Part shown: positions 1 to 64,000 of the stretch, one piece after another | How positions within the stretch are numbered: position 1 is the stretch's first letter | Layout: every line of letters begins with the position of its first letter | Assembly (NCBI GenBank): GCA_021738565.1 | Contig: JAIPBT010000003.1 | Location: 62,001-126,000 of the forward strand | From: Bacteroidales bacterium | GTDB lineage: Bacteria; Bacteroidota; Bacteroidia; Bacteroidales; GCA-2748055 | Length of the DNA: 64,000 nucleotides | Reading direction: 5' to 3' | Made by a program: the position numbers and the translations under genes | The notes under the pieces: model-generated | What the model was told of the DNA's origin: nothing | The model's database searches: none | What the model saw: the letters and a program-made list of their open reading frames with translations, nothing else

Positions 1-1563
<1,563 letters not shown>

Positions 1564-2310
1564 CTACACAAAATCTTTGTACATCCTGCTCACTGTATCC
1601 CAGTTCACAAGATTCCAGAAATTGCTGATGTATTCAGTACGCTTGTTCTGGTATTTTAGGTAATAGGCATGTTCCCAGACATCAATGTTGAGAATTGGGG
1701 AACCTTTAACAGTGGCAATGTCCATGAGCGGGTTGTCCTGGTTCGATGTAGCAACAACTTGCAGTGCCCCCTCTTCATCAACGATGAGCCATGCCCATCC
1801 GGACCCGAACTGGGTTGCAGCTGCATTTGAAAACAACTCTTTGAAGGCATCGAATGATCCAAATGAATCCTCAATGGCCTCTAACAATTCACCCTCAGGT
1901 TGGCCTCCCCCGTCCGGACTCATGAAATTCCAGAATAGTGAGTGGTTGAAATAGCCACCTCCGTTATTCCTCACCCCTGGCCCATACTGGGAAATATTGG
2001 AAAAAATTTCATATATATCATCTGTTTCAATGCCCTCTTCTGCAAGCGCGGCATTGAATTTCCTCGTGTACCCCGCATGGTGCTTTCCATAGTGAAGTTC
2101 CATTGTCTTGGCATCGATGTATGGCTCAAGTGCATTAAAATCATAGGGCAATTCTTTCTGGACAAATCCTTCAGAATCTGTTGTGATAATAGTGGAGATG
2201 AGGGCTGCGTCCTTGCCCTTTGTATTTACACATGATGATTGTAGCAGAACCAAAAACAGTGCACCTGCTCCAAGGATCATAGAAGTTTTAAAAAAATCTG
2301 TCTTTTTCAT
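1564..2310 (-). CDS. Exported Fe/Mn superoxide dismutase, predicted lipoprotein
   Basis: Dismutates superoxide to oxygen and peroxide. Of 248 residues the first ~30 form a hydrophobic signal sequence ending LLQSSC, a relaxed Bacteroidota-type lipobox, so the enzyme is probably lipidated and lies outside the cytoplasm. The mature part is a complete Fe/Mn SOD: metal ligands are visible as the His in MELHYGKHH, the His in NHSLFW, and the Asp and His in DVWEHAYY. Start is ATG 2310 (MKKTDFFKTS). A second SOD without signal peptide lies at 48535-49137. Family certain; lipidation inferred because the -3 position (Gln) is unusual. Confidence 0.93.
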   Translation of the reverse strand: MKKTDFFKTSMILGAGALFLVLLQSSCVNTKGKDAALISTIITTDSEGFVQKELPYDFNALEPYIDAKTMELHYGKHHAGYTRKFNAALAEEGIETDDIYEIFSNISQYGPGVRNNGGGYFNHSLFWNFMSPDGGGQPEGELLEAIEDSFGSFDAFKELFSNAAATQFGSGWAWLIVDEEGALQVVATSNQDNPLMDIATVKGSPILNIDVWEHAYYLKYQNKRTEYISNFWNLVNWDTVSRMYKDFV

Positions 2311-2464
2311 TGCTTTTTAAAGTTTTGATGGTTTGAAATAATAACACCGAACGGGGGGAATTGTTTAAAACAATCTGCTGACGGATAATTCTGGCGTTGT
2401 CATTTTATTCATGATTTCCGGCAATCTGGCTCAGAAGATTCGTTTTTGTATCCAGGTTACAAGG

Positions 2465-5440
2465 TCATTTCAATGCTATGATCCCTTTGTTGCTTCTCCC
2501 GTCGATCTTTATGACCAGGGGATCTTTGAAGCGCACATGACGGATCATTCCATTCTCAAAAACGGCTGGCATCTCAGTGAGCATATCGACATTATAATAG
2601 CCGTCATTCATATAAGGATTGATCGTCATATAACCTACCCTGAAAGAGGTCAGGTTCTGGAAAAAATGCGTTCCCTGGCTTGGATCAATGCGGTAATTTT
2701 CCAGTCCCGATTCAATAATGACACGTGATTCGGATATTTGTGCCCATTTAACAGGAATTCCGAGCCATTGATCGGATGATCCCCACCGACCCGGGCCAAT
2801 CAGAACATAATTCTGCTTCTGGTCTCTGAATTTTGCATTCAGGACCTCGATCTCAGAGGCAAGGAGCTTGCTTTCCGATGCCTTCCATTTTTCGGGATTG
2901 ATGTAGACTATATCCCTGATATCAGGGAAAATACCGTTCCCAAGAGCAGCGTCGGAACTGACAATGGTTTTTTTATCATTGATCTCTCCGACAACAATAT
3001 CACTTGCCTGGTCCGATTCAACGATTGGGCGTATTTGAAGCAAATTGAATACATGCCTTTTTGCTTTATCCTCACTCATATTCACCGCAAACTCGATCTC
3101 TATGGGAAGGTTCATCTCTTTTTGCCCGATATCCAGCAGGTCCTTCAGTATCCTCGCCATGGGGAAACTCTCATGCTGGAGAACACCGGCAAACGTAAGT
3201 AAACGCTTGCCTTTCCCCTGCATACCATCCCTGAGTATATCATTGTCGTAGTCGTAAACAGATACAAGGTGCCTCAGTGAAGGATCAAAATCAATGTTCT
3301 TAACTTCTATCCTCAACAAGTTGACTCCATCATTTGTAGAGGCCACAAAACTTTTGTCATCCATATCCAGTCCATAAAAATAGCGTTGCGTTTCCCGCAG
3401 TGCCTGGTCGGGAGAGGACAATTGCAGTATATTGTTCGGATGTTTTGGAGAAAAGCGAAGGGACAATCCGCCATCCACGATGTACTTTCCAAGTCCGTAC
3501 GCGATCTTAGCTATGCCATCCTCAGGTTTTTCAGGTGCAATCGGGTAGAAATTAATGGACCTTGCAACTCCTGAGATGGTAGGATAATAAAGATTCTTGT
3601 AAACCGAACCACAAACCTCCTGCAGCACGATCCCCATCTTTTCTTCGTCGATCACATTGGATGTTGCTGCAATATATGCCTTGCTGCTCCTGAAATAGAC
3701 TGAAGCGTAAACCGACTTTATTGCCATTGTAAGGATCTCCATTGTATGGGCCATATCCGCTTTATTGATCGGGATCATGTAGGTCGAATAAATACCCGCA
3801 AAAGGCTGGTAATGAGAATCTTCTAATTTACTTGAAGAACGAATGGCAAGTGGTGCCTGCACATATGAAAGCAAAGTATAAAGGTCCTGATGGAGCTCGC
3901 CTGTAAACCTTGCATTCACAAAATGATGAAGGATCTCATCGTCCGACCGGTCGGAGATGGCGATCTTATACAGGTCGTTCATCTCCATGAATTTGTCGAA
4001 TACATCGGTACTCAATACCACGGTGCGGGGAACTGTAAAGGCTACATTCTCATATTTATCAAAAAGCTTGTATTTCTGTATCACGGAATCAATAAATGCC
4101 AGTCCCCGTGCTTTGCCTCCTATTGAACCCTGTCCGATCCGGGAAAATGTCCTGTATTCATCATAGGTCCTTCGATCGAACTCTGCTATAATTCCCCTTC
4201 CCTTACTGATTCTGAAACTTGAAATGGCTTCATGGATATAGGAACGAACATCGTCAATATTTTCAAAATCCTCTTTCCTGATGTATTTAAAAAGCTGGGC
4301 GACTGGAAATATAGCCCTGGCATTCAGCCATTTGGAAAAATCATTCTTCTCTGCATGGTATGCCAGGACCCGGTCAGGGATCTCCAGTATCTTTTGCTGG
4401 AATGCCTGCAGATCAGACGCCCTTCCTATGGGCATCCCGGTATCTGAATCCACAAATACAAATTCTCCGAAACCAAAATGTGAAATGATGTAATTCCTGA
4501 TATCAATTGAAAGAGTTTTTGAATATTTATGAACAAAACCCGCCTCATATTTCCTGGCCAGCTTGTCGTTTGAAATATCAGAAGATTGAAGAAGGACAGG
4601 CATGTGGGGATTATTCTTCCGTATCTCCTTTAACAATCTTAATCCCAGCTTATGTTTTGTATCCCTTTTGTTGTTCCTTTTAAAACTTACGTCAGAAATG
4701 ATGCCCAGCATGTTGTTGCTGTATTTCTGGTATATCTGCATGGCTTCATCATAGGTCTTGGCCAGTAATATTTTCGGCCGCCCCCTCATCCTCAGCATCT
4801 TCTGGTGTTCGTTCAGGGCCTCTTTCATAAACTCCCTTGATTGCTGAAGCACAATGCGATACAACTCAGGCAGGTAGCTTGAAGTATACCTGATTGAATC
4901 CTCAACAAGCATGATGGTCTGAACACCGATGACCTCAATGTCGTTGTCAGCATTCATCTTGTCCTCGATCAGTTTTATGATCGCCAGAAGCAGGTCTGTG
5001 TTGCCCAACCAGCAGAATACATAATCTATGGCTGAGAGGTCCTCTTTTTCAAGTCTGAGACTCACTTCCCTGTTGAAATGCGTCAGAACGACAATGGGTA
5101 TGTCATTATAGCTTTCCTTGATCCGTTTGGCCAGGTTAAAAGGATCGATATCAGCAATATTCAACATCTCGATCACCAGGTTAATATCCTGGTTTTCCAT
5201 GATCTCAAATGCCTCTTTGGATGTATTTGCCTGGATGAATGATGGCGGATACCTCAGGTTGAGCGAAACGTATTCATTAAATATCTGTTCATCAATCCTG
5301 CCATCCTCCTCCAACGTAAAGAAATCATAGTTACTGCTGATGATCAACACTTTCCTGATTCTCTTCTGCATCAGCATGTTGAAAGCAGTATGACTGAAAT
5401 CTATGGTCGGATAACCCAATTCACGCTGATTATTATCCAT
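2465..5440 (-). CDS. Receiver-receiver-PPDK_N (PEP synthase-type ATP-grasp) protein, 991 aa
   Basis: Function unknown. Residues ~28-160 are receiver-like but without a phospho-acceptor Asp. Residues ~173-325 form a second receiver with acidic pair E180-D181, acceptor D250 (ISDV), S286/S287 and K305, carrying an insert of about 45 residues after the first helix. Residues ~430-806 match the nucleotide-binding PPDK_N domain of PEP synthase: GGKARG at 441, RSSSKLED at 534, SGVARS near 623, closing LLQIRPI at 800. The last ~185 residues (GPGRWGSSD at 882) resemble only the neighbouring paralogue. There is no swivelling phosphohistidine motif and no PEP-binding barrel, so it cannot make PEP alone. 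It starts 2 nt after the paralogue's stop. Confidence 0.85.
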   Translation of the reverse strand: MDNNQRELGYPTIDFSHTAFNMLMQKRIRKVLIISSNYDFFTLEEDGRIDEQIFNEYVSLNLRYPPSFIQANTSKEAFEIMENQDINLVIEMLNIADIDPFNLAKRIKESYNDIPIVVLTHFNREVSLRLEKEDLSAIDYVFCWLGNTDLLLAIIKLIEDKMNADNDIEVIGVQTIMLVEDSIRYTSSYLPELYRIVLQQSREFMKEALNEHQKMLRMRGRPKILLAKTYDEAMQIYQKYSNNMLGIISDVSFKRNNKRDTKHKLGLRLLKEIRKNNPHMPVLLQSSDISNDKLARKYEAGFVHKYSKTLSIDIRNYIISHFGFGEFVFVDSDTGMPIGRASDLQAFQQKILEIPDRVLAYHAEKNDFSKWLNARAIFPVAQLFKYIRKEDFENIDDVRSYIHEAISSFRISKGRGIIAEFDRRTYDEYRTFSRIGQGSIGGKARGLAFIDSVIQKYKLFDKYENVAFTVPRTVVLSTDVFDKFMEMNDLYKIAISDRSDDEILHHFVNARFTGELHQDLYTLLSYVQAPLAIRSSSKLEDSHYQPFAGIYSTYMIPINKADMAHTMEILTMAIKSVYASVYFRSSKAYIAATSNVIDEEKMGIVLQEVCGSVYKNLYYPTISGVARSINFYPIAPEKPEDGIAKIAYGLGKYIVDGGLSLRFSPKHPNNILQLSSPDQALRETQRYFYGLDMDDKSFVASTNDGVNLLRIEVKNIDFDPSLRHLVSVYDYDNDILRDGMQGKGKRLLTFAGVLQHESFPMARILKDLLDIGQKEMNLPIEIEFAVNMSEDKAKRHVFNLLQIRPIVESDQASDIVVGEINDKKTIVSSDAALGNGIFPDIRDIVYINPEKWKASESKLLASEIEVLNAKFRDQKQNYVLIGPGRWGSSDQWLGIPVKWAQISESRVIIESGLENYRIDPSQGTHFFQNLTSFRVGYMTINPYMNDGYYNVDMLTEMPAVFENGMIRHVRFKDPLVIKIDGRSNKGIIALK

Positions 5441-5442
5441 TG

Positions 5443-8400
5443 TTAATGATTTAAATCATTCCTATTGCAATGCCCGTCGTTCAATATTACAGAAATTCCT
5501 TTTTTGCCATCCATCATGACGCAAAGGGATTTCTTGAATTTAACATGCCTGATAAATGACGTTTCCTCCTCGACCTTTTGCTTTTCAAGCATCTTCCAGG
5601 ATATTACCGAACCGGGGGAATCGTGTTGTATACTGAAATACCCAACATTCATCGATGTAACATTATGAAAGAAATGTGATCCGAGGGATGCATCCAGGGG
5701 AAAATCCTCCAGGCTGGTCTCCACAATGACACGGGCATTGGAAATCTGTGACCACTTGACCGGGATCCCGATAAAGGGGTCTGCAGTACCCCACCTGCCG
5801 GGGCCCAGCAGAATATAACTCCTGCCCCTTTTCATCATCCTTTTATTGATCGCCTCAAGTTCCGATGCAATGTCCCTGGTCTTTATTTTATCAAAAGCTG
5901 TAGGCTTGACATAAATGACATCATGAATGTTGTCAATTTTACCATTGCCCATGCTTTGTTCTGCCAGCATCAGGATCTTATCCTTCTCCAATTCGTCAAG
6001 TTCGAAACTGAACTCGTTCCCTGTTCCAAGCATAGGTTTGATCTGTAAAAGGTGGAATGAAGGTTTCTGGTTGGGCGCCTTGTCAAGGTCAAGTGCATAT
6101 TCAATTTCAATCGGTGATCCCAAAGCTTCCTTCCCGACATCCAGGATCAGTTTGAGCGTTTTGGTAAGGGGGACATACTCATATTTGAGAATGTTGGCGA
6201 AGTTCAGGATCCTGGGGCCTGCTGAAGATATTCCCGGTTCGATGCGATCATTATCAACATCGTATACCGACGCCAGGTGCTTCAGTACTCCATCCTGTTC
6301 AGCTGTGGAAATATCCAGCTTGATGAGGTTGGCTTCGCTTCCGTTCTTCACAAAGTCAACATCCGTACTTTTCATATCCAGTGCGATGAAATTCACCTGG
6401 GAATCCTTGTACAGTTTCATCGGGGAATTTACTTCCAGGGACGGATATACCGGGGAAAAACGATAGGACCTCTCCCCGTTTACCACATAATGGCCAAGTC
6501 CCAGTGCCGCAAGCGCATAACCATCTTCTGGCTCCATGTGTGCTATGGGGTAATAATTATGGGATTGTGCTGTTCCGCTGACATGCGGATAAAAATAGTC
6601 CCGGTGCACTGTTCCGACAACTTCTTGTAGCACAACGCCCATTTTCTCCTCTTCAAGTTTAAAATTTATCGCCTCAAAATACCCTTTTGAATGGGGAGAG
6701 TAGATGGAAGCATACACCATTTTAATACAATCCGACAGTTGCTTTAATCGTTTGTTGAAGGAAGGATCATTGTTCGGGATCAGGTAGGTGTCGAAGATGC
6801 CGCTGAATGGCTGCATGGTGGAATCCTCAAGCAAACTTGATGACCTGATCGCCAGGGGCCTGTTAAGCTGCTTCAGCAGGCCTTTCAGTTTCTTCTCAAG
6901 GTTATAAGACAGGTCTGACTCAATAAATATTTTACGCAACTCATCGTATGGCAACTCCTGCCGGATTACATCCTGTAAGGAGTTTCTTTCAATGAAAATA
7001 TCAAATTCATCCGTACCAATAATGCAGGTTTTCGGTGTGCGAATGTTTATTTCAGGAATGATCTCAGGAAAGTTCAGGTTATAGATCAGGCTGTTGATGA
7101 ATGCACATCCCCGGCCTTTCCCTCCCAATGGACCTGTGCCCAGGCTCACTATATTGGTCTCGTCAAGAATGGCCGACTCTTCGAAATTAATGATCTTACC
7201 GATGTTCGACTCGTTCCTGTATTTTTTTATAACATGCTTCAGGTAATCCCTGAATTCATCCGGAGTTTTAAAATCTGTCACCCTTACAGGATGGATCATC
7301 TTGGCAATTTTCAGTTCTCCCCTTGCCATCAGCCACAGCGAGAAATGGTTTCTCTTTCCGTGATACACCAGTGACTCTACAGGAATGGTCTCGATCTGCT
7401 GCTCAAATTCCCGGAGTGATTTTGCCTCGGCGATCTTTTTACCGCTGGCATCCTTGTAAACAAAATTACCGAAACCAAGGTGATGTGAAATAAAATTCCG
7501 GATGTCCTGGAGGAGGGTATCTGAATTCTTGTTGATAAATGTACTTTTTAATTCATATGCCTTCCTGGAATTTGCAATATCCGATGACTGTATGACAGTG
7601 GGCAATCCATTGACCACATTTTTTGCATGCTGAACGAGACTGAAACCCGCGTTTTCATCCATATGCCCGTCTTTTATGAACTTGACATCAGAGATCAGGC
7701 AAAGCAGGTTATCCATATGTTTGACGATCAACTCCAGCGCCTCTTCATAGGTTGATGCAAGCAGGATTTTCGGACGTGCCCGAAGACGCAGCACCTTGAA
7801 CAGGTCATCTGTACTTACATCATCAATGATCCGTTTTGTCTGTTCCATCACAATGTTGTAAAGCAAAGGAAGGTACCGGGAATAATACTTCTCTGAATCC
7901 TCTGTAAGAAGAATTACTTTAACCATTCCGATCTGGGTGTCATTCTCCACGTTGACCCTGTCCTCAAGGTGTTTTACCATGGCAAAGAATATACTGGAGT
8001 CGCCGTTCCAGACAAACAATTTATCTATTTTGCTCTGTGCAGGATTGGCCTCTTTGAACCTGGATATTTCCTTGTCGTTATTAAGCAGGACATAAATCGG
8101 GATATAGGGATATTCATCCTTTACCTTACCGGCTATGATCATTGGTGTAACACGGTCCGTCCCGATCATAAGTATTACCAGGTCAAAATGATGTGTATTG
8201 AGCTGCTCCATGGCCTCATCATAATTGGAAACCCCTGTGACCCTTGGCATTGAAGTAAGATTCAACTGGTGATATTCCCCCAGTATGTGTTCAGAGAACC
8301 TTCCTTCCTTCTCTATACTGAAGGCATCATACAGTGTGGCCACCAGCAAAATCTCCTTGACTTTATAAGGCATCAGGTCATGGAATATATCCCGGTTGGC

Positions 8401-8943
8401 ATTTTGCTTGTTCAGGAATTTCTGCAGCAGCATCCGGGAATTGATCTCGCCGGGCTTTTTCATCTGGCTGATCTCTTTCTCCTTCCTGATATAGTCCTCC
8501 TCTTCACTTTTATACAGGAGTTTCCTTGCATGGATGCTGTTCAGGTAATTCTCAAGTATCGATGAAAGGTTATCGATCAGCTGCCGTTCTTCCCTGAGGA
8601 ACGGACCTTCATCTTCATCCTTGAACTGCTTCAGGTAGAAAACTTCAATTTCACCGTTCCGGTTATCAATTGTATTGAATCGTGATGACTGAACCCAATT
8701 GCTTTCCCTGAATCCCGGACTTGTAAAATATTTGTCCTCAAGCCTTATCCTGGCAACTGTCATTTCCGGGTATTGCCAGGCAACCGGTATGATCCCTGCA
8801 ATTTGTTTAAGGGTATCTTCAACCGGGCGGTTCTCTTTGATAATCTGGTTGGTGTGATTGATACATGTCAGCTCCTTCAGCCGCTCCTTTCGTTCGGCGA
8901 TCAATCTTTGAATGTCTTCTTCTGATCTGGGGGTCTGCTCCAT
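5443..8943 (-). CDS. GAF-like/receiver-receiver-PPDK_N protein, 1166 aa, tandem paralogue
   Basis: Same architecture as the downstream 991-aa protein plus an extra N-terminal module. Residues ~20-145 look GAF-like, then a short coiled segment, a degenerate receiver (~195-330), and a second receiver (~340-490) with E348-D349, acceptor D419 (ISDV), S453/S454 and K472. The PPDK_N region has GGKG at 607 and RSSSLLED at 700. The shared C-terminal block includes GPGRWGTADPF. Phosphohistidine and PEP-binding domains are absent. I chose ATG 8943 (MEQTPRSEED); the frame stays open to TTG 9009 but that stretch looks non-coding. korB ends about 85 bp upstream, so korA-korB and this pair may be co-transcribed. 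Role unknown; phosphorylation-controlled use of ATP is inferred from domains. Confidence 0.85.
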   Translation of the reverse strand: MEQTPRSEEDIQRLIAERKERLKELTCINHTNQIIKENRPVEDTLKQIAGIIPVAWQYPEMTVARIRLEDKYFTSPGFRESNWVQSSRFNTIDNRNGEIEVFYLKQFKDEDEGPFLREERQLIDNLSSILENYLNSIHARKLLYKSEEEDYIRKEKEISQMKKPGEINSRMLLQKFLNKQNANRDIFHDLMPYKVKEILLVATLYDAFSIEKEGRFSEHILGEYHQLNLTSMPRVTGVSNYDEAMEQLNTHHFDLVILMIGTDRVTPMIIAGKVKDEYPYIPIYVLLNNDKEISRFKEANPAQSKIDKLFVWNGDSSIFFAMVKHLEDRVNVENDTQIGMVKVILLTEDSEKYYSRYLPLLYNIVMEQTKRIIDDVSTDDLFKVLRLRARPKILLASTYEEALELIVKHMDNLLCLISDVKFIKDGHMDENAGFSLVQHAKNVVNGLPTVIQSSDIANSRKAYELKSTFINKNSDTLLQDIRNFISHHLGFGNFVYKDASGKKIAEAKSLREFEQQIETIPVESLVYHGKRNHFSLWLMARGELKIAKMIHPVRVTDFKTPDEFRDYLKHVIKKYRNESNIGKIINFEESAILDETNIVSLGTGPLGGKGRGCAFINSLIYNLNFPEIIPEINIRTPKTCIIGTDEFDIFIERNSLQDVIRQELPYDELRKIFIESDLSYNLEKKLKGLLKQLNRPLAIRSSSLLEDSTMQPFSGIFDTYLIPNNDPSFNKRLKQLSDCIKMVYASIYSPHSKGYFEAINFKLEEEKMGVVLQEVVGTVHRDYFYPHVSGTAQSHNYYPIAHMEPEDGYALAALGLGHYVVNGERSYRFSPVYPSLEVNSPMKLYKDSQVNFIALDMKSTDVDFVKNGSEANLIKLDISTAEQDGVLKHLASVYDVDNDRIEPGISSAGPRILNFANILKYEYVPLTKTLKLILDVGKEALGSPIEIEYALDLDKAPNQKPSFHLLQIKPMLGTGNEFSFELDELEKDKILMLAEQSMGNGKIDNIHDVIYVKPTAFDKIKTRDIASELEAINKRMMKRGRSYILLGPGRWGTADPFIGIPVKWSQISNARVIVETSLEDFPLDASLGSHFFHNVTSMNVGYFSIQHDSPGSVISWKMLEKQKVEEETSFIRHVKFKKSLCVMMDGKKGISVILNDGHCNRNDLNH

Positions 8944-9029
8944 ATCAATATTTATAAATTCATACAGACCGGTGAGCTTTAAGTGAACTGTGCGCAATGC
9001 ACACAACAATGCAAATTAAAGATCAGATC

Positions 9030-10067
9030 TTAAGATTTTTGATCGATCCTGAACACATTTCCGCTATTGATCAGGTCATTCACGGTCTTGATCTTTGAGT
9101 GCTTCTGTGCATTGGTCACCTGGTCGTGCATCAATGATTCAAAGACGGTTGATTCTGCAGCCCTGACAACACCCATTGCGACCGGAAATTCCGGCAACCC
9201 CATTCTGACAAGGTTATAATGGGTTGAATCATCCGGGTTGGTGGCATCATGAACGAGTATGTCGTCTTCTGTAATGCCATCTTCTCCAATGGTAACAACC
9301 TCCATCTTATTGCAATTGTACCTGATCCCCTTGTCCCTGTTTTTACCGAATATCATCGGTTCCCCGTGTTTCAGGTAAACCTGGTGATCATCCCGCACCT
9401 CCTTGCCTGTGATCTCCTTGTGCACTTCATTGGCAAAAATGACACAATTCAGGAGCACTTCCACAACCGATGTACCCTTGTGCTGTGCAGCCTTCAACAA
9501 TACATCCTTCATCATTTTCGGATCGGTGTCAACAACGCGTGCAAAAAAAGTACCCTGAGCTCCCATGGCAAGTTCCCCGGGCTGAAACGAATTCTCTATG
9601 GTCCCCTCGGGGGAGGTCTTGGTAATACTGCCCTTGGGAGTGGTGGGTGAGTACTGCCCCTTGGTCAGACCATAGATCTTGTTGTTAAACAGGATAATGT
9701 TAACATTGATATTTCGTCTGATAATATGTATGAAGTGGTTTCCTCCAATGGCCATGCTGTCTCCATCACCGGTAATCACCCATACACTGAGATTGGGATT
9801 TGCCGTCTTAATACCGGAGGCGATGGCGGTGGCCCTTCCGTGCAAACTGTGAAATCCATATGTATCAATATAATAAGGAAACCTGGATGAACAGCCGATG
9901 CCGGAAACAAAAACAACATCCTCTTTCCTGACCCCGGTTTCAGGTATTGTACCCTGTATTGACGCAAGCACCGCGTGAGCGCCACAGCCGGCACACCATT
10001 TGACTGGTGTATCCAGTTTAAAATCTTTTCTTGACAATGTACCGGTCTCAATTATTTTTTCTGACAT
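9030..10067 (-). CDS. korB: 2-oxoacid:ferredoxin oxidoreductase, beta subunit
   Basis: Thiamine-diphosphate subunit of a 2-oxoacid (probably 2-oxoglutarate) ferredoxin oxidoreductase, making acyl-CoA and reduced ferredoxin in the cytosol. Seen: WCAGCGAHAVL near the N-terminus, SRFPYYIDTYGFHSLHGR, and the ThDP-binding GDGDSMAIGGNH followed by FNNKIYGLTKGQ. It has 345 residues from the ATG at 10067; a TTG at 10076 three codons upstream is possible but less likely. It follows korA by 27 nt. The 2-oxoglutarate assignment rests on similarity to KorB-type sequences; pyruvate or branched 2-oxoacids cannot be excluded. Confidence 0.92.
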   Translation of the reverse strand: MSEKIIETGTLSRKDFKLDTPVKWCAGCGAHAVLASIQGTIPETGVRKEDVVFVSGIGCSSRFPYYIDTYGFHSLHGRATAIASGIKTANPNLSVWVITGDGDSMAIGGNHFIHIIRRNINVNIILFNNKIYGLTKGQYSPTTPKGSITKTSPEGTIENSFQPGELAMGAQGTFFARVVDTDPKMMKDVLLKAAQHKGTSVVEVLLNCVIFANEVHKEITGKEVRDDHQVYLKHGEPMIFGKNRDKGIRYNCNKMEVVTIGEDGITEDDILVHDATNPDDSTHYNLVRMGLPEFPVAMGVVRAAESTVFESLMHDQVTNAQKHSKIKTVNDLINSGNVFRIDQKS

Positions 10068-10094
10068 ATCGCTCAAATTTATAACAACTGGTTA

Positions 10095-11942
10095 TCACTT
10101 TGCATCAAGTATTTCCCTGAATTTTTCCTTCAGCTCTGATATAAAGAATGGCAATCCCTGCACTTTATTGAACTGCTGGAATTCATGCTTCTGAAATTTC
10201 GATCTGAGGTAAAATGCAAACTGGCCCATATTTATTTCACATACGATCTTCTTTTTAAAACCCGAAAGTACCTCTGCGGTATTTTTAGGCAACGGGTTGA
10301 TGTAATTAAAATGAGCCAGGCTAATACCGTACCCCTCCTTGCGCATGTCATTCACTGCACTCACAAGACCACCGTAGGTTCCTCCCCAACCAATCACAAG
10401 CAATTCTCCTTCGCTGTCTCCTATCACCTGCAATTCGGGGATAAAATCTACAACCTTATCCACCTTTTGCTGCCTGAGATTGACCATTACCTGGTGATTT
10501 AAGGCGTCATGGGATACATTGCCGGTCACATCTTCCTTTTCAAGTCCTCCCACACGGTGACGCAGTCCTTCCTGCCCCGGGATGGCCCAGAACCTGTTCA
10601 GTTTTTCGGGATCTCTCTTGTAGGGTTGATAAGTGTCGTCATTGTCCTCGACGAGTGGTGGCTTGATCTTCGGCAGATTATCAGTCGAGGGAATGTTCCA
10701 AAGTTCGGAACCATTGGCAAGATAGCCGTCTGTCAGCAATATGACCGGCGTCATATGTTCAAGCGCGATCTTTGAGGCCTCGAAAGCATAATCGAAGCAG
10801 TTCGCAGGTGTGGAGGCAGCCAACACAACCACGGGAGACTCTCCGCTTCTGCCGTACAAAGCCTGCATCAGGTCCGATTGCTCAGTTTTTGTGGGAAGTC
10901 CTGTTGAGGGGCCTCCCCGCTGAACATCAACGATAACAAGCGGAAGTTCAGTAATAACTGCCAGCCCGATTGCTTCACCCTTCAATGCAAGTCCCGGCCC
11001 CGAAGTTGTGGTGGCTGAGAGGCGTCCCGCAAAGGATGCTCCGATCGCGGATGAAATTCCTGCAATCTCATCTTCTGCCTGGAAGGCAACGGCTCCAAGG
11101 TGTTTGCGTGAAGAAATTTCCTGCAGGATCTCGGTTGCAGGTGTAATGGGATAGGATCCGAGAAACAGACTCTTATCTGCTCTTTCTGCCGCTGCCAGCA
11201 ACCCCCATGCAGTTGCCTGATTGCCTGTAATGTTCCTGAACAATCCCTTCTTGTTCTTTACCGGATCCACCATAAAAGTGGTCGACAGCGCCTCAATGGT
11301 CTCTGCATAATTATAGCCGGCATGTAATACAGCAATATTTGCCTTTACCAGATCGGGCTTTGATTTGAACTTATTAGACAAAAAATCCTCTCCCAGTTTG
11401 ATGTCGCGGTTGAACAACCAGTAAAGCAAACCTGCCACAAACTGGTTCCGTGTACGGTCTGCAGTCTTCTGATCCAGTCCGAACGGCTTGGCCGTATCAC
11501 GCGTGAGCATTGTGATTGGTGCTTTTACAACATTGTATCCTTCCATTGAACCATCGTGCAGTGGATCCTCAACGTAACCCGCCTTCTTGTAATGCTTGTT
11601 ATCAAAATGATCTATATCAATAATAATGGTGGCACCGTTCTTGATCCATTTCATATTGGCCTTCAGTGCAGCAGGATTCATTGCAACCAATACATCTGCC
11701 TGGTCACCGGGTGTGGTAATCTCCTTTTCTCCGATATGTACCTGGAAACCTGAAACACCTGCTATGGTACCCTGCGGTGCACGTATCTCAGCCGGATAAT
11801 CAGGGAATGTTGAAAGGTCGTTTCCAATAAATGCTGAAGTATCGGAAAATTGTGAGCCAGTAAGCTGCATACCGTCACCGGAATCCCCGGCAAACTTTAC
11901 CACAATATCCTCAACATGAATTACTTTAGGATTCTTTCCCAT
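10095..11942 (-). CDS. korA: 2-oxoacid:ferredoxin oxidoreductase, fused gamma-alpha subunit
   Basis: Partner of KorB. Residues ~12-190 are the gamma (POR) domain, with GDSGDGM and FPDYPAEIRAP; residues ~215-615 are the alpha ThDP-pyrimidine and CoA domains (GSYPITPATEI, FQAEDEIAGI, TTSGPGLALK). The fused 615-residue form is usual in Bacteroidota. Start is ATG 11942 (MGKNPKVIHV). A TAACTTTG box lies about 100 nt upstream. No separate ferredoxin subunit gene is adjacent, so electrons presumably go to a ferredoxin encoded elsewhere. Confidence 0.93.
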   Translation of the reverse strand: MGKNPKVIHVEDIVVKFAGDSGDGMQLTGSQFSDTSAFIGNDLSTFPDYPAEIRAPQGTIAGVSGFQVHIGEKEITTPGDQADVLVAMNPAALKANMKWIKNGATIIIDIDHFDNKHYKKAGYVEDPLHDGSMEGYNVVKAPITMLTRDTAKPFGLDQKTADRTRNQFVAGLLYWLFNRDIKLGEDFLSNKFKSKPDLVKANIAVLHAGYNYAETIEALSTTFMVDPVKNKKGLFRNITGNQATAWGLLAAAERADKSLFLGSYPITPATEILQEISSRKHLGAVAFQAEDEIAGISSAIGASFAGRLSATTTSGPGLALKGEAIGLAVITELPLVIVDVQRGGPSTGLPTKTEQSDLMQALYGRSGESPVVVLAASTPANCFDYAFEASKIALEHMTPVILLTDGYLANGSELWNIPSTDNLPKIKPPLVEDNDDTYQPYKRDPEKLNRFWAIPGQEGLRHRVGGLEKEDVTGNVSHDALNHQVMVNLRQQKVDKVVDFIPELQVIGDSEGELLVIGWGGTYGGLVSAVNDMRKEGYGISLAHFNYINPLPKNTAEVLSGFKKKIVCEINMGQFAFYLRSKFQKHEFQQFNKVQGLPFFISELKEKFREILDAK

Positions 11943-12043
11943 AACACTCTTTTAAAATAGTAGTTTAAATAAATTAACAGATAATTAGCGGGTAATTAGC
12001 GCCTCAATAAATCTGAAAAATGGTTCTGTAATTCTTATAATGA

Positions 12044-12051
12044 CAAAGTTA
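12044..12051 (-). promoter_or_regulatory. Bacteroidota -7 box for korA (TAACTTTG)
   Basis: Exact match to TAnnTTTG on the minus strand, about 100 nt upstream of korA. No convincing -33 TTTG at the usual spacing. Confidence 0.5.
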
Positions 12052-12283
12052 CTTATTTTCAAATACGTGATTCAGATACATTTGATTTTGTTCAGCATTA
12101 AAGTTGTTAAAATTTTAGATGGTTTAAAAGTATATTCTTAAGTTCTTAACGTGCTGGAAAGCAATAAATACTATTAATTATCAATATAAATAAGAGCGAT
12201 TCTGAGCGCAGTACCGAGCCTGCCGAGGGACCGCTCGTGATTGAAATGTGTTAATAATAAAGTGAATACAAATCGCAAACCAT

Positions 12284-12379
12284 GATATATATATTTATCT
12301 CACTATATAAATATATATATCTGAATTATACTTACTAATGCACTATATTTTAAACTATCGCTATATAAATATATATATC
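12284..12379. repeat. AT-only hairpin and 19-bp direct repeat
   Basis: GATATATATATTTAT (12284-12298) pairs perfectly with ATAAATATATATATC (12307-12321) across an 8-nt loop. The right arm belongs to a 19-bp word, 12303-12321, repeated identically at 12361-12379. It ends 18 nt before the murI stop codon, so it may act at the 3' end of the murI message. Confidence 0.7.
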
Positions 12380-12396
12380 AGTTTTCTGAGAGATAC

Positions 12397-13203
12397 CTAT
12401 TTCCAGATGGAGTTCCTGATCAGTGAGATCTTCTCGTGGAAGAACATGTTGGCAATGGTTTCAAATGCCGCGGTATGTTCTGATACAAAGTACTTGTTTT
12501 CCTGTTTCCGGCCCGGGGAAAGTAAGTTGTTCTCCTCCATGAATTTTTTCAGGAAGGCGGCTACAATTCTTGCACTGTCAAGTACATTCACTTCAAAATT
12601 GTAGTACCTGCTTATCTGGTTACGGATGATCGGATAATGCGTACACCCCAGGATCATGGTATCAATATCAGAAATTTCTTTCCTTGACAGGTAGGCACGG
12701 ATTATAGCATTGGAAATATCATCAAACACAAAACCTTCTTCGATCATTGGAACAAACAGGGGGGTTGCCAGTGAGCTGACCTGCAGGTCGGGATTCAAAC
12801 TTGTTATTCGCGACTGGTAGGTCCGGGATTCTATTGTGGCCCTTGTTCCAATGATTCCCACATGCTTTATGCCCTCACCGTTATTGATACTTTCCACAAC
12901 CGGATCAACCACATTCAACACGTGGGCACGTTTCGCGACATGACTTTCAACTTCGTCAAGTGCATTGGTTGATGCAGAATTGCAGGCAATAAGAATAACT
13001 TTGCATCTCTGCTCCAGCAGAAAATCTGTTATTCCTGTGGAGTAACCGACAATGGTTTCCCTGGATTTATCTCCATAAGGAAGATGTGCAGTATCTCCGT
13101 AGTAAATCAGTTGCTCATCAGGAAGCAGGTCACTGATGGCATGCGCCACGGTGAGTCCGCCAACACCAGAATCAAATAATCCTATGGGGCTGTCTTTATC
13201 CAT
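12397..13203 (-). CDS. murI: Glutamate racemase
   Basis: Converts L-glutamate to D-glutamate for peptidoglycan in the cytosol. The 268-residue protein has the usual length and both catalytic cysteines in IACNSAS and LGCTHYP. It opens with GLFDSGVGGLTV, typical of the family, and contains YYGDTAHLPYG. Start ATG 13203. It is the last gene of the porG-uppS-bamA-ompH-ompH-murI series; a terminator hairpin separates it from ompH, so it probably also has its own promoter. Confidence 0.96.
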   Translation of the reverse strand: MDKDSPIGLFDSGVGGLTVAHAISDLLPDEQLIYYGDTAHLPYGDKSRETIVGYSTGITDFLLEQRCKVILIACNSASTNALDEVESHVAKRAHVLNVVDPVVESINNGEGIKHVGIIGTRATIESRTYQSRITSLNPDLQVSSLATPLFVPMIEEGFVFDDISNAIIRAYLSRKEISDIDTMILGCTHYPIIRNQISRYYNFEVNVLDSARIVAAFLKKFMEENNLLSPGRKQENKYFVSEHTAAFETIANMFFHEKISLIRNSIWK

Positions 13204-13290
13204 TTGCTGATAACCTGAAGTAAGAAAATAGTTGTGAAGTTAAAAATCCTGAACCTGCGACCGACCATGCTAGCTGTTCTTGTAACACTA

Positions 13291-13316
13291 TAAAAAAGGC
13301 CTGTAAACAAGGCCTT
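13291..13316 (-). terminator. Terminator after the ompH pair
   Basis: A perfect 7-bp stem AAGGCCT/AGGCCTT (13296-13302 and 13310-13316) with a 7-nt loop runs into a T-tract on the minus strand, just downstream of the ompH stop at 13354. Confidence 0.8.
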
Positions 13317-13353
13317 AAAACATTCGAACAGGATGTATTTCCGAAGAAACCAG

Positions 13354-13893
13354 CTACCTGCGCATCAATTCAGAGGGGTTGTATTGTATTCCGAATTTTT
13401 CCATCAACAACGGAACCAGGTCCAGGCTCTCATCTGAGACGTATACAGGATTGCCTGAAGACACGTCAAATACATAGATGAGCTTTTTCTCGGCCGCGAT
13501 CTCATTAATGGCCTTGATTACTTTGTTGCTGATGGGCCTGATCAACTGTTGCTGCTGTGTGGTAATATCCTGCTCAATTCTTTGCTGAAACTGCTGGGCC
13601 CGTACCTGTAACTCCTGGATCTCCTGTGCCTTGACATCTTTGAGTAACTGGGGAGATACGGTGTCCTTATTGTATTCATCAACTTTTTTGTTGATCTCCA
13701 CAGCCAGTTTCTCAAGTTCCAGATTGTACGTGCTGTCAAGTTTAGACAATTGTCTCATTGCATCATTGTATTCAGGCATCTTTGAAAGGACGAATGTTGC
13801 ATTCACATGTCCGAATTTCGGTGACTGCGCCATGGCACTCACAGGTATCATTGCAATAACAACTGCAAAGAATAAGCTTCTAACTAATTTCAT
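13354..13893 (-). CDS. OmpH/Skp-family periplasmic chaperone (second copy)
   Basis: Skp-like chaperones hold unfolded outer-membrane proteins in the periplasm and deliver them to BamA. The protein has a clear signal peptide (MKLVRSLFFAVV, cleavage after SAMA), then KFGHVNATFVLSKMPEY, a long charged helical hairpin rich in Gln, Glu and Lys, and the family C-terminus ending with two Arg. Length 179 residues from ATG 13893; an ATG seven codons upstream (13914) is possible, but the shorter form gives a more standard signal peptide. It sits behind another ompH and bamA. Confidence 0.92.
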   Translation of the reverse strand: MKLVRSLFFAVVIAMIPVSAMAQSPKFGHVNATFVLSKMPEYNDAMRQLSKLDSTYNLELEKLAVEINKKVDEYNKDTVSPQLLKDVKAQEIQELQVRAQQFQQRIEQDITTQQQQLIRPISNKVIKAINEIAAEKKLIYVFDVSSGNPVYVSDESLDLVPLLMEKFGIQYNPSELMRR

Positions 13894-14076
13894 CCGTTTT
13901 AAATTTATAATCATTTATAATTAATCAAATTACAACTACGAATCCCGGCAGACCCCGGGAAATACTACTATTATCAGATGGTACTCACCAGTGTATATTC
14001 AATTTAAATTCAAACATTTATGAGACAGCATTCTTTTTATGCTGATAAAAATGTGTACAAAAATAAACTTTAATTA

Positions 14077-14589
14077 TTACTTATAGCCCATCTTTTGCAA
14101 TATTTCATCACTCTTATCATATCTTGGATTAGAGTAGAGGATTGAAGCTCCGCTTGCCGTGTCAAAAATAATGGCATACCCTCCCTCTGCAGAAAGTTCC
14201 TTCACTGTATTATAGATGGCATCCTGGATGGGCTTCACCAGTTCTTCCCGCTTTTTAAAGAGCTCTCCTTCGGGTCCGAAATACTTTTGCTGGAGTGCTT
14301 TAACAGCTTGCTCCTTGTTCAGTATTTCCTCCTCCCTTTTTTGCCGCATCTCCTCTGAAAGCAAAACACGTTCGGCTTTATACGTTTTGTACATTTCTTC
14401 AATGGAGGCGTATTCCTCCTGTATTTCTGCCTCCCATGCCTCAGATATACTGTTTATTTCATCCTGGGCAGCCTCATAGGATGGAATATTTCTTAGAATA
14501 TATTCTGTATCGACGAATGCAAACTTTTGTGCATTAGAGGTCCCGGTAAAGAAAATGGCTGTCAAAGCCAGTATCAATATCCTTTTCAT
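14077..14589 (-). CDS. OmpH/Skp-family periplasmic chaperone (first copy)
   Basis: 170 residues with a signal peptide (MKRILILALTAIFF, cleavage after SNA), the family opening KFAFVDTEYILRNIPSYEAA, and a coiled-coil middle of about 90 residues with many Glu and Lys. Paralogue of the next gene downstream; tandem ompH genes after bamA are the usual Bacteroidota arrangement. Likely works with BamA and PorG-dependent outer-membrane assembly. Start ATG 14589. The 183-bp gap to the second copy has no clear terminator. Confidence 0.93.
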   Translation of the reverse strand: MKRILILALTAIFFTGTSNAQKFAFVDTEYILRNIPSYEAAQDEINSISEAWEAEIQEEYASIEEMYKTYKAERVLLSEEMRQKREEEILNKEQAVKALQQKYFGPEGELFKKREELVKPIQDAIYNTVKELSAEGGYAIIFDTASGASILYSNPRYDKSDEILQKMGYK

Positions 14590-14700
14590 AATTGTATAAT
14601 TTTAATCACCATTCATTTATTACAACATAAAATATCAAACATTATACCAAAAAAGAGATCTTCTAAATAACCAAAAATTAATGAATCAAACCCGGAACTG

Positions 14701-17244
14701 TTAAAACTGCTGCCCGATTGTAAAATGGAACTGGGAACCACTGATCCCTGCGCCTTCCCATGCTTCATCGAACCCATATGCCCAATCAACCCCAAGCAAT
14801 CCGAACATTGGCAGGAATGCCCGAAGTCCTACTCCGGCAGAGCGCTTTGCCTGAAACGGATTAAAATCATCTATACTGTACCAGGCGTTTCCTCCTTCTG
14901 CAAAGACCAACGCAAAGATGGTCGCCGATGGATTTAAGGAAATTGGATACCTTATCTCCATTGTAAATTTGGTATACACGTTACCGGATTTCCTTCCATT
15001 GATGCCGTTGATCAGCTCATCGGTATCATAATCCAATCTCGGTGTAAGGTAACCATTTTCATATCCCCGCATGGCAATGGTTTCGCGCCCGTAAAGGTTA
15101 TAACCTGTCAGCCCGTCACCTCCCACATCAAAGCTTTCGAACGGAGAAGGACCGTAATCCGGGTTGTACATACCGAGGTATCCAAAATGCATCCGCGTAT
15201 AGAATACCAGGTTCTGTACAATCGTTTTGTACCAGTCGGCCTTGAACATCCACCTGTGGTATTCAACCCATTTGTACTTTACTTCATCTTCAGCATTCAC
15301 ATAATCAATGGTATTGTTCAGCAGCGAATATGGCGGGGTCAGCTGGAGGCTCAAACTCAGATTCGATCCCCTTCTTGGATAAATGGGCTGGTCGGTGGAG
15401 TTTCGTCCAAGTGTATTTGTAAGGCTCAGGTTGTTGAATGTTCCGTTTTCCGCAAGAAAGTCCTGGAAATCCTTCAGTTTATAGCGCTGGTAACTCAGTG
15501 AATGCTGCAATGTAAAAAAGTCATCAGGCCAGTTCAGCCTTCGCCCCAGTCCCACTGAGGCGCCTGTTATTTTCATGTACTCATCGGGTATTTCTGAATC
15601 AACGTTCCAGTAGCTGTAATAATTCTTGTTCATTTTGGAGTGGAAGAGAGACACCGAGAAGGAGTTTCGTTTTTTACCTCCCAGCCAGGGTTCAACAAAT
15701 GAGAAATTATAGGACTGATAAAACTGGCCGTTCGTCTGGGCACGGAGAGAAAGTGTCTGACCATCTCCCGACGGCACTGGTCTCCAGGCTCCTTTATCGA
15801 ACAATCTTCGCATTGAAAAGTTTGAAAACCTGATCCCTGCCGTAAAGATCAGCATGCCTGCACCGTAACCGCCTGAAACCTCAAGCTGGTCGTTGGCACG
15901 TTCCACGACCCTGTATTCAATGTCAACGGAGCCATCCTCAGCGTTGGGTATGGGATTGGGTTCTATCTGCTCCGGGTCAAAATGGCCAAGTGATGCAAGC
16001 TCCCTTACAGAACGGATGATGTCCTGCTTGCTGAAAAGGTCACCCGGTTTGGTCCATATTTCACGCCTTGCGACATGCTCATTGGTTTTTGTGTTCCCGG
16101 TAATGATCACCCTGTTCACCGTTGCCTGCTCACCTTCCCTGATCCGTATCTCAAAATCGATGGTGTCATTTTCCACACTCACCTCCACCGGTGTCATTTC
16201 AAAGAAAAGATATCCGTTATTCAGGTAAATGCTGTTTACAGCATCTTCATCGTAAAACAACCTTTCATCGAATATGCTCTGGTCAAATACATCTCCTTTC
16301 TCAATACCCAGGACAGTTGAAAGGATCTCCGCGGGATACTTGGTATTCCCTATCCATTCAATATCTCCCACGTAATATTTGTTTCCCTCTTCAAGTTCAA
16401 TAAAAAGATCTACGCGTTTTTCCTTCTCCTCGGAAAATGCCATGCTGTCGCTTAAAACCTTGGCATCCCTGTAACCATTTTCATTATAGAATTTTACAAG
16501 GCTCTCCTTGTCTTCCTTTATCTTTTCAGAGATAATTTTTGAAGCCTTAAAAATATTCAGGTTGACTTTTTTTGTGTTTTTCATCACCCTCCTCAAGCGC
16601 TGATCACTGAACACTTCGTTGCCTTCAAAATATATTTCATCGATCCTTATGCGGTCATTCTTATTTATCTCAATGTTCAGGTTGACCATGTTCACCCTGA
16701 CACTGTCCATCTCCTGGTGAATGATCACTTCTGAATTCAAAAAGCCTTTGTCAATGAAATGATCCGTAATGATTCGCTTTGTATTGTCCAGGATATCCGC
16801 TGTAATTTGCTGACCGTTCCTAAGGTTGATCTTTTCAAGCAGGTCCTGTGATTCTGTTTTGCTGATGCCATCGATATTAAGGGTAAGCATTCTTGGCTGT
16901 TCCCTCAGGTAGATGTCTATCCAAACCTTGTTCCCCTCTATCCTTGAAGCTGTGATCTTGATGTCTGAAAACAATCCCTGCTCCCAGAACTTTGTAAGAA
17001 CTTTGGTAACATCATCCCCCGGCAGGGTAATGGTATTACCGGCTTTGAGTCCGGATAGACTAACGAGCACTTCTTTCTGAATGTATTTGATGCCGCTTAC
17101 GGTCACATCCTGAATGATGTATTCTCTCGGATTTTCGTAATCGAGGACCTTCAGTGAGTCGTATTTTATTTCCGTGGATTCCTCCTGGGCCAACAGGAAT
17201 GATGTGCCGGTAAGCAGCAAAAGTAAAAGAAAAAATTTCCTCAT
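14701..17244 (-). CDS. bamA: Outer-membrane protein assembly factor BamA
   Basis: Inserts beta-barrel proteins into the outer membrane. 847 residues: signal peptide (MRKFFLLLLLLTG, cleavage after LAQ), a series of POTRA domains from about residue 45 to 430 (IQDVTVSGIKYIQ opens the first), and a C-terminal 16-stranded barrel from about 450 ending HFTIGQQF with terminal Phe. RGSNLSLSLQ and AMRGYENG in the barrel are family features. I chose ATG 17244, 2 nt after the uppS stop; a TTG two codons earlier also fits the frame. Translationally close to uppS and followed by two ompH genes. Confidence 0.96.
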   Translation of the reverse strand: MRKFFLLLLLLTGTSFLLAQEESTEIKYDSLKVLDYENPREYIIQDVTVSGIKYIQKEVLVSLSGLKAGNTITLPGDDVTKVLTKFWEQGLFSDIKITASRIEGNKVWIDIYLREQPRMLTLNIDGISKTESQDLLEKINLRNGQQITADILDNTKRIITDHFIDKGFLNSEVIIHQEMDSVRVNMVNLNIEINKNDRIRIDEIYFEGNEVFSDQRLRRVMKNTKKVNLNIFKASKIISEKIKEDKESLVKFYNENGYRDAKVLSDSMAFSEEKEKRVDLFIELEEGNKYYVGDIEWIGNTKYPAEILSTVLGIEKGDVFDQSIFDERLFYDEDAVNSIYLNNGYLFFEMTPVEVSVENDTIDFEIRIREGEQATVNRVIITGNTKTNEHVARREIWTKPGDLFSKQDIIRSVRELASLGHFDPEQIEPNPIPNAEDGSVDIEYRVVERANDQLEVSGGYGAGMLIFTAGIRFSNFSMRRLFDKGAWRPVPSGDGQTLSLRAQTNGQFYQSYNFSFVEPWLGGKKRNSFSVSLFHSKMNKNYYSYWNVDSEIPDEYMKITGASVGLGRRLNWPDDFFTLQHSLSYQRYKLKDFQDFLAENGTFNNLSLTNTLGRNSTDQPIYPRRGSNLSLSLQLTPPYSLLNNTIDYVNAEDEVKYKWVEYHRWMFKADWYKTIVQNLVFYTRMHFGYLGMYNPDYGPSPFESFDVGGDGLTGYNLYGRETIAMRGYENGYLTPRLDYDTDELINGINGRKSGNVYTKFTMEIRYPISLNPSATIFALVFAEGGNAWYSIDDFNPFQAKRSAGVGLRAFLPMFGLLGVDWAYGFDEAWEGAGISGSQFHFTIGQQF

Positions 17245-17246
17245 GT

Positions 17247-18011
17247 TCAACCTTGATATTTAACCGTTTCAGTCCCCAGTTGCTCTTTGATTCGTCCAAA
17301 ACGCCTGTCTCTTCTCTGGAAATCTATGATGGCCTCGTAAAAGTCCTTCTTCCTGAAGTCAGGCCAGAGTACCTGCGAGAAATAGAGTTCAGTGTAGGCA
17401 AGCTGCCACAACATAAAATTACTGATGCGTCTTTCTCCGCTTGTTCGTATGAGCAATTCCGGATCAGGTATATTTGAGGTATTAAGGTAGGTTTCAATTA
17501 AACAGGTATCAATGGTTCCCGGATCAACGTTGCCTTTTTGAATCTCTTCGATAATGGTTTTAAGGGCTGAGGTAATCTCCCACCTGCCACTGTAACTGAG
17601 GGCAAGCACAAGGTTAAGTCCGGTATTCCCGGAAGTATAATCCATCGCATTCTGCAATTGCTTTTTCACGGCCGGGGGCAGGTCATCCAACTCTCCAATG
17701 GCAGTTAGCCTTACATTGTTCTCATGCAGGCTCTCTGTCTGGGCCTCAATTGTTTTTACCATCAGGCCCATCAGGGCATCCACCTCTGCACGGGGCCTGT
17801 TCCAGTTCTCGGTGGAAAATGCATACAGTGTCAGGTATTCAATCCCCAGTTCACCGGATGCTTCAACGACCTGCTTCACGGATTCTACGCCGTTTTGATG
17901 TCCGAATACCCGCATATTGCCCCTGCTCTGGGCCCATCTTCCGTTGCCGTCCATGATAATGGCAATATGTCGTGGTAATTTATCTTTTATTATGAGTTTC
18001 TTCAGATCCAT
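17247..18011 (-). CDS. uppS: Undecaprenyl diphosphate synthase (isoprenyl transferase)
   Basis: Makes the C55 lipid carrier for cell-wall and surface polysaccharides from farnesyl diphosphate and isopentenyl diphosphate. 254 residues with the catalytic MDGNGRWA, the segment LYAFSTENWNRP and the C-terminal RTSGERRISNFMLWQ and ELYF motifs. Start ATG 18011, just after the porG stop (18015), stop 2 nt before bamA: a tight porG-uppS-bamA operon. Confidence 0.96.
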   Translation of the reverse strand: MDLKKLIIKDKLPRHIAIIMDGNGRWAQSRGNMRVFGHQNGVESVKQVVEASGELGIEYLTLYAFSTENWNRPRAEVDALMGLMVKTIEAQTESLHENNVRLTAIGELDDLPPAVKKQLQNAMDYTSGNTGLNLVLALSYSGRWEITSALKTIIEEIQKGNVDPGTIDTCLIETYLNTSNIPDPELLIRTSGERRISNFMLWQLAYTELYFSQVLWPDFRKKDFYEAIIDFQRRDRRFGRIKEQLGTETVKYQG

Positions 18012-18014
18012 TTT

Positions 18015-18824
18015 TCAATACTTGTGAATATTATCATATGTCGGACAATCCTCCCAGAATTTAAAAAACTTATAGGTTATAAAGACACCTGTAAAAAAAT
18101 ACCAGTCCTTGTTCCCAAAAAACGCAATTTCATTTTCAAGAGGTGGATTTATGAAACCATCAACGTAATCGCTGAATGCTTTCCTCGCACCCAGTTCCAA
18201 TCCACCGCTCAACCATCTGCCAAGATTAAGTTTATACCCCAATCCGAAAGGCATCGTGATATGGGAACGAACGTTTTCGTTGCTGCTCCTGGCAATTACC
18301 AATCCGTAACCTATTCCGGCAAAAACATACGGTGTGCCATTCGATTTGCGATGGGCGGTACGGTATGCTTTCCAGTTAAACTCAAAATCAAGGCCCAAAT
18401 CTACAAACTTTGCGCCAAAATCCCGCAAACCTTCGCTAATTAAATAACCCTGGTAATCAGATGCTGCGCCTGAAAGTCCATGGTAGATAGCATGTGCACG
18501 CAGGGAATTGTAATTGTTGAAATTGTACCTGAGTACCGGTCCGATGGCAAAAGAAGGGGCCCTGTAATGCATCGTGGGATTAAGATCTCCCATGTAATAG
18601 GATGTTCCTGCGAAAAGTCCCGGATCATAATGTTCCTGGGCCTGCAGGTGTACCTGTTGAAATGCGAGCAACAGCGCTATGAAAAAAGCAAAACGGAAAG
18701 CTTTAACTACCGAAAACAGCGATCGAACTGAACAGTAAAAAGATGTTCCGGTCACCTTGTTTTTTATGTTAAGCTTCCCCATAAATTTATTCTTCCGACA
18801 ATGCTCTTTAAAGATGCAGTCCAT
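18015..18824 (-). CDS. porG: DUF6089 outer-membrane protein, PorG-like T9SS component
   Basis: PorG is an outer-membrane beta-barrel protein tied to the type IX secretion system. This 269-residue protein has a hydrophobic export segment late in the N-terminus (RFAFFIALLLAF, cleavage near LQAQ), then alternating beta-strands (GLFAGTSYYMGDLNP, GPVLRYNFNNYNSLRAH) and the C-terminal DCPTYDNIHKY. Placement directly upstream of uppS-bamA-ompH matches PorG loci. ATG 18824 gives an unusually long pre-signal region; ATG 18782 (MGKLNIKN) is a good alternative. Assignment rests on family pattern and context. Confidence 0.8.
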   Translation of the reverse strand: MDCIFKEHCRKNKFMGKLNIKNKVTGTSFYCSVRSLFSVVKAFRFAFFIALLLAFQQVHLQAQEHYDPGLFAGTSYYMGDLNPTMHYRAPSFAIGPVLRYNFNNYNSLRAHAIYHGLSGAASDYQGYLISEGLRDFGAKFVDLGLDFEFNWKAYRTAHRKSNGTPYVFAGIGYGLVIARSSNENVRSHITMPFGLGYKLNLGRWLSGGLELGARKAFSDYVDGFINPPLENEIAFFGNKDWYFFTGVFITYKFFKFWEDCPTYDNIHKY

Positions 18825-18870
18825 CGTTCGATTAGATCCAACCGAAAAATTCCGGTTTTTTATTCCGGTG

Positions 18871-18878
18871 CAAAATTA
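18871..18878 (-). promoter_or_regulatory. -7 box for the porG-uppS-bamA operon (TAATTTTG)
   Basis: Exact TAnnTTTG on the minus strand, 46 nt upstream of ATG 18824; -33 element not evident. Confidence 0.5.
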
Positions 18879-18961
18879 ATATAAAATTTACTGATAACCT
18901 TACAATTGGTACATGCTGCTATAACGGATTCTGACAACCGATTATTATTGCTCAGCTTTCT

Positions 18962-19840
18962 TTAATTGCGTTTATCTATTCCCCATAGAAATTTGTTTCT
19001 TAACGTACTGTAGAAACTATTGTTCTCAATGCGTACCATCTTCAGTGCATACGGAGCACGTGAGATGGTAATTTTTTCCGAGACAGGAATGTCCCATGAC
19101 CTGGAATCAAGCGCCAGCTGGTATACCGGCTCCCTGGTGTCAACTGTAAATTTTAACGCAGCTTTCCCGGGCAATACAAGTGGCCTCACGGTAAGATTAT
19201 GTGGTGCGATGGGAGACAGCACCATCGTATCCGATTCCGGAACAACTATCGGGCCTCCTACGCTCAGATTGTAAGCAGTGGATCCGGTAGGGGTGGAAAG
19301 TATCAATCCATCTGCCCAGTATGAGCTCAGAAAATCCTCGTCAATATGAACATGAATGGTTACCAGTGATGCTGAATTTTTATAAAGCCGCACCTCGTTC
19401 AATGCAATATTGAAATCGGGCATACTTGCACCGTTTGAATTTACCTGCAGAAGCATTCTTTCCTCCAGGTCAAATTGTCCGCTGAATATACTGTCCAGAG
19501 ATTCCTCCAGGCTGTCCTGGCTGATGTATGATAAAAATCCGAGTCGCCCGGTGTTCAGCCCAACAACCGGGATACCGGAATCCCTCACTATGGAAAGGGT
19601 CTCAAGGAAAGTGCCGTCGCCTCCTATTGAAAAAAGAAAATCAATCCCGGGGGGCAGGTCTGAATGGCTTTCAAATATACCCCTGATCTTTGGCCTCAGG
19701 CCTGCTGTCGTCTGTAGAAAATCGTAAAATGGTTTGAATATCAAGACATCAACATCCATCGAGTTGAGCCTGCTCAGGAGCGTAGCCACATTCTCCCTGC
19801 AGGAGGAATGAAAATTTCTTCCATAAATCGCAATTTGCAT
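18962..19840 (-). CDS. nadK: NAD kinase
   Basis: Phosphorylates NAD to NADP in the cytosol. 292 residues with the signature FSIGGDGTFLETL, the NE/D motif ALNEVRLYKN and the glycine-rich GLILSTPTGSTAYNLSVGGP. Start ATG 19840 (MQIAIYGRNF), 2 nt after the stop of the upstream CBS gene. Probably one transcript with it; porG has its own promoter-like box. Confidence 0.95.
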   Translation of the reverse strand: MQIAIYGRNFHSSCRENVATLLSRLNSMDVDVLIFKPFYDFLQTTAGLRPKIRGIFESHSDLPPGIDFLFSIGGDGTFLETLSIVRDSGIPVVGLNTGRLGFLSYISQDSLEESLDSIFSGQFDLEERMLLQVNSNGASMPDFNIALNEVRLYKNSASLVTIHVHIDEDFLSSYWADGLILSTPTGSTAYNLSVGGPIVVPESDTMVLSPIAPHNLTVRPLVLPGKAALKFTVDTREPVYQLALDSRSWDIPVSEKITISRAPYALKMVRIENNSFYSTLRNKFLWGIDKRN

Positions 19841-19842
19841 GC

Positions 19843-20508
19843 TCAGAGGTTAAGATAGTTCAAAAATTCATCGAGCCTGTCCTGGTAGAATTCATCTGTA
19901 TCCTTTGAGATCATATAAGATGCAATCACATTATAGCTGTAACGGTTGAATGTCTCAATGACCGATGTGATATCAGTTGTGTTCAGCTTCAATGTAACAC
20001 TCATTTTCCTTGTTTCAGCATCATTGGAGACATAAAGACTCAGCACCTTTGCATTATTCGATTCCACGATATTTGATATCTCGGTGAGAGAATAATCATT
20101 GTCATTCATCTCCAGCACAAGGATCCCTCCCGGATGCTGCATGGCTGATAAATTTGCAAATTCACGCGTCAGGTCATCCTGGGTTACCACTCCCATGTAA
20201 TTGGATTCCTCGTTCAGAACAGGTACGAGTGACAATTTTAATCTTGACAAAATCTCGATCACCTCATAAATATGCTGATTTGCTTCAACATATGGTTTTA
20301 TCAGGGACAATCTATGGTTCCCGATGGGCTCCTCAGGATTGTTCAGATCATAAATATCCAGGTCCGATATCATTCCGAGAAACTGCTGGTGATTGACAAT
20401 CGGGAGATGCTTCACCCTGAACAACTCCATCCAGTGCAATGCCTGGGTGCCAGAATCAGATGTTTTGAGTGCCGGTATCACGTCCGATATGAGATTTTTT
20501 GCCAACAT
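19843..20508 (-). CDS. CBS-pair protein
   Basis: 221 residues. Two CBS motifs occupy residues ~1-125 (LPIVNHQQFLGMISDLDIY and LVPVLNEESNYMGVVTQDDL), followed by an ACT-like C-terminal half with GGILVLEMNDNDYSLTEI. CBS pairs usually sense adenine nucleotides; the target is unknown. Its stop lies 2 nt before nadK, so a role near NAD(P) homeostasis is possible but only inferred from coupling. Start ATG 20508. Confidence 0.85.
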   Translation of the reverse strand: MLAKNLISDVIPALKTSDSGTQALHWMELFRVKHLPIVNHQQFLGMISDLDIYDLNNPEEPIGNHRLSLIKPYVEANQHIYEVIEILSRLKLSLVPVLNEESNYMGVVTQDDLTREFANLSAMQHPGGILVLEMNDNDYSLTEISNIVESNNAKVLSLYVSNDAETRKMSVTLKLNTTDITSVIETFNRYSYNVIASYMISKDTDEFYQDRLDEFLNYLNL

Positions 20509-20598
20509 TTTGTTAAAGATAATTTATTTATTCGAGATCAAAAACCGGGCCACGTGAATTGTCAGACCGCGCCTCCATGGGAAATAATTCCAAGTTGC

Positions 20599-20606
20599 TA
20601 ACTTTG
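20599..20606 (+). promoter_or_regulatory. -7 box for the DUF4924 gene (TAACTTTG)
   Basis: Exact TAnnTTTG ending 19 nt before the ATG at 20626, implying a 5' leader of only about 12 nt. Confidence 0.6.
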
Positions 20607-20625
20607 CATAAAATTAAATACAAGC

Positions 20626-21150
20626 ATGATCATCGCAGAACAGAAAAAAAAGGAAAATATTGCAGAATACCTTTTATATATGTACCAGGTTGAGGATCTG
20701 ATCAGGGCAAACGGGTTTGATCCGGTTAAAATTGAACAAAACATCATCGGCTCATTTGATACCGGTTATGATGTAAAACGGGAGATGCTGGAATGGTACA
20801 AGGGATTGATCCACAGGATGGCCTCAGAAGGAGTCGAAAAGAGAGGACATATGAAGATGTTGCAGGATATCGCAAATGAGCTGGACCAATTGAACCTGAA
20901 ACTGTTGCACAGCCCATATCACGATGACTTCAAGGAAGCATTCGATAAAGCGAAACCCAACCTTGAGGCACTAAGGATGAAAGCAGGTCACAACAACGAT
21001 CATGATGTACAGCTCGCATTGGACGGCCTGTATGGATTGCTGATATTGAAACTTCAGAAGAAAGAGATCAGCAGGGAGACCCTGGATGCATTCAAAACCA
21101 TTTCTGAATGGATTGCATTGCTTGCATCGGAGTACATGCAGCAAACCTAA
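20626..21150 (+). CDS. DUF4924 family protein
   Basis: 174 residues, all-helical and without signal peptide or membrane segment. The opening IIAEQKKKENIAEYLLYMYQVEDLIRA is split here as its two recognisable parts, KKKENIAEYLLYMYQ and VEDLIRA, which mark the Bacteroidota-restricted DUF4924 family. No function is known to me. It is 15 nt upstream of an alpha/beta hydrolase gene and likely shares its transcript. Start ATG 20626 is fixed by the promoter 19 nt upstream. Confidence 0.8.
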   Translation: MIIAEQKKKENIAEYLLYMYQVEDLIRANGFDPVKIEQNIIGSFDTGYDVKREMLEWYKGLIHRMASEGVEKRGHMKMLQDIANELDQLNLKLLHSPYHDDFKEAFDKAKPNLEALRMKAGHNNDHDVQLALDGLYGLLILKLQKKEISRETLDAFKTISEWIALLASEYMQQT

Positions 21151-21165
21151 AATTATTTCCGGCAG

Positions 21166-21975
21166 ATGAAACTATATTACAGAAAATACGGCGACAGCGG
21201 AACCCCTTTGATCATTGTTCATGGTTTGTACGGGTCATCCGATAACTGGATAACAATAGCACGGGACCTGTCAAATGACTTTGAGGTATTTGCTGTGGAT
21301 CAGCGCAACCATGGTGATTCTCCGAAAGATAAGGTGCATGATTACGCAGCACTTGTATCGGACCTGAAAGAGTTCATGGACCGGGAAAATATTGAAAAAG
21401 CGATATTGCTGGGACATTCCATGGGAGGAAAAACTGTCATGTATTTTTCCCTGAAGTACCCGGAAAGGGTTGAATCGCTCGTGGTGATAGACATAGCGCC
21501 GATCGCCTATCACGATCTTGCTGAACATTCCAGGATGACCGCCAACCATGCAAAAATGATTGATGCCATGATGGAAGTGGATCTTTCAAAAATGAGCTCA
21601 CGGGAAGAGGTATCCAGGACACTGGCAGTAAATATCGGGTCTGAAAGGATCCGTATGTTTCTTCTTAAGAACCTAACCCGCAACAAACAAAAACAATTTG
21701 CCTGGAAGATCAACCTGCCTGCACTGAAGGAGAATCTTGACCGGATCATGGATGAATTGCCTGTGGATGATGTGATCAAAAACGGCGGAATAAGCGGATT
21801 TCCTGTATTTTTTATCGGGGGTGAAAAATCAGATTACATACAACCGGAACACCATGATGTGATCAAAAAGATATTTCCCTCAGCCGAAATTACTTCACTG
21901 CCGAATACAGGTCATTGGCTGCATGCTGAAAAACCTGAACTGCTCATTAAAAACCTCAGGTACTTTTTAACATGA
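21166..21975 (+). CDS. Alpha/beta hydrolase, YbfF-like esterase
   Basis: 269 residues with the oxyanion-hole motif IIVHGLYGSSDNW, DQRNHGDSP, nucleophile elbow GHSMGGKT and catalytic His in NTGHWLHAE; the acid is likely the Asp in GGEKSDYI. This pattern resembles the YbfF/ABHD11 esterase group acting on short acyl esters or thioesters. Substrate unknown. Its TGA stop abuts the pdxJ stop in the palindrome TGATCA (21973-21978), so the two transcripts converge with no spacer. Confidence 0.88.
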   Translation: MKLYYRKYGDSGTPLIIVHGLYGSSDNWITIARDLSNDFEVFAVDQRNHGDSPKDKVHDYAALVSDLKEFMDRENIEKAILLGHSMGGKTVMYFSLKYPERVESLVVIDIAPIAYHDLAEHSRMTANHAKMIDAMMEVDLSKMSSREEVSRTLAVNIGSERIRMFLLKNLTRNKQKQFAWKINLPALKENLDRIMDELPVDDVIKNGGISGFPVFFIGGEKSDYIQPEHHDVIKKIFPSAEITSLPNTGHWLHAEKPELLIKNLRYFLT

Positions 21976-22695
21976 TCATTTAATTTCCAGGGCACGGAGG
22001 TACATCTGAATGGTGTTGCCAAGTCCATAATAGAGGGCATCGCAGATCAGGGCGTGGCCAATGGAGACCTCGCTGATCCAGGGAATGCTTTTTGCCAGAT
22101 AAGGCAGGTTATCCAGGTCCAGATCATGTCCTGCATTCAACTCAAGTCCGATCTCCCGTGCAAATTCTGCAGCACGTACGTAGTCTTTGATGGCAATCGC
22201 GGGATTTTCAGGGAATTTGCGGGCATAGGGTTCCGTATATAATTCAACCCGGTCGGCACCTGCCTTTTTGGCTCCTTCAATAAAAACCTCGCTTATATCG
22301 ATGAAAAGGGAAGTCCTGATACCTTCAGCCTTGAATACTGAGATCACATCATTCAAAAAAGAAGCATTCCTGATGGAATCCCATCCCTCTGAGGAAGTTA
22401 TGGCATCAGGGGGATCAGGTACCAGGGTTACCTGGTGCGGTTTTACTTCCGTGACAAGCCTGATGAATGCATCAGAAGGATAGCCTTCGATATTTAATTC
22501 AGTGGTAACAACCGGACGGATCATCCTGACATCCTCATACCTGATGTGACGTTCATCAGGCCTGGGATGTACCGTTATCCCCTGGGCTCCGAACCTCTCA
22601 CAATCAATCGCTGCCTTAAGGACATCCGGATTATTGCCTCCCCTGGCATTTCTCAATGTAGCTATCTTATTGATATTAACGGATAATTTTGTCAT
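21976..22695 (-). CDS. pdxJ: Pyridoxine 5'-phosphate synthase
   Basis: Condenses 1-deoxyxylulose 5-phosphate with 3-amino-2-oxopropyl phosphate in vitamin B6 synthesis. 239 residues from ATG 22695: opening [31 protein letters not shown], a TIM barrel, and [12 protein letters not shown]. The frame stays open 24 nt further upstream, but [10 protein letters not shown] is the family start and a TAACTTTG box lies just ahead. Transcribed away from udk. Confidence 0.96.
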
Positions 22696-22716
22696 GAATT
22701 TGCTGCTAGGAATGAG

Positions 22717-22724
22717 CAAAGTTA
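22717..22724 (-). promoter_or_regulatory. -7 box for pdxJ (TAACTTTG)
   Basis: Exact TAnnTTTG on the minus strand, 21 nt upstream of the pdxJ ATG; it forms a divergent pair with the udk promoter. Confidence 0.6.
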
Positions 22725-22752
22725 AGAAAATACATTATTCAATGCTTTTTTC

Positions 22753-22760
22753 TAACTTTC
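22753..22760 (+). promoter_or_regulatory. -7 box for udk (TAACTTTC)
   Basis: One mismatch from TAnnTTTG; 20 nt upstream of the udk ATG and 28 bp from the opposing pdxJ box. Confidence 0.45.
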
Positions 22761-22780
22761 GTGACCAAAACGATCCAACG

Positions 22781-23389
22781 ATGTTTGTAATAGGAATTGC
22801 AGGAGGCACCGGTTCCGGAAAGACCACTGTGGTAAAAAAAATACGGAAGCAGCTGAGAAAAGAGCAGGTATCTTTCCTTGCCCAGGACTCCTATTACAGG
22901 GACAACGGTCACCTGCCACTCAAAGATCGCCAGAGGGTCAATTTCGATCATCCCGACTCAATAGAATTTGATTTGCTTACAGATCATATCCGGAGATTAA
23001 AAATGGGTATTGCGGTCAACCAGCCTACCTATTCCTATCTTTCGTGTACAAGACAGGATAAAGTGATTCCCGTTGAACCAAGGCCCGTGATCATCCTCGA
23101 GGGAATTCTCATATACACACACAAGCCATTGCTTGACCTTATCGATATAAAGGTGTTTGTAGATGCAGATGCAGATGACAGGTTAAGCCGCGTTCTCCAG
23201 CGCGATATGAACGAACGTGGCAGAACTGCCGAAATCGTATTGGAAAGGTATGAAAAAACCGTTAAGCCAATGCACCTTCAGTTCATCGAACCTTCCAAAA
23301 GATACGCGAATATAATCATTCCCCAGGGCGGAATGAACGATGTTGCCATTGGAATACTGCTGAACACGATCGAGAAAAAACTTGAATAA
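22781..23389 (+). CDS. udk: Uridine kinase
   Basis: Phosphorylates uridine and cytidine in pyrimidine salvage. 202 residues starting MFVIGIAGGTGSGKTT, with the P-loop immediately at the N-terminus, then DSYYRD, FDHPDSIEFDLL and DADDRLSRVLQRD. The frame is open 147 nt upstream, but that stretch overlaps pdxJ and its promoter, so ATG 22781 is preferred. engB starts 5 nt after its stop, suggesting one transcript. Confidence 0.95.
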   Translation: MFVIGIAGGTGSGKTTVVKKIRKQLRKEQVSFLAQDSYYRDNGHLPLKDRQRVNFDHPDSIEFDLLTDHIRRLKMGIAVNQPTYSYLSCTRQDKVIPVEPRPVIILEGILIYTHKPLLDLIDIKVFVDADADDRLSRVLQRDMNERGRTAEIVLERYEKTVKPMHLQFIEPSKRYANIIIPQGGMNDVAIGILLNTIEKKLE

Positions 23390-23394
23390 GTCAA

Positions 23395-24000
23395 ATGCAT
23401 ATAGGAAACGCAAAGTTCATCACTTCGTCCCAGTCGGTTGCCCAGTGCCCGGAGAGCAACCTGCCTGAATATGCTTTTATAGGAAGGTCGAATGTAGGGA
23501 AATCATCGTTGATCAATATGGTCACGGGAAGGAAGAACCTTGCAAGGACCTCTTCCAGTCCAGGGAAAACAACACTTATTAATCATTTTTTGATTGACGA
23601 AAGCTGGTTCCTGTGCGATCTTCCGGGTTACGGTTACGCGAAAGCCTCAAAAAAGCGCAGGAAGGATTTTGCAAGGATAATTGAAGAATATGCAACCTGC
23701 AGGCAAAACCTTGTATGTTTCTTCGTGCTGATCGACAGCCGGATACCTCCCCAGGAGATTGACCTGGATTTCATTGAATGGCTCGGGGACTCCGGAATTC
23801 CATTCCTGCTGGTTTATACAAAAACCGACAAGGTCACTCAGAAGGAAAAGAACAGGAATATTGAGATGATGAAAGAGATACTTTCTGAAAGCTGGGAAGA
23901 AATTCCTGTGATCATCGAAACCTCTGTGGTGAAAAAAGAAGGAAAAGATGAACTGATCAGCTTCATAAAGGAAACCAATAACAAACTAAACCTGCAATAA
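23395..24000 (+). CDS. engB: Ribosome biogenesis GTPase EngB/YihA
   Basis: Essential GTPase for large-subunit assembly. 201 residues with G1 GRSNVGKSSL, the switch region SSSPGKTTLINHF, G3 DLPGYGYAK and G4 TKTDK. Begins MHIGNAKFI at ATG 23395, 5 nt behind udk. No odd features. Confidence 0.95.
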   Translation: MHIGNAKFITSSQSVAQCPESNLPEYAFIGRSNVGKSSLINMVTGRKNLARTSSSPGKTTLINHFLIDESWFLCDLPGYGYAKASKKRRKDFARIIEEYATCRQNLVCFFVLIDSRIPPQEIDLDFIEWLGDSGIPFLLVYTKTDKVTQKEKNRNIEMMKEILSESWEEIPVIIETSVVKKEGKDELISFIKETNNKLNLQ

Positions 24001-24122
24001 GGCTTCTTTAAACCAAACATTTGCTGCAGCGGCATTCAGATTCATAAAAATCTTAAGGTCATCTCTGCTAGGATGCAACTCTTCCGGATCGGTTTTCGTT
24101 TTTTACTTTAAAAAACTTTACC

Positions 24123-24130
24123 TACATTTG
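24123..24130 (+). promoter_or_regulatory. -7 box for rplY (TACATTTG)
   Basis: Exact TAnnTTTG in the 200-bp engB-rplY gap, implying a leader of about 65 nt for rplY. A T-run sits near the -33 position. Confidence 0.55.
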
Positions 24131-24202
24131 CAGCCGCCAAAATATACCCATGTGTGATGGGGAATTAAGCAAAAATTATTAATTCTGAGTAGCACGAATA
24201 AA

Positions 24203-24895
24203 ATGAAAACAATTTCCATCAGCGTTAAAAAACGCAACGAAACCGGCAGGAAATCCGCCCGGGACCTTAGAAAACAAAGCGATGTGCCCTGTGTAATATA
24301 TGGAGGAAAGGAAGTGATACATTTTTACACCAATGAAAATGAATTCCGCAACCTTGTATACTCCCACAATGTCTATCTGGTTAAACTCGATATTGATGGT
24401 GAAAAGCACAAAGCCATCATGCAGGAAATTCAGTTTCACCCTGTTACAGATAAAATACAACACATCGATTTTATCGAGATCTTCGATGACAAACCTGTGA
24501 CGATCAGCATTCCTGTTGAATTCACAGGTGATGCAATCGGTATCAAGGAAGGCGGGAAGCAACGTATCAAACGTCGTTCCCTCAAGGTAAGGGGATTACC
24601 GGCTCACCTGCCCGAACGGCTTATTGTTGACATCTCTGAAGTGAACATAGGTGACGTGATCAAGGTAGGAGATCTCAAATATGACAACCTTGAGATACTT
24701 GATCCGTTCAGGTCAATGGTATATGCCATCGTATCTTCGCGTGTTGCACTTGCAGGTATGGTAATTGAAGATACAACTGCCGAAGCAGAGGAAGCAGAGG
24801 AAGGAGAAGAAGGAGAAGAAGGCGCTGAAGAAGCTGAAGGAACTGGAGAAGGCACATCAGATGAAGGTGGAGAAGATTCTGGTTCCAGGGAATAA
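24203..24895 (+). CDS. rplY: 50S ribosomal protein L25 (Ctc form) with acidic tail
   Basis: Binds 5S rRNA in the large subunit. 230 residues: L25 domain ~1-95 (RKSARDLRK, VPCVIYGGKE), Ctc-type beta domain ~96-190, then about 40 residues dominated by Glu and Gly encoded by a purine-rich, slippage-prone run (24781-24890). Acidic tails are common in Bacteroidota L25. pth follows 70 bp downstream on the same strand, a conserved pairing. Confidence 0.94.
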   Translation: MKTISISVKKRNETGRKSARDLRKQSDVPCVIYGGKEVIHFYTNENEFRNLVYSHNVYLVKLDIDGEKHKAIMQEIQFHPVTDKIQHIDFIEIFDDKPVTISIPVEFTGDAIGIKEGGKQRIKRRSLKVRGLPAHLPERLIVDISEVNIGDVIKVGDLKYDNLEILDPFRSMVYAIVSSRVALAGMVIEDTTAEAEEAEEGEEGEEGAEEAEGTGEGTSDEGGEDSGSRE

Positions 24896-24965
24896 TCACT
24901 TTTGGTCCCTGCTTAATGGATTCTGAAAGCATGCCCCAGAAGGTGTTTGTTGAAATGTAAATCTA

Positions 24966-25529
24966 ATGAAATACCTGATAGTCGGTCTCGGTAACATAGG
25001 TCAGGAATACACCAACACCCGCCACAATATCGGCTTTGATATACTGGATACCCTTGCCGGGTCATCCGGTATTTCCTTTAAAGACAAGCGCTATGGTTTC
25101 TATACCGAGATCAGGCACAGGGGGCGCACTTACTGCCTGCTCAAGCCTTCAACTTATGTGAACCTGAGTGGAAATGCAGTGAGGTTCTATTTAAAAAAGC
25201 TTAAGCTAACGGATGACAGGCTGCTGGTAGTCGCCGACGACATGGTACTGCCATTTGGAACCATAAGGATGCGTCCACGCGGAAGCGATGCAGGTCACAA
25301 TGGTATTGCGCATATAATACAGGTTCTTGGCACCGCCGAATTTGCCAGGTTGCGATTTGGCATTGGAAATGGATTTTCCAGGGGCCGGCAAGTTGATTTT
25401 GTGCTTGGAGAATGGGATGAAGAGGAACGTAAATCGCTTCCTAAACGGATTAATTTAGCTGCGGAGGCCATTCTTTCCTTTGGTGTTCTTGGGATCGAAA
25501 GGACCATGAACCTTTACAACAACAAATAA
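24966..25529 (+). CDS. pth: Peptidyl-tRNA hydrolase
   Basis: Releases tRNA from prematurely terminated peptidyl-tRNA. 187 residues with GLGNIGQEYTNTRHNIGFD (catalytic His), KPSTYVNLSG, VVADDMVLPFG (catalytic Asp) and GSDAGHNGI. Starts at ATG 24966 behind rplY; converges with manA. Confidence 0.96.
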   Translation: MKYLIVGLGNIGQEYTNTRHNIGFDILDTLAGSSGISFKDKRYGFYTEIRHRGRTYCLLKPSTYVNLSGNAVRFYLKKLKLTDDRLLVVADDMVLPFGTIRMRPRGSDAGHNGIAHIIQVLGTAEFARLRFGIGNGFSRGRQVDFVLGEWDEEERKSLPKRINLAAEAILSFGVLGIERTMNLYNNK

Positions 25530-25575
25530 TCCCCTGTTGGATACTGACCATCATTAAGAAGCCATACCGGGAAAA

Positions 25576-26562
25576 CTATTCCTTCATATATACCTCAAGC
25601 AATGTGCTTTTTACTTCAGGGATCAGTGAAATTTCCTTTAATTCTGCCGGTATCAGAATGGATTCTCCTTTTTGAATGTAAACCGGTTCACCTCCGCTGT
25701 AATTGACCATGGTCCTGCCTTCGGTGCAAATATAGATCACAAAGGAATCGATCAGGTTAAAATCCTTATCCACCAGCTGGTCCAACTCCATCAGGTTGGT
25801 TGTAAAATACGGACAATCGGCCAGACTCACCGTATGATTCAGCAACAGATCGTAATCCGTTCTGATGTTATCCCGTTTTTTGAAATCCATTACCTCAAGG
25901 GCATGTTCAAGATGCAATTCCCTTGGTTTTCCGTCCTTGTCTGTTCTGTCCCAGTCGTATATCCTGTATGTAACATCCGAAGTTTGCTGGATCTCAGCCA
26001 GGACAATCCCTTTGCCAATGGCATGAATACGGCGTGCAGGCAAAAAGAAAACATCTCCTTTTTTTACCGGTTCAAAATTGAGTATCTCCCTTAACTTCTT
26101 GTTTTCCACGTATTCCATGAATAGCTCAGGATCCACCTCTTTGCTGAATCCCGATATCAATTCAGCATCCTTCTCAGCGTTAATAATATACCACATTTCT
26201 GTCTTCCCCCTTTTCCCATGATACTGCGCTGCATAATCATCATCGGGATGAACCTGGACACTAAGATTGTCATTGGCATGTATGAATTTAATGAGTACAG
26301 GGAATTCCTTGCCGAATTTATCAAAAATGCTGTCTCCAATAAGGTCACCCATGTAAACTTCAATCAAATCATCCAGAGGATTACCGGAAAGGAAGCCTTC
26401 TGAAACAACAGATACATTGCCCTCCACCCCGGAAATTTCCCAGCTTTCACCACATGAAACGGGTGCTTTCTCTTTCCCGAGTTGCTCCCGCAGTTTGTCA
26501 CCACCCCATAATACCTGCTTATAAATAGGCTTGAATTTGAGAGGATACAAAGATCTTTCCAT
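25576..26562 (-). CDS. manA: Mannose-6-phosphate isomerase, class I
   Basis: Interconverts mannose 6-phosphate and fructose 6-phosphate, feeding GDP-sugar synthesis. 328 residues of cupin fold; zinc ligands appear in VQVHPDD (His), GKTEMWYI (Glu) and ARRIHAIGKG (His). Opening PLKFKPIYKQVLWGG is typical of the short Bacteroidota/Firmicutes form. Start ATG 26562. It lies between rplY-pth and prs, interrupting an otherwise common prs-rplY-pth grouping. Confidence 0.94.
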   Translation of the reverse strand: MERSLYPLKFKPIYKQVLWGGDKLREQLGKEKAPVSCGESWEISGVEGNVSVVSEGFLSGNPLDDLIEVYMGDLIGDSIFDKFGKEFPVLIKFIHANDNLSVQVHPDDDYAAQYHGKRGKTEMWYIINAEKDAELISGFSKEVDPELFMEYVENKKLREILNFEPVKKGDVFFLPARRIHAIGKGIVLAEIQQTSDVTYRIYDWDRTDKDGKPRELHLEHALEVMDFKKRDNIRTDYDLLLNHTVSLADCPYFTTNLMELDQLVDKDFNLIDSFVIYICTEGRTMVNYSGGEPVYIQKGESILIPAELKEISLIPEVKSTLLEVYMKE

Positions 26563-26695
26563 AATAATTGACTAATGTGTGTCGGTACTTTATCAAATTG
26601 CTTGTTATTCAGACTGTTATCCATTTTCTGTGAATCCTGGAAAGACATGGATCAAAAAAGGAGAATGGGGCATTGCCTTCATTCCAGACATTGAA

Positions 26696-27634
26696 TTATC
26701 TGATAAAATGACCGCTGATTGATTCGTAATTGTATACTTTATCAATAACTTCAGCAAAAAGGTCGGCAATAGAGATCACTTTGATCTTGCTGCACTGCTT
26801 GGTCAGCGGAATTGAATCAGTAACGATCAGCTCATCCATGGGTGATTCATCAATCCTTTCATAGGCTGGTCCGGAAAGCACCGGATGTGAAGCAACCACC
26901 CGCACACTTCTGGCTCCTTCGCTTTTCATCATACTTGCCGCAAAAGTAATCGTTCCGGCAGTGTCAACCATGTCATCAACGATAACTACATTTTTATCCT
27001 TAATATCTCCTATTGCCTTAATCTCTTCAACTACATTGGGTTTTTTTCTGAGCTTGTAACAAATGATCATACTTGCATTCAGAAAGCGTGAATAGGCATT
27101 GGCCCGCTTTGTTCCTCCCATATCAGGTGCTGCTATAGCAAGGTTTTCAAGATCCATTGATTTTATGTATGGAACAAAAAGCGAAGAGGCATAGAGGTGA
27201 TCTACCGGCACATCGAAGAAACCCTGCAACTGATCAGCATGCAGGTCCATGGTCATGATCCGGTCAACTCCCGATGCAGTAAGCAGGTTGGCAACCAGTT
27301 TGGCCCCGATGGATGCCCTGGGCCGGTCTTTTCGGTCCTGCCTGGCAAACCCGAAATAAGGTATAACAGCAACAACCTTGTAAGCAGATGCCCTTTTGGC
27401 TGCATCTATCATCATCAGTAATTCAAGCAGGTTGTCACCGGGGGGGAAAGTCGACTGTATTATAAAAACCGTATGTCCCCTGACACTCTCATCGTAGGCC
27501 GGCTGAAATTCGCCGTCACTGAATTGAAATAAGCTTGTCCTGCCAAGGTCCTGGCCAAAACTCTTTGCAATCTTTTCTGCAAGATACATGGAAGCTCTCC
27601 CTGAAAAGAATTTAATCGGTGTCTTAACACTCAT
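26696..27634 (-). CDS. prs: Ribose-phosphate pyrophosphokinase
   Basis: Makes PRPP from ribose 5-phosphate and ATP for nucleotide, His and Trp synthesis. 312 residues with FSDGEFQP, the flexible loop around YFGFARQDRKDRPRASI, MDLHADQLQGFFD and the PRPP loop VIVDDMVDTAGTI. Start ATG 27634 (MSVKTPIKFF). Divergent from the response regulator gene. Confidence 0.96.
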   Translation of the reverse strand: MSVKTPIKFFSGRASMYLAEKIAKSFGQDLGRTSLFQFSDGEFQPAYDESVRGHTVFIIQSTFPPGDNLLELLMMIDAAKRASAYKVVAVIPYFGFARQDRKDRPRASIGAKLVANLLTASGVDRIMTMDLHADQLQGFFDVPVDHLYASSLFVPYIKSMDLENLAIAAPDMGGTKRANAYSRFLNASMIICYKLRKKPNVVEEIKAIGDIKDKNVVIVDDMVDTAGTITFAASMMKSEGARSVRVVASHPVLSGPAYERIDESPMDELIVTDSIPLTKQCSKIKVISIADLFAEVIDKVYNYESISGHFIR

Positions 27635-27670
27635 AGGGCAATGCTGCTAAAGTGATTTGATTGATGTTAG

Positions 27671-27678
27671 CAAAAGTA
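27671..27678 (-). promoter_or_regulatory. -7 box for prs (TACTTTTG)
   Basis: Exact TAnnTTTG on the minus strand 36 nt upstream of prs. Confidence 0.5.
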
Positions 27679-27780
27679 AGAATTATGAGCAAATTTTTAT
27701 CCAGAACAGATAACAAACAACGAACCTTTTGGTAATCAAGGTTGTTATTTAGAATAGGTACAAATTAAAAGCATCAGGAA

Positions 27781-28497
27781 ATGCCAACCGATCACCCCAC
27801 AGTGCTGTTAATTGAAGATGACAGACAACTTGGCCATTCTTTAAAGGAATCGCTGGAGTCAAAGAACTATCTTGTGGAATGGGAATCATCCGGTTCCAGG
27901 GCTTTGCAGCTGTTCAACAGGCAGAAATATGACATTTGTCTTGTTGATAACAGTTTGCCTGATATGTCCGGAACTGATTTTGTAAAAGAGATCAGGCAAA
28001 CGGATTTTTTCACGCCGATGCTCATCATGTCAGGAAATTCTAGTGACAGAGAAAAAATACTGGCATTTTGCGCCGGTGGTGATGATTACATTACAAAACC
28101 TTTTTCCAATACGGAACTTGCACTCAGGATATACGCACTGCTTAAAAGAACCAAACCTGAAAAAATCAGCCAAAAGATGCCCGATCTCGTTAAATTCGGC
28201 AGCTACAGGTTTGACTATCCCAACAGGATTTTGTGCACACCCTCCCGTGAGATAAGCCTCACGAAAAAAGAATCCGAAGTGCTCAGAATGCTGGTACAGA
28301 ACTTAAACAATATTGTCAAGCGTGAACAGATCCTTATCAGTGTATGGGGTGAAAATGATTATTTCATGGGACGCAGCATGGATGTTTACATTGCCAGGCT
28401 CAGGAAAAAACTAAACGATGACAATCGTGTTTCCATTGTCAATGTTCACAGGATGGGATTTAAACTGAAGGTAAACCCTGAAGCAGGAGATCAATAG
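27781..28497 (+). CDS. OmpR-family response regulator, orphan
   Basis: 238 residues. The receiver (~7-122) has acidic pair EDD, acceptor Asp in LVDNSLPDMSG, Ser in IMSGNSS and Lys in YITKPF, so it looks phosphorylatable. The C-terminal winged helix (~140-232) has LTKKESEVLRML and GRSMDVYIARLRKKL. No histidine kinase is adjacent. Resembles RprY-type regulators of Bacteroides, but this is only an overall impression. Target genes unknown. Confidence 0.92.
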   Translation: MPTDHPTVLLIEDDRQLGHSLKESLESKNYLVEWESSGSRALQLFNRQKYDICLVDNSLPDMSGTDFVKEIRQTDFFTPMLIMSGNSSDREKILAFCAGGDDYITKPFSNTELALRIYALLKRTKPEKISQKMPDLVKFGSYRFDYPNRILCTPSREISLTKKESEVLRMLVQNLNNIVKREQILISVWGENDYFMGRSMDVYIARLRKKLNDDNRVSIVNVHRMGFKLKVNPEAGDQ

Positions 28498-28502
28498 TTG
28501 TC

Positions 28503-28874
28503 TCACTTTACTCCCTTAATTCTGTCCAGCTGGCGGCGTTCTTTTTTTGTTGGCCGTCCCGAACCACGCTCACGTTTTACAAAAAAGTCGTCCTGCATAT
28601 TGAGTTTATCCAATTCCTCCTTTGGAGTGACATCTTCTACATATTGATCAACCAGTTTTGCTCCAACACGTTTCTGAATGGGTTCTATTACCCTGTATGA
28701 ATAGATCACAGGCATTTTCCTGACCGCAATCACATCGCCGGGCCGAATGGTACGGGAAGGTCTTACAGACATTTCGCCGATCATAACCCGTCCTTTCCTG
28801 CAGGCTTCAGTAGCCTTTGCCCTTGTTTTATATACACGAACTGCCCACAGATATTTGTCAATGCGGTTCTCCAT
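28503..28874 (-). CDS. hslR: S4-domain RNA-binding protein (Hsp15 family)
   Basis: 123 residues. Residues ~3-60 are an S4 domain (RIDKYLWAVRVYKTR, ACRKGRVMIG) followed by a basic tail ending RRQLDRIKG. Hsp15-type proteins bind stalled 50S subunits carrying nascent chains. Its stop is 5 bp from the convergent response-regulator stop. Start ATG 28874. Confidence 0.9.
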   Translation of the reverse strand: MENRIDKYLWAVRVYKTRAKATEACRKGRVMIGEMSVRPSRTIRPGDVIAVRKMPVIYSYRVIEPIQKRVGAKLVDQYVEDVTPKEELDKLNMQDDFFVKRERGSGRPTKKERRQLDRIKGVK

Positions 28875-28966
28875 AACAGATCATCAGTTTATTGATATAT
28901 TGCATTCGGGAATCTTGCATAAAACCTTGTTACTGTTCATTTCACGGCACCCTTGAAAGATTTTTC

Positions 28967-29764
28967 CTAATACGGACTCATGTTCCTGACCCAGCGGTAA
29001 TATATGCGACGGAAAAATTTGTATGCATACACCATGATCAGTTCCTTTCCACCTATCAGTACATCGCGCTTCCCCGTTTTCATTGAACGGACCATTTTTC
29101 GCGCGCATTTATCAGGTGGAATTCCGTTTGCCTGTCCGGGATCTATAATGCCCCTGGCTTTACCATCTTTATCCACACTGCTGACCGAAATATTCGTACG
29201 AACCCTTCCCGGACTGAACATCGTGACCCTTATTCCATGTTTATAATTCTCAGCAAGCAGGCTTTCATAAAAACCGAATAAGGCGTGTTTGGCAGCGGAA
29301 TAAGCACTCCGCATGGGGAATCCGAACTTCCCGGTGATGGTGCTCGTTACACCAAAATACCCTTCTCCCCTTTCTATCATACCGGGCAACAATGCCTTGG
29401 CCAGGATCACCCCTGCAAAATAATCGATCTCCATCACAAGCCTGTCCACATCAATTGATGTTTCAACGGCAAGTGCCCGCTGGGAAATTCCTCCATTGTT
29501 CATCAGGACATCAACCCTGCCGAAATCCTTCAGAACTTTTTTTGCCGCAGCCTCAACTGCTTCAGGATCAGAGAGATCAAAAACAAGCATATGGATATCG
29601 CCGGTTATTACTTTCAGTTTTTTCTTAACTCGCTCAAGCTCATCCGGTTCATGCGATGAAATAATCACCGTGGAACCTTCACTGGCCAATTCCATTGCCA
29701 AAGCCTCCCCGATACCTGAAGATGCCCCTGTGATCCATACTGTTTTATTATTAAATGAATACAT
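28967..29764 (-). CDS. Short-chain dehydrogenase/reductase
   Basis: 265 residues with NAD(P)-binding GASSGIGEAL, NNGGIS, catalytic Ser in TSTITGKFG and the YSAAK Tyr-Lys pair. The last ~40 residues are basic and hydrophobic (ELIMVYAYKFFRRIYYRWV), suggesting peripheral membrane contact. Substrate unknown; DltE/YqjQ-like members of this group act on lipids or keto compounds. An acyltransferase gene lies 89 bp upstream on the same strand. Start ATG 29764. Confidence 0.85.
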   Translation of the reverse strand: MYSFNNKTVWITGASSGIGEALAMELASEGSTVIISSHEPDELERVKKKLKVITGDIHMLVFDLSDPEAVEAAAKKVLKDFGRVDVLMNNGGISQRALAVETSIDVDRLVMEIDYFAGVILAKALLPGMIERGEGYFGVTSTITGKFGFPMRSAYSAAKHALFGFYESLLAENYKHGIRVTMFSPGRVRTNISVSSVDKDGKARGIIDPGQANGIPPDKCARKMVRSMKTGKRDVLIGGKELIMVYAYKFFRRIYYRWVRNMSPY

Positions 29765-29853
29765 TGCTTTTTCTTCTTTACAACTGGAAAATTACAATGA
29801 AACTTGAAGAATACCGGCCCCGTGTTTAGTCCCTTTGCGATAAAGCCTGGTCA

Positions 29854-31227
29854 TCAAACAATCAGTTCTTCTGTATCTTTGATTATTGTATTTCTCAATT
29901 CCACCAATGCATTTGCCTGGCTGCTTCCCTTCCTGTATTTGTGTCCAAACCATCCTCCCCTGAGTGTCTTCTTCAGGCGAAGGTACCAGAGAAGCGCAAA
30001 TTTCCCGGCAGGATACAAAGTAACCAGGTAACCCGCCCAATAGTACCATCCGCTTGTCAGCACCCCAACGATTGCAGTCTGAACCAGATAGGTCAGCGGG
30101 ACGACCAGAAGTATGGCTGCCCCTGCCTTGATTGAAGAATGGAACTGAACATCCTTCACATTTTTAACCATCCTCACAGGAATAAAATACATCAGGGCAT
30201 TGTTGATAAATCCATAGATGAACAAAGGAAGTGTCAACAACAGGGTCAGGTAGCGCCATGCACACCTCAATACTGAAAACCCCCCGGATCTGACCACCCA
30301 GTCACGTATGTTAAGTATTTTAAGCTGCTGCATATAATTCTCAACATTGCTTTTCAATGGAATCATTTTCTCTTCATCCTTTTCCAGCAACGCATCCAGT
30401 CTCCTAATCATTTCCTTATCGGACCTGAACCTCTCATTAAGCCCGGTTCCTTTAATGGAGAGGATTTCCCGCATCCTGTCATTGAAAATTGTCCGCAAAC
30501 CCATATAGGTATCATAATACGCCTCCGTTTCAATATGGATCATCAATGGTTTTATATCATCCGTCAACCTCTGTTTGAGCTGATTCAGTCCACGCGGGCC
30601 GTTTTCAGCAAAAGTGTCCCAGTAATCTGAGACTTCAATGGGTTTTCCGTATACCACATGTAATTTCTGGTAATGTTTAATGTAATCAGAAAAATCAAGC
30701 CCAACAGGCACAATCTTTACATAGGGTCGGTTGCCCATTTTTTCCTGGGTCTTGAATGCAATTCTGAATATGCCTTTCCCCAGGTTTCTCAGCCTTCGCT
30801 TGTCTCCATGGTTTCCTTCAGGCATAATACACAGCTGGTGTTTCCTGTGCAACACCCCTACGGTAATATCAAAGATTTCCTGGTTCTTTCCCAGTTCGTC
30901 CACACCGTCCCTGAGCCTGAATACGGGAAGCATCTTCAAAGAATTCAACGCCTTTGCCATCATTTTTTTCCTGAAAAGGTCGGCCCTGGCAAGGAATACC
31001 GTATCCCCGGGTGATGAAAAAAGAACGATCAGGGCATCCATTAAGGCGTTCTGATGATTCGGGGAAAAAATGACAGGTGCATCCCGTGGAATGTTTTCGA
31101 GACCATGTACCTCCACTTTTCGGTAATACTGGTTAAAAACGGCATTAACATAAGTGTACAACAGCGTGTAGATTAGGTTCCTGCGGTCAATCCTGTCGAC
31201 AGCTCCGAGAACTTTTCTTTTTGCCAT
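29854..31227 (-). CDS. PlsC-like lysophospholipid acyltransferase, membrane-bound
   Basis: 457 residues. The acyltransferase core lies in residues ~35-210: SPNHQNALMDALIV (catalytic His and Asp, separated by five residues rather than the classical four) and MPEGNHGD. The C-terminal part has three or four membrane segments (~335-430). Likely acylates glycerol phosphate derivatives, but donor and acceptor are unknown. Start ATG 31227 with a TATCTTTG box 18 nt upstream. Confidence 0.86.
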   Translation of the reverse strand: MAKRKVLGAVDRIDRRNLIYTLLYTYVNAVFNQYYRKVEVHGLENIPRDAPVIFSPNHQNALMDALIVLFSSPGDTVFLARADLFRKKMMAKALNSLKMLPVFRLRDGVDELGKNQEIFDITVGVLHRKHQLCIMPEGNHGDKRRLRNLGKGIFRIAFKTQEKMGNRPYVKIVPVGLDFSDYIKHYQKLHVVYGKPIEVSDYWDTFAENGPRGLNQLKQRLTDDIKPLMIHIETEAYYDTYMGLRTIFNDRMREILSIKGTGLNERFRSDKEMIRRLDALLEKDEEKMIPLKSNVENYMQQLKILNIRDWVVRSGGFSVLRCAWRYLTLLLTLPLFIYGFINNALMYFIPVRMVKNVKDVQFHSSIKAGAAILLVVPLTYLVQTAIVGVLTSGWYYWAGYLVTLYPAGKFALLWYLRLKKTLRGGWFGHKYRKGSSQANALVELRNTIIKDTEELIV

Positions 31228-31245
31228 GGTTGCTTAATTTGAAAA

Positions 31246-31253
31246 CAAAGATA
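31246..31253 (-). promoter_or_regulatory. -7 box for the PlsC-like gene (TATCTTTG)
   Basis: Exact TAnnTTTG on the minus strand, 18 nt before the ATG at 31227. Confidence 0.6.
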
Positions 31254-31438
31254 AACGATTATTTTTTGCCTTATCAGGAAGATCATACAGATTTATGATG
31301 CCTGGGACCTTGTAATATACTCAACGCTGTTTAAGGATCCGGGCATTGGGACATTTTACCAAATAGAGGGGCAAATAAATATCAAGGGTTCAATAAATTT
31401 AATTAATTTCGTGATGTTCTTATCTAAAAATCAATCAG

Positions 31439-32521
31439 ATGATCATATCTGGAATACAACAAGTTGGAATTGGTGTAAACAATTTAAAAGAGGCATGGAG
31501 ATGGTACCGCGACCATTTTGGAATGGATATCAGGGTTTTTGACGAACAGGCTCCTGCCAACTTTATGAAGCAATATACCGGGGGGAAGACGCGCAACAGG
31601 CATGCTGCATTGGCCATCAATATGATGGGCGGAGGCGGGTTCGAGATCTGGCAATACAAAGACCGTACACCTCAGCCTCCTGTTTTTGAAATATTGGCCG
31701 GAGATCTGGGGATATTTTCAGCGAAGATGAAGTCTCCGGATGTTGAAAAGACATATGACCATTTTCACCAAATTGGTCTGACACTGAACGGAGTCAGCAC
31801 GGACCCTGCCGGAAGGAAACAATTCTTTATGAAGGATCCTTTTGGCAACATATTCCAGGTGGTTGAATCCAACAGCTGGTTCTCATTCAACAAAAAGAAA
31901 AAGACCGGGGCTGCCTACGGTGCAATTATCGGCTGCTCAGATATTGAAAAATCAAAAAAAATTTACTCCGGGATACTGGAGTATAACACAGTAGTATACG
32001 ATGAAACAAAAGTATGGGATGATCTTTCAACGATCCCCGGGGGCAAAAACACCATCAGAAGGGTGTTGCTAAGGCATGAGTTCGATAGGAAAGGATTCTT
32101 TGCAAGGCTTTTTGGCCCCACTGAAATTGAGTTATTCAAGGTAGAGGACCGTAAAGCAAACCATATTTTTAAAGACCGGTTCTGGGGGGATCTTGGATTT
32201 ATTCATCTTTGCTATGATGTGACGGAGATTGACACGCTGAAGGAAAAATGCGAAACAATGGGTTTCCCCTTCACGGTAGACAGCCGGTCAGAAACAAAAG
32301 GCAATTCTTTTGATATGGGCGAAGCTGCTGGACATTTTGCTTACATTGAAGATCCCGACAGAACCCTGATCGAGTTTGTTGAAACCCATAAAATACCTGT
32401 CGTAAAAAAATTCGGTATTTACCTGAACCTCTATAAAAGAAAAGACAAGGAAAAACCTGTGGCCGACAGGGTACTGAGGATGCTTAGATTCATGAAAGTC
32501 AGGGAAAAGCACCTGACATAA
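31439..32521 (+). CDS. Two-domain VOC (glyoxalase-fold) protein
   Basis: 360 residues with two VOC units, ~3-145 (GIQQVGIGVNNLKEAWRWY ... FFMKDPFGNIFQVVE) and ~155-320 (GAIIGCSDIEKSKKIY ... YIEDPDRTLIEFVE). Paired units give one metal site in dioxygenases and glyoxalases; possible ligands include the Glu of VVE and IEFVE and the His of GFIHLCY. Reaction unknown. It precedes a transporter gene by 43 bp on the same strand. Confidence 0.82.
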   Translation: MIISGIQQVGIGVNNLKEAWRWYRDHFGMDIRVFDEQAPANFMKQYTGGKTRNRHAALAINMMGGGGFEIWQYKDRTPQPPVFEILAGDLGIFSAKMKSPDVEKTYDHFHQIGLTLNGVSTDPAGRKQFFMKDPFGNIFQVVESNSWFSFNKKKKTGAAYGAIIGCSDIEKSKKIYSGILEYNTVVYDETKVWDDLSTIPGGKNTIRRVLLRHEFDRKGFFARLFGPTEIELFKVEDRKANHIFKDRFWGDLGFIHLCYDVTEIDTLKEKCETMGFPFTVDSRSETKGNSFDMGEAAGHFAYIEDPDRTLIEFVETHKIPVVKKFGIYLNLYKRKDKEKPVADRVLRMLRFMKVREKHLT

Positions 32522-32564
32522 AAAAATATCTCTATATTTACCCTTCTACCATCCAGACTAAATT

Positions 32565-33641
32565 ATGATTGACACGATCCAATCACTTCAGGATACGCTC
32601 GTATCCTCTGATTCCACTTTGGCTGTTGAAAAGGTCAGCGGCATGCTTTCCACCTTCCGTGAAATGGATAAAGAAAGACTGAATTTCAGTGGAGCAAGCC
32701 TCCCGCTGCAGATCGTTCTTGGAATTGTCATGTTTGGCGTTGCATTGGGGATAAAGACGCAGCACTTTAAAAATGTTGCAAAAAATCCCAAATTGGTGAT
32801 ACTGGGATTCTCATCGCAGTTCATCCTGTTACCGGCCGTTACTTTTTTGCTTGTATTGCTGCTGAACAGATGGATCACTCCCACCGTTGCCCTTGGAATG
32901 ATACTGGTTGCAAGCTGTCCGGGTGGCAATATCAGCAACTTTATGAGCTCCGTTGCAAAGGCAAATGTTGCCCTTTCGGTTACGCTTACAGCGATTGCAA
33001 CGCTCGGAGCAATTGTTCTGACACCGTTTAATTTTGCTTTCTGGGGTGGCCTTTACCTTCGTTTTGCTCCATCGGAGGCAACCGCTTTCCTCCGGGAATT
33101 ACACATTGACCCGGTGGAAATGTTCAAAACAGTATTTATCCTGTTGGGGGTGCCCCTGCTGTTGGGAATGTGGTTCAACCAAAAATTTCCGAAGATCACG
33201 GCGAAAATTTTCAACCCCTTTAAGAATGGGTCAATGATCGTGTTCATGGCGCTCGTAGTAGTTTTGTTTGCCATGAATTATGAATTTTTCATCCGCTTTA
33301 TCGGTTACATATTCATTGTTGTGCTTATTCACAATATTCTGGCTTTAAGTACAGGATTTACTTTGGGAAAAGTCTTCCGCACTGATGTCCCTACCCGAAG
33401 GACATTTGCTATTGAGACAGGCATCCAGAACAGTGGACTGGGACTGGTATTGCTTTTCAATGAGGCCATTTTCCCTCCGCAACTGATGTTAGGAGGCATG
33501 GCATTCATTGCAGGATGGTGGGGCATATGGCATATTCTAAGCGGATTGGGTATTGCAAACTTCTGGGCAAGGGTCCCTTACGATGACCGGCCCAGGTTGA
33601 TCCATTTTACTCCCAAATGGATTAAAAAAAGAGTTTCATAA
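32565..33641 (+). CDS. SBF/BASS-family sodium symporter
   Basis: 358 residues with an N-terminal extension of about 45 residues and nine or ten membrane helices. VASCPGGNISNFMSS and IETGIQNSGLGLVLL are the two crossing-helix motifs that bind sodium in bile acid:Na+ symporter-like proteins. Bacterial members carry bile acids, pantoate or other organic anions. Here it stands before cysC and cysQ, so a sulfur-containing anion is a possible cargo, by context only. Confidence 0.88.
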   Translation: MIDTIQSLQDTLVSSDSTLAVEKVSGMLSTFREMDKERLNFSGASLPLQIVLGIVMFGVALGIKTQHFKNVAKNPKLVILGFSSQFILLPAVTFLLVLLLNRWITPTVALGMILVASCPGGNISNFMSSVAKANVALSVTLTAIATLGAIVLTPFNFAFWGGLYLRFAPSEATAFLRELHIDPVEMFKTVFILLGVPLLLGMWFNQKFPKITAKIFNPFKNGSMIVFMALVVVLFAMNYEFFIRFIGYIFIVVLIHNILALSTGFTLGKVFRTDVPTRRTFAIETGIQNSGLGLVLLFNEAIFPPQLMLGGMAFIAGWWGIWHILSGLGIANFWARVPYDDRPRLIHFTPKWIKKRVS

Positions 33642-33695
33642 TTTATTGGGCAAACACTGTGCAAACTTTGTCTGCTGGTTCTGGATCATTTGTAT

Positions 33696-33703
33696 TATCT
33701 TTG
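33696..33703 (+). promoter_or_regulatory. -7 box for cysC (TATCTTTG)
   Basis: Exact TAnnTTTG 65 nt upstream of the preferred cysC start, in the gap after the symporter gene. Confidence 0.5.
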
Positions 33704-33768
33704 GTTTTCTAACCTGAATTACTCATGAGCTTTTCGTGATGAGAAGTCAAACTAAAATACAGCAAACC

Positions 33769-34365
33769 ATGGCCGACAATATCTATCCTGTATTTGATCG
33801 CATATACGACCGAAAGGTAAAAGAAGAGATCCTGCGTCAAAGTGCCAGGGTAATCTGGTTCACAGGACTTTCGGGATCAGGAAAGACTACCCTTGCTGCC
33901 AATCTTGAAAAAGAGTTGTTCTTCCGGAGGTTTTTCTGCCAGGTGCTTGATGGCGACAACATAAGGTTAGGAATTAACAATAACCTCGGATTCAGCGGAG
34001 ATGACCGCCTCGAAAACATACGTCGCATTTCTGAAGTCTCCAAACTACTGATAAATGCCGGTATTATTACCATTTGTTCATTCATTAGTCCGACCAATAA
34101 GATTCGTGAGATGGCAAAGAATATTATTGGAAGGAACAATTTCATTGAAATCTACCTGAGCACGCCCCTTGACGTTTGTGAAAAACGCGATACCAAAGGA
34201 TTATACAAGCGCGCAAGGTCGGGTGAGATCAAAGATTTTACCGGCATTTCTGCACCTTTCGACGTGCCTGCCTGTCCTGATATTGAAATCGATACCAGTA
34301 AATACAGTGTCAGGGAATCGGTGGATAAGATCTTCGCTACCATCATTGACAGAATAACATTGTAG
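33769..34365 (+). CDS. cysC: Adenylyl-sulfate kinase
   Basis: Phosphorylates APS to PAPS. 198 residues from ATG 33769 (MADNIYPVFD); in-frame GTG 33736 and ATG 33739 upstream are less likely. P-loop FTGLSGSGKTT, LDGDNIRLGINNNLGFS, DRLENIRRISEV, and CSFISPTNKIREMA match the family; the latter differs slightly from the usual ISPYR. No sulfurylase genes (cysD, cysN) are adjacent, so APS must come from enzymes encoded elsewhere. cysQ follows 87 bp downstream. Confidence 0.93.
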   Translation: MADNIYPVFDRIYDRKVKEEILRQSARVIWFTGLSGSGKTTLAANLEKELFFRRFFCQVLDGDNIRLGINNNLGFSGDDRLENIRRISEVSKLLINAGIITICSFISPTNKIREMAKNIIGRNNFIEIYLSTPLDVCEKRDTKGLYKRARSGEIKDFTGISAPFDVPACPDIEIDTSKYSVRESVDKIFATIIDRITL

Positions 34366-34452
34366 TCCTGAACATCAATACCATTTCCGCGTTAATGCAT
34401 ATCATATTAATACATGCATTAGAATTACAAACATTTTTCCAATCATTATAGA

Positions 34453-35256
34453 ATGCATTCTTATTACGACACAACAATAAAAGCAGCACTGGAAGCTGGT
34501 GAAAAAATACTTGAAGTATATAACAGTGGAGATTTCCAGGTTAGTGAGAAATCCGACAAGTCGCCCCTTACCCTTGCCGACCGTGAAGCACATCATGTAA
34601 TTGTAAGACACCTGAGCGGAACCGGAATCCCTGTATTATCGGAAGAGGGCCGTGACACCCCTTACAAAGAAAGGTCACAATGGAAAAGTTTCTGGCTTGT
34701 GGATCCACTGGATGGAACAAGGGAATTTATAAAGCGCAATGGTGAATTCACAGTAAATATCGCATTGATCAGGGACCATGCACCAGTTTTCGGAGTTGTT
34801 TATGCACCGGTACCCGGTGAATTGTATGCCGGCCTGAACGGTGAAGGGGCCTGGCTTATAAAAGATCCTGACAGAAATATTACAATGGAAGGGATCAGTT
34901 CAGGGGGGACCCGGCTTCCCGTGTTTGGATCTCAGGGTGAAAAAGATGAAGAACCCTACCGGGTAGTAGCATCGCGATCCCACCTGAACCAGGAAACTGA
35001 AGATTACATCGATCAGTTGCGATCCATGCATTCCAGAATAGAAAAAGTATCAAAAGGCAGTTCCCTGAAATTGTGCATGGTTGCATCCGGTTATGCAAAT
35101 GAATACCCGCGGCTTGGTCCAACGATGGAATGGGATGTTGCAGCCGCACATGCTGTGGTCAGGGGTGCCGGAAAAACAGTCAGGGTGTTTGGAACGAATG
35201 AAGAGTTGTCATACAATAAAGAAAATCTTTTAAATCCCTTTTTCCTTGTAATTTAA
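34453..35256 (+). CDS. cysQ: 3'(2'),5'-bisphosphate nucleotidase
   Basis: Hydrolyses PAP to AMP, removing a by-product of PAPS use. 267 residues; the metal-binding inositol-phosphatase signatures are LSEEGRD, WLVDPLDGTREFI and GPTMEWDVAAAHAV. Its TAA stop overlaps the convergent epimerase stop by 4 bp (35253-35256). With cysC it forms a small sulfate-activation unit. Confidence 0.94.
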   Translation: MHSYYDTTIKAALEAGEKILEVYNSGDFQVSEKSDKSPLTLADREAHHVIVRHLSGTGIPVLSEEGRDTPYKERSQWKSFWLVDPLDGTREFIKRNGEFTVNIALIRDHAPVFGVVYAPVPGELYAGLNGEGAWLIKDPDRNITMEGISSGGTRLPVFGSQGEKDEEPYRVVASRSHLNQETEDYIDQLRSMHSRIEKVSKGSSLKLCMVASGYANEYPRLGPTMEWDVAAAHAVVRGAGKTVRVFGTNEELSYNKENLLNPFFLVI

Positions 35257-36266
35257 CCTGAATTCCTGCGGTAATGATCCGCTACCTTTCTTATTACCGA
35301 ATCAATACCTTCAAACTCCATTCCCGTTACCTCTTTGATCTTACTGTTGTCAAACCTGACGACATTCCTTGCAGCCCTTACCCTTTCACTTGTAAAGGTA
35401 TGTTCTCCTATTCCAAGGAACTTGCTTTTGAACCAATCAAGTCTCCATGCCAGTTCAGTCATGAGGAATGTGCCCTCAATACCCGGTCTTCGCCTGCCCA
35501 ATGCATCAGCCACCCTATCAAACACCTCTTTGTAGCTCAGGTTCTCAGAAGTGACCAGAAATCGCTCCCCGCTAATACCTGAATCCATTAACAGCCGCAT
35601 GGCTCTTACAACATCCCAAACGCCAACATATCCCGTCACACCATTGGAATAAAATTTCAGACCCTGGTCAATCTTGGTAAAGATCGATGAGCTCCCCCGT
35701 TCCCAGAATCCCGGACCCAGAATTATTGAGGGATTAACGATCACTGCATTCAAGCCTTCCTGGATGCCTCTCCAGACTTCCATTTCAGACCGGAATTTGG
35801 AAATCGAGTACCCGGTATTTGCTTTTGAAGCGGTATAAACCATCGACTCATTGGCCAGCTGATCCGGACCCGGATTACCAACTGCGGATGTACTCGATAC
35901 ATGAACCAGTTTATTAACGCCCTGTTCAAGTGCAGCATTGACGATATTGGCCGTTCCGGTTACATTGCTGCTGATCATCATGGCGCGTTTGGCCGGATCA
36001 AAGGATACGATGGCAGCACAATGATAGATCGCTTTAACCCCATGCATAACCTCAAGCATATCCTGGTAGTTAAGCATATCGGCTTCAACCCAGTTGATCC
36101 TGTCAATTAAATCCAGGGGCTCTTTGTGATAACAGGAAAATACACCGGCAACTTCATGCATATTCACATCGCTCCTACGTATGGCAATTACTTTCTGATT
36201 ATCCTTCAGAAGATCATATAACAAATGAGAACCCAGTAAGCCGGTACCGCCGGTAACTAATATCAT
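35253..36266 (-). CDS. NAD-dependent epimerase/dehydratase (extended SDR)
   Basis: 337 residues: nucleotide-binding TGGTGLLGSHLL, HCAAIVSFDPA, VHVSSTSAVG and the catalytic Tyr-Lys in YSISKF. The pattern resembles the 3-beta-HSD/dihydroflavonol reductase-like branch more than sugar epimerases. Substrate unknown. Single gene in a converging pair with cysQ; start ATG 36266. Confidence 0.85.
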   Translation of the reverse strand: MILVTGGTGLLGSHLLYDLLKDNQKVIAIRRSDVNMHEVAGVFSCYHKEPLDLIDRINWVEADMLNYQDMLEVMHGVKAIYHCAAIVSFDPAKRAMMISSNVTGTANIVNAALEQGVNKLVHVSSTSAVGNPGPDQLANESMVYTASKANTGYSISKFRSEMEVWRGIQEGLNAVIVNPSIILGPGFWERGSSSIFTKIDQGLKFYSNGVTGYVGVWDVVRAMRLLMDSGISGERFLVTSENLSYKEVFDRVADALGRRRPGIEGTFLMTELAWRLDWFKSKFLGIGEHTFTSERVRAARNVVRFDNSKIKEVTGMEFEGIDSVIRKVADHYRRNSG

Positions 36267-36312
36267 ATATTTCCTTTTTTGTGGTCGCTAAGGTAATTCT
36301 TTCACGTGAAAC

Positions 36313-36346
36313 GAACATGATATTTCTTAATCATCTTATCACAAAA
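36313..36346. repeat. 34-bp dispersed motif, copy 1
   Basis: Matches 40445-40478 at 30 of 34 positions. The core carries an inverted repeat, ATGAT and ATCAT separated by 8 nt. Possibly a protein-binding site or the edge of a dispersed repeat. Confidence 0.6.
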
Positions 36347-36542
36347 ATACCTGCCGTATTTCCCTTTCCCAGACAACTCCTGCCTTCAATTTTGAATGGA
36401 ATACAACATAAATGCATGGCGGTCTGCTGGCTCCGTGAATGTAACCAAATAATGGGTAAAATTTATTTTCCGTGAGTCATTCCCACTGATAATTGGTTCC
36501 CGGGAACCTTTCCTAATGTTATTGCAGATACCGAATAATTCC

Positions 36543-36550
36543 TATATTTG
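36543..36550 (+). promoter_or_regulatory. -7 box for the OmpH-like gene (TATATTTG)
   Basis: Exact TAnnTTTG 19 nt before ATG 36570; decides that start over an in-frame upstream ATG at 36516. Confidence 0.65.
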
Positions 36551-36569
36551 TAGCCTTAAAAAAACAGTG

Positions 36570-37181
36570 ATGAAAAACCTCAATTACATTTTCAACGGGA
36601 TCCTCGGTGTTGCCGTTATCATATTGTTTGTACTTCATTTTTCCGGCAATACCCCAAGCGGAGAAGTTTCAAAATCGCAACCTGCTGTTGAAAGTGACTC
36701 TCCGGGTGAAAAAAGCAGCAATATTGCATATTTTAAAATTGACAGTGTGCTTGCAAACTGGGAAATGTATTTCAATATTCAGGAACAATTAGGTAAAAAG
36801 CAACAACAGCTTGAAGCTGATTTTGAGAACAGGTCACAGAGTTTCATGAAGAGGGTTGAAGACGCGCAATACAAGATGCAGCGCGGACTTGTAACCCGTG
36901 CAGAAGCAGAACAACTTCAGCAACAGCTTGCAACTGAAGAACAAAACCTGATGGGCCTTCAAAATGATTATGCCGCACAGTTGCAGGAAGAAGGAGTTGT
37001 GAAAAACCGCCAGATGATCGACAAGGTTGAGAAGTTTCTTGCTGAATACAACAAAGAGGTGGGGTACGATTACATTTTCAGTTACAGTTTCGGAGGCAAC
37101 CTTCTGTATGGAAATGATGCGCACGACATTACAAAGGATGTCATTGCCGGCATCAATGAGATGTATCCTCCTGAAGATTAA
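36570..37181 (+). CDS. Membrane-anchored OmpH/Skp-like protein
   Basis: 203 residues from ATG 36570. Unlike the two ompH genes at 13-14.6 kb it has an uncleaved-looking N-terminal helix (YIFNGILGVAVIILFVLHF) and a low-complexity linker before the OmpH domain (IAYFKIDSVLANWEMY), followed by a Gln/Glu-rich coiled coil and GYDYIFSYSFGGNLLYG. Probably a periplasmic chaperone tethered to the inner membrane. A glycosyltransferase gene begins 6 nt after its stop, implying translational coupling. Confidence 0.82.
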   Translation: MKNLNYIFNGILGVAVIILFVLHFSGNTPSGEVSKSQPAVESDSPGEKSSNIAYFKIDSVLANWEMYFNIQEQLGKKQQQLEADFENRSQSFMKRVEDAQYKMQRGLVTRAEAEQLQQQLATEEQNLMGLQNDYAAQLQEEGVVKNRQMIDKVEKFLAEYNKEVGYDYIFSYSFGGNLLYGNDAHDITKDVIAGINEMYPPED

Positions 37182-37187
37182 CGATGA

Positions 37188-38447
37188 ATGTCATTTGCAG
37201 AAAGATACCTGCAAAAACATGCGGTCCGTGAAAAACTGATCAACGATAAACCAGCAGACGGACTGTGTGCGATAATAACAATACCCGCCTACAACGAAAC
37301 GGATCTTGTTCATTGCCTTGATTCACTTTATAAGTTGTCACCGGCTTCCTGTCCGGCCGAAGTTCTTGTCCTGATTAACATACATGAAAATGCACCGGCA
37401 GATGAAAAAAAACGCAACCGGAAAATTTATGAGGATGCACTTTCATGGTCAGTTTCTCACCAGAGAAAGGATCTAAGATTCCATGTCCTTTTTGAAAACA
37501 GCTTACCCGAAAAAGAATTTGGCGCCGGGCTGGCAAGGAAAATCGCAATGGATGAAGCCATAAGGAGATTCGACGCACTGAACAGGGAGGCCGGGATCAT
37601 ACTTTCCCTGGATGCGGATGCTGTTGTAGATCCCAATTACCTGAATGAGGTTACAGGCATGTTCAATGAATACGATCGTATGGATGGATGTACCATCGAT
37701 TTTGAACATCCGATCGAAGGAGATCAGTTTCCCGATGAGGTATATAATGCAATCGTGAATTATGAACTACACCTTCGCTATTACCTTCGGGCCGTAAGAT
37801 TTTCAGGATACCCCTATGCTTTCCATACCATAGGCTCGTGTTTTTCCGTAAAAGCCCTGTGCTATTGCAATGAAGGAGGCATGAGCAGGCGACAGGCCGG
37901 TGAAGATTTCTATTTTATACAAAAGGTTGCATCCAACGGAAGATTCAGGGAATGCAGATCCACAAAAGTATATCCATCACCAAGGCCATCAGACAGGGTT
38001 CTCTTCGGTACGGGGCCTTCTGTAAAAAGGCAAATCGATGAGCCAGGCGACCTGTTCATGACCTACAATCCCAACCTGTTTGTGCATTTGAAAAAAATTT
38101 TCGAAATTAAAGATGAAATGTACCACAGCAAAGGCACTGCATCGGTGCTGAATAAGGTGCATCCATATTTGGGGGCATACCTTGATGAAACTGACTTTCC
38201 CAACAGTCTGAATGTAATTCTTAAAAATACAGCGTCAATAGAAACCTTTCGCAAACGCTTCTACAAGAAGTTCAATATGCTTTGGATCTTAAAATACCTG
38301 CATTCTGCCGAATCAGCCGGCACCCGGAAGGTCACCATAGAACGTGCGGCTAAAAAAATGCTTTCTCTTACGGGAATTGACATCAATACAACCAATAAGA
38401 AAGAACTTTTGAAGGTTTACAGGGAATACGGTATTCCAATTGTCTGA
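37188..38447 (+). CDS. Family 2-like glycosyltransferase
   Basis: 419 residues, GT-A fold: opening IITIPAYNETDLVHCLDSL, then LSLDADAVVDPNYL with the metal-binding DAD, and AGEDFYFIQKV, in which ED could be the catalytic acid pair. No membrane segments seen. Acceptor and sugar are unknown. ATG 37188 follows the OmpH-like stop by 6 nt; another ATG at 37184 is out of frame. Confidence 0.84.
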   Translation: MSFAERYLQKHAVREKLINDKPADGLCAIITIPAYNETDLVHCLDSLYKLSPASCPAEVLVLINIHENAPADEKKRNRKIYEDALSWSVSHQRKDLRFHVLFENSLPEKEFGAGLARKIAMDEAIRRFDALNREAGIILSLDADAVVDPNYLNEVTGMFNEYDRMDGCTIDFEHPIEGDQFPDEVYNAIVNYELHLRYYLRAVRFSGYPYAFHTIGSCFSVKALCYCNEGGMSRRQAGEDFYFIQKVASNGRFRECRSTKVYPSPRPSDRVLFGTGPSVKRQIDEPGDLFMTYNPNLFVHLKKIFEIKDEMYHSKGTASVLNKVHPYLGAYLDETDFPNSLNVILKNTASIETFRKRFYKKFNMLWILKYLHSAESAGTRKVTIERAAKKMLSLTGIDINTTNKKELLKVYREYGIPIV

Positions 38448-38522
38448 TCTGCTTTGGTTACCGAACAAATGTCATTGTTGCAGTGTGTTGTACAATATCT
38501 TTTCCATCCCTGTTTAAGCCAT

Positions 38523-38530
38523 TATATTTG
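38523..38530 (+). promoter_or_regulatory. -7 box for pruA (TATATTTG)
   Basis: Exact TAnnTTTG about 90 nt upstream of the pruA ATG, with a T-rich -33 region. Confidence 0.55.
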
Positions 38531-38621
38531 CACTCAATGCGTGAATGCCGGTAACAAGGTTCGTTCTGTTTTTAGCATTCGCAACGAATTTGAAATTATT
38601 ATTCAATAAAACCATTGAACA

Positions 38622-40253
38622 ATGCCCAAAGGAATTTTCAAAGTACCGCAAATCAGTAATGAGCCGGTTAAAAGTTATGCCCCCGGGAGCCCTGAGAGAT
38701 CATGGCTGAAAAAAGAGATTGAAAAAATGAGGTCCGAGGTGATCGACATACCGATGATCATAGATGGCCAGGAGGTACGAACGGATAATACCGTATCCAT
38801 CCACCCACCGCACGAGAGAAAACACCTGCTCGGGCATTACCACAAAGGTGATGCAAGTCATGTTCAAATGGCCATTAAAGCCGCATTGAAAGCAAGAAAA
38901 AAATGGGCAAATCTCTCCTGGGAGCACCGTGCATCGATCTTTCTGAAAGCTGCTTCCCTGCTCGCAGGTCCTTACAGGATGAAACTCAATGCAGCAACGA
39001 TGCTGGCACAGTCAAAAAGTGTCTTTCAGGCTGAAATTGACAGTGCTGGCGAGCTCATTGATTTTTTCAGGTTCAACGTGAAATATATGACCGAAATCTA
39101 TGACCAGCAGCCCAATTCCCCAAATACAATATGGGACCGTGTGGAATATCGCCCGCTTGAGGGATTTGTGTTTGCACTTACCCCTTTCAATTTTACCTCC
39201 ATTGCCGGCAACCTTCCTTCCTCCCCCGCCCTCATGGGAAATACGGTTGTCTGGAAATGTTCCAATACGCAGGTCTATTCTGCAAAGGTGATCATGGACA
39301 TCTTCAGGGAGGCCGGGGTACCTGACGGTGTAATCAACCTCGTATTTGTTTCCGGTCCTGTTGCAGGTAACGAAATTTTTTCACACAAAGATTTTACGGG
39401 AATTCACTTTACAGGATCAACTGAAGTGTTCCAGAACATTTGGAAAACAATCGGAACCAACATTCATAATTACAGGTCATATCCACGGATCGTAGGCGAA
39501 ACCGGAGGGAAAGACTTTGTTTTTGCAGATCCCACTGCCAATACGGATCACCTCGTAGTTGCTCTCGTTAGAGGTGCCTTTGAGTACCAGGGTCAAAAAT
39601 GCTCTGCCGCATCCAGGGCATACGTTCCCCGTAGTCTGTGGCCTGAAGTCAGATCAAAACTTGAAGACATGGTCAATGGCATTAAAATGGGTCCGCCTGA
39701 AGACTTCTCCAATTTCTTCAACGCAGTGATCGATGAACCCTCTTTTGATAAACTCGCAGGTTTTATTGACAGGGCAAAAACTGATAAAGAGGCCGAAGTT
39801 ATCATTGGAGGCGATTACGACAAATCCGAAGGATTCTTTATTGAACCTACCGTTATCCTTGCATCGGACCCGAAATACATTACAATGGAAGAAGAGCTGT
39901 TCGGTCCTGTTCTTACCTTGTATGTGTATGAAGATGAAAAAATCGACGAGACCCTTAAGGTCCTGAATGAAACATCCAATTATGCGCTCACAGGTGCGAT
40001 CTTTTCAACCGACAGGTACAACATTGAGAGGCTGTCGAAAGCCCTGGTTGACTGTGCAGGCAACTTCTACATCAATGACAAGCCTACGGGAGCTGTTGTC
40101 GGACAACAACCATTTGGCGGAGCCCGTGGCTCGGGAACCAACGACAAGGCGGGATCCTACCTGAACCTCCTGCGCTGGGTTTCGGCAAGGTCCATTAAGG
40201 AAGAATTTGTACCTCCTGTCGACTATAGGTATCCATTCATGGATGAAGTATAA
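38622..40253 (+). CDS. pruA: L-glutamate gamma-semialdehyde (P5C) dehydrogenase
   Basis: Oxidises glutamate semialdehyde to glutamate in proline and arginine breakdown. 543 residues, the length of the ALDH4 class. Seen: LTPFNFTSIAGNLP, FTGSTEVF, GETGGKDFVF with catalytic Glu, FEYQGQKCSAASRAY with the nucleophilic Cys, and the C-terminal PFGGARGSGTNDKAG. Start ATG 38622 (MPKGIFKVPQ). Produces the substrate of gdhA at the other end of the window, a pathway link only. Confidence 0.95.
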   Translation: MPKGIFKVPQISNEPVKSYAPGSPERSWLKKEIEKMRSEVIDIPMIIDGQEVRTDNTVSIHPPHERKHLLGHYHKGDASHVQMAIKAALKARKKWANLSWEHRASIFLKAASLLAGPYRMKLNAATMLAQSKSVFQAEIDSAGELIDFFRFNVKYMTEIYDQQPNSPNTIWDRVEYRPLEGFVFALTPFNFTSIAGNLPSSPALMGNTVVWKCSNTQVYSAKVIMDIFREAGVPDGVINLVFVSGPVAGNEIFSHKDFTGIHFTGSTEVFQNIWKTIGTNIHNYRSYPRIVGETGGKDFVFADPTANTDHLVVALVRGAFEYQGQKCSAASRAYVPRSLWPEVRSKLEDMVNGIKMGPPEDFSNFFNAVIDEPSFDKLAGFIDRAKTDKEAEVIIGGDYDKSEGFFIEPTVILASDPKYITMEEELFGPVLTLYVYEDEKIDETLKVLNETSNYALTGAIFSTDRYNIERLSKALVDCAGNFYINDKPTGAVVGQQPFGGARGSGTNDKAGSYLNLLRWVSARSIKEEFVPPVDYRYPFMDEV

Positions 40254-40380
40254 ATAGTGTCTGTCCATAAAGTCTGAAAGAAAACTCGCCATATTGCCTG
40301 AGGCTGCATTCATGGAAGATAATAAAATGATCTTCAATACAGCTTCAATTTTTATTCCCGGCAAAGGCCACCGGACTTTG
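40254..40380 (-). repeat. Palindromic element, degenerate copy D
   Basis: The end 40254-40277 matches the mutY-borne copy at 21 of 24 positions (ATAGTGTCTGTCCATAAAG...). The other end, CACCGGACT at 40369-40377, matches that copy's opposite terminus. Interior is unrelated. It begins immediately after the pruA stop codon. Confidence 0.55.
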
Positions 40381-40444
40381 TTTTTTTGTTGAAAACTCCT
40401 GGTGCATCACAGCCGGATATTCACTATTTTTAAACGAAAGAAAA

Positions 40445-40478
40445 GAACATGATATTTATTAATCATAACATCACAAAA
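40445..40478. repeat. 34-bp dispersed motif, copy 2
   Basis: 30 of 34 positions identical to 36313-36346, in the same orientation, about 65 bp upstream of the FtsB-like gene. Confidence 0.6.
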
Positions 40479-40542
40479 TGACATGATCAAAAAAAATCAT
40501 GTGAGAACGCAGTGGTTACATACATTCTAAAATTTTAAACTC

Positions 40543-40842
40543 TTGAAAAAGCTTTTTAAAACCATATGGCCTTACCTGAAAAATAAGTATGTACTGACAA
40601 TCGGTGCGTTCATTGTTTGGATACTTTTTTTTAGTCAGTATAACCTGCTGGACCGCATTCACATGGCAAAAAGCCTACGGCAACTCAAAGATGAAAAGCA
40701 ATACTACAAGGAGCAGATCAAAAGGGATTCAACCAGACTTTATGAATTGACAACCAATGATGAAAACCTGGAAAAATTTGCCCGTGAGCAGTATTATATG
40801 AAAAAGAAGAATGAGGATCTTTTTGTGATCATTGAAGAGTAG
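40543..40842 (+). CDS. FtsB/DivIC-like septum formation initiator
   Basis: 99 residues: a short cytoplasmic stretch, one membrane helix (VLTIGAFIVWILFF), then a periplasmic coiled coil (SLRQLKDEKQYYKEQIK) ending AREQYYMKKKNEDLFVI, typical of DivIC/FtsB division proteins that bridge FtsL and FtsQ. The start codon is TTG 40543 (MKKLFKTIWP): an in-frame TAA sits at 40528-40530 and no ATG lies between. Single gene converging on a flavin reductase. Confidence 0.86.
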   Translation: MKKLFKTIWPYLKNKYVLTIGAFIVWILFFSQYNLLDRIHMAKSLRQLKDEKQYYKEQIKRDSTRLYELTTNDENLEKFAREQYYMKKKNEDLFVIIEE

Positions 40843-40844
40843 GT

Positions 40845-41354
40845 TCAGCCTTCGCTCTCCCATACATTGATGATCTCTCCGTAATAGAACCTGTGATAAT
40901 CTTCTTTGGGGTAATTTTTTCTGGCTATTTCAGGTCGCACGAAATTCTCCGGCACCATATCATCCTGGTATATTTTCCTGCATTCCATAACGAGCCTGGC
41001 CTGTTGAAAATAGATATTTCCCGTTTTAGTTTCAAGGGGGATCAAACCGGTTTCCTGTATCTTGTCATGATCCCTGCCTGACTTGGTACCGCAATACTTC
41101 AGAATACCCCTGTATTGTTCCGTGAAGAAACTTAATGTATAAAAATCGTATCGATTGGCAAAATCAAAAGTGTGGCGCTGTGGCCTGATATAACAGATGG
41201 CCACGGGCAAATTCCACATGATACCAAGGTGTCCCCAGCTTGCAGTCATGGTATTCACATCTCCCGCCTTGCCGGCAGTGATGAGCATCCAGTCCTTATC
41301 GATCAGCCGGAAGACATTTTCATCTATTTCGTAGGGTGAGATTTTCCTGAACAT
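40845..41354 (-). CDS. Flavin reductase-like FMN-binding protein
   Basis: 169 residues of the flavin reductase split-barrel family: MTASWGHLGIMWNLPVAICYI is represented by its parts TASWGHLG and PVAICYIRP, which bind FMN. Resembles the NADH:flavin oxidoreductase DIM6/NTAB group common in anaerobes. Partner unknown. Stop is 2 bp from the convergent FtsB-like stop; lnt ends 7 bp upstream of its start, so the two may be cotranscribed. Confidence 0.85.
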   Translation of the reverse strand: MFRKISPYEIDENVFRLIDKDWMLITAGKAGDVNTMTASWGHLGIMWNLPVAICYIRPQRHTFDFANRYDFYTLSFFTEQYRGILKYCGTKSGRDHDKIQETGLIPLETKTGNIYFQQARLVMECRKIYQDDMVPENFVRPEIARKNYPKEDYHRFYYGEIINVWESEG

Positions 41355-41361
41355 AACTTTG

Positions 41362-43008
41362 CTATTTTTTCCTGTTTTTACCTGATTTCTTGCTTTTGTT
41401 AAACGCTTTATTCAGGGCATTTTTCCTGACAAAGGCATACAGTACCAGCAATACAGAGAGAAAAGCCGATATCCTTCCTATGTAATCGCCATATCTGACA
41501 TAAAAGGTAAGGTGGTCATTTGCATTCAGCATCCCCGAGATCGCTGTTCTTTCCCACCAGCCGGTCCTGGTGATTTCTTCTCCCCTTTGATTTATCAGGC
41601 TGCTGATCCCTGTATTGGCTGACCTGGCAATGCTTCTCCTTGTTTCAATGGCCCGTAAATGTGCATAGCTGTTGTGCTGGCGGTGTCCTGGAGTATCCTT
41701 CCACCAACCATCATTGGTAATGATGATAATGAACTCAGCGCCTTTATCCTTGATGTAATCGGTGACATATTCCCCGAATACCGATTCCCAGCAGATTACA
41801 GGCGCAACTTTAAGTCCATCCTGCGGTGAGACAAACACGCTTCTTTCTTCCTGGGTCCCGTGACTCCTCGTTATTCCTCCAAGATCCACGGCGAGTTTTC
41901 GCATAAGCTCAAACCTGTTAAATGCAGGCATCCATTCAGCGCCTGTAACAAGCAATGACTTATGATACATCTGTATTTTACCTGAATTGTCGATCTGCAA
42001 GGCTGAATTAAAACTGTCGTAATAAAATTCCCCGCTACCAATCTTTTTGGCCGTAGGCGAGAGGGAATCATCGGGATCATATCTTTTAAAGGTCATGGCT
42101 CCTATAATAAATTTTGCGTCAGGATATCTTTTGACAAACTGTTTGAGCCTGTTGATCTCAGGATGAACGTTAATTGTGTGGTGCCAGACCGAATTATTAA
42201 TGAAGGTTTCAGGGGCAACAATATAATCTGTATTCGCAGAGACAACACTGTCGGCTAAATTCAGCAGGCGGTCTGTCTGCTCAGATTGTGGAAGAACAAC
42301 AAATTTTTGCCATGGATCAATATTGGGCTGAAGTACGGCGAAATCATAGGGTTTGTATTCTTCCTCGTAGGTATAGAACCTGACCAGCGAAATGATGACC
42401 GGTATCAGTATGACCCCAAAAACCAGGCTCAACCTGCCCTTCCACCTGTTAAAGTTAGAATGCCGCAGCATTACCAACAGAAGTCTGAATATCAATACAT
42501 TGACTACCAGTACCCAGAGTGTTCCCCCCAATGTACCGGTGATCTCATACCATTGAACAAACTGGATGTCATTGGCAAAAGCATTGCCCAGAAGTATCCA
42601 TGGAAAGGTTACCTGTACATTCAGGAACAGGTATTCAAATGAGATCCACAACACGATCAGGGACAGGTAACCCAACCTTGGTCCCGCATGCCTTTTCACG
42701 TAATGAAAAAGCAGGAATGGAGCGGTCATATAGGTTGTGTTAACAACAAGTGCAGCTATAATACCTATAAAGACAGAATTCTTAACCCACCAAACGGTCA
42801 GTAAATTGAAAATCATGAAAACAAGCACAGGATACCAGAAAAATTTCACGGAAGGGCCCTTTGACCTTGTCCCGGAACAGTCCTCTTCTACCCATAATAG
42901 CGGCACCAGCGCAATAAACATAATGAATCCTGTTCCCCACTGGAAATATGCCGGGGCCAGGAGTAACCCGCTCAGGACAGCCATTAAGATCCTTGTAATT
43001 CTTTTCAT
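41362..43008 (-). CDS. lnt: Apolipoprotein N-acyltransferase
   Basis: Adds the third acyl chain to lipoproteins at the inner membrane. 548 residues: six or so membrane helices in ~1-225, then a nitrilase-like periplasmic domain with catalytic Glu (IVAPETF, ~263), Lys (MYHKSLL, ~348) and Cys (VICWESVFGE, ~403), and a final helix. ATG 43008 (MKRITRILMA) is preferred over an open frame to 43128 because a TATCTTTG box at 43026-43033 lies just upstream. Confidence 0.93.
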   Translation of the reverse strand: MKRITRILMAVLSGLLLAPAYFQWGTGFIMFIALVPLLWVEEDCSGTRSKGPSVKFFWYPVLVFMIFNLLTVWWVKNSVFIGIIAALVVNTTYMTAPFLLFHYVKRHAGPRLGYLSLIVLWISFEYLFLNVQVTFPWILLGNAFANDIQFVQWYEITGTLGGTLWVLVVNVLIFRLLLVMLRHSNFNRWKGRLSLVFGVILIPVIISLVRFYTYEEEYKPYDFAVLQPNIDPWQKFVVLPQSEQTDRLLNLADSVVSANTDYIVAPETFINNSVWHHTINVHPEINRLKQFVKRYPDAKFIIGAMTFKRYDPDDSLSPTAKKIGSGEFYYDSFNSALQIDNSGKIQMYHKSLLVTGAEWMPAFNRFELMRKLAVDLGGITRSHGTQEERSVFVSPQDGLKVAPVICWESVFGEYVTDYIKDKGAEFIIIITNDGWWKDTPGHRQHNSYAHLRAIETRRSIARSANTGISSLINQRGEEITRTGWWERTAISGMLNANDHLTFYVRYGDYIGRISAFLSVLLVLYAFVRKNALNKAFNKSKKSGKNRKK

Positions 43009-43025
43009 ATACCTGTCAAAAAGAA

Positions 43026-43033
43026 CAAAGATA
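43026..43033 (-). promoter_or_regulatory. -7 box for lnt (TATCTTTG)
   Basis: Exact TAnnTTTG on the minus strand, 17 nt before the lnt ATG; rules against the longer reading frame. Confidence 0.6.
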
Positions 43034-43199
43034 AACGAAAATAGAAAAGTGGGTGCATCGGCACAATTATTAACCATTGAACAGGCAAAGAAGCAGATCT
43101 TAAACGTACCTGCCTGTTTTAAAAACAAAATATTGGCTGTACAATACTTTCTGAATGGATGTATTTTTCTCAGGCGAATGGTGTATCTTTATCTCTGTT

Positions 43200-45023
43200 A
43201 TGGCAACCAGGGGAAAACTGATAGAAACCGATGAACTGGTAAAGGCTGCCAAACTAAACAGGTTTGCAGGTTCCAGTGTGGCAAAGGTCATGATGACTTT
43301 GCTGCGGATCAACAAGATCAACAAACTTTACGAAGAAATAAGTTCGCGCCAGGGTATGGCATTCATTGAAGAACTGATTCAAAAACTCGAGATCGAATAT
43401 GAGGTCAGGGAGGAAGAATTGCAAAGGATACCCAGGGAAGGAGCATTTATAACTGTATCCAACCATCCCTTCGGGGGAATTGACGGAATGCTGCTCGTTA
43501 AGGTGATCGCCGGCATCCGGCCTGATATTAAATTGCTGGCAAATTTCCTGCTGCAGCGTATTGAACCGATTTCTGAATTTTTCCTGTCGGTAAATCCTTT
43601 TGACAACCGCAAAAAAGGAGCATCAAGCATTGCAGGTATCAAAATGGCCATACAGCATATTCAGGAAGGAATGGTGCTCGGACTGTTTCCTGCCGGAGAA
43701 GTCTCCAGTTACAACCAGGATAATTTTGGTAAAACCGACAGGGAATGGCAGATCCCGGCTCTGAAAATGATAAAAAGAGCACAGGTTCCGGTGGTACCGG
43801 TATATTTTGAAGGTACCAACTCAAGGATCTTTCACATACTCGGATTAATACATCCATCGTTAAGGACGGTTAAGCTGCCTTCAGAAATTTTCAACAAACG
43901 TCATAAAAAAATCCGCATCAGGATCGGTCATCCGATCAGCGTTGAAGATCAAAATGAATTCACTGACCTGGCACGCTACGGCAGGTACCTCCGCGCAAAA
44001 ACCTATGCCCTTGGGTCAGCACTGGAGGTGAAAAGGTTTTTTCTGCCCCGGTTTAAAAGGGTTCAGCAGCCCGAGCCCATTGCACAGCCTGTACCCCATG
44101 AAAAGATCATCAGCGAGATCAATGCCCTGAAGGAACAACAAGAAGCCCTGCTTTTTTCAAATGGCAGTTACGAAGTGTATTGCACATCTTCAATTATGAT
44201 ACCCGAGATCATATATGAAATTGGCAGGCTCAGGGAATTAACTTTCAGGGCAGTCGGTGAAGGAACCAACCGTTCCATGGACCTGGATGAATATGACCTC
44301 TATTACAATCAGCTTTTTGTATGGGATAACGAAGCCCAAAAAATCGTAGGTGCCTACCGGATCGGTATCGGGGATGATATCTTAGAGAGATTTGGAATCC
44401 GGGGCTTCTATATTCAAAGCCTGTTCCGGATCAGCAGGGGATTCAGAAAGATCTTAAGGCAATCCGTGGAACTGGGCAGGTCCTTTGTAATTGAAGAGTA
44501 CCAGAAAAAACCAATGCCATTGTTCCTTCTCTGGAAAGGCATCCTCTATTTCCTGATAAAAAACGATGAACACAGGTACCTGATCGGCCCGGTAAGTATC
44601 AGCAGCAAGTTCTCGGAATTCTCAAAATCTATGATCATAAACTTCATCAAAAAGTACTTTTACAACCGGGAACTTGCAAAATATATCAGGCCCAGGGTAA
44701 GATACAATGTTCCGGGTTACAATCTGGATGAAGAGATCATCTTTGAAAGCGCGGATAGCTTGCAGAAATTTGACAAGTTCATTGATGATGTGGAAACCTC
44801 CGGTTATAAAATGCCTGTGTTATTAAAAAGATATCTTAAACTAAACGGTCGAATCATTGGATTCAACGTGGATCCGAAATTCAACAATTCACTGGATGGA
44901 TTGCTGATCCTTGACCTTTTCGATGTCCCTGTGGAAACAATCGCATCACTGTCGAAGGAACTCAATGACGAAACCATCCTTGAAAGGTTTGAGATCGGCA
45001 AACTAACAAAGGGACACTTCTGA
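43200..45023 (+). CDS. Fused PlsC-type / OlsB-like acyltransferase (aminolipid synthesis)
   Basis: 607 residues. The N-terminal half (~60-290) is a PlsC-type acyltransferase with NHPFGGIDG near 87 and LFPAGEVSS near 163. The C-terminal half (~320-607) resembles the GNAT-like N-acyltransferase of ornithine or glycine lipid synthesis (ELTFRAVGEGTNRS, MDLDEYDLYYNQLFVWD, YRIGIGDDIL). This matches the bifunctional OlsF type, which N-acylates an amino acid then O-acylates the product. Whether the amino acid is ornithine, glycine or another cannot be read here. Start ATG 43200 (MATRGKLIET); an upstream in-frame ATG 43155 is less likely. Confidence 0.84.
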   Translation: MATRGKLIETDELVKAAKLNRFAGSSVAKVMMTLLRINKINKLYEEISSRQGMAFIEELIQKLEIEYEVREEELQRIPREGAFITVSNHPFGGIDGMLLVKVIAGIRPDIKLLANFLLQRIEPISEFFLSVNPFDNRKKGASSIAGIKMAIQHIQEGMVLGLFPAGEVSSYNQDNFGKTDREWQIPALKMIKRAQVPVVPVYFEGTNSRIFHILGLIHPSLRTVKLPSEIFNKRHKKIRIRIGHPISVEDQNEFTDLARYGRYLRAKTYALGSALEVKRFFLPRFKRVQQPEPIAQPVPHEKIISEINALKEQQEALLFSNGSYEVYCTSSIMIPEIIYEIGRLRELTFRAVGEGTNRSMDLDEYDLYYNQLFVWDNEAQKIVGAYRIGIGDDILERFGIRGFYIQSLFRISRGFRKILRQSVELGRSFVIEEYQKKPMPLFLLWKGILYFLIKNDEHRYLIGPVSISSKFSEFSKSMIINFIKKYFYNRELAKYIRPRVRYNVPGYNLDEEIIFESADSLQKFDKFIDDVETSGYKMPVLLKRYLKLNGRIIGFNVDPKFNNSLDGLLILDLFDVPVETIASLSKELNDETILERFEIGKLTKGHF

Positions 45024-45125
45024 TTGCATCACTGTAACACTGGTGCTTTCAATTGCAAATTAATGCCGTACCTGTCAAAGCATTTGAAGATCCGGACAAA
45101 ACGCGGAGCTTTGGATGCAAATAAA

Positions 45126-46325
45126 TTAATGACCCACCTCGGCCATCACCCGCATAAGGTTCCCGCTCCATATCTTTTTTATCTGGTTCGCGGAGTATCC
45201 CCTTCTTACCAGTTCTGCAGTAATATTTCCAAGCTGTGATACATCAAAACAATCCTCAACTCCGCCACCTCCGTCGAAATCTGTGCCGATACCAACATGA
45301 TTGATCCCGGCCACTTCAACAATATGATCAATGTGGTCGACCACATCCGACACTGTAGCCAGACTGGCCGGAAAATCCCTGTCAACCTTGTACCAATCCT
45401 GAAGAAAAGCCTCCCTGCCCGCCGCATCCAGTTCATAATAATTTCCATGATTCTCATATACTGCTTGTCTTGCCGAATCCCTTTTTGGATTGGGTTCCGG
45501 AGTCTTAACATAGGCGCTGAGGATACACATCTGGATAACCCCTCCGTTCTCCTTTAATTTCAGAAGCATGTCATCACTAAGGTTCCTGGGATGATCGCAA
45601 AGGGCACGGGCACAGGAGTGGGAAGCTATAACAGGTACATCACTCAACTCGATCACCTGGTAGAAGGTCTCATCGGAAGCATGGGAAAGATCTATCATGA
45701 TCCCGAGTTCATTCATGCGTTCAACCACTCTCTTGCCGAACTCTGAAACCCCCCGGTGTTCGGCAGTGTCAGTAGATGAATCACAAATGTCATTGTTATG
45801 CGAATGACAGAGGGTAATGTAGCGCACCCCGGCATTATAGAATGTATCCAGCAAGGAAATGTTTTCCCCGAGCGGATATCCGTTTTCCATTCCTATAAAA
45901 ATTGCCCGCTTCCCAATGTTCTCAAGATACCTGAGATCGGTGGGGTTGGTTGCAATTTCCATATCCCCGGGATATCTTTTTACAAGCGAATGAATTGAAT
46001 CAATAATGTTCATAGCTTCATTACAGGCCTCACTGTTTCCCTCTTCATTCCTTTCAGCCTGGCCAACAAAAGCGGCAAAGAATACACCATCCAGCCCTCC
46101 CTCTTTCATGCGCGGGATATCAAGTTTGCTGCGATGCTCAATGGGATCATGCTTTTTGGAAAAATCAAAACCCTCCCGCATCAACCACAAGGGGGTATCT
46201 ACGTGGCTATCTACAGTTACAGCTTTATCATGGACCCTGGCAGCCTTATTCAGCATCCTCTCTTCAATATTACATCCCGGGATACAAGCCAGTCCCGCCA
46301 GGATAATAAAAATTACGCCTTTCAT
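45126..46325 (-). CDS. M19 membrane dipeptidase-like lipoprotein
   Basis: Zinc dipeptidase cleaving dipeptides, some with D-residues. 399 residues: signal peptide with lipobox IPGC (Cys 18), then VDSHVDTPLWLMREG (HxD ligands), GMENGYPLG, LCHSHNNDICDS, DLSHASDETF, SHSCARAL and GIGTDFDGGGG. All expected metal-ligand segments are present. Probably anchored in the envelope. Single gene; start ATG 46325. Confidence 0.92.
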   Translation of the reverse strand: MKGVIFIILAGLACIPGCNIEERMLNKAARVHDKAVTVDSHVDTPLWLMREGFDFSKKHDPIEHRSKLDIPRMKEGGLDGVFFAAFVGQAERNEEGNSEACNEAMNIIDSIHSLVKRYPGDMEIATNPTDLRYLENIGKRAIFIGMENGYPLGENISLLDTFYNAGVRYITLCHSHNNDICDSSTDTAEHRGVSEFGKRVVERMNELGIMIDLSHASDETFYQVIELSDVPVIASHSCARALCDHPRNLSDDMLLKLKENGGVIQMCILSAYVKTPEPNPKRDSARQAVYENHGNYYELDAAGREAFLQDWYKVDRDFPASLATVSDVVDHIDHIVEVAGINHVGIGTDFDGGGGVEDCFDVSQLGNITAELVRRGYSANQIKKIWSGNLMRVMAEVGH

Positions 46326-46432
46326 TCATTATTCATTTATGTAACCCACAAAAATAATAAAAATGCGGGACCCTTTACCCAATGAATGAGAAATATATAT
46401 TTTAATAGTGAATTATATATATATATTCTTGT

Positions 46433-46600
46433 AACTGGTTAACTGGTTGCTGGTTGCTGGTTACTGGCTTGAACCCTGGCCGTTGGCTTCAATTGTGTTG
46501 CGGTGATGCGGTGATGCGGTGATGCGGTATCTTTAATACTATACAGCCATATCCGTTGATTATATACTGTCGAACCGTCGAACCGTCGAACCGTCGAACT
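46433..46600. repeat. Tandem-word block 1 (7-mers, GGTGATGC x3, GTCGAACC x4)
   Basis: Contains a GGTTxCT-type 7-bp array (46433-46467), GGTGATGC three times (46502-46525) and GTCGAACC three times plus GTCGAACT (46569-46600). The 58-bp segment 46455-46512 recurs exactly at 46630-46687. Confidence 0.85.
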
Positions 46601-46607
46601 GATTTTG

Positions 46608-46832
46608 TTGCTGGTTACTGGTTACTGGGTGCTGGTTACTGGCTTGAACCCTGGCCGTTGGCTTCAATTGTGTTGCGGTGATGCGGTATATCAGGCACTA
46701 TTTAGCTGATTCCGTTCATTTCTCACTGTCTCACTGCCTAACTGTCTCACTGTCTCACTGTCTCACTGTCTCACTGTCTCACTGTCTCACTGCCTCACTG
46801 TCTCACTGCCTCACCGACGAACCGACGAACCG
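46608..46832. repeat. Tandem-word block 2 (58-bp repeat copy, TCTCACTG array of 14 units)
   Basis: Opens with the 7-mer array and the second copy of the 58-bp repeat (46630-46687). It then holds fourteen 8-bp units (46721-46832): mostly TCTCACTG, with CCTAACTG, CCTCACTG and CCTCACCG, and ending with two ACGAACCG units. Confidence 0.88.
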
Positions 46833-46949
46833 ATTTGGTTAGTCCCGACGAGCGATAGCGAATGTCTGGATTGCTGGCTTTGAACATTGTCTGAACCATG
46901 ATTATGATGATTTTTGGATTATGATGATTTTCTTTGGTTCGGTGGCAGG

Positions 46950-47033
46950 GTTACACGGAGAACCGCAGAGATAATGGAGTTTCACAGAGTGAAGTCCTCC
47001 GTGGTTCTCAATATTCTCCGTGGTCTGCGTAAC
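46950..47033. repeat. 84-bp imperfect palindrome
   Basis: GTTAC...GTAAC ends enclose imperfect arms (ACGGAGAACCGCAGAG versus the reverse complement of its right side) around a perfect TTCAC-AGA-GTGAA hairpin at 46981-46993. The left arm also matches 48395-48417. Confidence 0.6.
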
Positions 47034-47201
47034 TAATCCTTCGTAGTGTTTTGCAACTCCTTTGTACCCTGGTCCCCCAGTCTCCAGGTCTCCCCGTCTC
47101 CGCCGTAGCTTCAGCGAAGGCGGGGCCCCTGTCCATTGGCTCCTGGCTTTTGGCCCGTAAAACTCTTTTATCCCTGCTGGATAATTATGTAATTTAGATG
47201 G

Positions 47202-47209
47202 TATATTTG
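47202..47209 (+). promoter_or_regulatory. -7 box for the metallophosphoesterase gene (TATATTTG)
   Basis: Exact TAnnTTTG 61 nt upstream of ATG 47271. Confidence 0.55.
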
Positions 47210-47270
47210 GACCTCAACCCTTCACCCCTCTCCACATGGAGGCAACAGTTGTGAGGTAAAATTATTTTAT

Positions 47271-48386
47271 ATGAAACATCTCTTCCCCCTCATCATGTCA
47301 ATTGTGTTCATCGCGGTGCTGGTTACCTCAAACATCTACCTCACCGGGAAGATCGCATGGATCTTTTCGCTGAAAAGTAAAACGTGGCTGCATATTATGT
47401 TTGCCCTGATCCCATTGTATATGATCGGTGGTATGATCGGCTTTTCAAATTCAACTTCCGCTTTGGGCACTATATTGTATGCAGGGGCTGCCGTTATCAC
47501 CGGTATTTTACTTTATATGCTGCTATCTTTTCTATTCACTGACCTGATGCAGTTGTTTTATAAATTCAAACCCATGATCTTCGGTCTGGTGGCGTTTCCC
47601 ATCACGCTTGTCATTTCCGGTTACGGACTCTGGAATGCAACCAAAACAAAACTGGTCCGGCAGGAGGTCAGCATAAGAGGACTTAATGAGCCTGTTAACA
47701 TCGCGCATTTCTCCGACAATCACCTTGGACATTTCAGGGGGATGGACCATTTGCAAAAGCTTGTCGATCTTGTTTCAGGATCAGGACAGGACATCGATAT
47801 GGTAGCAATCACCGGCGATTTGTATGATGGCAGGCGTCAGCTCAGGGAAGAGACGCTGGAGCCACTGAAAGACTTCCAGGTACCGGTCTTTTTTGTGGAG
47901 GGTAACCACGACAAATACTCGGGTGTTACAGAAATAAAACAAATGCTCCGGGAAGCCGGGTTCAGGGTGCTTGAAGATGAAACAGAACATGTCAGGAATT
48001 TACAGGTCATTGGTCTCAACCACATGCGTGCCGACGGGAATACACATTCCATTCCTCCCAATCCGACCAACCGGTCCATAAGAAGTGTGCTGGAAGGACT
48101 GGAGATCAATGCGGATATGCCTTCTATATTACTGCATCACAGTCCGGATGGCATAAAGCATGCCAATGCACATGGCATTGATCTTTACCTGGCCGGACAC
48201 ACCCATGGCGGGCAGCTCTTCCCGATGAATTACCTGAACGATGTGTTGTTCAAATACAACAGAGGGTTGGGCAACTACAACGGAACGTGGATCTATGTTT
48301 CGCAGGGTTCGGGGACATTTGGTCCGCCGATGCGGGTATGTACACGAAGCGAAGTTACGTTAATAAGATTGAAACCAGCTGAATGA
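47271..48386 (+). CDS. Membrane-anchored metallophosphoesterase
   Basis: 371 residues: four N-terminal membrane helices (~1-125) and a cytoplasmic calcineurin-like domain. Metal ligands appear as HFSDNHLG (D149, H151), TGDLYD (D183), EGNHDKY (N212, H213), LLHHSPD and AGHTHGGQLFP. Related YkuE/YaeI-type enzymes act on lipid phosphodiesters or UDP-diacylglucosamine; the substrate here is unknown. The gene stands alone between two repeat-rich flanks. Confidence 0.88.
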   Translation: MKHLFPLIMSIVFIAVLVTSNIYLTGKIAWIFSLKSKTWLHIMFALIPLYMIGGMIGFSNSTSALGTILYAGAAVITGILLYMLLSFLFTDLMQLFYKFKPMIFGLVAFPITLVISGYGLWNATKTKLVRQEVSIRGLNEPVNIAHFSDNHLGHFRGMDHLQKLVDLVSGSGQDIDMVAITGDLYDGRRQLREETLEPLKDFQVPVFFVEGNHDKYSGVTEIKQMLREAGFRVLEDETEHVRNLQVIGLNHMRADGNTHSIPPNPTNRSIRSVLEGLEINADMPSILLHHSPDGIKHANAHGIDLYLAGHTHGGQLFPMNYLNDVLFKYNRGLGNYNGTWIYVSQGSGTFGPPMRVCTRSEVTLIRLKPAE

Positions 48387-48394
48387 TTGTTTTT

Positions 48395-48417
48395 GTTACA
48401 CAGAACCGCAGAGATTA
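48395..48417. repeat. GTTACAC repeat, right-flank copy
   Basis: GTTACACAGAACCGCAGAGATTA resembles 46950-46974 on the other side of the metallophosphoesterase gene, differing by a 2-bp indel and one or two substitutions; it is written here in pieces as GTTACAC, AGAACCGCAGAGAT. Confidence 0.6.
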
Positions 48418-48419
48418 AG

Positions 48420-48480
48420 AAGTGCCTGTCAATACAGTCCAGTGGCTGGATCATAATGTTCGAGATCAAGGCGCGATCAT
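48420..48480 (+). repeat. Palindromic element, truncated copy B
   Basis: 48429-48471 matches copy A (52243-52285) at 41 of 43 positions and copy C at 43 of 48 over a slightly longer stretch. The second half of the element is missing; an 8-bp tandem array follows directly. Confidence 0.75.
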
Positions 48481-48486
48481 TTACTG

Positions 48487-48518
48487 TCTCACCGTCTCAC
48501 CGTCCCACTGTCTCACCG
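48487..48518. repeat. 8-bp tandem array TCTCACCG, four units
   Basis: TCTCACCG, TCTCACCG, TCCCACTG, TCTCACCG in direct succession: the same word family as the 14-unit array at 46721-46832, 1.7 kb away. Confidence 0.8.
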
Positions 48519-48534
48519 GTGATTCGAACTTCAG

Positions 48535-49137
48535 TTATTTCTGAAATCGTTTTTCTACCTCGTTCCAGTTGACAACATTCCAGAATGCACTGATATAATC
48601 GGGCCTGCGGTTCTGATAATTCAGATAATATGCATGCTCCCATACATCAAGTCCGAGAATGGGTTCTCCTTTGACCTCTGCCAGGTCCATGAGGGGATTG
48701 TCCTGATTGGGGGTAGAAGTGACCTCGAGTGTTCCGCCGGATTTCTTTATGAGCCATGCCCATCCTGAACCAAAGCGCGTAGCCGCAGCATTGCTGAAAA
48801 CCTCTTTGAAGCTTTCAAATGATTCAAAATCTTTGTCAATAGCAGCAGCAAGCTCGCCCCCGGGGGAACCTCCCCCGTCAGGTCCCATTATTTCCCAGAA
48901 AAGATTGTGGTTGTAATATCCTCCGCCGTTGTTCCTTACTGCAGCTGAATGACTGGATACACCGGAAAGAATTTCTTCAATTGTCTTTCCTTCAAGGTCA
49001 GTTCCCATGACGGCATCATTGAGTTTGGTTGTATAGGCACCGTGATGTTTCGTGTGATGGATCTCCATCGTGCGGGCATCAATATGCGGCTCTAATGCGT
49101 TGTAATCGTAATTGAGTTCAGGTAATTTAAATGACAT
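48535..49137 (-). CDS. sodB: Cytosolic Fe/Mn superoxide dismutase
   Basis: 200 residues without signal peptide. Metal ligands: His in MEIHHTKHH, His in NHNLFW, Asp and His in DVWEHAYY; Fe/Mn specificity cannot be decided from sequence. ATG 49137 (MSFKLPEL) is fixed by a perfect AAGGAG six bases upstream; the frame runs 30 codons further but those are not SOD-like. Paralogue of the lipoprotein SOD at 1564-2310. Confidence 0.95.
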
Positions 49138-49143
49138 ATGTTT

Positions 49144-49149
49144 CTCCTT
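49144..49149 (-). promoter_or_regulatory. Strong Shine-Dalgarno (AAGGAG) before sodB
   Basis: On the minus strand AAAAAGGAGAAACATATG precedes sodB. Nearly every other gene start in this window lacks such a site, so it stands out. Confidence 0.8.
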
Positions 49150-49227
49150 TTTAATTGTTTGAATAATCTTTATCTGTAAACAATCTAAATAAGAAAATGT
49201 TTGGTAAATTTTCGATCTGGAAAACAT

Positions 49228-49235
49228 TACCTTTG
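49228..49235 (+). promoter_or_regulatory. -7 box for ychF (TACCTTTG)
   Basis: Exact TAnnTTTG 33 nt upstream of ychF; a TTTG at 49200-49203 may serve as -33 though the spacing is a little long. Confidence 0.55.
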
Positions 49236-49268
49236 CTGTTGCAGGTTTAAATTAAAAATTACTCATTA

Positions 49269-50363
49269 ATGGCTTTAAAATGCGGAATAATAGGTATTGC
49301 CAATGTTGGTAAGTCAACCCTGTTTAACTGTATGTCCAATACAAAAGTTGAAACAACCAATTTTGCATTCACCTCCAACAAATCTAACATCGGCGTTGTG
49401 CAAGTTCCTGATCCAAGGCTGTATAATCTTGAAAAATTCCAGACTACCGAAAAGATCATCCCTGCAACAGTTGAGATCGTTGACATACCCGGACTCACAA
49501 AAGGAGCGAATAAAGGCGAGGGTGTGGGGAACCAGTTTCTTGCAGACATCCGGAATACGGATGCCCTGATCCAGGTCCTGAGATGTTTTGACGACGATGA
49601 CCTTGCACACATTGAAGGATCTGTAGACCCGGTAAGGGACATTGAAACGATCAACCTGGAATTGCAGGTCAAAGACCTTGAATCTGTTGAAAAGAAAATA
49701 GAGCGGCTGGAAAAAACAGCCAAATCGGGCGACAAAGATGCAAGGAGAGGCATAGAGGTACTGCAGCAGTACAAGGCACATCTTGAAAATTTTCAGAATG
49801 CCTCCACGTTAGAAATCTCTGAATCTGACAAGAAGTTCATAGAGGATCTTTTTTTGCTGACTGTAAAACCTGTGATGTACGTTTGCAATGTCGATGACGG
49901 CTCGGCAATATCTGAAAATCAATATGTCAGCGCGATAAAAGAATATCTGAAAGATGAAAATACTGAGGTCCTTGTTATTGCCGGCAAACTAGAGTCTGAG
50001 ATCGCCGAGCTCGATGCTGATGACAGGGTGGAATTCCTAAGTGATGCCGGCCTGGATGAACCCGGTGTAAACAAGCTGATTCGATCGGCCTACGCTATGC
50101 TTGATCTGATGTCGTTTTTTACTGTCGGGCCAAAAGAGATCAGGGCGTGGACCATCAAAAGGGGGATGACCGCGCCGCAGGCCGCAGGCGCCATTCACAG
50201 CGACCTTGAGAGAGGATTTATCCGCGCAGAGGTCATGAAATACGAAGATTTTGTGAAACTTGGATCGGAAAATGCATGCAAGGAGGCCGGAAAATTTCAT
50301 ATTGAAGGGAAAAATTACGTGGTACAGGATGGCGATATTCTCCACATCCGATTCAATGTCTGA
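49269..50363 (+). CDS. ychF: Redox-regulated ATPase YchF (Obg family)
   Basis: 364 residues, full family length. P-loop GIANVGKSTLFN, switch DIPGLTKGANKGEG, NxxE-type specificity motif VCNVDD in place of NKxD (basis of ATP preference), and a C-terminal TGS domain (FFTVGPKEIRAWTI, AGAIHSDLERGFIRAEV). Ribosome-associated translation and stress factor. Start ATG 49269. Confidence 0.96.
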   Translation: MALKCGIIGIANVGKSTLFNCMSNTKVETTNFAFTSNKSNIGVVQVPDPRLYNLEKFQTTEKIIPATVEIVDIPGLTKGANKGEGVGNQFLADIRNTDALIQVLRCFDDDDLAHIEGSVDPVRDIETINLELQVKDLESVEKKIERLEKTAKSGDKDARRGIEVLQQYKAHLENFQNASTLEISESDKKFIEDLFLLTVKPVMYVCNVDDGSAISENQYVSAIKEYLKDENTEVLVIAGKLESEIAELDADDRVEFLSDAGLDEPGVNKLIRSAYAMLDLMSFFTVGPKEIRAWTIKRGMTAPQAAGAIHSDLERGFIRAEVMKYEDFVKLGSENACKEAGKFHIEGKNYVVQDGDILHIRFNV

Positions 50364-50427
50364 TACAACATGTGAGAGCGAGGCGGTTGCATGAGTGAAG
50401 AAATTTGTTAATTAAGAATCTATATAG

Positions 50428-52128
50428 ATGAAAATACCCAAATACATTCTTGTCCTGCTGCTGGTATTTTCAAACATTTCTTTATCAGGACAAGCCCCCG
50501 TAAATGAAAGCATCCGTGTCCGCATACCCATGCACGAGAGAGCTCTGTTGGACGAAGCCAGATTTGAGTTCTACAGGGAGAATTTCAGGAACGACAGCCT
50601 CGACATTGAAGTGACCAAAGCAGGACTTACGCAGTTCAAAAAAATGTATCCGGGACTGAAACTTCTGCCTGATGCTCCATTGATTGACGATTCCGATATG
50701 GCCGGCAATCTTGATGAAGCCATGACCTTCACAAAATACCCCACCTACGAACAGTACGACAGTATGATGCATTACTTTGCTTCCAGTTATCCGGAAATCT
50801 GCAAGATAGATACCTTTGGTTTCAGCCTCCAGGGACGGTTGCTGCTGGCGCTTAAAATATCAGACAATGTGCATGCTGAAGAGGATGAACCTGCATTTCT
50901 GTATACTTCTACAATTCACGGGGACGAACTAATTGGATACATCCTCACACTCAGACTGATCGATTTTATCCTGAAAAACCACCAGATCAATTCAGAAGCA
51001 GCAAAGATCGTTGATGGCATAGAACTCTGGATCAATCCCCTGTCGAACCCGGATGCAACCTATTATCCCGATGACAACAGCAGTGTTACAGGTTCCCGGC
51101 GCACCAACATCAGCGGGTATGACCTGAACCGCAATTTTCCCGACCCTGCCGCGGGAGATGCAAATGATACCGCCGGTATCCAGCTTGAAAACCAGTGGAT
51201 GATGTTGTTTATGCAGGATAAAGAATTCAACCTGTCTGCAAACCTGCATTCAGGAGCTGAAGTGGTGAATTATCCCTGGGACCACAAGAGTGACCTGCAC
51301 CCTGATAATGATTGGTTTATATTGATATCCAGGGAATATGCAGATGAAGCCACGCTTATAAATCCGGCCTATATGGATGAATTCACTGACGGTATCACCA
51401 ACGGATATGCCTGGTATGATATATATGGGGGCAGGCAGGATTATGTAACCTACTACCTTCAAGGAAGGGAGTTAACCCTGGAGTTGAGCAATGTTAAAAA
51501 AGTGCCATCTGAAAACCTTGAGACGTACTGGAACTATAACAAATGGAGCCTTATCAATTTGATAACACAGGCAAAGTATGGCATACATGGAAATATAACC
51601 AGCAACAAGGACGGTTCACCTGTCAGGGCAAAAATCCGGGTTGACAAGCACGATGACTCAACATCATGGGTGCAGAGTGACTCTATTTCAGGCAATTTTT
51701 ACAGGTACATAAAAGAAGGAATATATGACCTGATCATAGAGGCAGAGGGATTCATTCCGGATACAATCCGGTCGGTTGATGTTGCCGATTACAAAAGAAC
51801 CGGAATATTCTGGCAATTAGAAAGTGTAAGAACGGATTCCTCGGACAAAAACGATACAACTGCAATAAATATTGAAGTGTCAGGGGAGCAATTCCGGGTT
51901 TATCCCGTACCTGCTGAAGATTTCATACGCATTGAATTAAATACTGTGATTCATTCACAAGCAGCATACATGATGATCAGCGCTTCGGGGACCCATGTTT
52001 TTGAAGGGAAAATTCCCAGGGATATAAAAGCGATCGAACTTGATGTTTCGGAACTAAAACCTGGTTTTTATATCATCTATATCAACGAAGCAAATAATTT
52101 ATTCAGATCACCGGTATTAATTTTATAA
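50428..52128 (+). CDS. Secreted M14 zinc carboxypeptidase with T9SS sorting domain
   Basis: 566 residues. Signal peptide (~1-21, cleavage near LSG), M14 catalytic domain ~100-390 with STIHGDELIG (H164, E167), DLNRNFPDP, NLHSGAEVVNYPWD (third zinc ligand) and the catalytic Glu in LTLELSNVK. A carboxypeptidase-regulatory-like beta domain follows (~395-465), then a type A T9SS sorting domain (FRVYPVPAEDFIRIE ... LKPGFYIIYI ... RSPVLIL). So it should be exported and then secreted or surface-attached. Ties functionally to porG, gldD and gldE in the window. Confidence 0.92.
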   Translation: MKIPKYILVLLLVFSNISLSGQAPVNESIRVRIPMHERALLDEARFEFYRENFRNDSLDIEVTKAGLTQFKKMYPGLKLLPDAPLIDDSDMAGNLDEAMTFTKYPTYEQYDSMMHYFASSYPEICKIDTFGFSLQGRLLLALKISDNVHAEEDEPAFLYTSTIHGDELIGYILTLRLIDFILKNHQINSEAAKIVDGIELWINPLSNPDATYYPDDNSSVTGSRRTNISGYDLNRNFPDPAAGDANDTAGIQLENQWMMLFMQDKEFNLSANLHSGAEVVNYPWDHKSDLHPDNDWFILISREYADEATLINPAYMDEFTDGITNGYAWYDIYGGRQDYVTYYLQGRELTLELSNVKKVPSENLETYWNYNKWSLINLITQAKYGIHGNITSNKDGSPVRAKIRVDKHDDSTSWVQSDSISGNFYRYIKEGIYDLIIEAEGFIPDTIRSVDVADYKRTGIFWQLESVRTDSSDKNDTTAINIEVSGEQFRVYPVPAEDFIRIELNTVIHSQAAYMMISASGTHVFEGKIPRDIKAIELDVSELKPGFYIIYINEANNLFRSPVLIL

Positions 52129-52166
52129 AGTTTGTCCTGAGCAGGTCCGGCTTCAATTGAAATAAC

Positions 52167-52174
52167 TAAATTTG
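52167..52174 (+). promoter_or_regulatory. -7 box upstream of the PafA-like gene (TAAATTTG)
   Basis: Exact TAnnTTTG located before the palindromic element, 272 nt from the start codon. Confidence 0.45.
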
Positions 52175-52233
52175 CAAATCCTTCATACCGGATTACAGCC
52201 GGAATGAAAGATACAGTCAGCAATTGATGTATT

Positions 52234-52427
52234 TAGAGTCGGTCAATAAAGTGCAGTGGCTGGATCATAATGTTCGAGATCAAGGGTTATTCCCTGCGGT
52301 CATGAGCTCAAAACGTATCGTTTTTCGGTTGCGAAGTCGGGAAATGCGGAGTTCTGATAATTTTTTCAGGATGAGCAATTTCCCGACGAGCATAACGATG
52401 ATATCGGACATTATGGACAGACACTAT
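52234..52427 (+). repeat. Palindromic element, full copy A
   Basis: Imperfect terminal inverted repeats: TAGAGTCGGTCAATAAAGT at the left matches the reverse complement of the right end (ATAGTGTCTGTCCATAATGT) at most positions. An inner stem GTCGGGAAAT/ATTTCCCGAC lies in the unique middle. The right 28 bp differ from copy C by one base. No coding capacity. Confidence 0.8.
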
Positions 52428-52446
52428 TTAAGATCAGGATTTCAAT

Positions 52447-54084
52447 ATGAATATAAAAAAGAATTTTCTCACTTGTCTGATAATTTTCAGCACCATTTAT
52501 GCCGATGCCCAGCGCATACCTTCCGAAAAACCCAAGCTTATTGTCGGGATCACCATTTCCGGAATGAGGTATGATTACCTCTCTTCGTACTGGGAGCAAT
52601 TCAGTGGCAGGGGATTTAAAAGATTGGCAGGAACGGGCACCTTTTGCAAAAATGCCGCATTTGATCAGCTTATCACCGAATCAGCCGTTGGTTATGCGAC
52701 CATAAGCACCGGATCAAGGTCGGATGCGCATGGCATCGTGGCCGATTACTGGTATGAAAGGATTTCACGGGAAGTTACATACTGCGTATCTGACCCAGAT
52801 GCATACAACGTCCTGTTCGATGATGAAAACGGGCACGTATCACCACGGAACATGTTATCCCGCACACTCTCTGACGAAATGAGGATCACATCCCAGTTCA
52901 AATCAAAAGTAATCGGTGTTGGAATGGATCCAAAGGCTCCGGTTCTGCTCTCCGGTCATACTGCCAACGCAGCTTACTGGTTCGATTCAAAATATGGAAA
53001 GTGGACCACCAGCACCTATTATACAGATTCCCTGCCTTCCTGGGTCAAAGAAATAAATGACAAGAATTACAAGGATATTTATAAGGATAAAATATGGGAA
53101 ACCCTTTTGCCTGAAAATGAATATACGGCCAGCATGCCGGACAGCAATGCCTACGAAATAGGATTTGACGGCAGGATCGAGTTCCCTTATGACCTGAAAA
53201 AGATCAAAGATGTTTCCGGTGAAAAGGATTATACAATACTTAAATATACCCCGTTCGGCAACACATACACCAAAGATATGGCCATTGCAGCCATTGTCAG
53301 TGAAGAGCTTGGATTGGATGAGAAAACGGACTGGATAAACATCAGCTTCAATTCGGGCATGTTCCTTTCCGAGAGGTTTTCAACATGGTCTGTGGAAATA
53401 CAGGATATGTACCTTAGACTTGACCAGGATCTTGGACATTTGCTGGAATTCCTGGATGACCAGGTAGGTCTTGAGAACACACTCATATTCCTGACCTCCG
53501 ATCATGCCTATGCCGATGATCCGGAAATTCTTGCACAGCACAGAGTGCCGTCAGGGTTTTTCAATTATTACAGCACGATTTCGCTGTTGAAATCTTATCT
53601 AAACGCAATATATGGACAGGGCGAGTGGATAACGTTTTACTACGCCAACCAGGTCTACCTCAACCATCAACTCATTGAAGATTCCAGGTTGTCATTGCAA
53701 GAGATGCAGGACAGGGTTGCGAGTTTCCTGATACAATTTTCCGGAATCTCTAACGCGCTTCCTTCATACATTTTGCTCAGGAATAACTTTACTGAAGGTG
53801 TTTATAGCAGGATCCAGCACAGCTATAATCAGAAAAGATCGGGAGATGTGATGATTTACCTTACTCCGGGTTGGATTGAGAAAGGAAGTGAATACAGGGA
53901 ATCCCTTTCAAATTTTCATTATGATGCCCATGTGCCCCTGGTATTCTATGGCTGGAAGATCAACAGGATCACCATTCCGGAAAGGGTTACTCCGCTTGAC
54001 ATTGTTCCCACAATAGCTTATTACCTTGGCATTTCTGCTCCGGAAAATTCAACAGGGAATGTTATTACCGGGATGGTGAGGTAA
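52447..54084 (+). CDS. PafA-like alkaline phosphatase homologue, probable pseudoenzyme
   Basis: 545 residues with signal peptide (cleavage near YADAQ) and the whole PafA-type fold recognisable (GMRYDYL, HGIVADYWYER, TTSTYYT, YLRLDQDL, HVPLVFYG). From memory of Elizabethkingia PafA, the positions of zinc ligands D38, D305 and H309 read Ser38, Met305 and Glu309; nucleophile T79 reads Ser79; N100 reads Asp; K162/R164 read Asp/Lys. Only the Asp-His pair (SDH, 352-353) and the final His (495) remain. It is intact as a reading frame, so it may be a secreted binding or structural protein rather than a phosphatase. Confidence 0.82.
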   Translation: MNIKKNFLTCLIIFSTIYADAQRIPSEKPKLIVGITISGMRYDYLSSYWEQFSGRGFKRLAGTGTFCKNAAFDQLITESAVGYATISTGSRSDAHGIVADYWYERISREVTYCVSDPDAYNVLFDDENGHVSPRNMLSRTLSDEMRITSQFKSKVIGVGMDPKAPVLLSGHTANAAYWFDSKYGKWTTSTYYTDSLPSWVKEINDKNYKDIYKDKIWETLLPENEYTASMPDSNAYEIGFDGRIEFPYDLKKIKDVSGEKDYTILKYTPFGNTYTKDMAIAAIVSEELGLDEKTDWINISFNSGMFLSERFSTWSVEIQDMYLRLDQDLGHLLEFLDDQVGLENTLIFLTSDHAYADDPEILAQHRVPSGFFNYYSTISLLKSYLNAIYGQGEWITFYYANQVYLNHQLIEDSRLSLQEMQDRVASFLIQFSGISNALPSYILLRNNFTEGVYSRIQHSYNQKRSGDVMIYLTPGWIEKGSEYRESLSNFHYDAHVPLVFYGWKINRITIPERVTPLDIVPTIAYYLGISAPENSTGNVITGMVR

Positions 54085-54142
54085 ATCTCTTTTCCTTACT
54101 GCTCAGATAGGTCGTAATGGTTTTATTTTGTACCAGGGCGGA

Positions 54143-54778
54143 TCACTTTTTACAGCTCCAAACCAGTGCATAGTTCTCATGGTGAAGGTATTCCAGGTCA
54201 AAATCCTCTTCACCCGCACTGTTTACAACATGTCCCCTGATAAAACCATTATCCTCCGGAGTGAACGGCATAATGGTGATCCCCTCCTTGAAATTCACAT
54301 CCTGCCTGTCGCATATTTTGTAGAGCGCCTCTTTTGCACACCAGTGCAGGTACAGGTGAAATTTCCTGTTGGCAGGATCTCTGGTTATGGATTCCCGGCT
54401 ATTGATAAATTTATGTCCAAGCTTGCTGATCTTGCCCGACATATATTCAAGATCGATCCCCACACGTTTGTCCGAACTGACGAGTATAGCTGTGAGGCTC
54501 CTGGAATGTGAAATACTTATCCTGGCTTTCCCGTTGTTGAGAAAGGGTTTGTTCTCCTTGTTATAAGTAATCCTTACATCTTCCCCCTTCATGCTCCTTA
54601 TAAGGGCCCTGACAGACAGCCATTCAAGTTTCCTGTTGACACTTCTGAAACTGTCAAGACGTGCCCTCTCTGCCCTGCCCAAACGAACCATCGAATAAAG
54701 TGTGTCGAAGTCCTCCGTAATCTCCCATACCCCAAGCAGGCATTCAGGTTGTATTTCAGTCTTTAAAAATATACCCAC
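54143..54778 (-). CDS. 4'-phosphopantetheinyl transferase, Sfp-like
   Basis: Activates carrier proteins by attaching the CoA-derived arm. 211 residues with the magnesium-binding RVGIDLEYM and the WCAKEALYKI motif; the family hallmark SHS also appears (ISISHSRSLTA). Start is GTG 54778 (MGIFLKTEIQ); no better ATG is near. Neighbour of the gldE-gldD genes, a frequent Bacteroidota arrangement. Confidence 0.9.
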   Translation of the reverse strand: MGIFLKTEIQPECLLGVWEITEDFDTLYSMVRLGRAERARLDSFRSVNRKLEWLSVRALIRSMKGEDVRITYNKENKPFLNNGKARISISHSRSLTAILVSSDKRVGIDLEYMSGKISKLGHKFINSRESITRDPANRKFHLYLHWCAKEALYKICDRQDVNFKEGITIMPFTPEDNGFIRGHVVNSAGEEDFDLEYLHHENYALVWSCKK

Positions 54779-54856
54779 AAAAAATGAGTTTTATTCATCT
54801 AATTGCGACCGGCAAATTTAAGAATTATTTACTCGGTACAATTGAAGTATAACAAG

Positions 54857-55423
54857 CTATTTCCATTTTACCGATTCTACCATGTATTCAATATCTTTCC
54901 TAACGAAATCTATAACCGGGTCAAGAGAATCCCGGTTTGGAGTGGTATTAAAATACAGAGATCCCCTCAGGAAATGTTCAGTACTGTCGGTCACAAAAAA
55001 CTGTACAGGTGAGGCTACTTCTCCCTGAAGATCATAAATGATACCGTATCTTTTGTCTGCCGTATCCAGAAATTGTATTTCAACAATACCGTCAGCCCTG
55101 GAAGTATGCTTGTAAACGAGTGTACGGGTGTCTGCAATGTATTCAGAAAGATTGTTATTTATGCGTTTATAACTTAGGTGAATGGTACCGTCAAATCCCG
55201 GGAAATAGACATCATACCAGTAAGGTTCACTGTTTTCAGCCGTGTTAGGAAGGACTTTTGCATAAACCGGGTATTTAAATTCATACGGGCCTGCCCCCCG
55301 AAACATGGAATAGTTCTTTTCAGGATAATCGATCCTCAGGTATCCGGCAGGTTTTGGTGTATAATTTTGCCTGCATGAATACAGCATCAGAAGGGCCAGC
55401 AACAACATCGGTTTAATCTTCAT
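54857..55423 (-). CDS. gldD: Gliding-motility lipoprotein GldD
   Basis: 188 residues. Lipoprotein signal peptide with lipobox LYSC (Cys17), then YTPKPAGYLRIDYPEK and YSMFRGAGPYEFKYP, typical of GldD. Needed for gliding in Flavobacterium, but widespread also in non-gliding relatives. Its start overlaps the gldE stop by 11 bp, so the two are translationally coupled. Confidence 0.93.
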   Translation of the reverse strand: MKIKPMLLLALLMLYSCRQNYTPKPAGYLRIDYPEKNYSMFRGAGPYEFKYPVYAKVLPNTAENSEPYWYDVYFPGFDGTIHLSYKRINNNLSEYIADTRTLVYKHTSRADGIVEIQFLDTADKRYGIIYDLQGEVASPVQFFVTDSTEHFLRGSLYFNTTPNRDSLDPVIDFVRKDIEYMVESVKWK

Positions 55424-56732
55424 CCGGAACTTCCTCTTTAATAATCACTTTGACCTGTTTTATTCTTCTTTTATCCATTTCAGTAACAGTAAAACGGACA
55501 TGTTTACAATTCAAAGTATCATTTATCCTGGGAAAATCGCCCTTTAGTTCAAGGATTAATCCGGCCAGTGTCTCTGCATCTCCCTTCACATCATCAAATA
55601 CATCATCTTCCATTTCTGTTACCTTGTAAAAATCATTCAACAAAGTCTTGCCATCGAACAAATAGGTTTTCTTATCGATCTTTTTAAACAATTCAACTGC
55701 ATCATCTGATTCATCAGTTATTTCGCCAACCACTTCTTCAAGTATGTCTTCCATTGTAACAATACCTTTCATACCTCCATATTCATCCACCACGATGGCA
55801 AGATGAATTTTGGTCTGCTGGAATTCCTTCAGCAGGTCGTTGATCTTTTTGGTTTCAGGGACAAAAAATGGAGGTCGTATCAACGTCTGCCATTTGAATC
55901 GGGCTTTCTTAATGTGGGGAAGCAGGTCCTTTACATATAAAATGCCATTTATATTATCTGCTTTTCCTTCAACAACCGGTATTCTGGAATAACCTGAATC
56001 AAGCACTACTTTAATCAGTTCCTTCATGGATGTATTGATATCAATGATAACAACATCCATTCTTGGTTTCATGATCTCTGATGCTTCAAGGTTACTGAAC
56101 TTAACAATACCTTCCAGCATCTTTTTCTCTTCGGAGAATACACCTGTGGCAATATCCAGTGCCTCTGAAAGATCCTCCATCGATATGTACTGCTTTTTTC
56201 CGGCCATTGCTTTGTTCACCATGGAAGTTGATTTGGTAAGCAGGTATATCAGCGGACGGAATAATTTACTGAGCACCTCAAGGGGTACGGCCATGAACAT
56301 TGCAAAGGATTCCGATTTCTTCTCTGCATATATTTTTGGAACAATCTCTCCGAACAACAGGATCATGAAAGTGATCACTACTACCTGGATAATAAAGCCG
56401 ATCACTGGTAACGCGGAAGCATCCATTACAGATGTGGTGACAAAACTTGACAATATTACAATAGCCACATTCACGAAATTGTTAGAAATAAGGATATTTG
56501 CAAGCAGGTCCTCCGGTTTCTTCAACATTTCCAATGCAATATTGGATTTGCGTGTATCACTCTCCTCAAGTGATTCCTTCTCCCGGGGGGTAAGTGAGAA
56601 ATAGGCCACTTCCGAACCGGATATCAGGGCCGAACACACCAACAGTACAACAACTACAACCAAATCAATAATGGTTGATGTTGTTAATGGATTTAGCACC
56701 AATTGCAATATCGGGTAAACTGTTTGTTCCAA
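55413..56732 (-). CDS. gldE: GldE, CNNM/CorC-type membrane protein
   Basis: 439 residues: DUF21 membrane domain with about four helices (~20-150, SGSEVAYFSLTPREK), two CBS domains (~205-330, MKPRMDVVIID; HLAIVVDEYGGMKGIVTMEDILEE) and a CorC/HlyC-type C-terminal domain. The start codon is TTG 56732 (MEQTVYPILQ); an in-frame TAA lies nine bases upstream and no ATG is available. Partner of gldD. Ion transport by this subgroup is unproven. Confidence 0.92.
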   Translation of the reverse strand: MEQTVYPILQLVLNPLTTSTIIDLVVVVVLLVCSALISGSEVAYFSLTPREKESLEESDTRKSNIALEMLKKPEDLLANILISNNFVNVAIVILSSFVTTSVMDASALPVIGFIIQVVVITFMILLFGEIVPKIYAEKKSESFAMFMAVPLEVLSKLFRPLIYLLTKSTSMVNKAMAGKKQYISMEDLSEALDIATGVFSEEKKMLEGIVKFSNLEASEIMKPRMDVVIIDINTSMKELIKVVLDSGYSRIPVVEGKADNINGILYVKDLLPHIKKARFKWQTLIRPPFFVPETKKINDLLKEFQQTKIHLAIVVDEYGGMKGIVTMEDILEEVVGEITDESDDAVELFKKIDKKTYLFDGKTLLNDFYKVTEMEDDVFDDVKGDAETLAGLILELKGDFPRINDTLNCKHVRFTVTEMDKRRIKQVKVIIKEEVPDED

Positions 56733-56754
56733 ACCAGAAGTTTAGTTTTACAAA

Positions 56755-57240
56755 CTAGAAGGGAAGATCGTCAGGTTCATCTCCTTGACCTGAGAAATCT
56801 TCCTTTGGTTCACTTGCAGACTTTGGGGTCTGTTTTGATTGGTCTGACGAGGATGCTGTATTGTTTGAACCAGATTCAGATTGGGAACTACCTCCATCCT
56901 GGTCGTCCTGTTGTTTTCTGCCAAGCATTTGCATGTTGTCACCGACGATCTCCGTAATGTATCTCTTTATCCCATCCTTATCATCATAGGACCTGCTGCG
57001 GATCCTTCCCTCAATGTATAACGGGGAACCCTTTTTGACATATTTTTCAGCGACCTGCGCCAATCCGCGCCATAACACAATGTTGTGCCACTCGGTTTGC
57101 TCAATCTTTTCTCCATCCCTGTTCCTGTATACCTCGCTGGTAGCAAGTGGAAACTTACACACAGGAGTATTTTCATCCAGGTATCTTACATCAGGGTCTT
57201 TACCAACATTTCCAACAAGAATAACTTTATTAACTGCCAT
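56755..57240 (-). CDS. ssb: Single-stranded DNA-binding protein
   Basis: 161 residues: OB fold ~1-108 (MAVNKVILVGNVGKDPDVRY given as its segment NKVILVGNVGKDP; WHNIVLWRGLA; YIEGRIRSRSYDDKDG), a Ser/Gln/Gly-rich linker and the acidic protein-interaction tip DDLPF. Start ATG 57240, between mutY and gldE on the same strand. Confidence 0.96.
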   Translation of the reverse strand: MAVNKVILVGNVGKDPDVRYLDENTPVCKFPLATSEVYRNRDGEKIEQTEWHNIVLWRGLAQVAEKYVKKGSPLYIEGRIRSRSYDDKDGIKRYITEIVGDNMQMLGRKQQDDQDGGSSQSESGSNNTASSSDQSKQTPKSASEPKEDFSGQGDEPDDLPF

Positions 57241-57264
57241 CGCTGTTTTTTTTTATTAGGATTT

Positions 57265-57272
57265 CAAAGATA
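57265..57272 (-). promoter_or_regulatory. -7 box for ssb (TATCTTTG)
   Basis: Exact TAnnTTTG on the minus strand 24 nt before the ssb ATG, in the 54-bp mutY-ssb gap. Confidence 0.6.
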
Positions 57273-57294
57273 AACATTTGTGAGGACATATAAA

Positions 57295-58500
57295 TCATAA
57301 TTGATTTTGTTCCAGGTATCGATCAATGAGTCTCGGTAATGGATATTCCGACAGATCGCAGGTTCTTATTCGTTTCCAGCCATCAGCAGTTAGCTGATTT
57401 CTCTCCAGCATGTTTATATGAATAAATCTCGCGTGAATGATCCTGTGTGTTAAATGGTGCCGAATCCCCTCAGAAACACCGGAAATCTCAAAATCACCGG
57501 ACATTAAGCCGGTGAGATCCTCAATAGTGCCTGTCCATAATGTCCGATATCTGCGTTGCTGCAAAAATTGTAAATCCTCGAATCCGTCCGTCGGCGGATA
57601 CTGCGGTTTAAAATTTTTACGCGCCTTGATCTCGAACATTGTGATATAGTCACCGGACTGTATTGACGAACTCTCAACATGTCCAGCTTCCTGCCCATTC
57701 CAGGTAATTTGATCCTGCTCGATCATGGGAAATTCATACATGCTCTTCCAGATGTCCTCGCCGGTTCTTTTACGTATGTAAGTATGTCCATATTGTTTGA
57801 TTACAAAATAGGTAAAGTACCTGTTTTTACGTTTTGTCTGTTTCAGTTTCAACGGAAATTTATCTGATGCATTGAGCCTGTAAGATTCACATATATGATT
57901 TAGAGGGCATTCCCGGCAGTTCGGATTTACCGGTGTGCATTGAAGGGCTCCGAATTCCATGATCGCCTGGTTATGATTTCCAGGCACATCCCTGTCTAAC
58001 AATTCAAAGGCAAGTTCACTGATCTTCCGGGCGCCTTCAGTGGAATTAACAGGCTCTCCTACAGCAAACAGGCGACCCAGAACACGTGAGACATTGCCGT
58101 CAACCACAGCAACCGGCTCACCGAAAGCAATTGATGCCACTGCTGCGGCAGTATAAGGTCCAACACCCTTTAACTTCAGCAATGCATCGTAATTCCCGGG
58201 GAACTTACCATTGTACACAGACACAATCTCCCTGGATGCCTGGTGCATGTTCCTCGCCCTGGAATAATACCCGAGCCCCTGCCAGAATTTCATCACTGTT
58301 TCTTCACTGGCTGCTGCCAGAGATTGAACATCTGGAAATTTTTCCACAAACCTGATGTAATAATCCAGCCCCTGGCTGACGCGGGTTTGCTGGAGGATAA
58401 TTTCCGACAACCATATTCTGTAGGGATCAGAAGTACTTCTCCATGGCAGCTGACGTTTGTATTTTTTATACCATTCTGTTATTATCTCGCTAATTTTCAT
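57295..58500 (-). CDS. mutY: Adenine DNA glycosylase MutY with in-frame repeat insertion
   Basis: Removes adenine opposite 8-oxoguanine. 401 residues, about 50 more than I expect for this phylum. The catalytic domain is intact: Glu in LSEIILQQTR, helix-hairpin-helix LKGVGPYTAAAV, Asp in AVVDGNVSR, and iron-sulfur cysteines C188, C195, C198, C204. The C-terminal NUDIX-like domain contains residues ~278-326 encoded by a dispersed palindromic element (57524-57669), inserted in frame without a stop. The distal part (HLTHRIIHARFIH) resumes normal MutY sequence, so the enzyme may remain active. Confidence 0.93.
   Translation of the reverse strand: MKISEIITEWYKKYKRQLPWRSTSDPYRIWLSEIILQQTRVSQGLDYYIRFVEKFPDVQSLAAASEETVMKFWQGLGYYSRARNMHQASREIVSVYNGKFPGNYDALLKLKGVGPYTAAAVASIAFGEPVAVVDGNVSRVLGRLFAVGEPVNSTEGARKISELAFELLDRDVPGNHNQAIMEFGALQCTPVNPNCRECPLNHICESYRLNASDKFPLKLKQTKRKNRYFTYFVIKQYGHTYIRKRTGEDIWKSMYEFPMIEQDQITWNGQEAGHVESSSIQSGDYITMFEIKARKNFKPQYPPTDGFEDLQFLQQRRYRTLWTGTIEDLTGLMSGDFEISGVSEGIRHHLTHRIIHARFIHINMLERNQLTADGWKRIRTCDLSEYPLPRLIDRYLEQNQL
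57524..57669 (-). repeat. Palindromic element, full copy C inside mutY
   Basis: 57620-57667 matches copy B at 43 of 48 positions; 57524-57551 matches the end of copy A with one mismatch in 28. Inner complementary segments (AAAAATTGTAAATCC with GGTTTAAAATTTTT; ATCCG with CGGAT) make it a long imperfect hairpin. It adds about 49 codons to mutY. Confidence 0.85.
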
Positions 58501-58558
58501 TATATTCGCCCTCTCTGTAAAGCTCTTTTCATATTGGAACTAAAATTAACCCAAAACG

Positions 58559-58591
58559 TTTGTAATTAATTGTGAAAAACAATTATATTTG
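58559..58591 (+). promoter_or_regulatory. Complete Bacteroidota promoter for the HU-family gene
   Basis: TTTG at 58559-58562 (-33) and TATATTTG at 58584-58591 (-7), separated by 21 nt: the best full promoter in the window, giving a leader of roughly 48 nt. Confidence 0.75.
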
Positions 58592-58645
58592 CAGAATATT
58601 AAAACGGATATAACGTAAATCATTGATAATTAAAGGTTTTATAAA

Positions 58646-58930
58646 ATGACTAAAGCAGATATCGTTAACGAGATTTCCAAAAAAACTGGAATTGAAAAAG
58701 TAACTGTTCAAAAAACAGTTGAAGCATTCATGGAATCCATCAAAGATTCTTTAAGCGACAACAAAAATGTATATCTAAGGGGATTTGGCAGTTTTATTGT
58801 TAAAAAGAGAGCCAAGAAAACTGCAAGGAACATTTCAAAGAACACTACAATTATTATTCCCGAACATTTTATTCCTTCATTCAAGCCCGCTAAGACTTTT
58901 GTAAATAAAGTCAAGACAAACGTTAAGTAA
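58646..58930 (+). CDS. HU/IHF-family DNA-binding protein
   Basis: 94 residues: MTKADIVNEISKKTGIEK (helical dimer part), then the beta-arm and its GFGSFIVKKRAKKTARN stretch, ending FKPAKTFVNKVK. Nucleoid-associated DNA bending protein. Start ATG 58646 with an AAAGG ten bases upstream. Followed at once by the mS38-like microprotein gene. Confidence 0.94.
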   Translation: MTKADIVNEISKKTGIEKVTVQKTVEAFMESIKDSLSDNKNVYLRGFGSFIVKKRAKKTARNISKNTTIIIPEHFIPSFKPAKTFVNKVKTNVK

Positions 58931-58951
58931 TTATACTAGAAATTCATTATC

Positions 58952-59044
58952 ATGCCTAGCGGAAAAAAAAGGAAAAGACATAAAATGTCGACACATAAGC
59001 GTAAAAAGCGCTTAAGGAAGAACAGGCACAAGAAGCGGAAATAA
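58952..59044 (+). CDS. AURKAIP1/COX24-type basic microprotein (mS38-like)
   Basis: 30 residues: MPSGKKRKRHKMSTHKRKKR followed by LRKNRHKKRK. About 70 percent Lys, Arg and His. Bacteroidota carry such a protein, annotated as AURKAIP1/COX24 domain, which resembles the small mitoribosomal protein mS38, so a place in the ribosome is likely. ATG 58952 to TAA 59044, 21 nt after the HU-family gene, closed by a strong terminator; the two genes probably form one transcript. Too short for most gene finders. Confidence 0.85.
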   Translation: MPSGKKRKRHKMSTHKRKKRLRKNRHKKRK

Positions 59045-59075
59045 TAATAATTTGTTCTTTTCAAAAAATTACAGT

Positions 59076-59112
59076 AAACCTAAAGCGTGGATCGCTTTAG
59101 GTTTATTTCTGT
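59076..59112 (+). terminator. Strong hairpin terminator after the HU-mS38 unit
   Basis: A perfect 12-bp stem AAACCTAAAGCG/CGCTTTAGGTTT with a 5-nt loop, followed by ATTTCTGTT. It separates the HU-mS38 unit from rng. Confidence 0.85.
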
Positions 59113-59149
59113 TAAACGTCATTAGCAGGATTAATAAAGATATTAAATT

Positions 59150-60712
59150 GTGAGCAGTGAATTGGCTATCAAAGCCTCCGAAAAGGAGGTCTCAATTGCT
59201 CTGCTGGAGGATAAAAGACTTGTTGAGCTGAACCACTCACAACCCGAACAGAAATTTTCGGTTGGAGACATCTATCTTGCCAGGGTTAAAAAAATCATGC
59301 CCAGTCTGAACGCAGCATTCATCAATGTAGGGTATGAAAAGGATGCTTTTCTTCATTACCTGGATCTCGGTCCCCAGTTCAGTACTCTTGGGAAATATGT
59401 GAACCAGTCGATTAACAGGAGGGGGCGCTCCATTGCCGTATCAAAGTTCAAGAGAGAAAAGGACATCAACAAACACGGCAAGATCAACGAGGTTTTGAAA
59501 GCAGGAAAGATCGTCCTTGTTCAGGTGGCAAAGGAGCCCATTTCAACAAAAGGGCCCCGGCTCACCTCCGAGATATCAATTGCAGGCAGGAACCTGGTAT
59601 TAATGCCTTTTTCAGATAAGGTTTCCATCTCATCAAAAATATCATCTCAGGAGGAACGTGACAGGCTTCGCAACCTGATTACCAGCATCAGACCAAATAA
59701 TTATGGTGTCATCGTACGAACGGTTGCTGAAAAAACCAAAGTGGCCGAGCTTGACATTGAACTCAGGACCCTGGTCAGAAAATTTGAAAAAGCACTGGAA
59801 AGTATAAACATCAAGGACCTCCCCCAGCTTGTTATTGAGGAACAAAGCAGAGCTACATCTGTAATAAGGGATCACCTCAATGGTAATTTTGAAAACATAT
59901 TCATTGATAACCGCGAAGTATACCAGGAAGTTAAGCAGTATATCAGCGAGGTAGCCCCTGAAAAGGAAAAAATTGTAAAGCTATACAGTGGCAAACAATC
60001 CTTGTTTGAAAAGTTTGACATTGAAAGGCAGATCAAAACTTCTTTTGGAAATACAGTTTCCTTTAAGCAGGGTGCCTACCTGATCATTGAGCACACCGAG
60101 GCACTCCATGTGATCGATGTCAACAGTGGCAACAGGTCCAAATCGGGACTCGACCAGGAGTCCAATGCCACTGAAGTAAACCTGGCAGCAACTGAAGAAA
60201 TTGCCCGCCAATTGAGACTGCGTGATATGGGCGGAATCATCGTTGTGGATTTTATTGACATGCACAAGTCTGATAACAAGCAAAAAGTGTATGACCGAAT
60301 GAAAGAGGTAATGTCGAAAGACAAGACCAAACACAACATATTGCCTCTCAGTAAATTCGGCCTTATGCAGATCACGCGTCAACGTGTCAGGCCAGAAATG
60401 CATGTAGAAACCGCTGAGTCTTGCCCTACCTGTAATGGAACCGGGAAAGTGCAACCGACAATACTGCTGGAAGACAGTGTCAAACTGGAACTTGTTGCAC
60501 TTATAAGCCAAAACAGCCTGAAAAAAATTACATTACAGGCTCATCCATATTTTGCTGCATACCTTCAGCATGGCCGAAGATCGGTAATCAGGCAATGGAG
60601 AAAAGAGATGAAATGCAGGATCACTGTTGAATCTCTTGCATCATGCAGTCTCCACGAATTTATCATTCTTGATATAAACGGTGATCAGTTGTTGCGAAAG
60701 ACCAAAATGTAA
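59150..60712 (+). CDS. rng: Ribonuclease G (RNase E/G family)
   Basis: Endoribonuclease for rRNA maturation and mRNA decay. 520 residues: S1 domain ~35-130 (GDIYLARVKKIMPSLNAAFI), 5'-sensor and DNase I-like catalytic part with HVIDVNSGN and GGIIVVDFIDM (metal-binding Asp residues), and the zinc-link CPTCNGTG near 424. Start is GTG 59150 (MSSELAIKAS). Single gene after the terminator. Confidence 0.95.
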   Translation: MSSELAIKASEKEVSIALLEDKRLVELNHSQPEQKFSVGDIYLARVKKIMPSLNAAFINVGYEKDAFLHYLDLGPQFSTLGKYVNQSINRRGRSIAVSKFKREKDINKHGKINEVLKAGKIVLVQVAKEPISTKGPRLTSEISIAGRNLVLMPFSDKVSISSKISSQEERDRLRNLITSIRPNNYGVIVRTVAEKTKVAELDIELRTLVRKFEKALESINIKDLPQLVIEEQSRATSVIRDHLNGNFENIFIDNREVYQEVKQYISEVAPEKEKIVKLYSGKQSLFEKFDIERQIKTSFGNTVSFKQGAYLIIEHTEALHVIDVNSGNRSKSGLDQESNATEVNLAATEEIARQLRLRDMGGIIVVDFIDMHKSDNKQKVYDRMKEVMSKDKTKHNILPLSKFGLMQITRQRVRPEMHVETAESCPTCNGTGKVQPTILLEDSVKLELVALISQNSLKKITLQAHPYFAAYLQHGRRSVIRQWRKEMKCRITVESLASCSLHEFIILDINGDQLLRKTKM

Positions 60713-60867
60713 ATGCCAGGAGCACAGCATTCATGCCTAAACAAAAACTGCTTTTTTCGGTTATATTTTAATATATCCGGCACAACTGATCGATACCTGT
60801 TGAACAGGCCGGGTTGGTCTTTTTTATGCATGTATCAAAATTCAAAACCTGCTGAAAGTTTCTTGTC

Positions 60868-62937
60868 ATGAAAAACATTAAAAGAACTGTAACATATTTA
60901 TTTCTCGCAATGGTGGCGGCTGCAATCCAGGCGCAGCCAATGGATCCAGTTAAATGGAAGTTCTTTCCGGAACAAACCGGAGAAAATGAATATGATCTCG
61001 TTTTTGAGGCGGTCATTGAAGCACCATGGCACCTTTATTCTGCCTATGTTCCTGATAACGGTCCAATCCCCACAAGGCCTCACTTCGAAGATACCGAAGA
61101 TGTTGAGATGATAGGTGATCTCAGGGAGATCACAAAACCAAAAGTAAAATTTGATGAAGGTTTCCAGATGGATATTGGCACCATTGGTACCAGGGCAGAA
61201 TTCAGGCAGAAAATAAAATTGCTGGAAAACAATGTCAATATTTCAGGCGAAGTAGAGTACCAGGTTTGCAATGACAACAGCTGCCTCCCGCCCGCTTACG
61301 AATCCTTCACATTCGAATTCAATTACTTCTCAAAACAGACAAATGAGGGAACTGCTGCTGCCGATCAAACTGAAGGACAAGAAACCCTTTCAGCTTTGAT
61401 GCAACCCCTTGAAGAAAAGTCGGGCAAAACAGAAAATGAACCAACACTGTCACAGGGAAGCGGCAATGAAGAATTGACATATGCTTTACCTGTGAATAAA
61501 GGAAGATCCCTGTGGGCCTTTTTCTGGATTTCATTTGGAGCCGGACTGCTCGCCCTTCTCACTCCATGTGTTTTTCCAATGATCCCCATGACGGTAAGTT
61601 TCTTCATGCAGGGAAGTGAAAACAGGGCAAGAAGCATTCTCAGAGGTTCGATATTCGGATTTTCGATCATAGCCATCTATACATTGCTCGGCGTTATTGT
61701 CAGCCTTACAAATCTAGGTCCTGATGCGGCCAATACGCTCAGCACTCACTGGATCCCCAACCTGATATTTTTTGTTCTTTTTATCGTATTTGCCTTCTCT
61801 TTCTTCGGCATGTTTGAACTGGTAATGCCTACGAAGTGGGTGAGCAAAGCCGACCAGGGAGCCGATAAAGGAGGCCTTGCAGGAGCATTTTTTATGGCCC
61901 TGACAACGGTGTTGGTCTCCTTTTCATGTACAGGACCAATTGTAGGCGCACTGTTGGTTGAAGCTGCAGGGGGATTGTCTTTGAAACCAATTCTCGGAAT
62001 GTTCGGATTCGCACTTGCTTTTGCCATTCCATTCACACTTTTTGCAATATTCCCGTCCCTGCTGAAGGGACTCCCGAAATCCGGGGGATGGTTGAACAGT
62101 GTAAAGGTAATACTTGGTTTCATTGTGCTTGCTTTCAGTATGAAATTTCTTATACCCCTGGATCCAACCCAGAAGATCCTGACCAGGGAGGTAGTACTTG
62201 CTGTCTGGACAATTCTTTTTTTCCTGATGGGCATGTATTTGCTTGGCAAAATAAAATTTGCGCACGACAGCGATCTTCCGTTTATCAAAGTACCCCGATT
62301 CCTCCTTGCCATTGCATCATTTGCTTTTGCTGTATTCATGTTCATGGGACTCTTCGGGGCACAGTTAAAGGTGGTTGCACCGTTGCTTCCCCCCAAATCA
62401 CCGGGATGGATCGATCTGACTGTGAGCGGCAGCGGTCCCATGGTTCTGGAAGAACCGCGGTCTGCTGAATGCACGCCACAGAAACATACAGATGAATTTC
62501 ATACACAGTATGGTCTCACTGCCTTCTATGACCTTGAAGAAGGCATGGCATGCGCAGCTGAAACGGGAAAGCCTGTATTCATTGATTTTACCGGCAGGTT
62601 TTGCTCCAATTGTAAAAAGATGGAAGCTGCGGTGTGGTCTGATCCCACTGTTCAGTCGTTGTTAAGGAACGATTTTGTATTGATCTCCCTGTACACGGAT
62701 GTGAACAAAAAATTACCGGAAAGCGAATGGTATACATCAAAAATTGATGGGAAAGTAAAAAAGACAATTGGCCAGCAAAATGTTGATTACCAGATATCAA
62801 TGTTCAAGACCAATACGATGCCTCTCTACGTAATAATGGATAGTGAGGGCAATGTTGTGAATCAGCCCAGGGGAACGGACCTCAATGTTGGAAGCTATAC
62901 AGCATGGATGAAGGAGGGGCTGGAACTGGCAAAATAA
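60868..62937 (+). CDS. dsbD: Thiol:disulfide interchange protein DsbD
   Basis: Carries electrons from cytosolic thioredoxin to periplasmic thiol proteins. 689 residues: signal peptide (~1-22), N-terminal DsbD domain with C134 and C139 (YQVCNDNSC), eight-helix CcdA-like core (~210-500) with Cys in LTPCVFPMIP and SFSCTGP, and a C-terminal thioredoxin domain with CSNC near 578-581 instead of the more usual CVAC. All six redox cysteines are present. Start ATG 60868. Confidence 0.95.
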   Translation: MKNIKRTVTYLFLAMVAAAIQAQPMDPVKWKFFPEQTGENEYDLVFEAVIEAPWHLYSAYVPDNGPIPTRPHFEDTEDVEMIGDLREITKPKVKFDEGFQMDIGTIGTRAEFRQKIKLLENNVNISGEVEYQVCNDNSCLPPAYESFTFEFNYFSKQTNEGTAAADQTEGQETLSALMQPLEEKSGKTENEPTLSQGSGNEELTYALPVNKGRSLWAFFWISFGAGLLALLTPCVFPMIPMTVSFFMQGSENRARSILRGSIFGFSIIAIYTLLGVIVSLTNLGPDAANTLSTHWIPNLIFFVLFIVFAFSFFGMFELVMPTKWVSKADQGADKGGLAGAFFMALTTVLVSFSCTGPIVGALLVEAAGGLSLKPILGMFGFALAFAIPFTLFAIFPSLLKGLPKSGGWLNSVKVILGFIVLAFSMKFLIPLDPTQKILTREVVLAVWTILFFLMGMYLLGKIKFAHDSDLPFIKVPRFLLAIASFAFAVFMFMGLFGAQLKVVAPLLPPKSPGWIDLTVSGSGPMVLEEPRSAECTPQKHTDEFHTQYGLTAFYDLEEGMACAAETGKPVFIDFTGRFCSNCKKMEAAVWSDPTVQSLLRNDFVLISLYTDVNKKLPESEWYTSKIDGKVKKTIGQQNVDYQISMFKTNTMPLYVIMDSEGNVVNQPRGTDLNVGSYTAWMKEGLELAK

Positions 62938-63043
62938 TTTTGGGATTTCACCATATCCGGTATGATCAAAGAGGTATGATAATTATTCCGAATTAAGTGA
63001 ATATTGGTTACTTTTATGCCTTCATAAAAAATAAATTGGCATT

Positions 63044-64000
63044 ATGTGCACAGAGAAACACAAACTTTCAGCAGACAACATCCGTATTTTATCCGCAGCA
63101 ATGGTGGAGAAGGCAAAATCAGGTCACCCCGGAGGAGCCATGGGAGGAGCAGATTTTATTGAAGTACTCTATTCCAGGTTCATGACTTTCGATCCCGATG
63201 ACCTTGAGTGGCCCTTTCGCGACAGGTTCTTCCTGGACCCCGGACATATGTCACCCATGTTGTATTCTGTGCTTGCTCTTACCGGGACTTACAGTATGGA
63301 GGACCTGAAGGGTTTCCGTCAATGGGGCAGCCCTACACCAGGCCATCCGGAACTCGACACCAAAAGAGGCATTGAAAATACATCCGGGCCTCTGGGACAG
63401 GGACATACCATGGCCATTGGGGCAGCCATTGCAGAACGTTACCTGGCTGACAAGTTTGGAGACTGGATGGCACATAAGATCTTCACATTCATATCCGACG
63501 GAGGCATCCAGGAAGAGATCTCACAGGGTGCCGGGAGAATTGCCGGATTTCTTGGTTTAAGCAACCTGATCATGTTCTACGATTCAAATGATATTCAGTT
63601 ATCCTCAAGAACAGAAGTGGTCACCAAAGAAGATACTGCAAAAAAATATGAAGCCTGGGGTTGGAAGGTCTTTAACATTGATGGCAACGACACATCTCAG
63701 ATCTACAATGCCCTGAAGGATGCTATCGGTGAGAAACAGAAACCAGTGCTGATTATAGGCAAGACCATCATGGGAAAGGGAGCCTTGACAGAAAGCGGTG
63801 AAAACTTTGAAAGACAGACCTCAACACACGGTATGCCATTATCAGCAGCAGGCGCCTCCTTTGAAAAGACCATTCAGAACCTGGGAGGGGATCCGGGCAG
63901 TCCCTTTTTGATCTTCCCGGAAGTACAAGCGTGGTATGAAGAGGTTCTTGCCAAAAAGCGCGAACTTGTAACTGCCAGGAAAAAACAGCAACAGGAATGG
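63044..64000 (+). CDS. tkt: Transketolase (3' part beyond window)
   Basis: Moves two-carbon units in the pentose phosphate pathway. The first 319 codons are present and run off the right edge in frame. Seen: AKSGHPGGAMGGADF, FLDPGHMSPMLYS, ENTSGPLGQGH, the ThDP loop SDGGIQEEISQGA, YDSNDIQLSS and ESTHG-like RQTSTHGMPL. The full-length Bacteroidota form has about 670-700 residues; a split two-subunit form cannot be excluded because the rest is missing. Start ATG 63044 (MCTEKHKLSA). Confidence 0.94.
   Translation, partial: MCTEKHKLSADNIRILSAAMVEKAKSGHPGGAMGGADFIEVLYSRFMTFDPDDLEWPFRDRFFLDPGHMSPMLYSVLALTGTYSMEDLKGFRQWGSPTPGHPELDTKRGIENTSGPLGQGHTMAIGAAIAERYLADKFGDWMAHKIFTFISDGGIQEEISQGAGRIAGFLGLSNLIMFYDSNDIQLSSRTEVVTKEDTAKKYEAWGWKVFNIDGNDTSQIYNALKDAIGEKQKPVLIIGKTIMGKGALTESGENFERQTSTHGMPLSAAGASFEKTIQNLGGDPGSPFLIFPEVQAWYEEVLAKKRELVTARKKQQQEW

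Follow-up and report, generated by a model that had tools for sequence, protein, structure and literature searches.

In a Bacteroidales genome, the gene for the repair enzyme MutY carries a copy of a dispersed mobile element inside its coding frame. We regard it as highly probable (a probability of roughly 0.88) that a MITE, likely moved by an ISNCY-family transposase, inserted into mutY in frame and is tolerated there as a loop of 51 residues. In-frame palindromic mobile elements in conserved enzymes are best known from Rickettsia, and the event is thus rare but of a known kind; the case itself, in a repair enzyme and (as detailed below) in a secreted protein, is new. A repair-enzyme case outside Rickettsia, accompanied by a target duplication, a likely insertion sequence (IS) and a second in-frame case, makes the survival of such insertions measurable. 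To the original prediction, which had proposed the in-frame element from one stretch of DNA of 64,000 nucleotides (the whole stretch is called the window in the following), the present analysis adds the ends of the element, its target duplication, an ISNCY-type partner, two core subfamilies, covariation of the hairpin and the second in-frame case.

The mutY gene lies at positions 57295-58500 on the minus strand of the window and encodes an A/G-specific adenine glycosylase of 401 aa (TIGR01084, E 2.4e-95; PF00730; PF14815 in two stretches), with an HhH-GPD domain, the Fe-S cysteines, the catalytic Glu and Asp and a C-terminal NUDIX-like domain. Genome matches, the alignment of copies, the ends and the subfamily assignment place a 149-bp MITE copy (AGTG...CTCT) of core subfamily 1, likewise on the minus strand, at 57526-57674. 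Comparison of the flanks shows an imperfect target-site duplication, namely CAAT at 57522-57525 on the low-coordinate side and CAAC at 57675-57678 on the high-coordinate side (or, in the 6-bp form, TCAATA at 57521-57526 and TCAACA at 57674-57679), with one mismatch between the two. The 149 bp of the element and one 4-bp repeat amount to 153 bp, or 51 codons, which correspond to MutY residues 276-326, and the frame stays open across the element and the rest of the gene, with 401 codons and neither a stop nor a frameshift. The insert had first been placed at 57524-57669, with a gain of 49 residues (278-326); the insert and the in-frame gain hold, as does the claim that no stop is made and that MutY resumes beyond it, but the ends were a few bases off and the gain is 51 residues. 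The insertion is known from one assembly of the species.

The element belongs to a family that is dispersed over the genome (3.98 Mb in 83 contigs; G000 in the following). At least 53 genome matches to the mutY element were found (from scoring 40 of the 122 initial candidates), at least 32 of which, the mutY copy itself included, span 117 bp or more, and an alignment of 30 copies revealed that they have their ends in common and an inverted repeat in the middle. Allowing up to two mismatches, the genome contains 247 sites of the end pattern AGTGYYTGTCMATAAWGTY (133 forward and 114 reverse) against 3 sites for a control in which the pattern was read backwards; together with the genome matches, these counts bear out the proposal of a dispersed palindromic element in frame inside mutY. 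Among 60 relatives searched, ten or more such sites were found in G039 (71), G036 (18), G003 of the same genus (17), G035 (15) and G028 (10), and the remaining 55 hold at most 7 each, which is within the control range. Inverted pairs of ends no more than 400 bp apart delimit at least 83 complete copies in G000; this is a lower bound, the copies having been gathered from stretches around end sites that total 372 kb with the window included (the first 100 of the 247 end sites, together with sets of 67 and 100). Their length is 143-150 bp in 57 of the 83, they contain no transposase and their reading frames are no more open than chance. By their cores, 35 and 29 of the 68 copies sized 125-200 bp form two subfamilies, with the outer ~40 bp common to both, and the mutY copy is one of the 29 in core subfamily 1. 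The element is therefore a MITE, a short, non-autonomous element in which a long hairpin is bounded by two imperfect terminal inverted repeats.

Other traces of the family exist within the window, all on the plus strand. The relative that had been seen at 52234-52427 is indeed a complete copy of 191 bp (52235-52425, from genome and flank comparison), which has another core, lies between ORFs and is flanked by TATTTA on both sides; the sole ORF across it (116 aa) is absent once the element is removed. The match at 48420-48480 also holds, but what it contains is a partial copy (48421-48475, by single-end match), with one recognisable end and ~55 bp and no second end. The original prediction had missed a lone terminal repeat, AGTGTCTGTCCATAAAGTC, which the end-pattern search located at 40256-40274 (contig coordinates C65:102256-102274). 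Rfam gave no match across positions 46000-60000 of the window.

The bases directly outside the copies mostly read T-NNNN-A. Identical 6-mers stand on both sides of 49 of the 83 copies, and at least five of the six positions match in 65; when the right flanks were reshuffled 2000 times, identical 6-mers occurred in 7.6 copies on average and in 18 at most. Under the criteria for pairing, a weak end could pass if the duplication was good, and in a stricter set (75 copies with at most three end mismatches in all) 46 have identical 6-mers. A target-site duplication, as expected for a MITE, is thus present; its length is 4 to 6 bp, since it can be read either as 4 bp inside a preferred T...A or as 6 bp, and the frame arithmetic is equal in both cases.

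A candidate for the enzyme that moves the family exists in the same genome. A search of G000 with PF01609 returned three transposase places, and one of these transposases (on contig C32) sits between the ends AGAGTCTGTCAATAGAGT and AGAGTTTGTCTATAAAGTC of a 1640-bp IS with TAATTA on both sides. It belongs to the ISNCY family (NF033593, 372.6 bits against a cut-off of 325), and no other place in G000 scores above that cut-off. The ends of this IS differ from the MITE pattern by 2 and 3 mismatches of 19, and one of them is identical to one MITE copy at 19 of 20 positions, so the genome holds an autonomous relative whose ends are similar rather than identical, with the same type of target. Its interior has nothing in common with the MITEs, the overlap being confined to the ends and the target type; the MITEs, in turn, have no transposase and no recognisable IS interior. 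Judged from these sequences, the ISNCY element is likely to mobilise the MITEs in trans, and it is not their direct parent, because only the ends are shared and these with 2 and 3 of 19 mismatches.

Relatives of this IS were sought in other genomes. G003 holds one of 1639 bp, with the ends AGGGTCTGTCCATAAAGTC and AGAGTCTGTCAATAGAGTA, whose TGTC(A/C)ATA motifs differ between the two sides, one having A and the other C, and the MITEs show the same asymmetry. In this G003 element (contig C28; L175, 1262-2900) the transposase is split into two ORFs, and there is no matching target duplication. Other genomes speak against the ISNCY element as mobiliser: G039, with its 71 end sites, has an ISNCY fragment but no such ends in the locus of that fragment; G028 gave four weak ISNCY matches, and G035, G036, G001 and G002 gave none. 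Several other partners were considered and rejected. Specifically, (i) the PF01609 transposases on contigs C71 and C56 lack such ends, the best sites having at least 4 mismatches, (ii) the ORFs enclosed by the long end pairs (1029, 1381 and 2203 bp) do not look like a transposase gene, and the sole NF033593 match of G000 is placed elsewhere, and (iii) the IS1202 group, which is described with 5′-TGT ends (PMC10132070), differs in its ends, and the C32 IS is not a member of that group as described there.

At the protein level, the insert is absent from relatives. MutY was collected from 27 of 40 relatives and from at least 80 named Bacteroidota loci, giving 107 sequences. The original prediction had named the presence of the same residues in MutY of distant Bacteroidota as the finding that would speak against an insertion; this was looked for, and a search with the inserted peptide (E up to 1) did not hit the MutY of any of the 107 relatives, 80 of which come from named Bacteroidota. 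It had also anticipated a gap in relatives, which is what the alignment gives: MutY has 401 residues here against a median of 350 in 105 complete relatives (334-373 in 102 of these, and 390, 422 and 432 in the other three), and the loop between the EFP-type and the H-x-L-T-H-type motif has 89 residues here against a median of 38 in relatives, a difference of 51. This loop could be measured in 87 of the 107 relatives; the 20 without a measurable motif pair include L058, a partial MutY that was also left out of one of the sequence sets (A1).

Within the C-terminal NUDIX-like domain, the insert occupies a loop that precedes the H-x-L-T-H motif. Three relatives are extended at this place as well, by unrelated sequence (loops of 75 residues in L032, 120 in L035 and 113 in L043), and the C-terminal loop of MutY can therefore be considered tolerant of insertions. 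As a separate observation, long loops of 50 to 120 residues occur in L032, L035, L043, L049 and L050 and are tandem-repeated in L035 and L049, and no element ends were found in the loops of L032, L035, L043 and L049. An AlphaFold2 model of the window MutY, built with 45 of the 80 named loci (set A2), reaches a pLDDT of at least 90 for 290 of the 401 residues and falls below 50 at residues 269-304 and 324-333, around the insert; both domains are kept in the model and the loop lies outside the core. The model matches the solved MutY 9bs2 (which we take to be that of Geobacillus) with Z 36.9 over 340 residues. In 46 sequences, comprising set A2 and this one, the invariant positions are E33 and D134 (presumably the catalytic Glu and Asp), C188, C195, C198 and C204 (presumably the Fe-S cysteines), H348, L350 and H352. 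MutY with the insert is probably functional.

The course of events was most probably the following. Most likely, an ISNCY-family transposase moves the MITE in trans, and the MITE enters T-NNNN-A sites and duplicates 4 to 6 bp there. One copy inserted into mutY, where its 149 bp plus 4 bp make a multiple of three, in an orientation and phase that belong to the few stop-free combinations. The ribosome would read through the element and add 51 residues, and the insertion, probably tolerated and nearly neutral, would have been retained as one that left the enzyme presumably unbroken.

It is unlikely that MutY was instead inactivated or altered by the insert, in which case the gene would be a mutator allele or a pseudogene at an early stage, its frame open by chance. 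Among 28 copies compared in its subfamily the mutY copy is the most diverged (nearest 9.4%, mean 14.4%), which suggests age or lack of constraint, and its changes (2 synonymous and 11 non-synonymous, with 3.0 synonymous expected, P 0.38; 3 of the 13 differences fall in a loop with poor alignment between the 143- and 149-bp copies) fit a lack of constraint and are not significant as a sign of adaptive change. However, the residues invariant in the 45 relatives are retained, the 401 codons run without stop or frameshift, both domains are predicted to be intact with the loop outside the core, and the loop reaches 75-120 residues in three relatives. Distinctly unlikely, in our view, is the proposal that the MITE family acts as a source of frame-neutral loops and that the mutY copy has been adapted into a working loop, tuning the enzyme and the mutation rate; on this reading, the adaptation would account for the divergence of the copy within its family, for the weakening of its hairpin and for the replacement of G-W-I-I by D-Y-I-T.

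How often the copies are read in frame can be estimated from the whole family. When the flanks were joined by script at the 83 sites and ORFs of at least 100 aa were sought, such an ORF crossed the empty site in 17 cases, and in 2 of those 17 it is open with the element in place. These two are mutY (350 to 401 aa) and an ORF on contig C41 (139 to 190 aa), both with copies of the 149-bp class; the other 15 are closed with the element in place, most of these ORFs being putative genes, defined by length. With the element in place, 67 of the 83 copies have no contact with any ORF of 100 aa. The genome-wide count of copies in coding frames that the original prediction had suggested thus recovers a dispersed family, but few members of it (2 of 83) lie in frame in a conserved gene.

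The second in-frame copy is located at G000:C41:44249-44821 (L103, 3222-3794), with the element at L103 3255-3403. The protein is conserved, measures ~140 aa without the insert and has no Pfam or NCBIfam match; the insert of 51 residues splits an apparent signal peptide (judged by eye) and is absent in nine aligned relatives. The ORF is matched in 18 of 30 relatives, with 17 of the best matches beginning at residue 60 or later, and the match in G028 covers the element part alone. On the strength of this sequence comparison, the C41 ORF is a true second in-frame case. ORFs of 61-116 aa run across six further copies (including the 116-aa ORF over the 191-bp window copy), and all six cases were taken as chance: four have no 100-aa ORF across the empty site, and in the other two (C5 and C50) the empty-site ORF differs from the one seen with the element.

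Across 68 copies, 16 of 408 combinations of phase and orientation read through in frame. Two in-frame survivors among many insertions therefore require no special design, and the in-frame copies give the impression of a random process with few survivors, not of an element built for hiding in genes. The latter view, according to which the element would be a selfish palindrome that codes, like those of Rickettsia, and is held to one open frame by selection so as to hide in proteins, is very unlikely. It can point to two independent in-frame cases of the same 149-bp class (mutY and the C41 secreted protein), to a third frame that is open in 9 of the 12 subfamily 1 copies that measure 143 or 149 bp and in 12 of the 15 subfamily 0 copies that measure 148 bp, and to slightly high synonymous changes in one set of copies (30 against 24.2 ± 3.9). 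That excess, the largest, is 1.5 standard deviations, and the other sets are near expectation (14 against 11.7 ± 3.0, 18 against 14.7 ± 3.2, and 18-20 against 18-20), so that all four copy sets lie within ~1.5 standard deviations; selection for an open frame is not supported, as no significant synonymous excess was found in them. Moreover, at least one of the six frames is open in 31-39% of the shuffled versions of three copies, element lengths of 144, 148 and 150 bp would break the frame together with the 4-bp repeat, and most copies are clear of any 100-aa ORF. The claim that selection keeps the element open is thus not upheld by the shuffles, the synonymous counts or the scarcity of in-frame copies. 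The similar peptide that had been noticed in another copy of the window follows from the similarity of the DNA.

The parallel drawn with the Rickettsia palindromic elements (RPEs) holds as an analogy. In the sections of the literature consulted, RPEs are ~150 bp long, palindromic and dispersed, and some are in frame in genes with the insert tolerated (PMC10969869, PMC6649704); nearly half lie in ORFs, each encoding a conserved peptide, in the part of PMC10969869 that treats them. The element described here is also palindromic and dispersed, with in-frame copies in genes, but readthrough of a conserved gene is limited to 2 of its 83 copies, and there is no sign of selection on the peptide, so that the conserved peptide and the large genic share do not carry over. 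Its identified ends, duplication and likely transposase are counted as a further difference. As the comparison is one of descriptions and not of sequences, the element may be said to work like the RPEs, and membership is not claimed. The nearest published parallel that we have seen for occasional in-frame MITEs is formed by QMITE1 and QMITE2 of Coxiella burnetii, which, in the text available from PMC5896051, have ~50 copies, are occasionally in frame in ORFs and are fused to hypothetical genes or gene ends; host and direct repeats differ (2-3 and 7-11 nt, against 4-6 here). BrickBuilt of Porphyromonas gingivalis is likewise a MITE in a Bacteroidota genome, but it is strictly intergenic according to the passage devoted to it in PMC10969869, in contrast to the in-frame copies here. 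Among the open-licence papers listed, no report was found of a MITE in mutY or of ISNCY-linked MITEs in Bacteroidota.

Single strands of the copies are predicted to fold into one long hairpin, at -40 kcal/mol for the mutY copy, which is weaker than in five other copies (-46 to -70 kcal/mol). Related elements were found in G003, G004, G028 and G035, at other genomic places. Eight elements were aligned from four genomes (four rows from G000, two from G003, and one each from G004 and G028), and 12 of the 46 pairs have both partners changed in one or more of the sequences; the structure was drawn from the same alignment, and two of the eight rows (both of G003) have lost one end. Shuffling the 3′ letters gave a mean of 3.8 such pairs, with none of 500 shuffles reaching 12, and sliding the partners gave 2 to 5 pairs. 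Inside single-genome subfamilies covariation is weak, at 1 pair of 57 in one and 6 of 55 in the other. The two-sided changes across four genomes therefore argue that the hairpin belongs to the element and predates the species.

A long hairpin, together with the palindromic elements that are bypassed in Magnusiomyces mitochondrial genes (as recounted in a portion of PMC6649704), could be taken to mean that translational bypassing omits the element and that MutY is made without the insert; this is highly improbable, since a bypass is unnecessary for an insert that keeps the frame and has no stop, and the hairpin of the mutY copy is weaker than those of the five others. No support was found for the idea that mutY has long contained the 51 residues and that the dispersed element derives from them, and its probability is negligible given that the peptide is missing from MutY of 107 relatives, that related elements with ends sit elsewhere in other genomes and that the mutY copy is just one of 29 in its subfamily. 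Annotators should be cautious with such loops, which are not necessarily old domains.

Two minor observations concern the surroundings of other copies. The 8-bp repeats ACTGTCTC/ACTGCCTC form an array at 46741-46814 of the window, and similar units at 48483-48500 adjoin the partial MITE copy. Elsewhere in the genome, MITE copies are clustered at G000:C73:1-9800 (L140) and on G000:C53 (L111, L113), some of them abutting the end of another copy.
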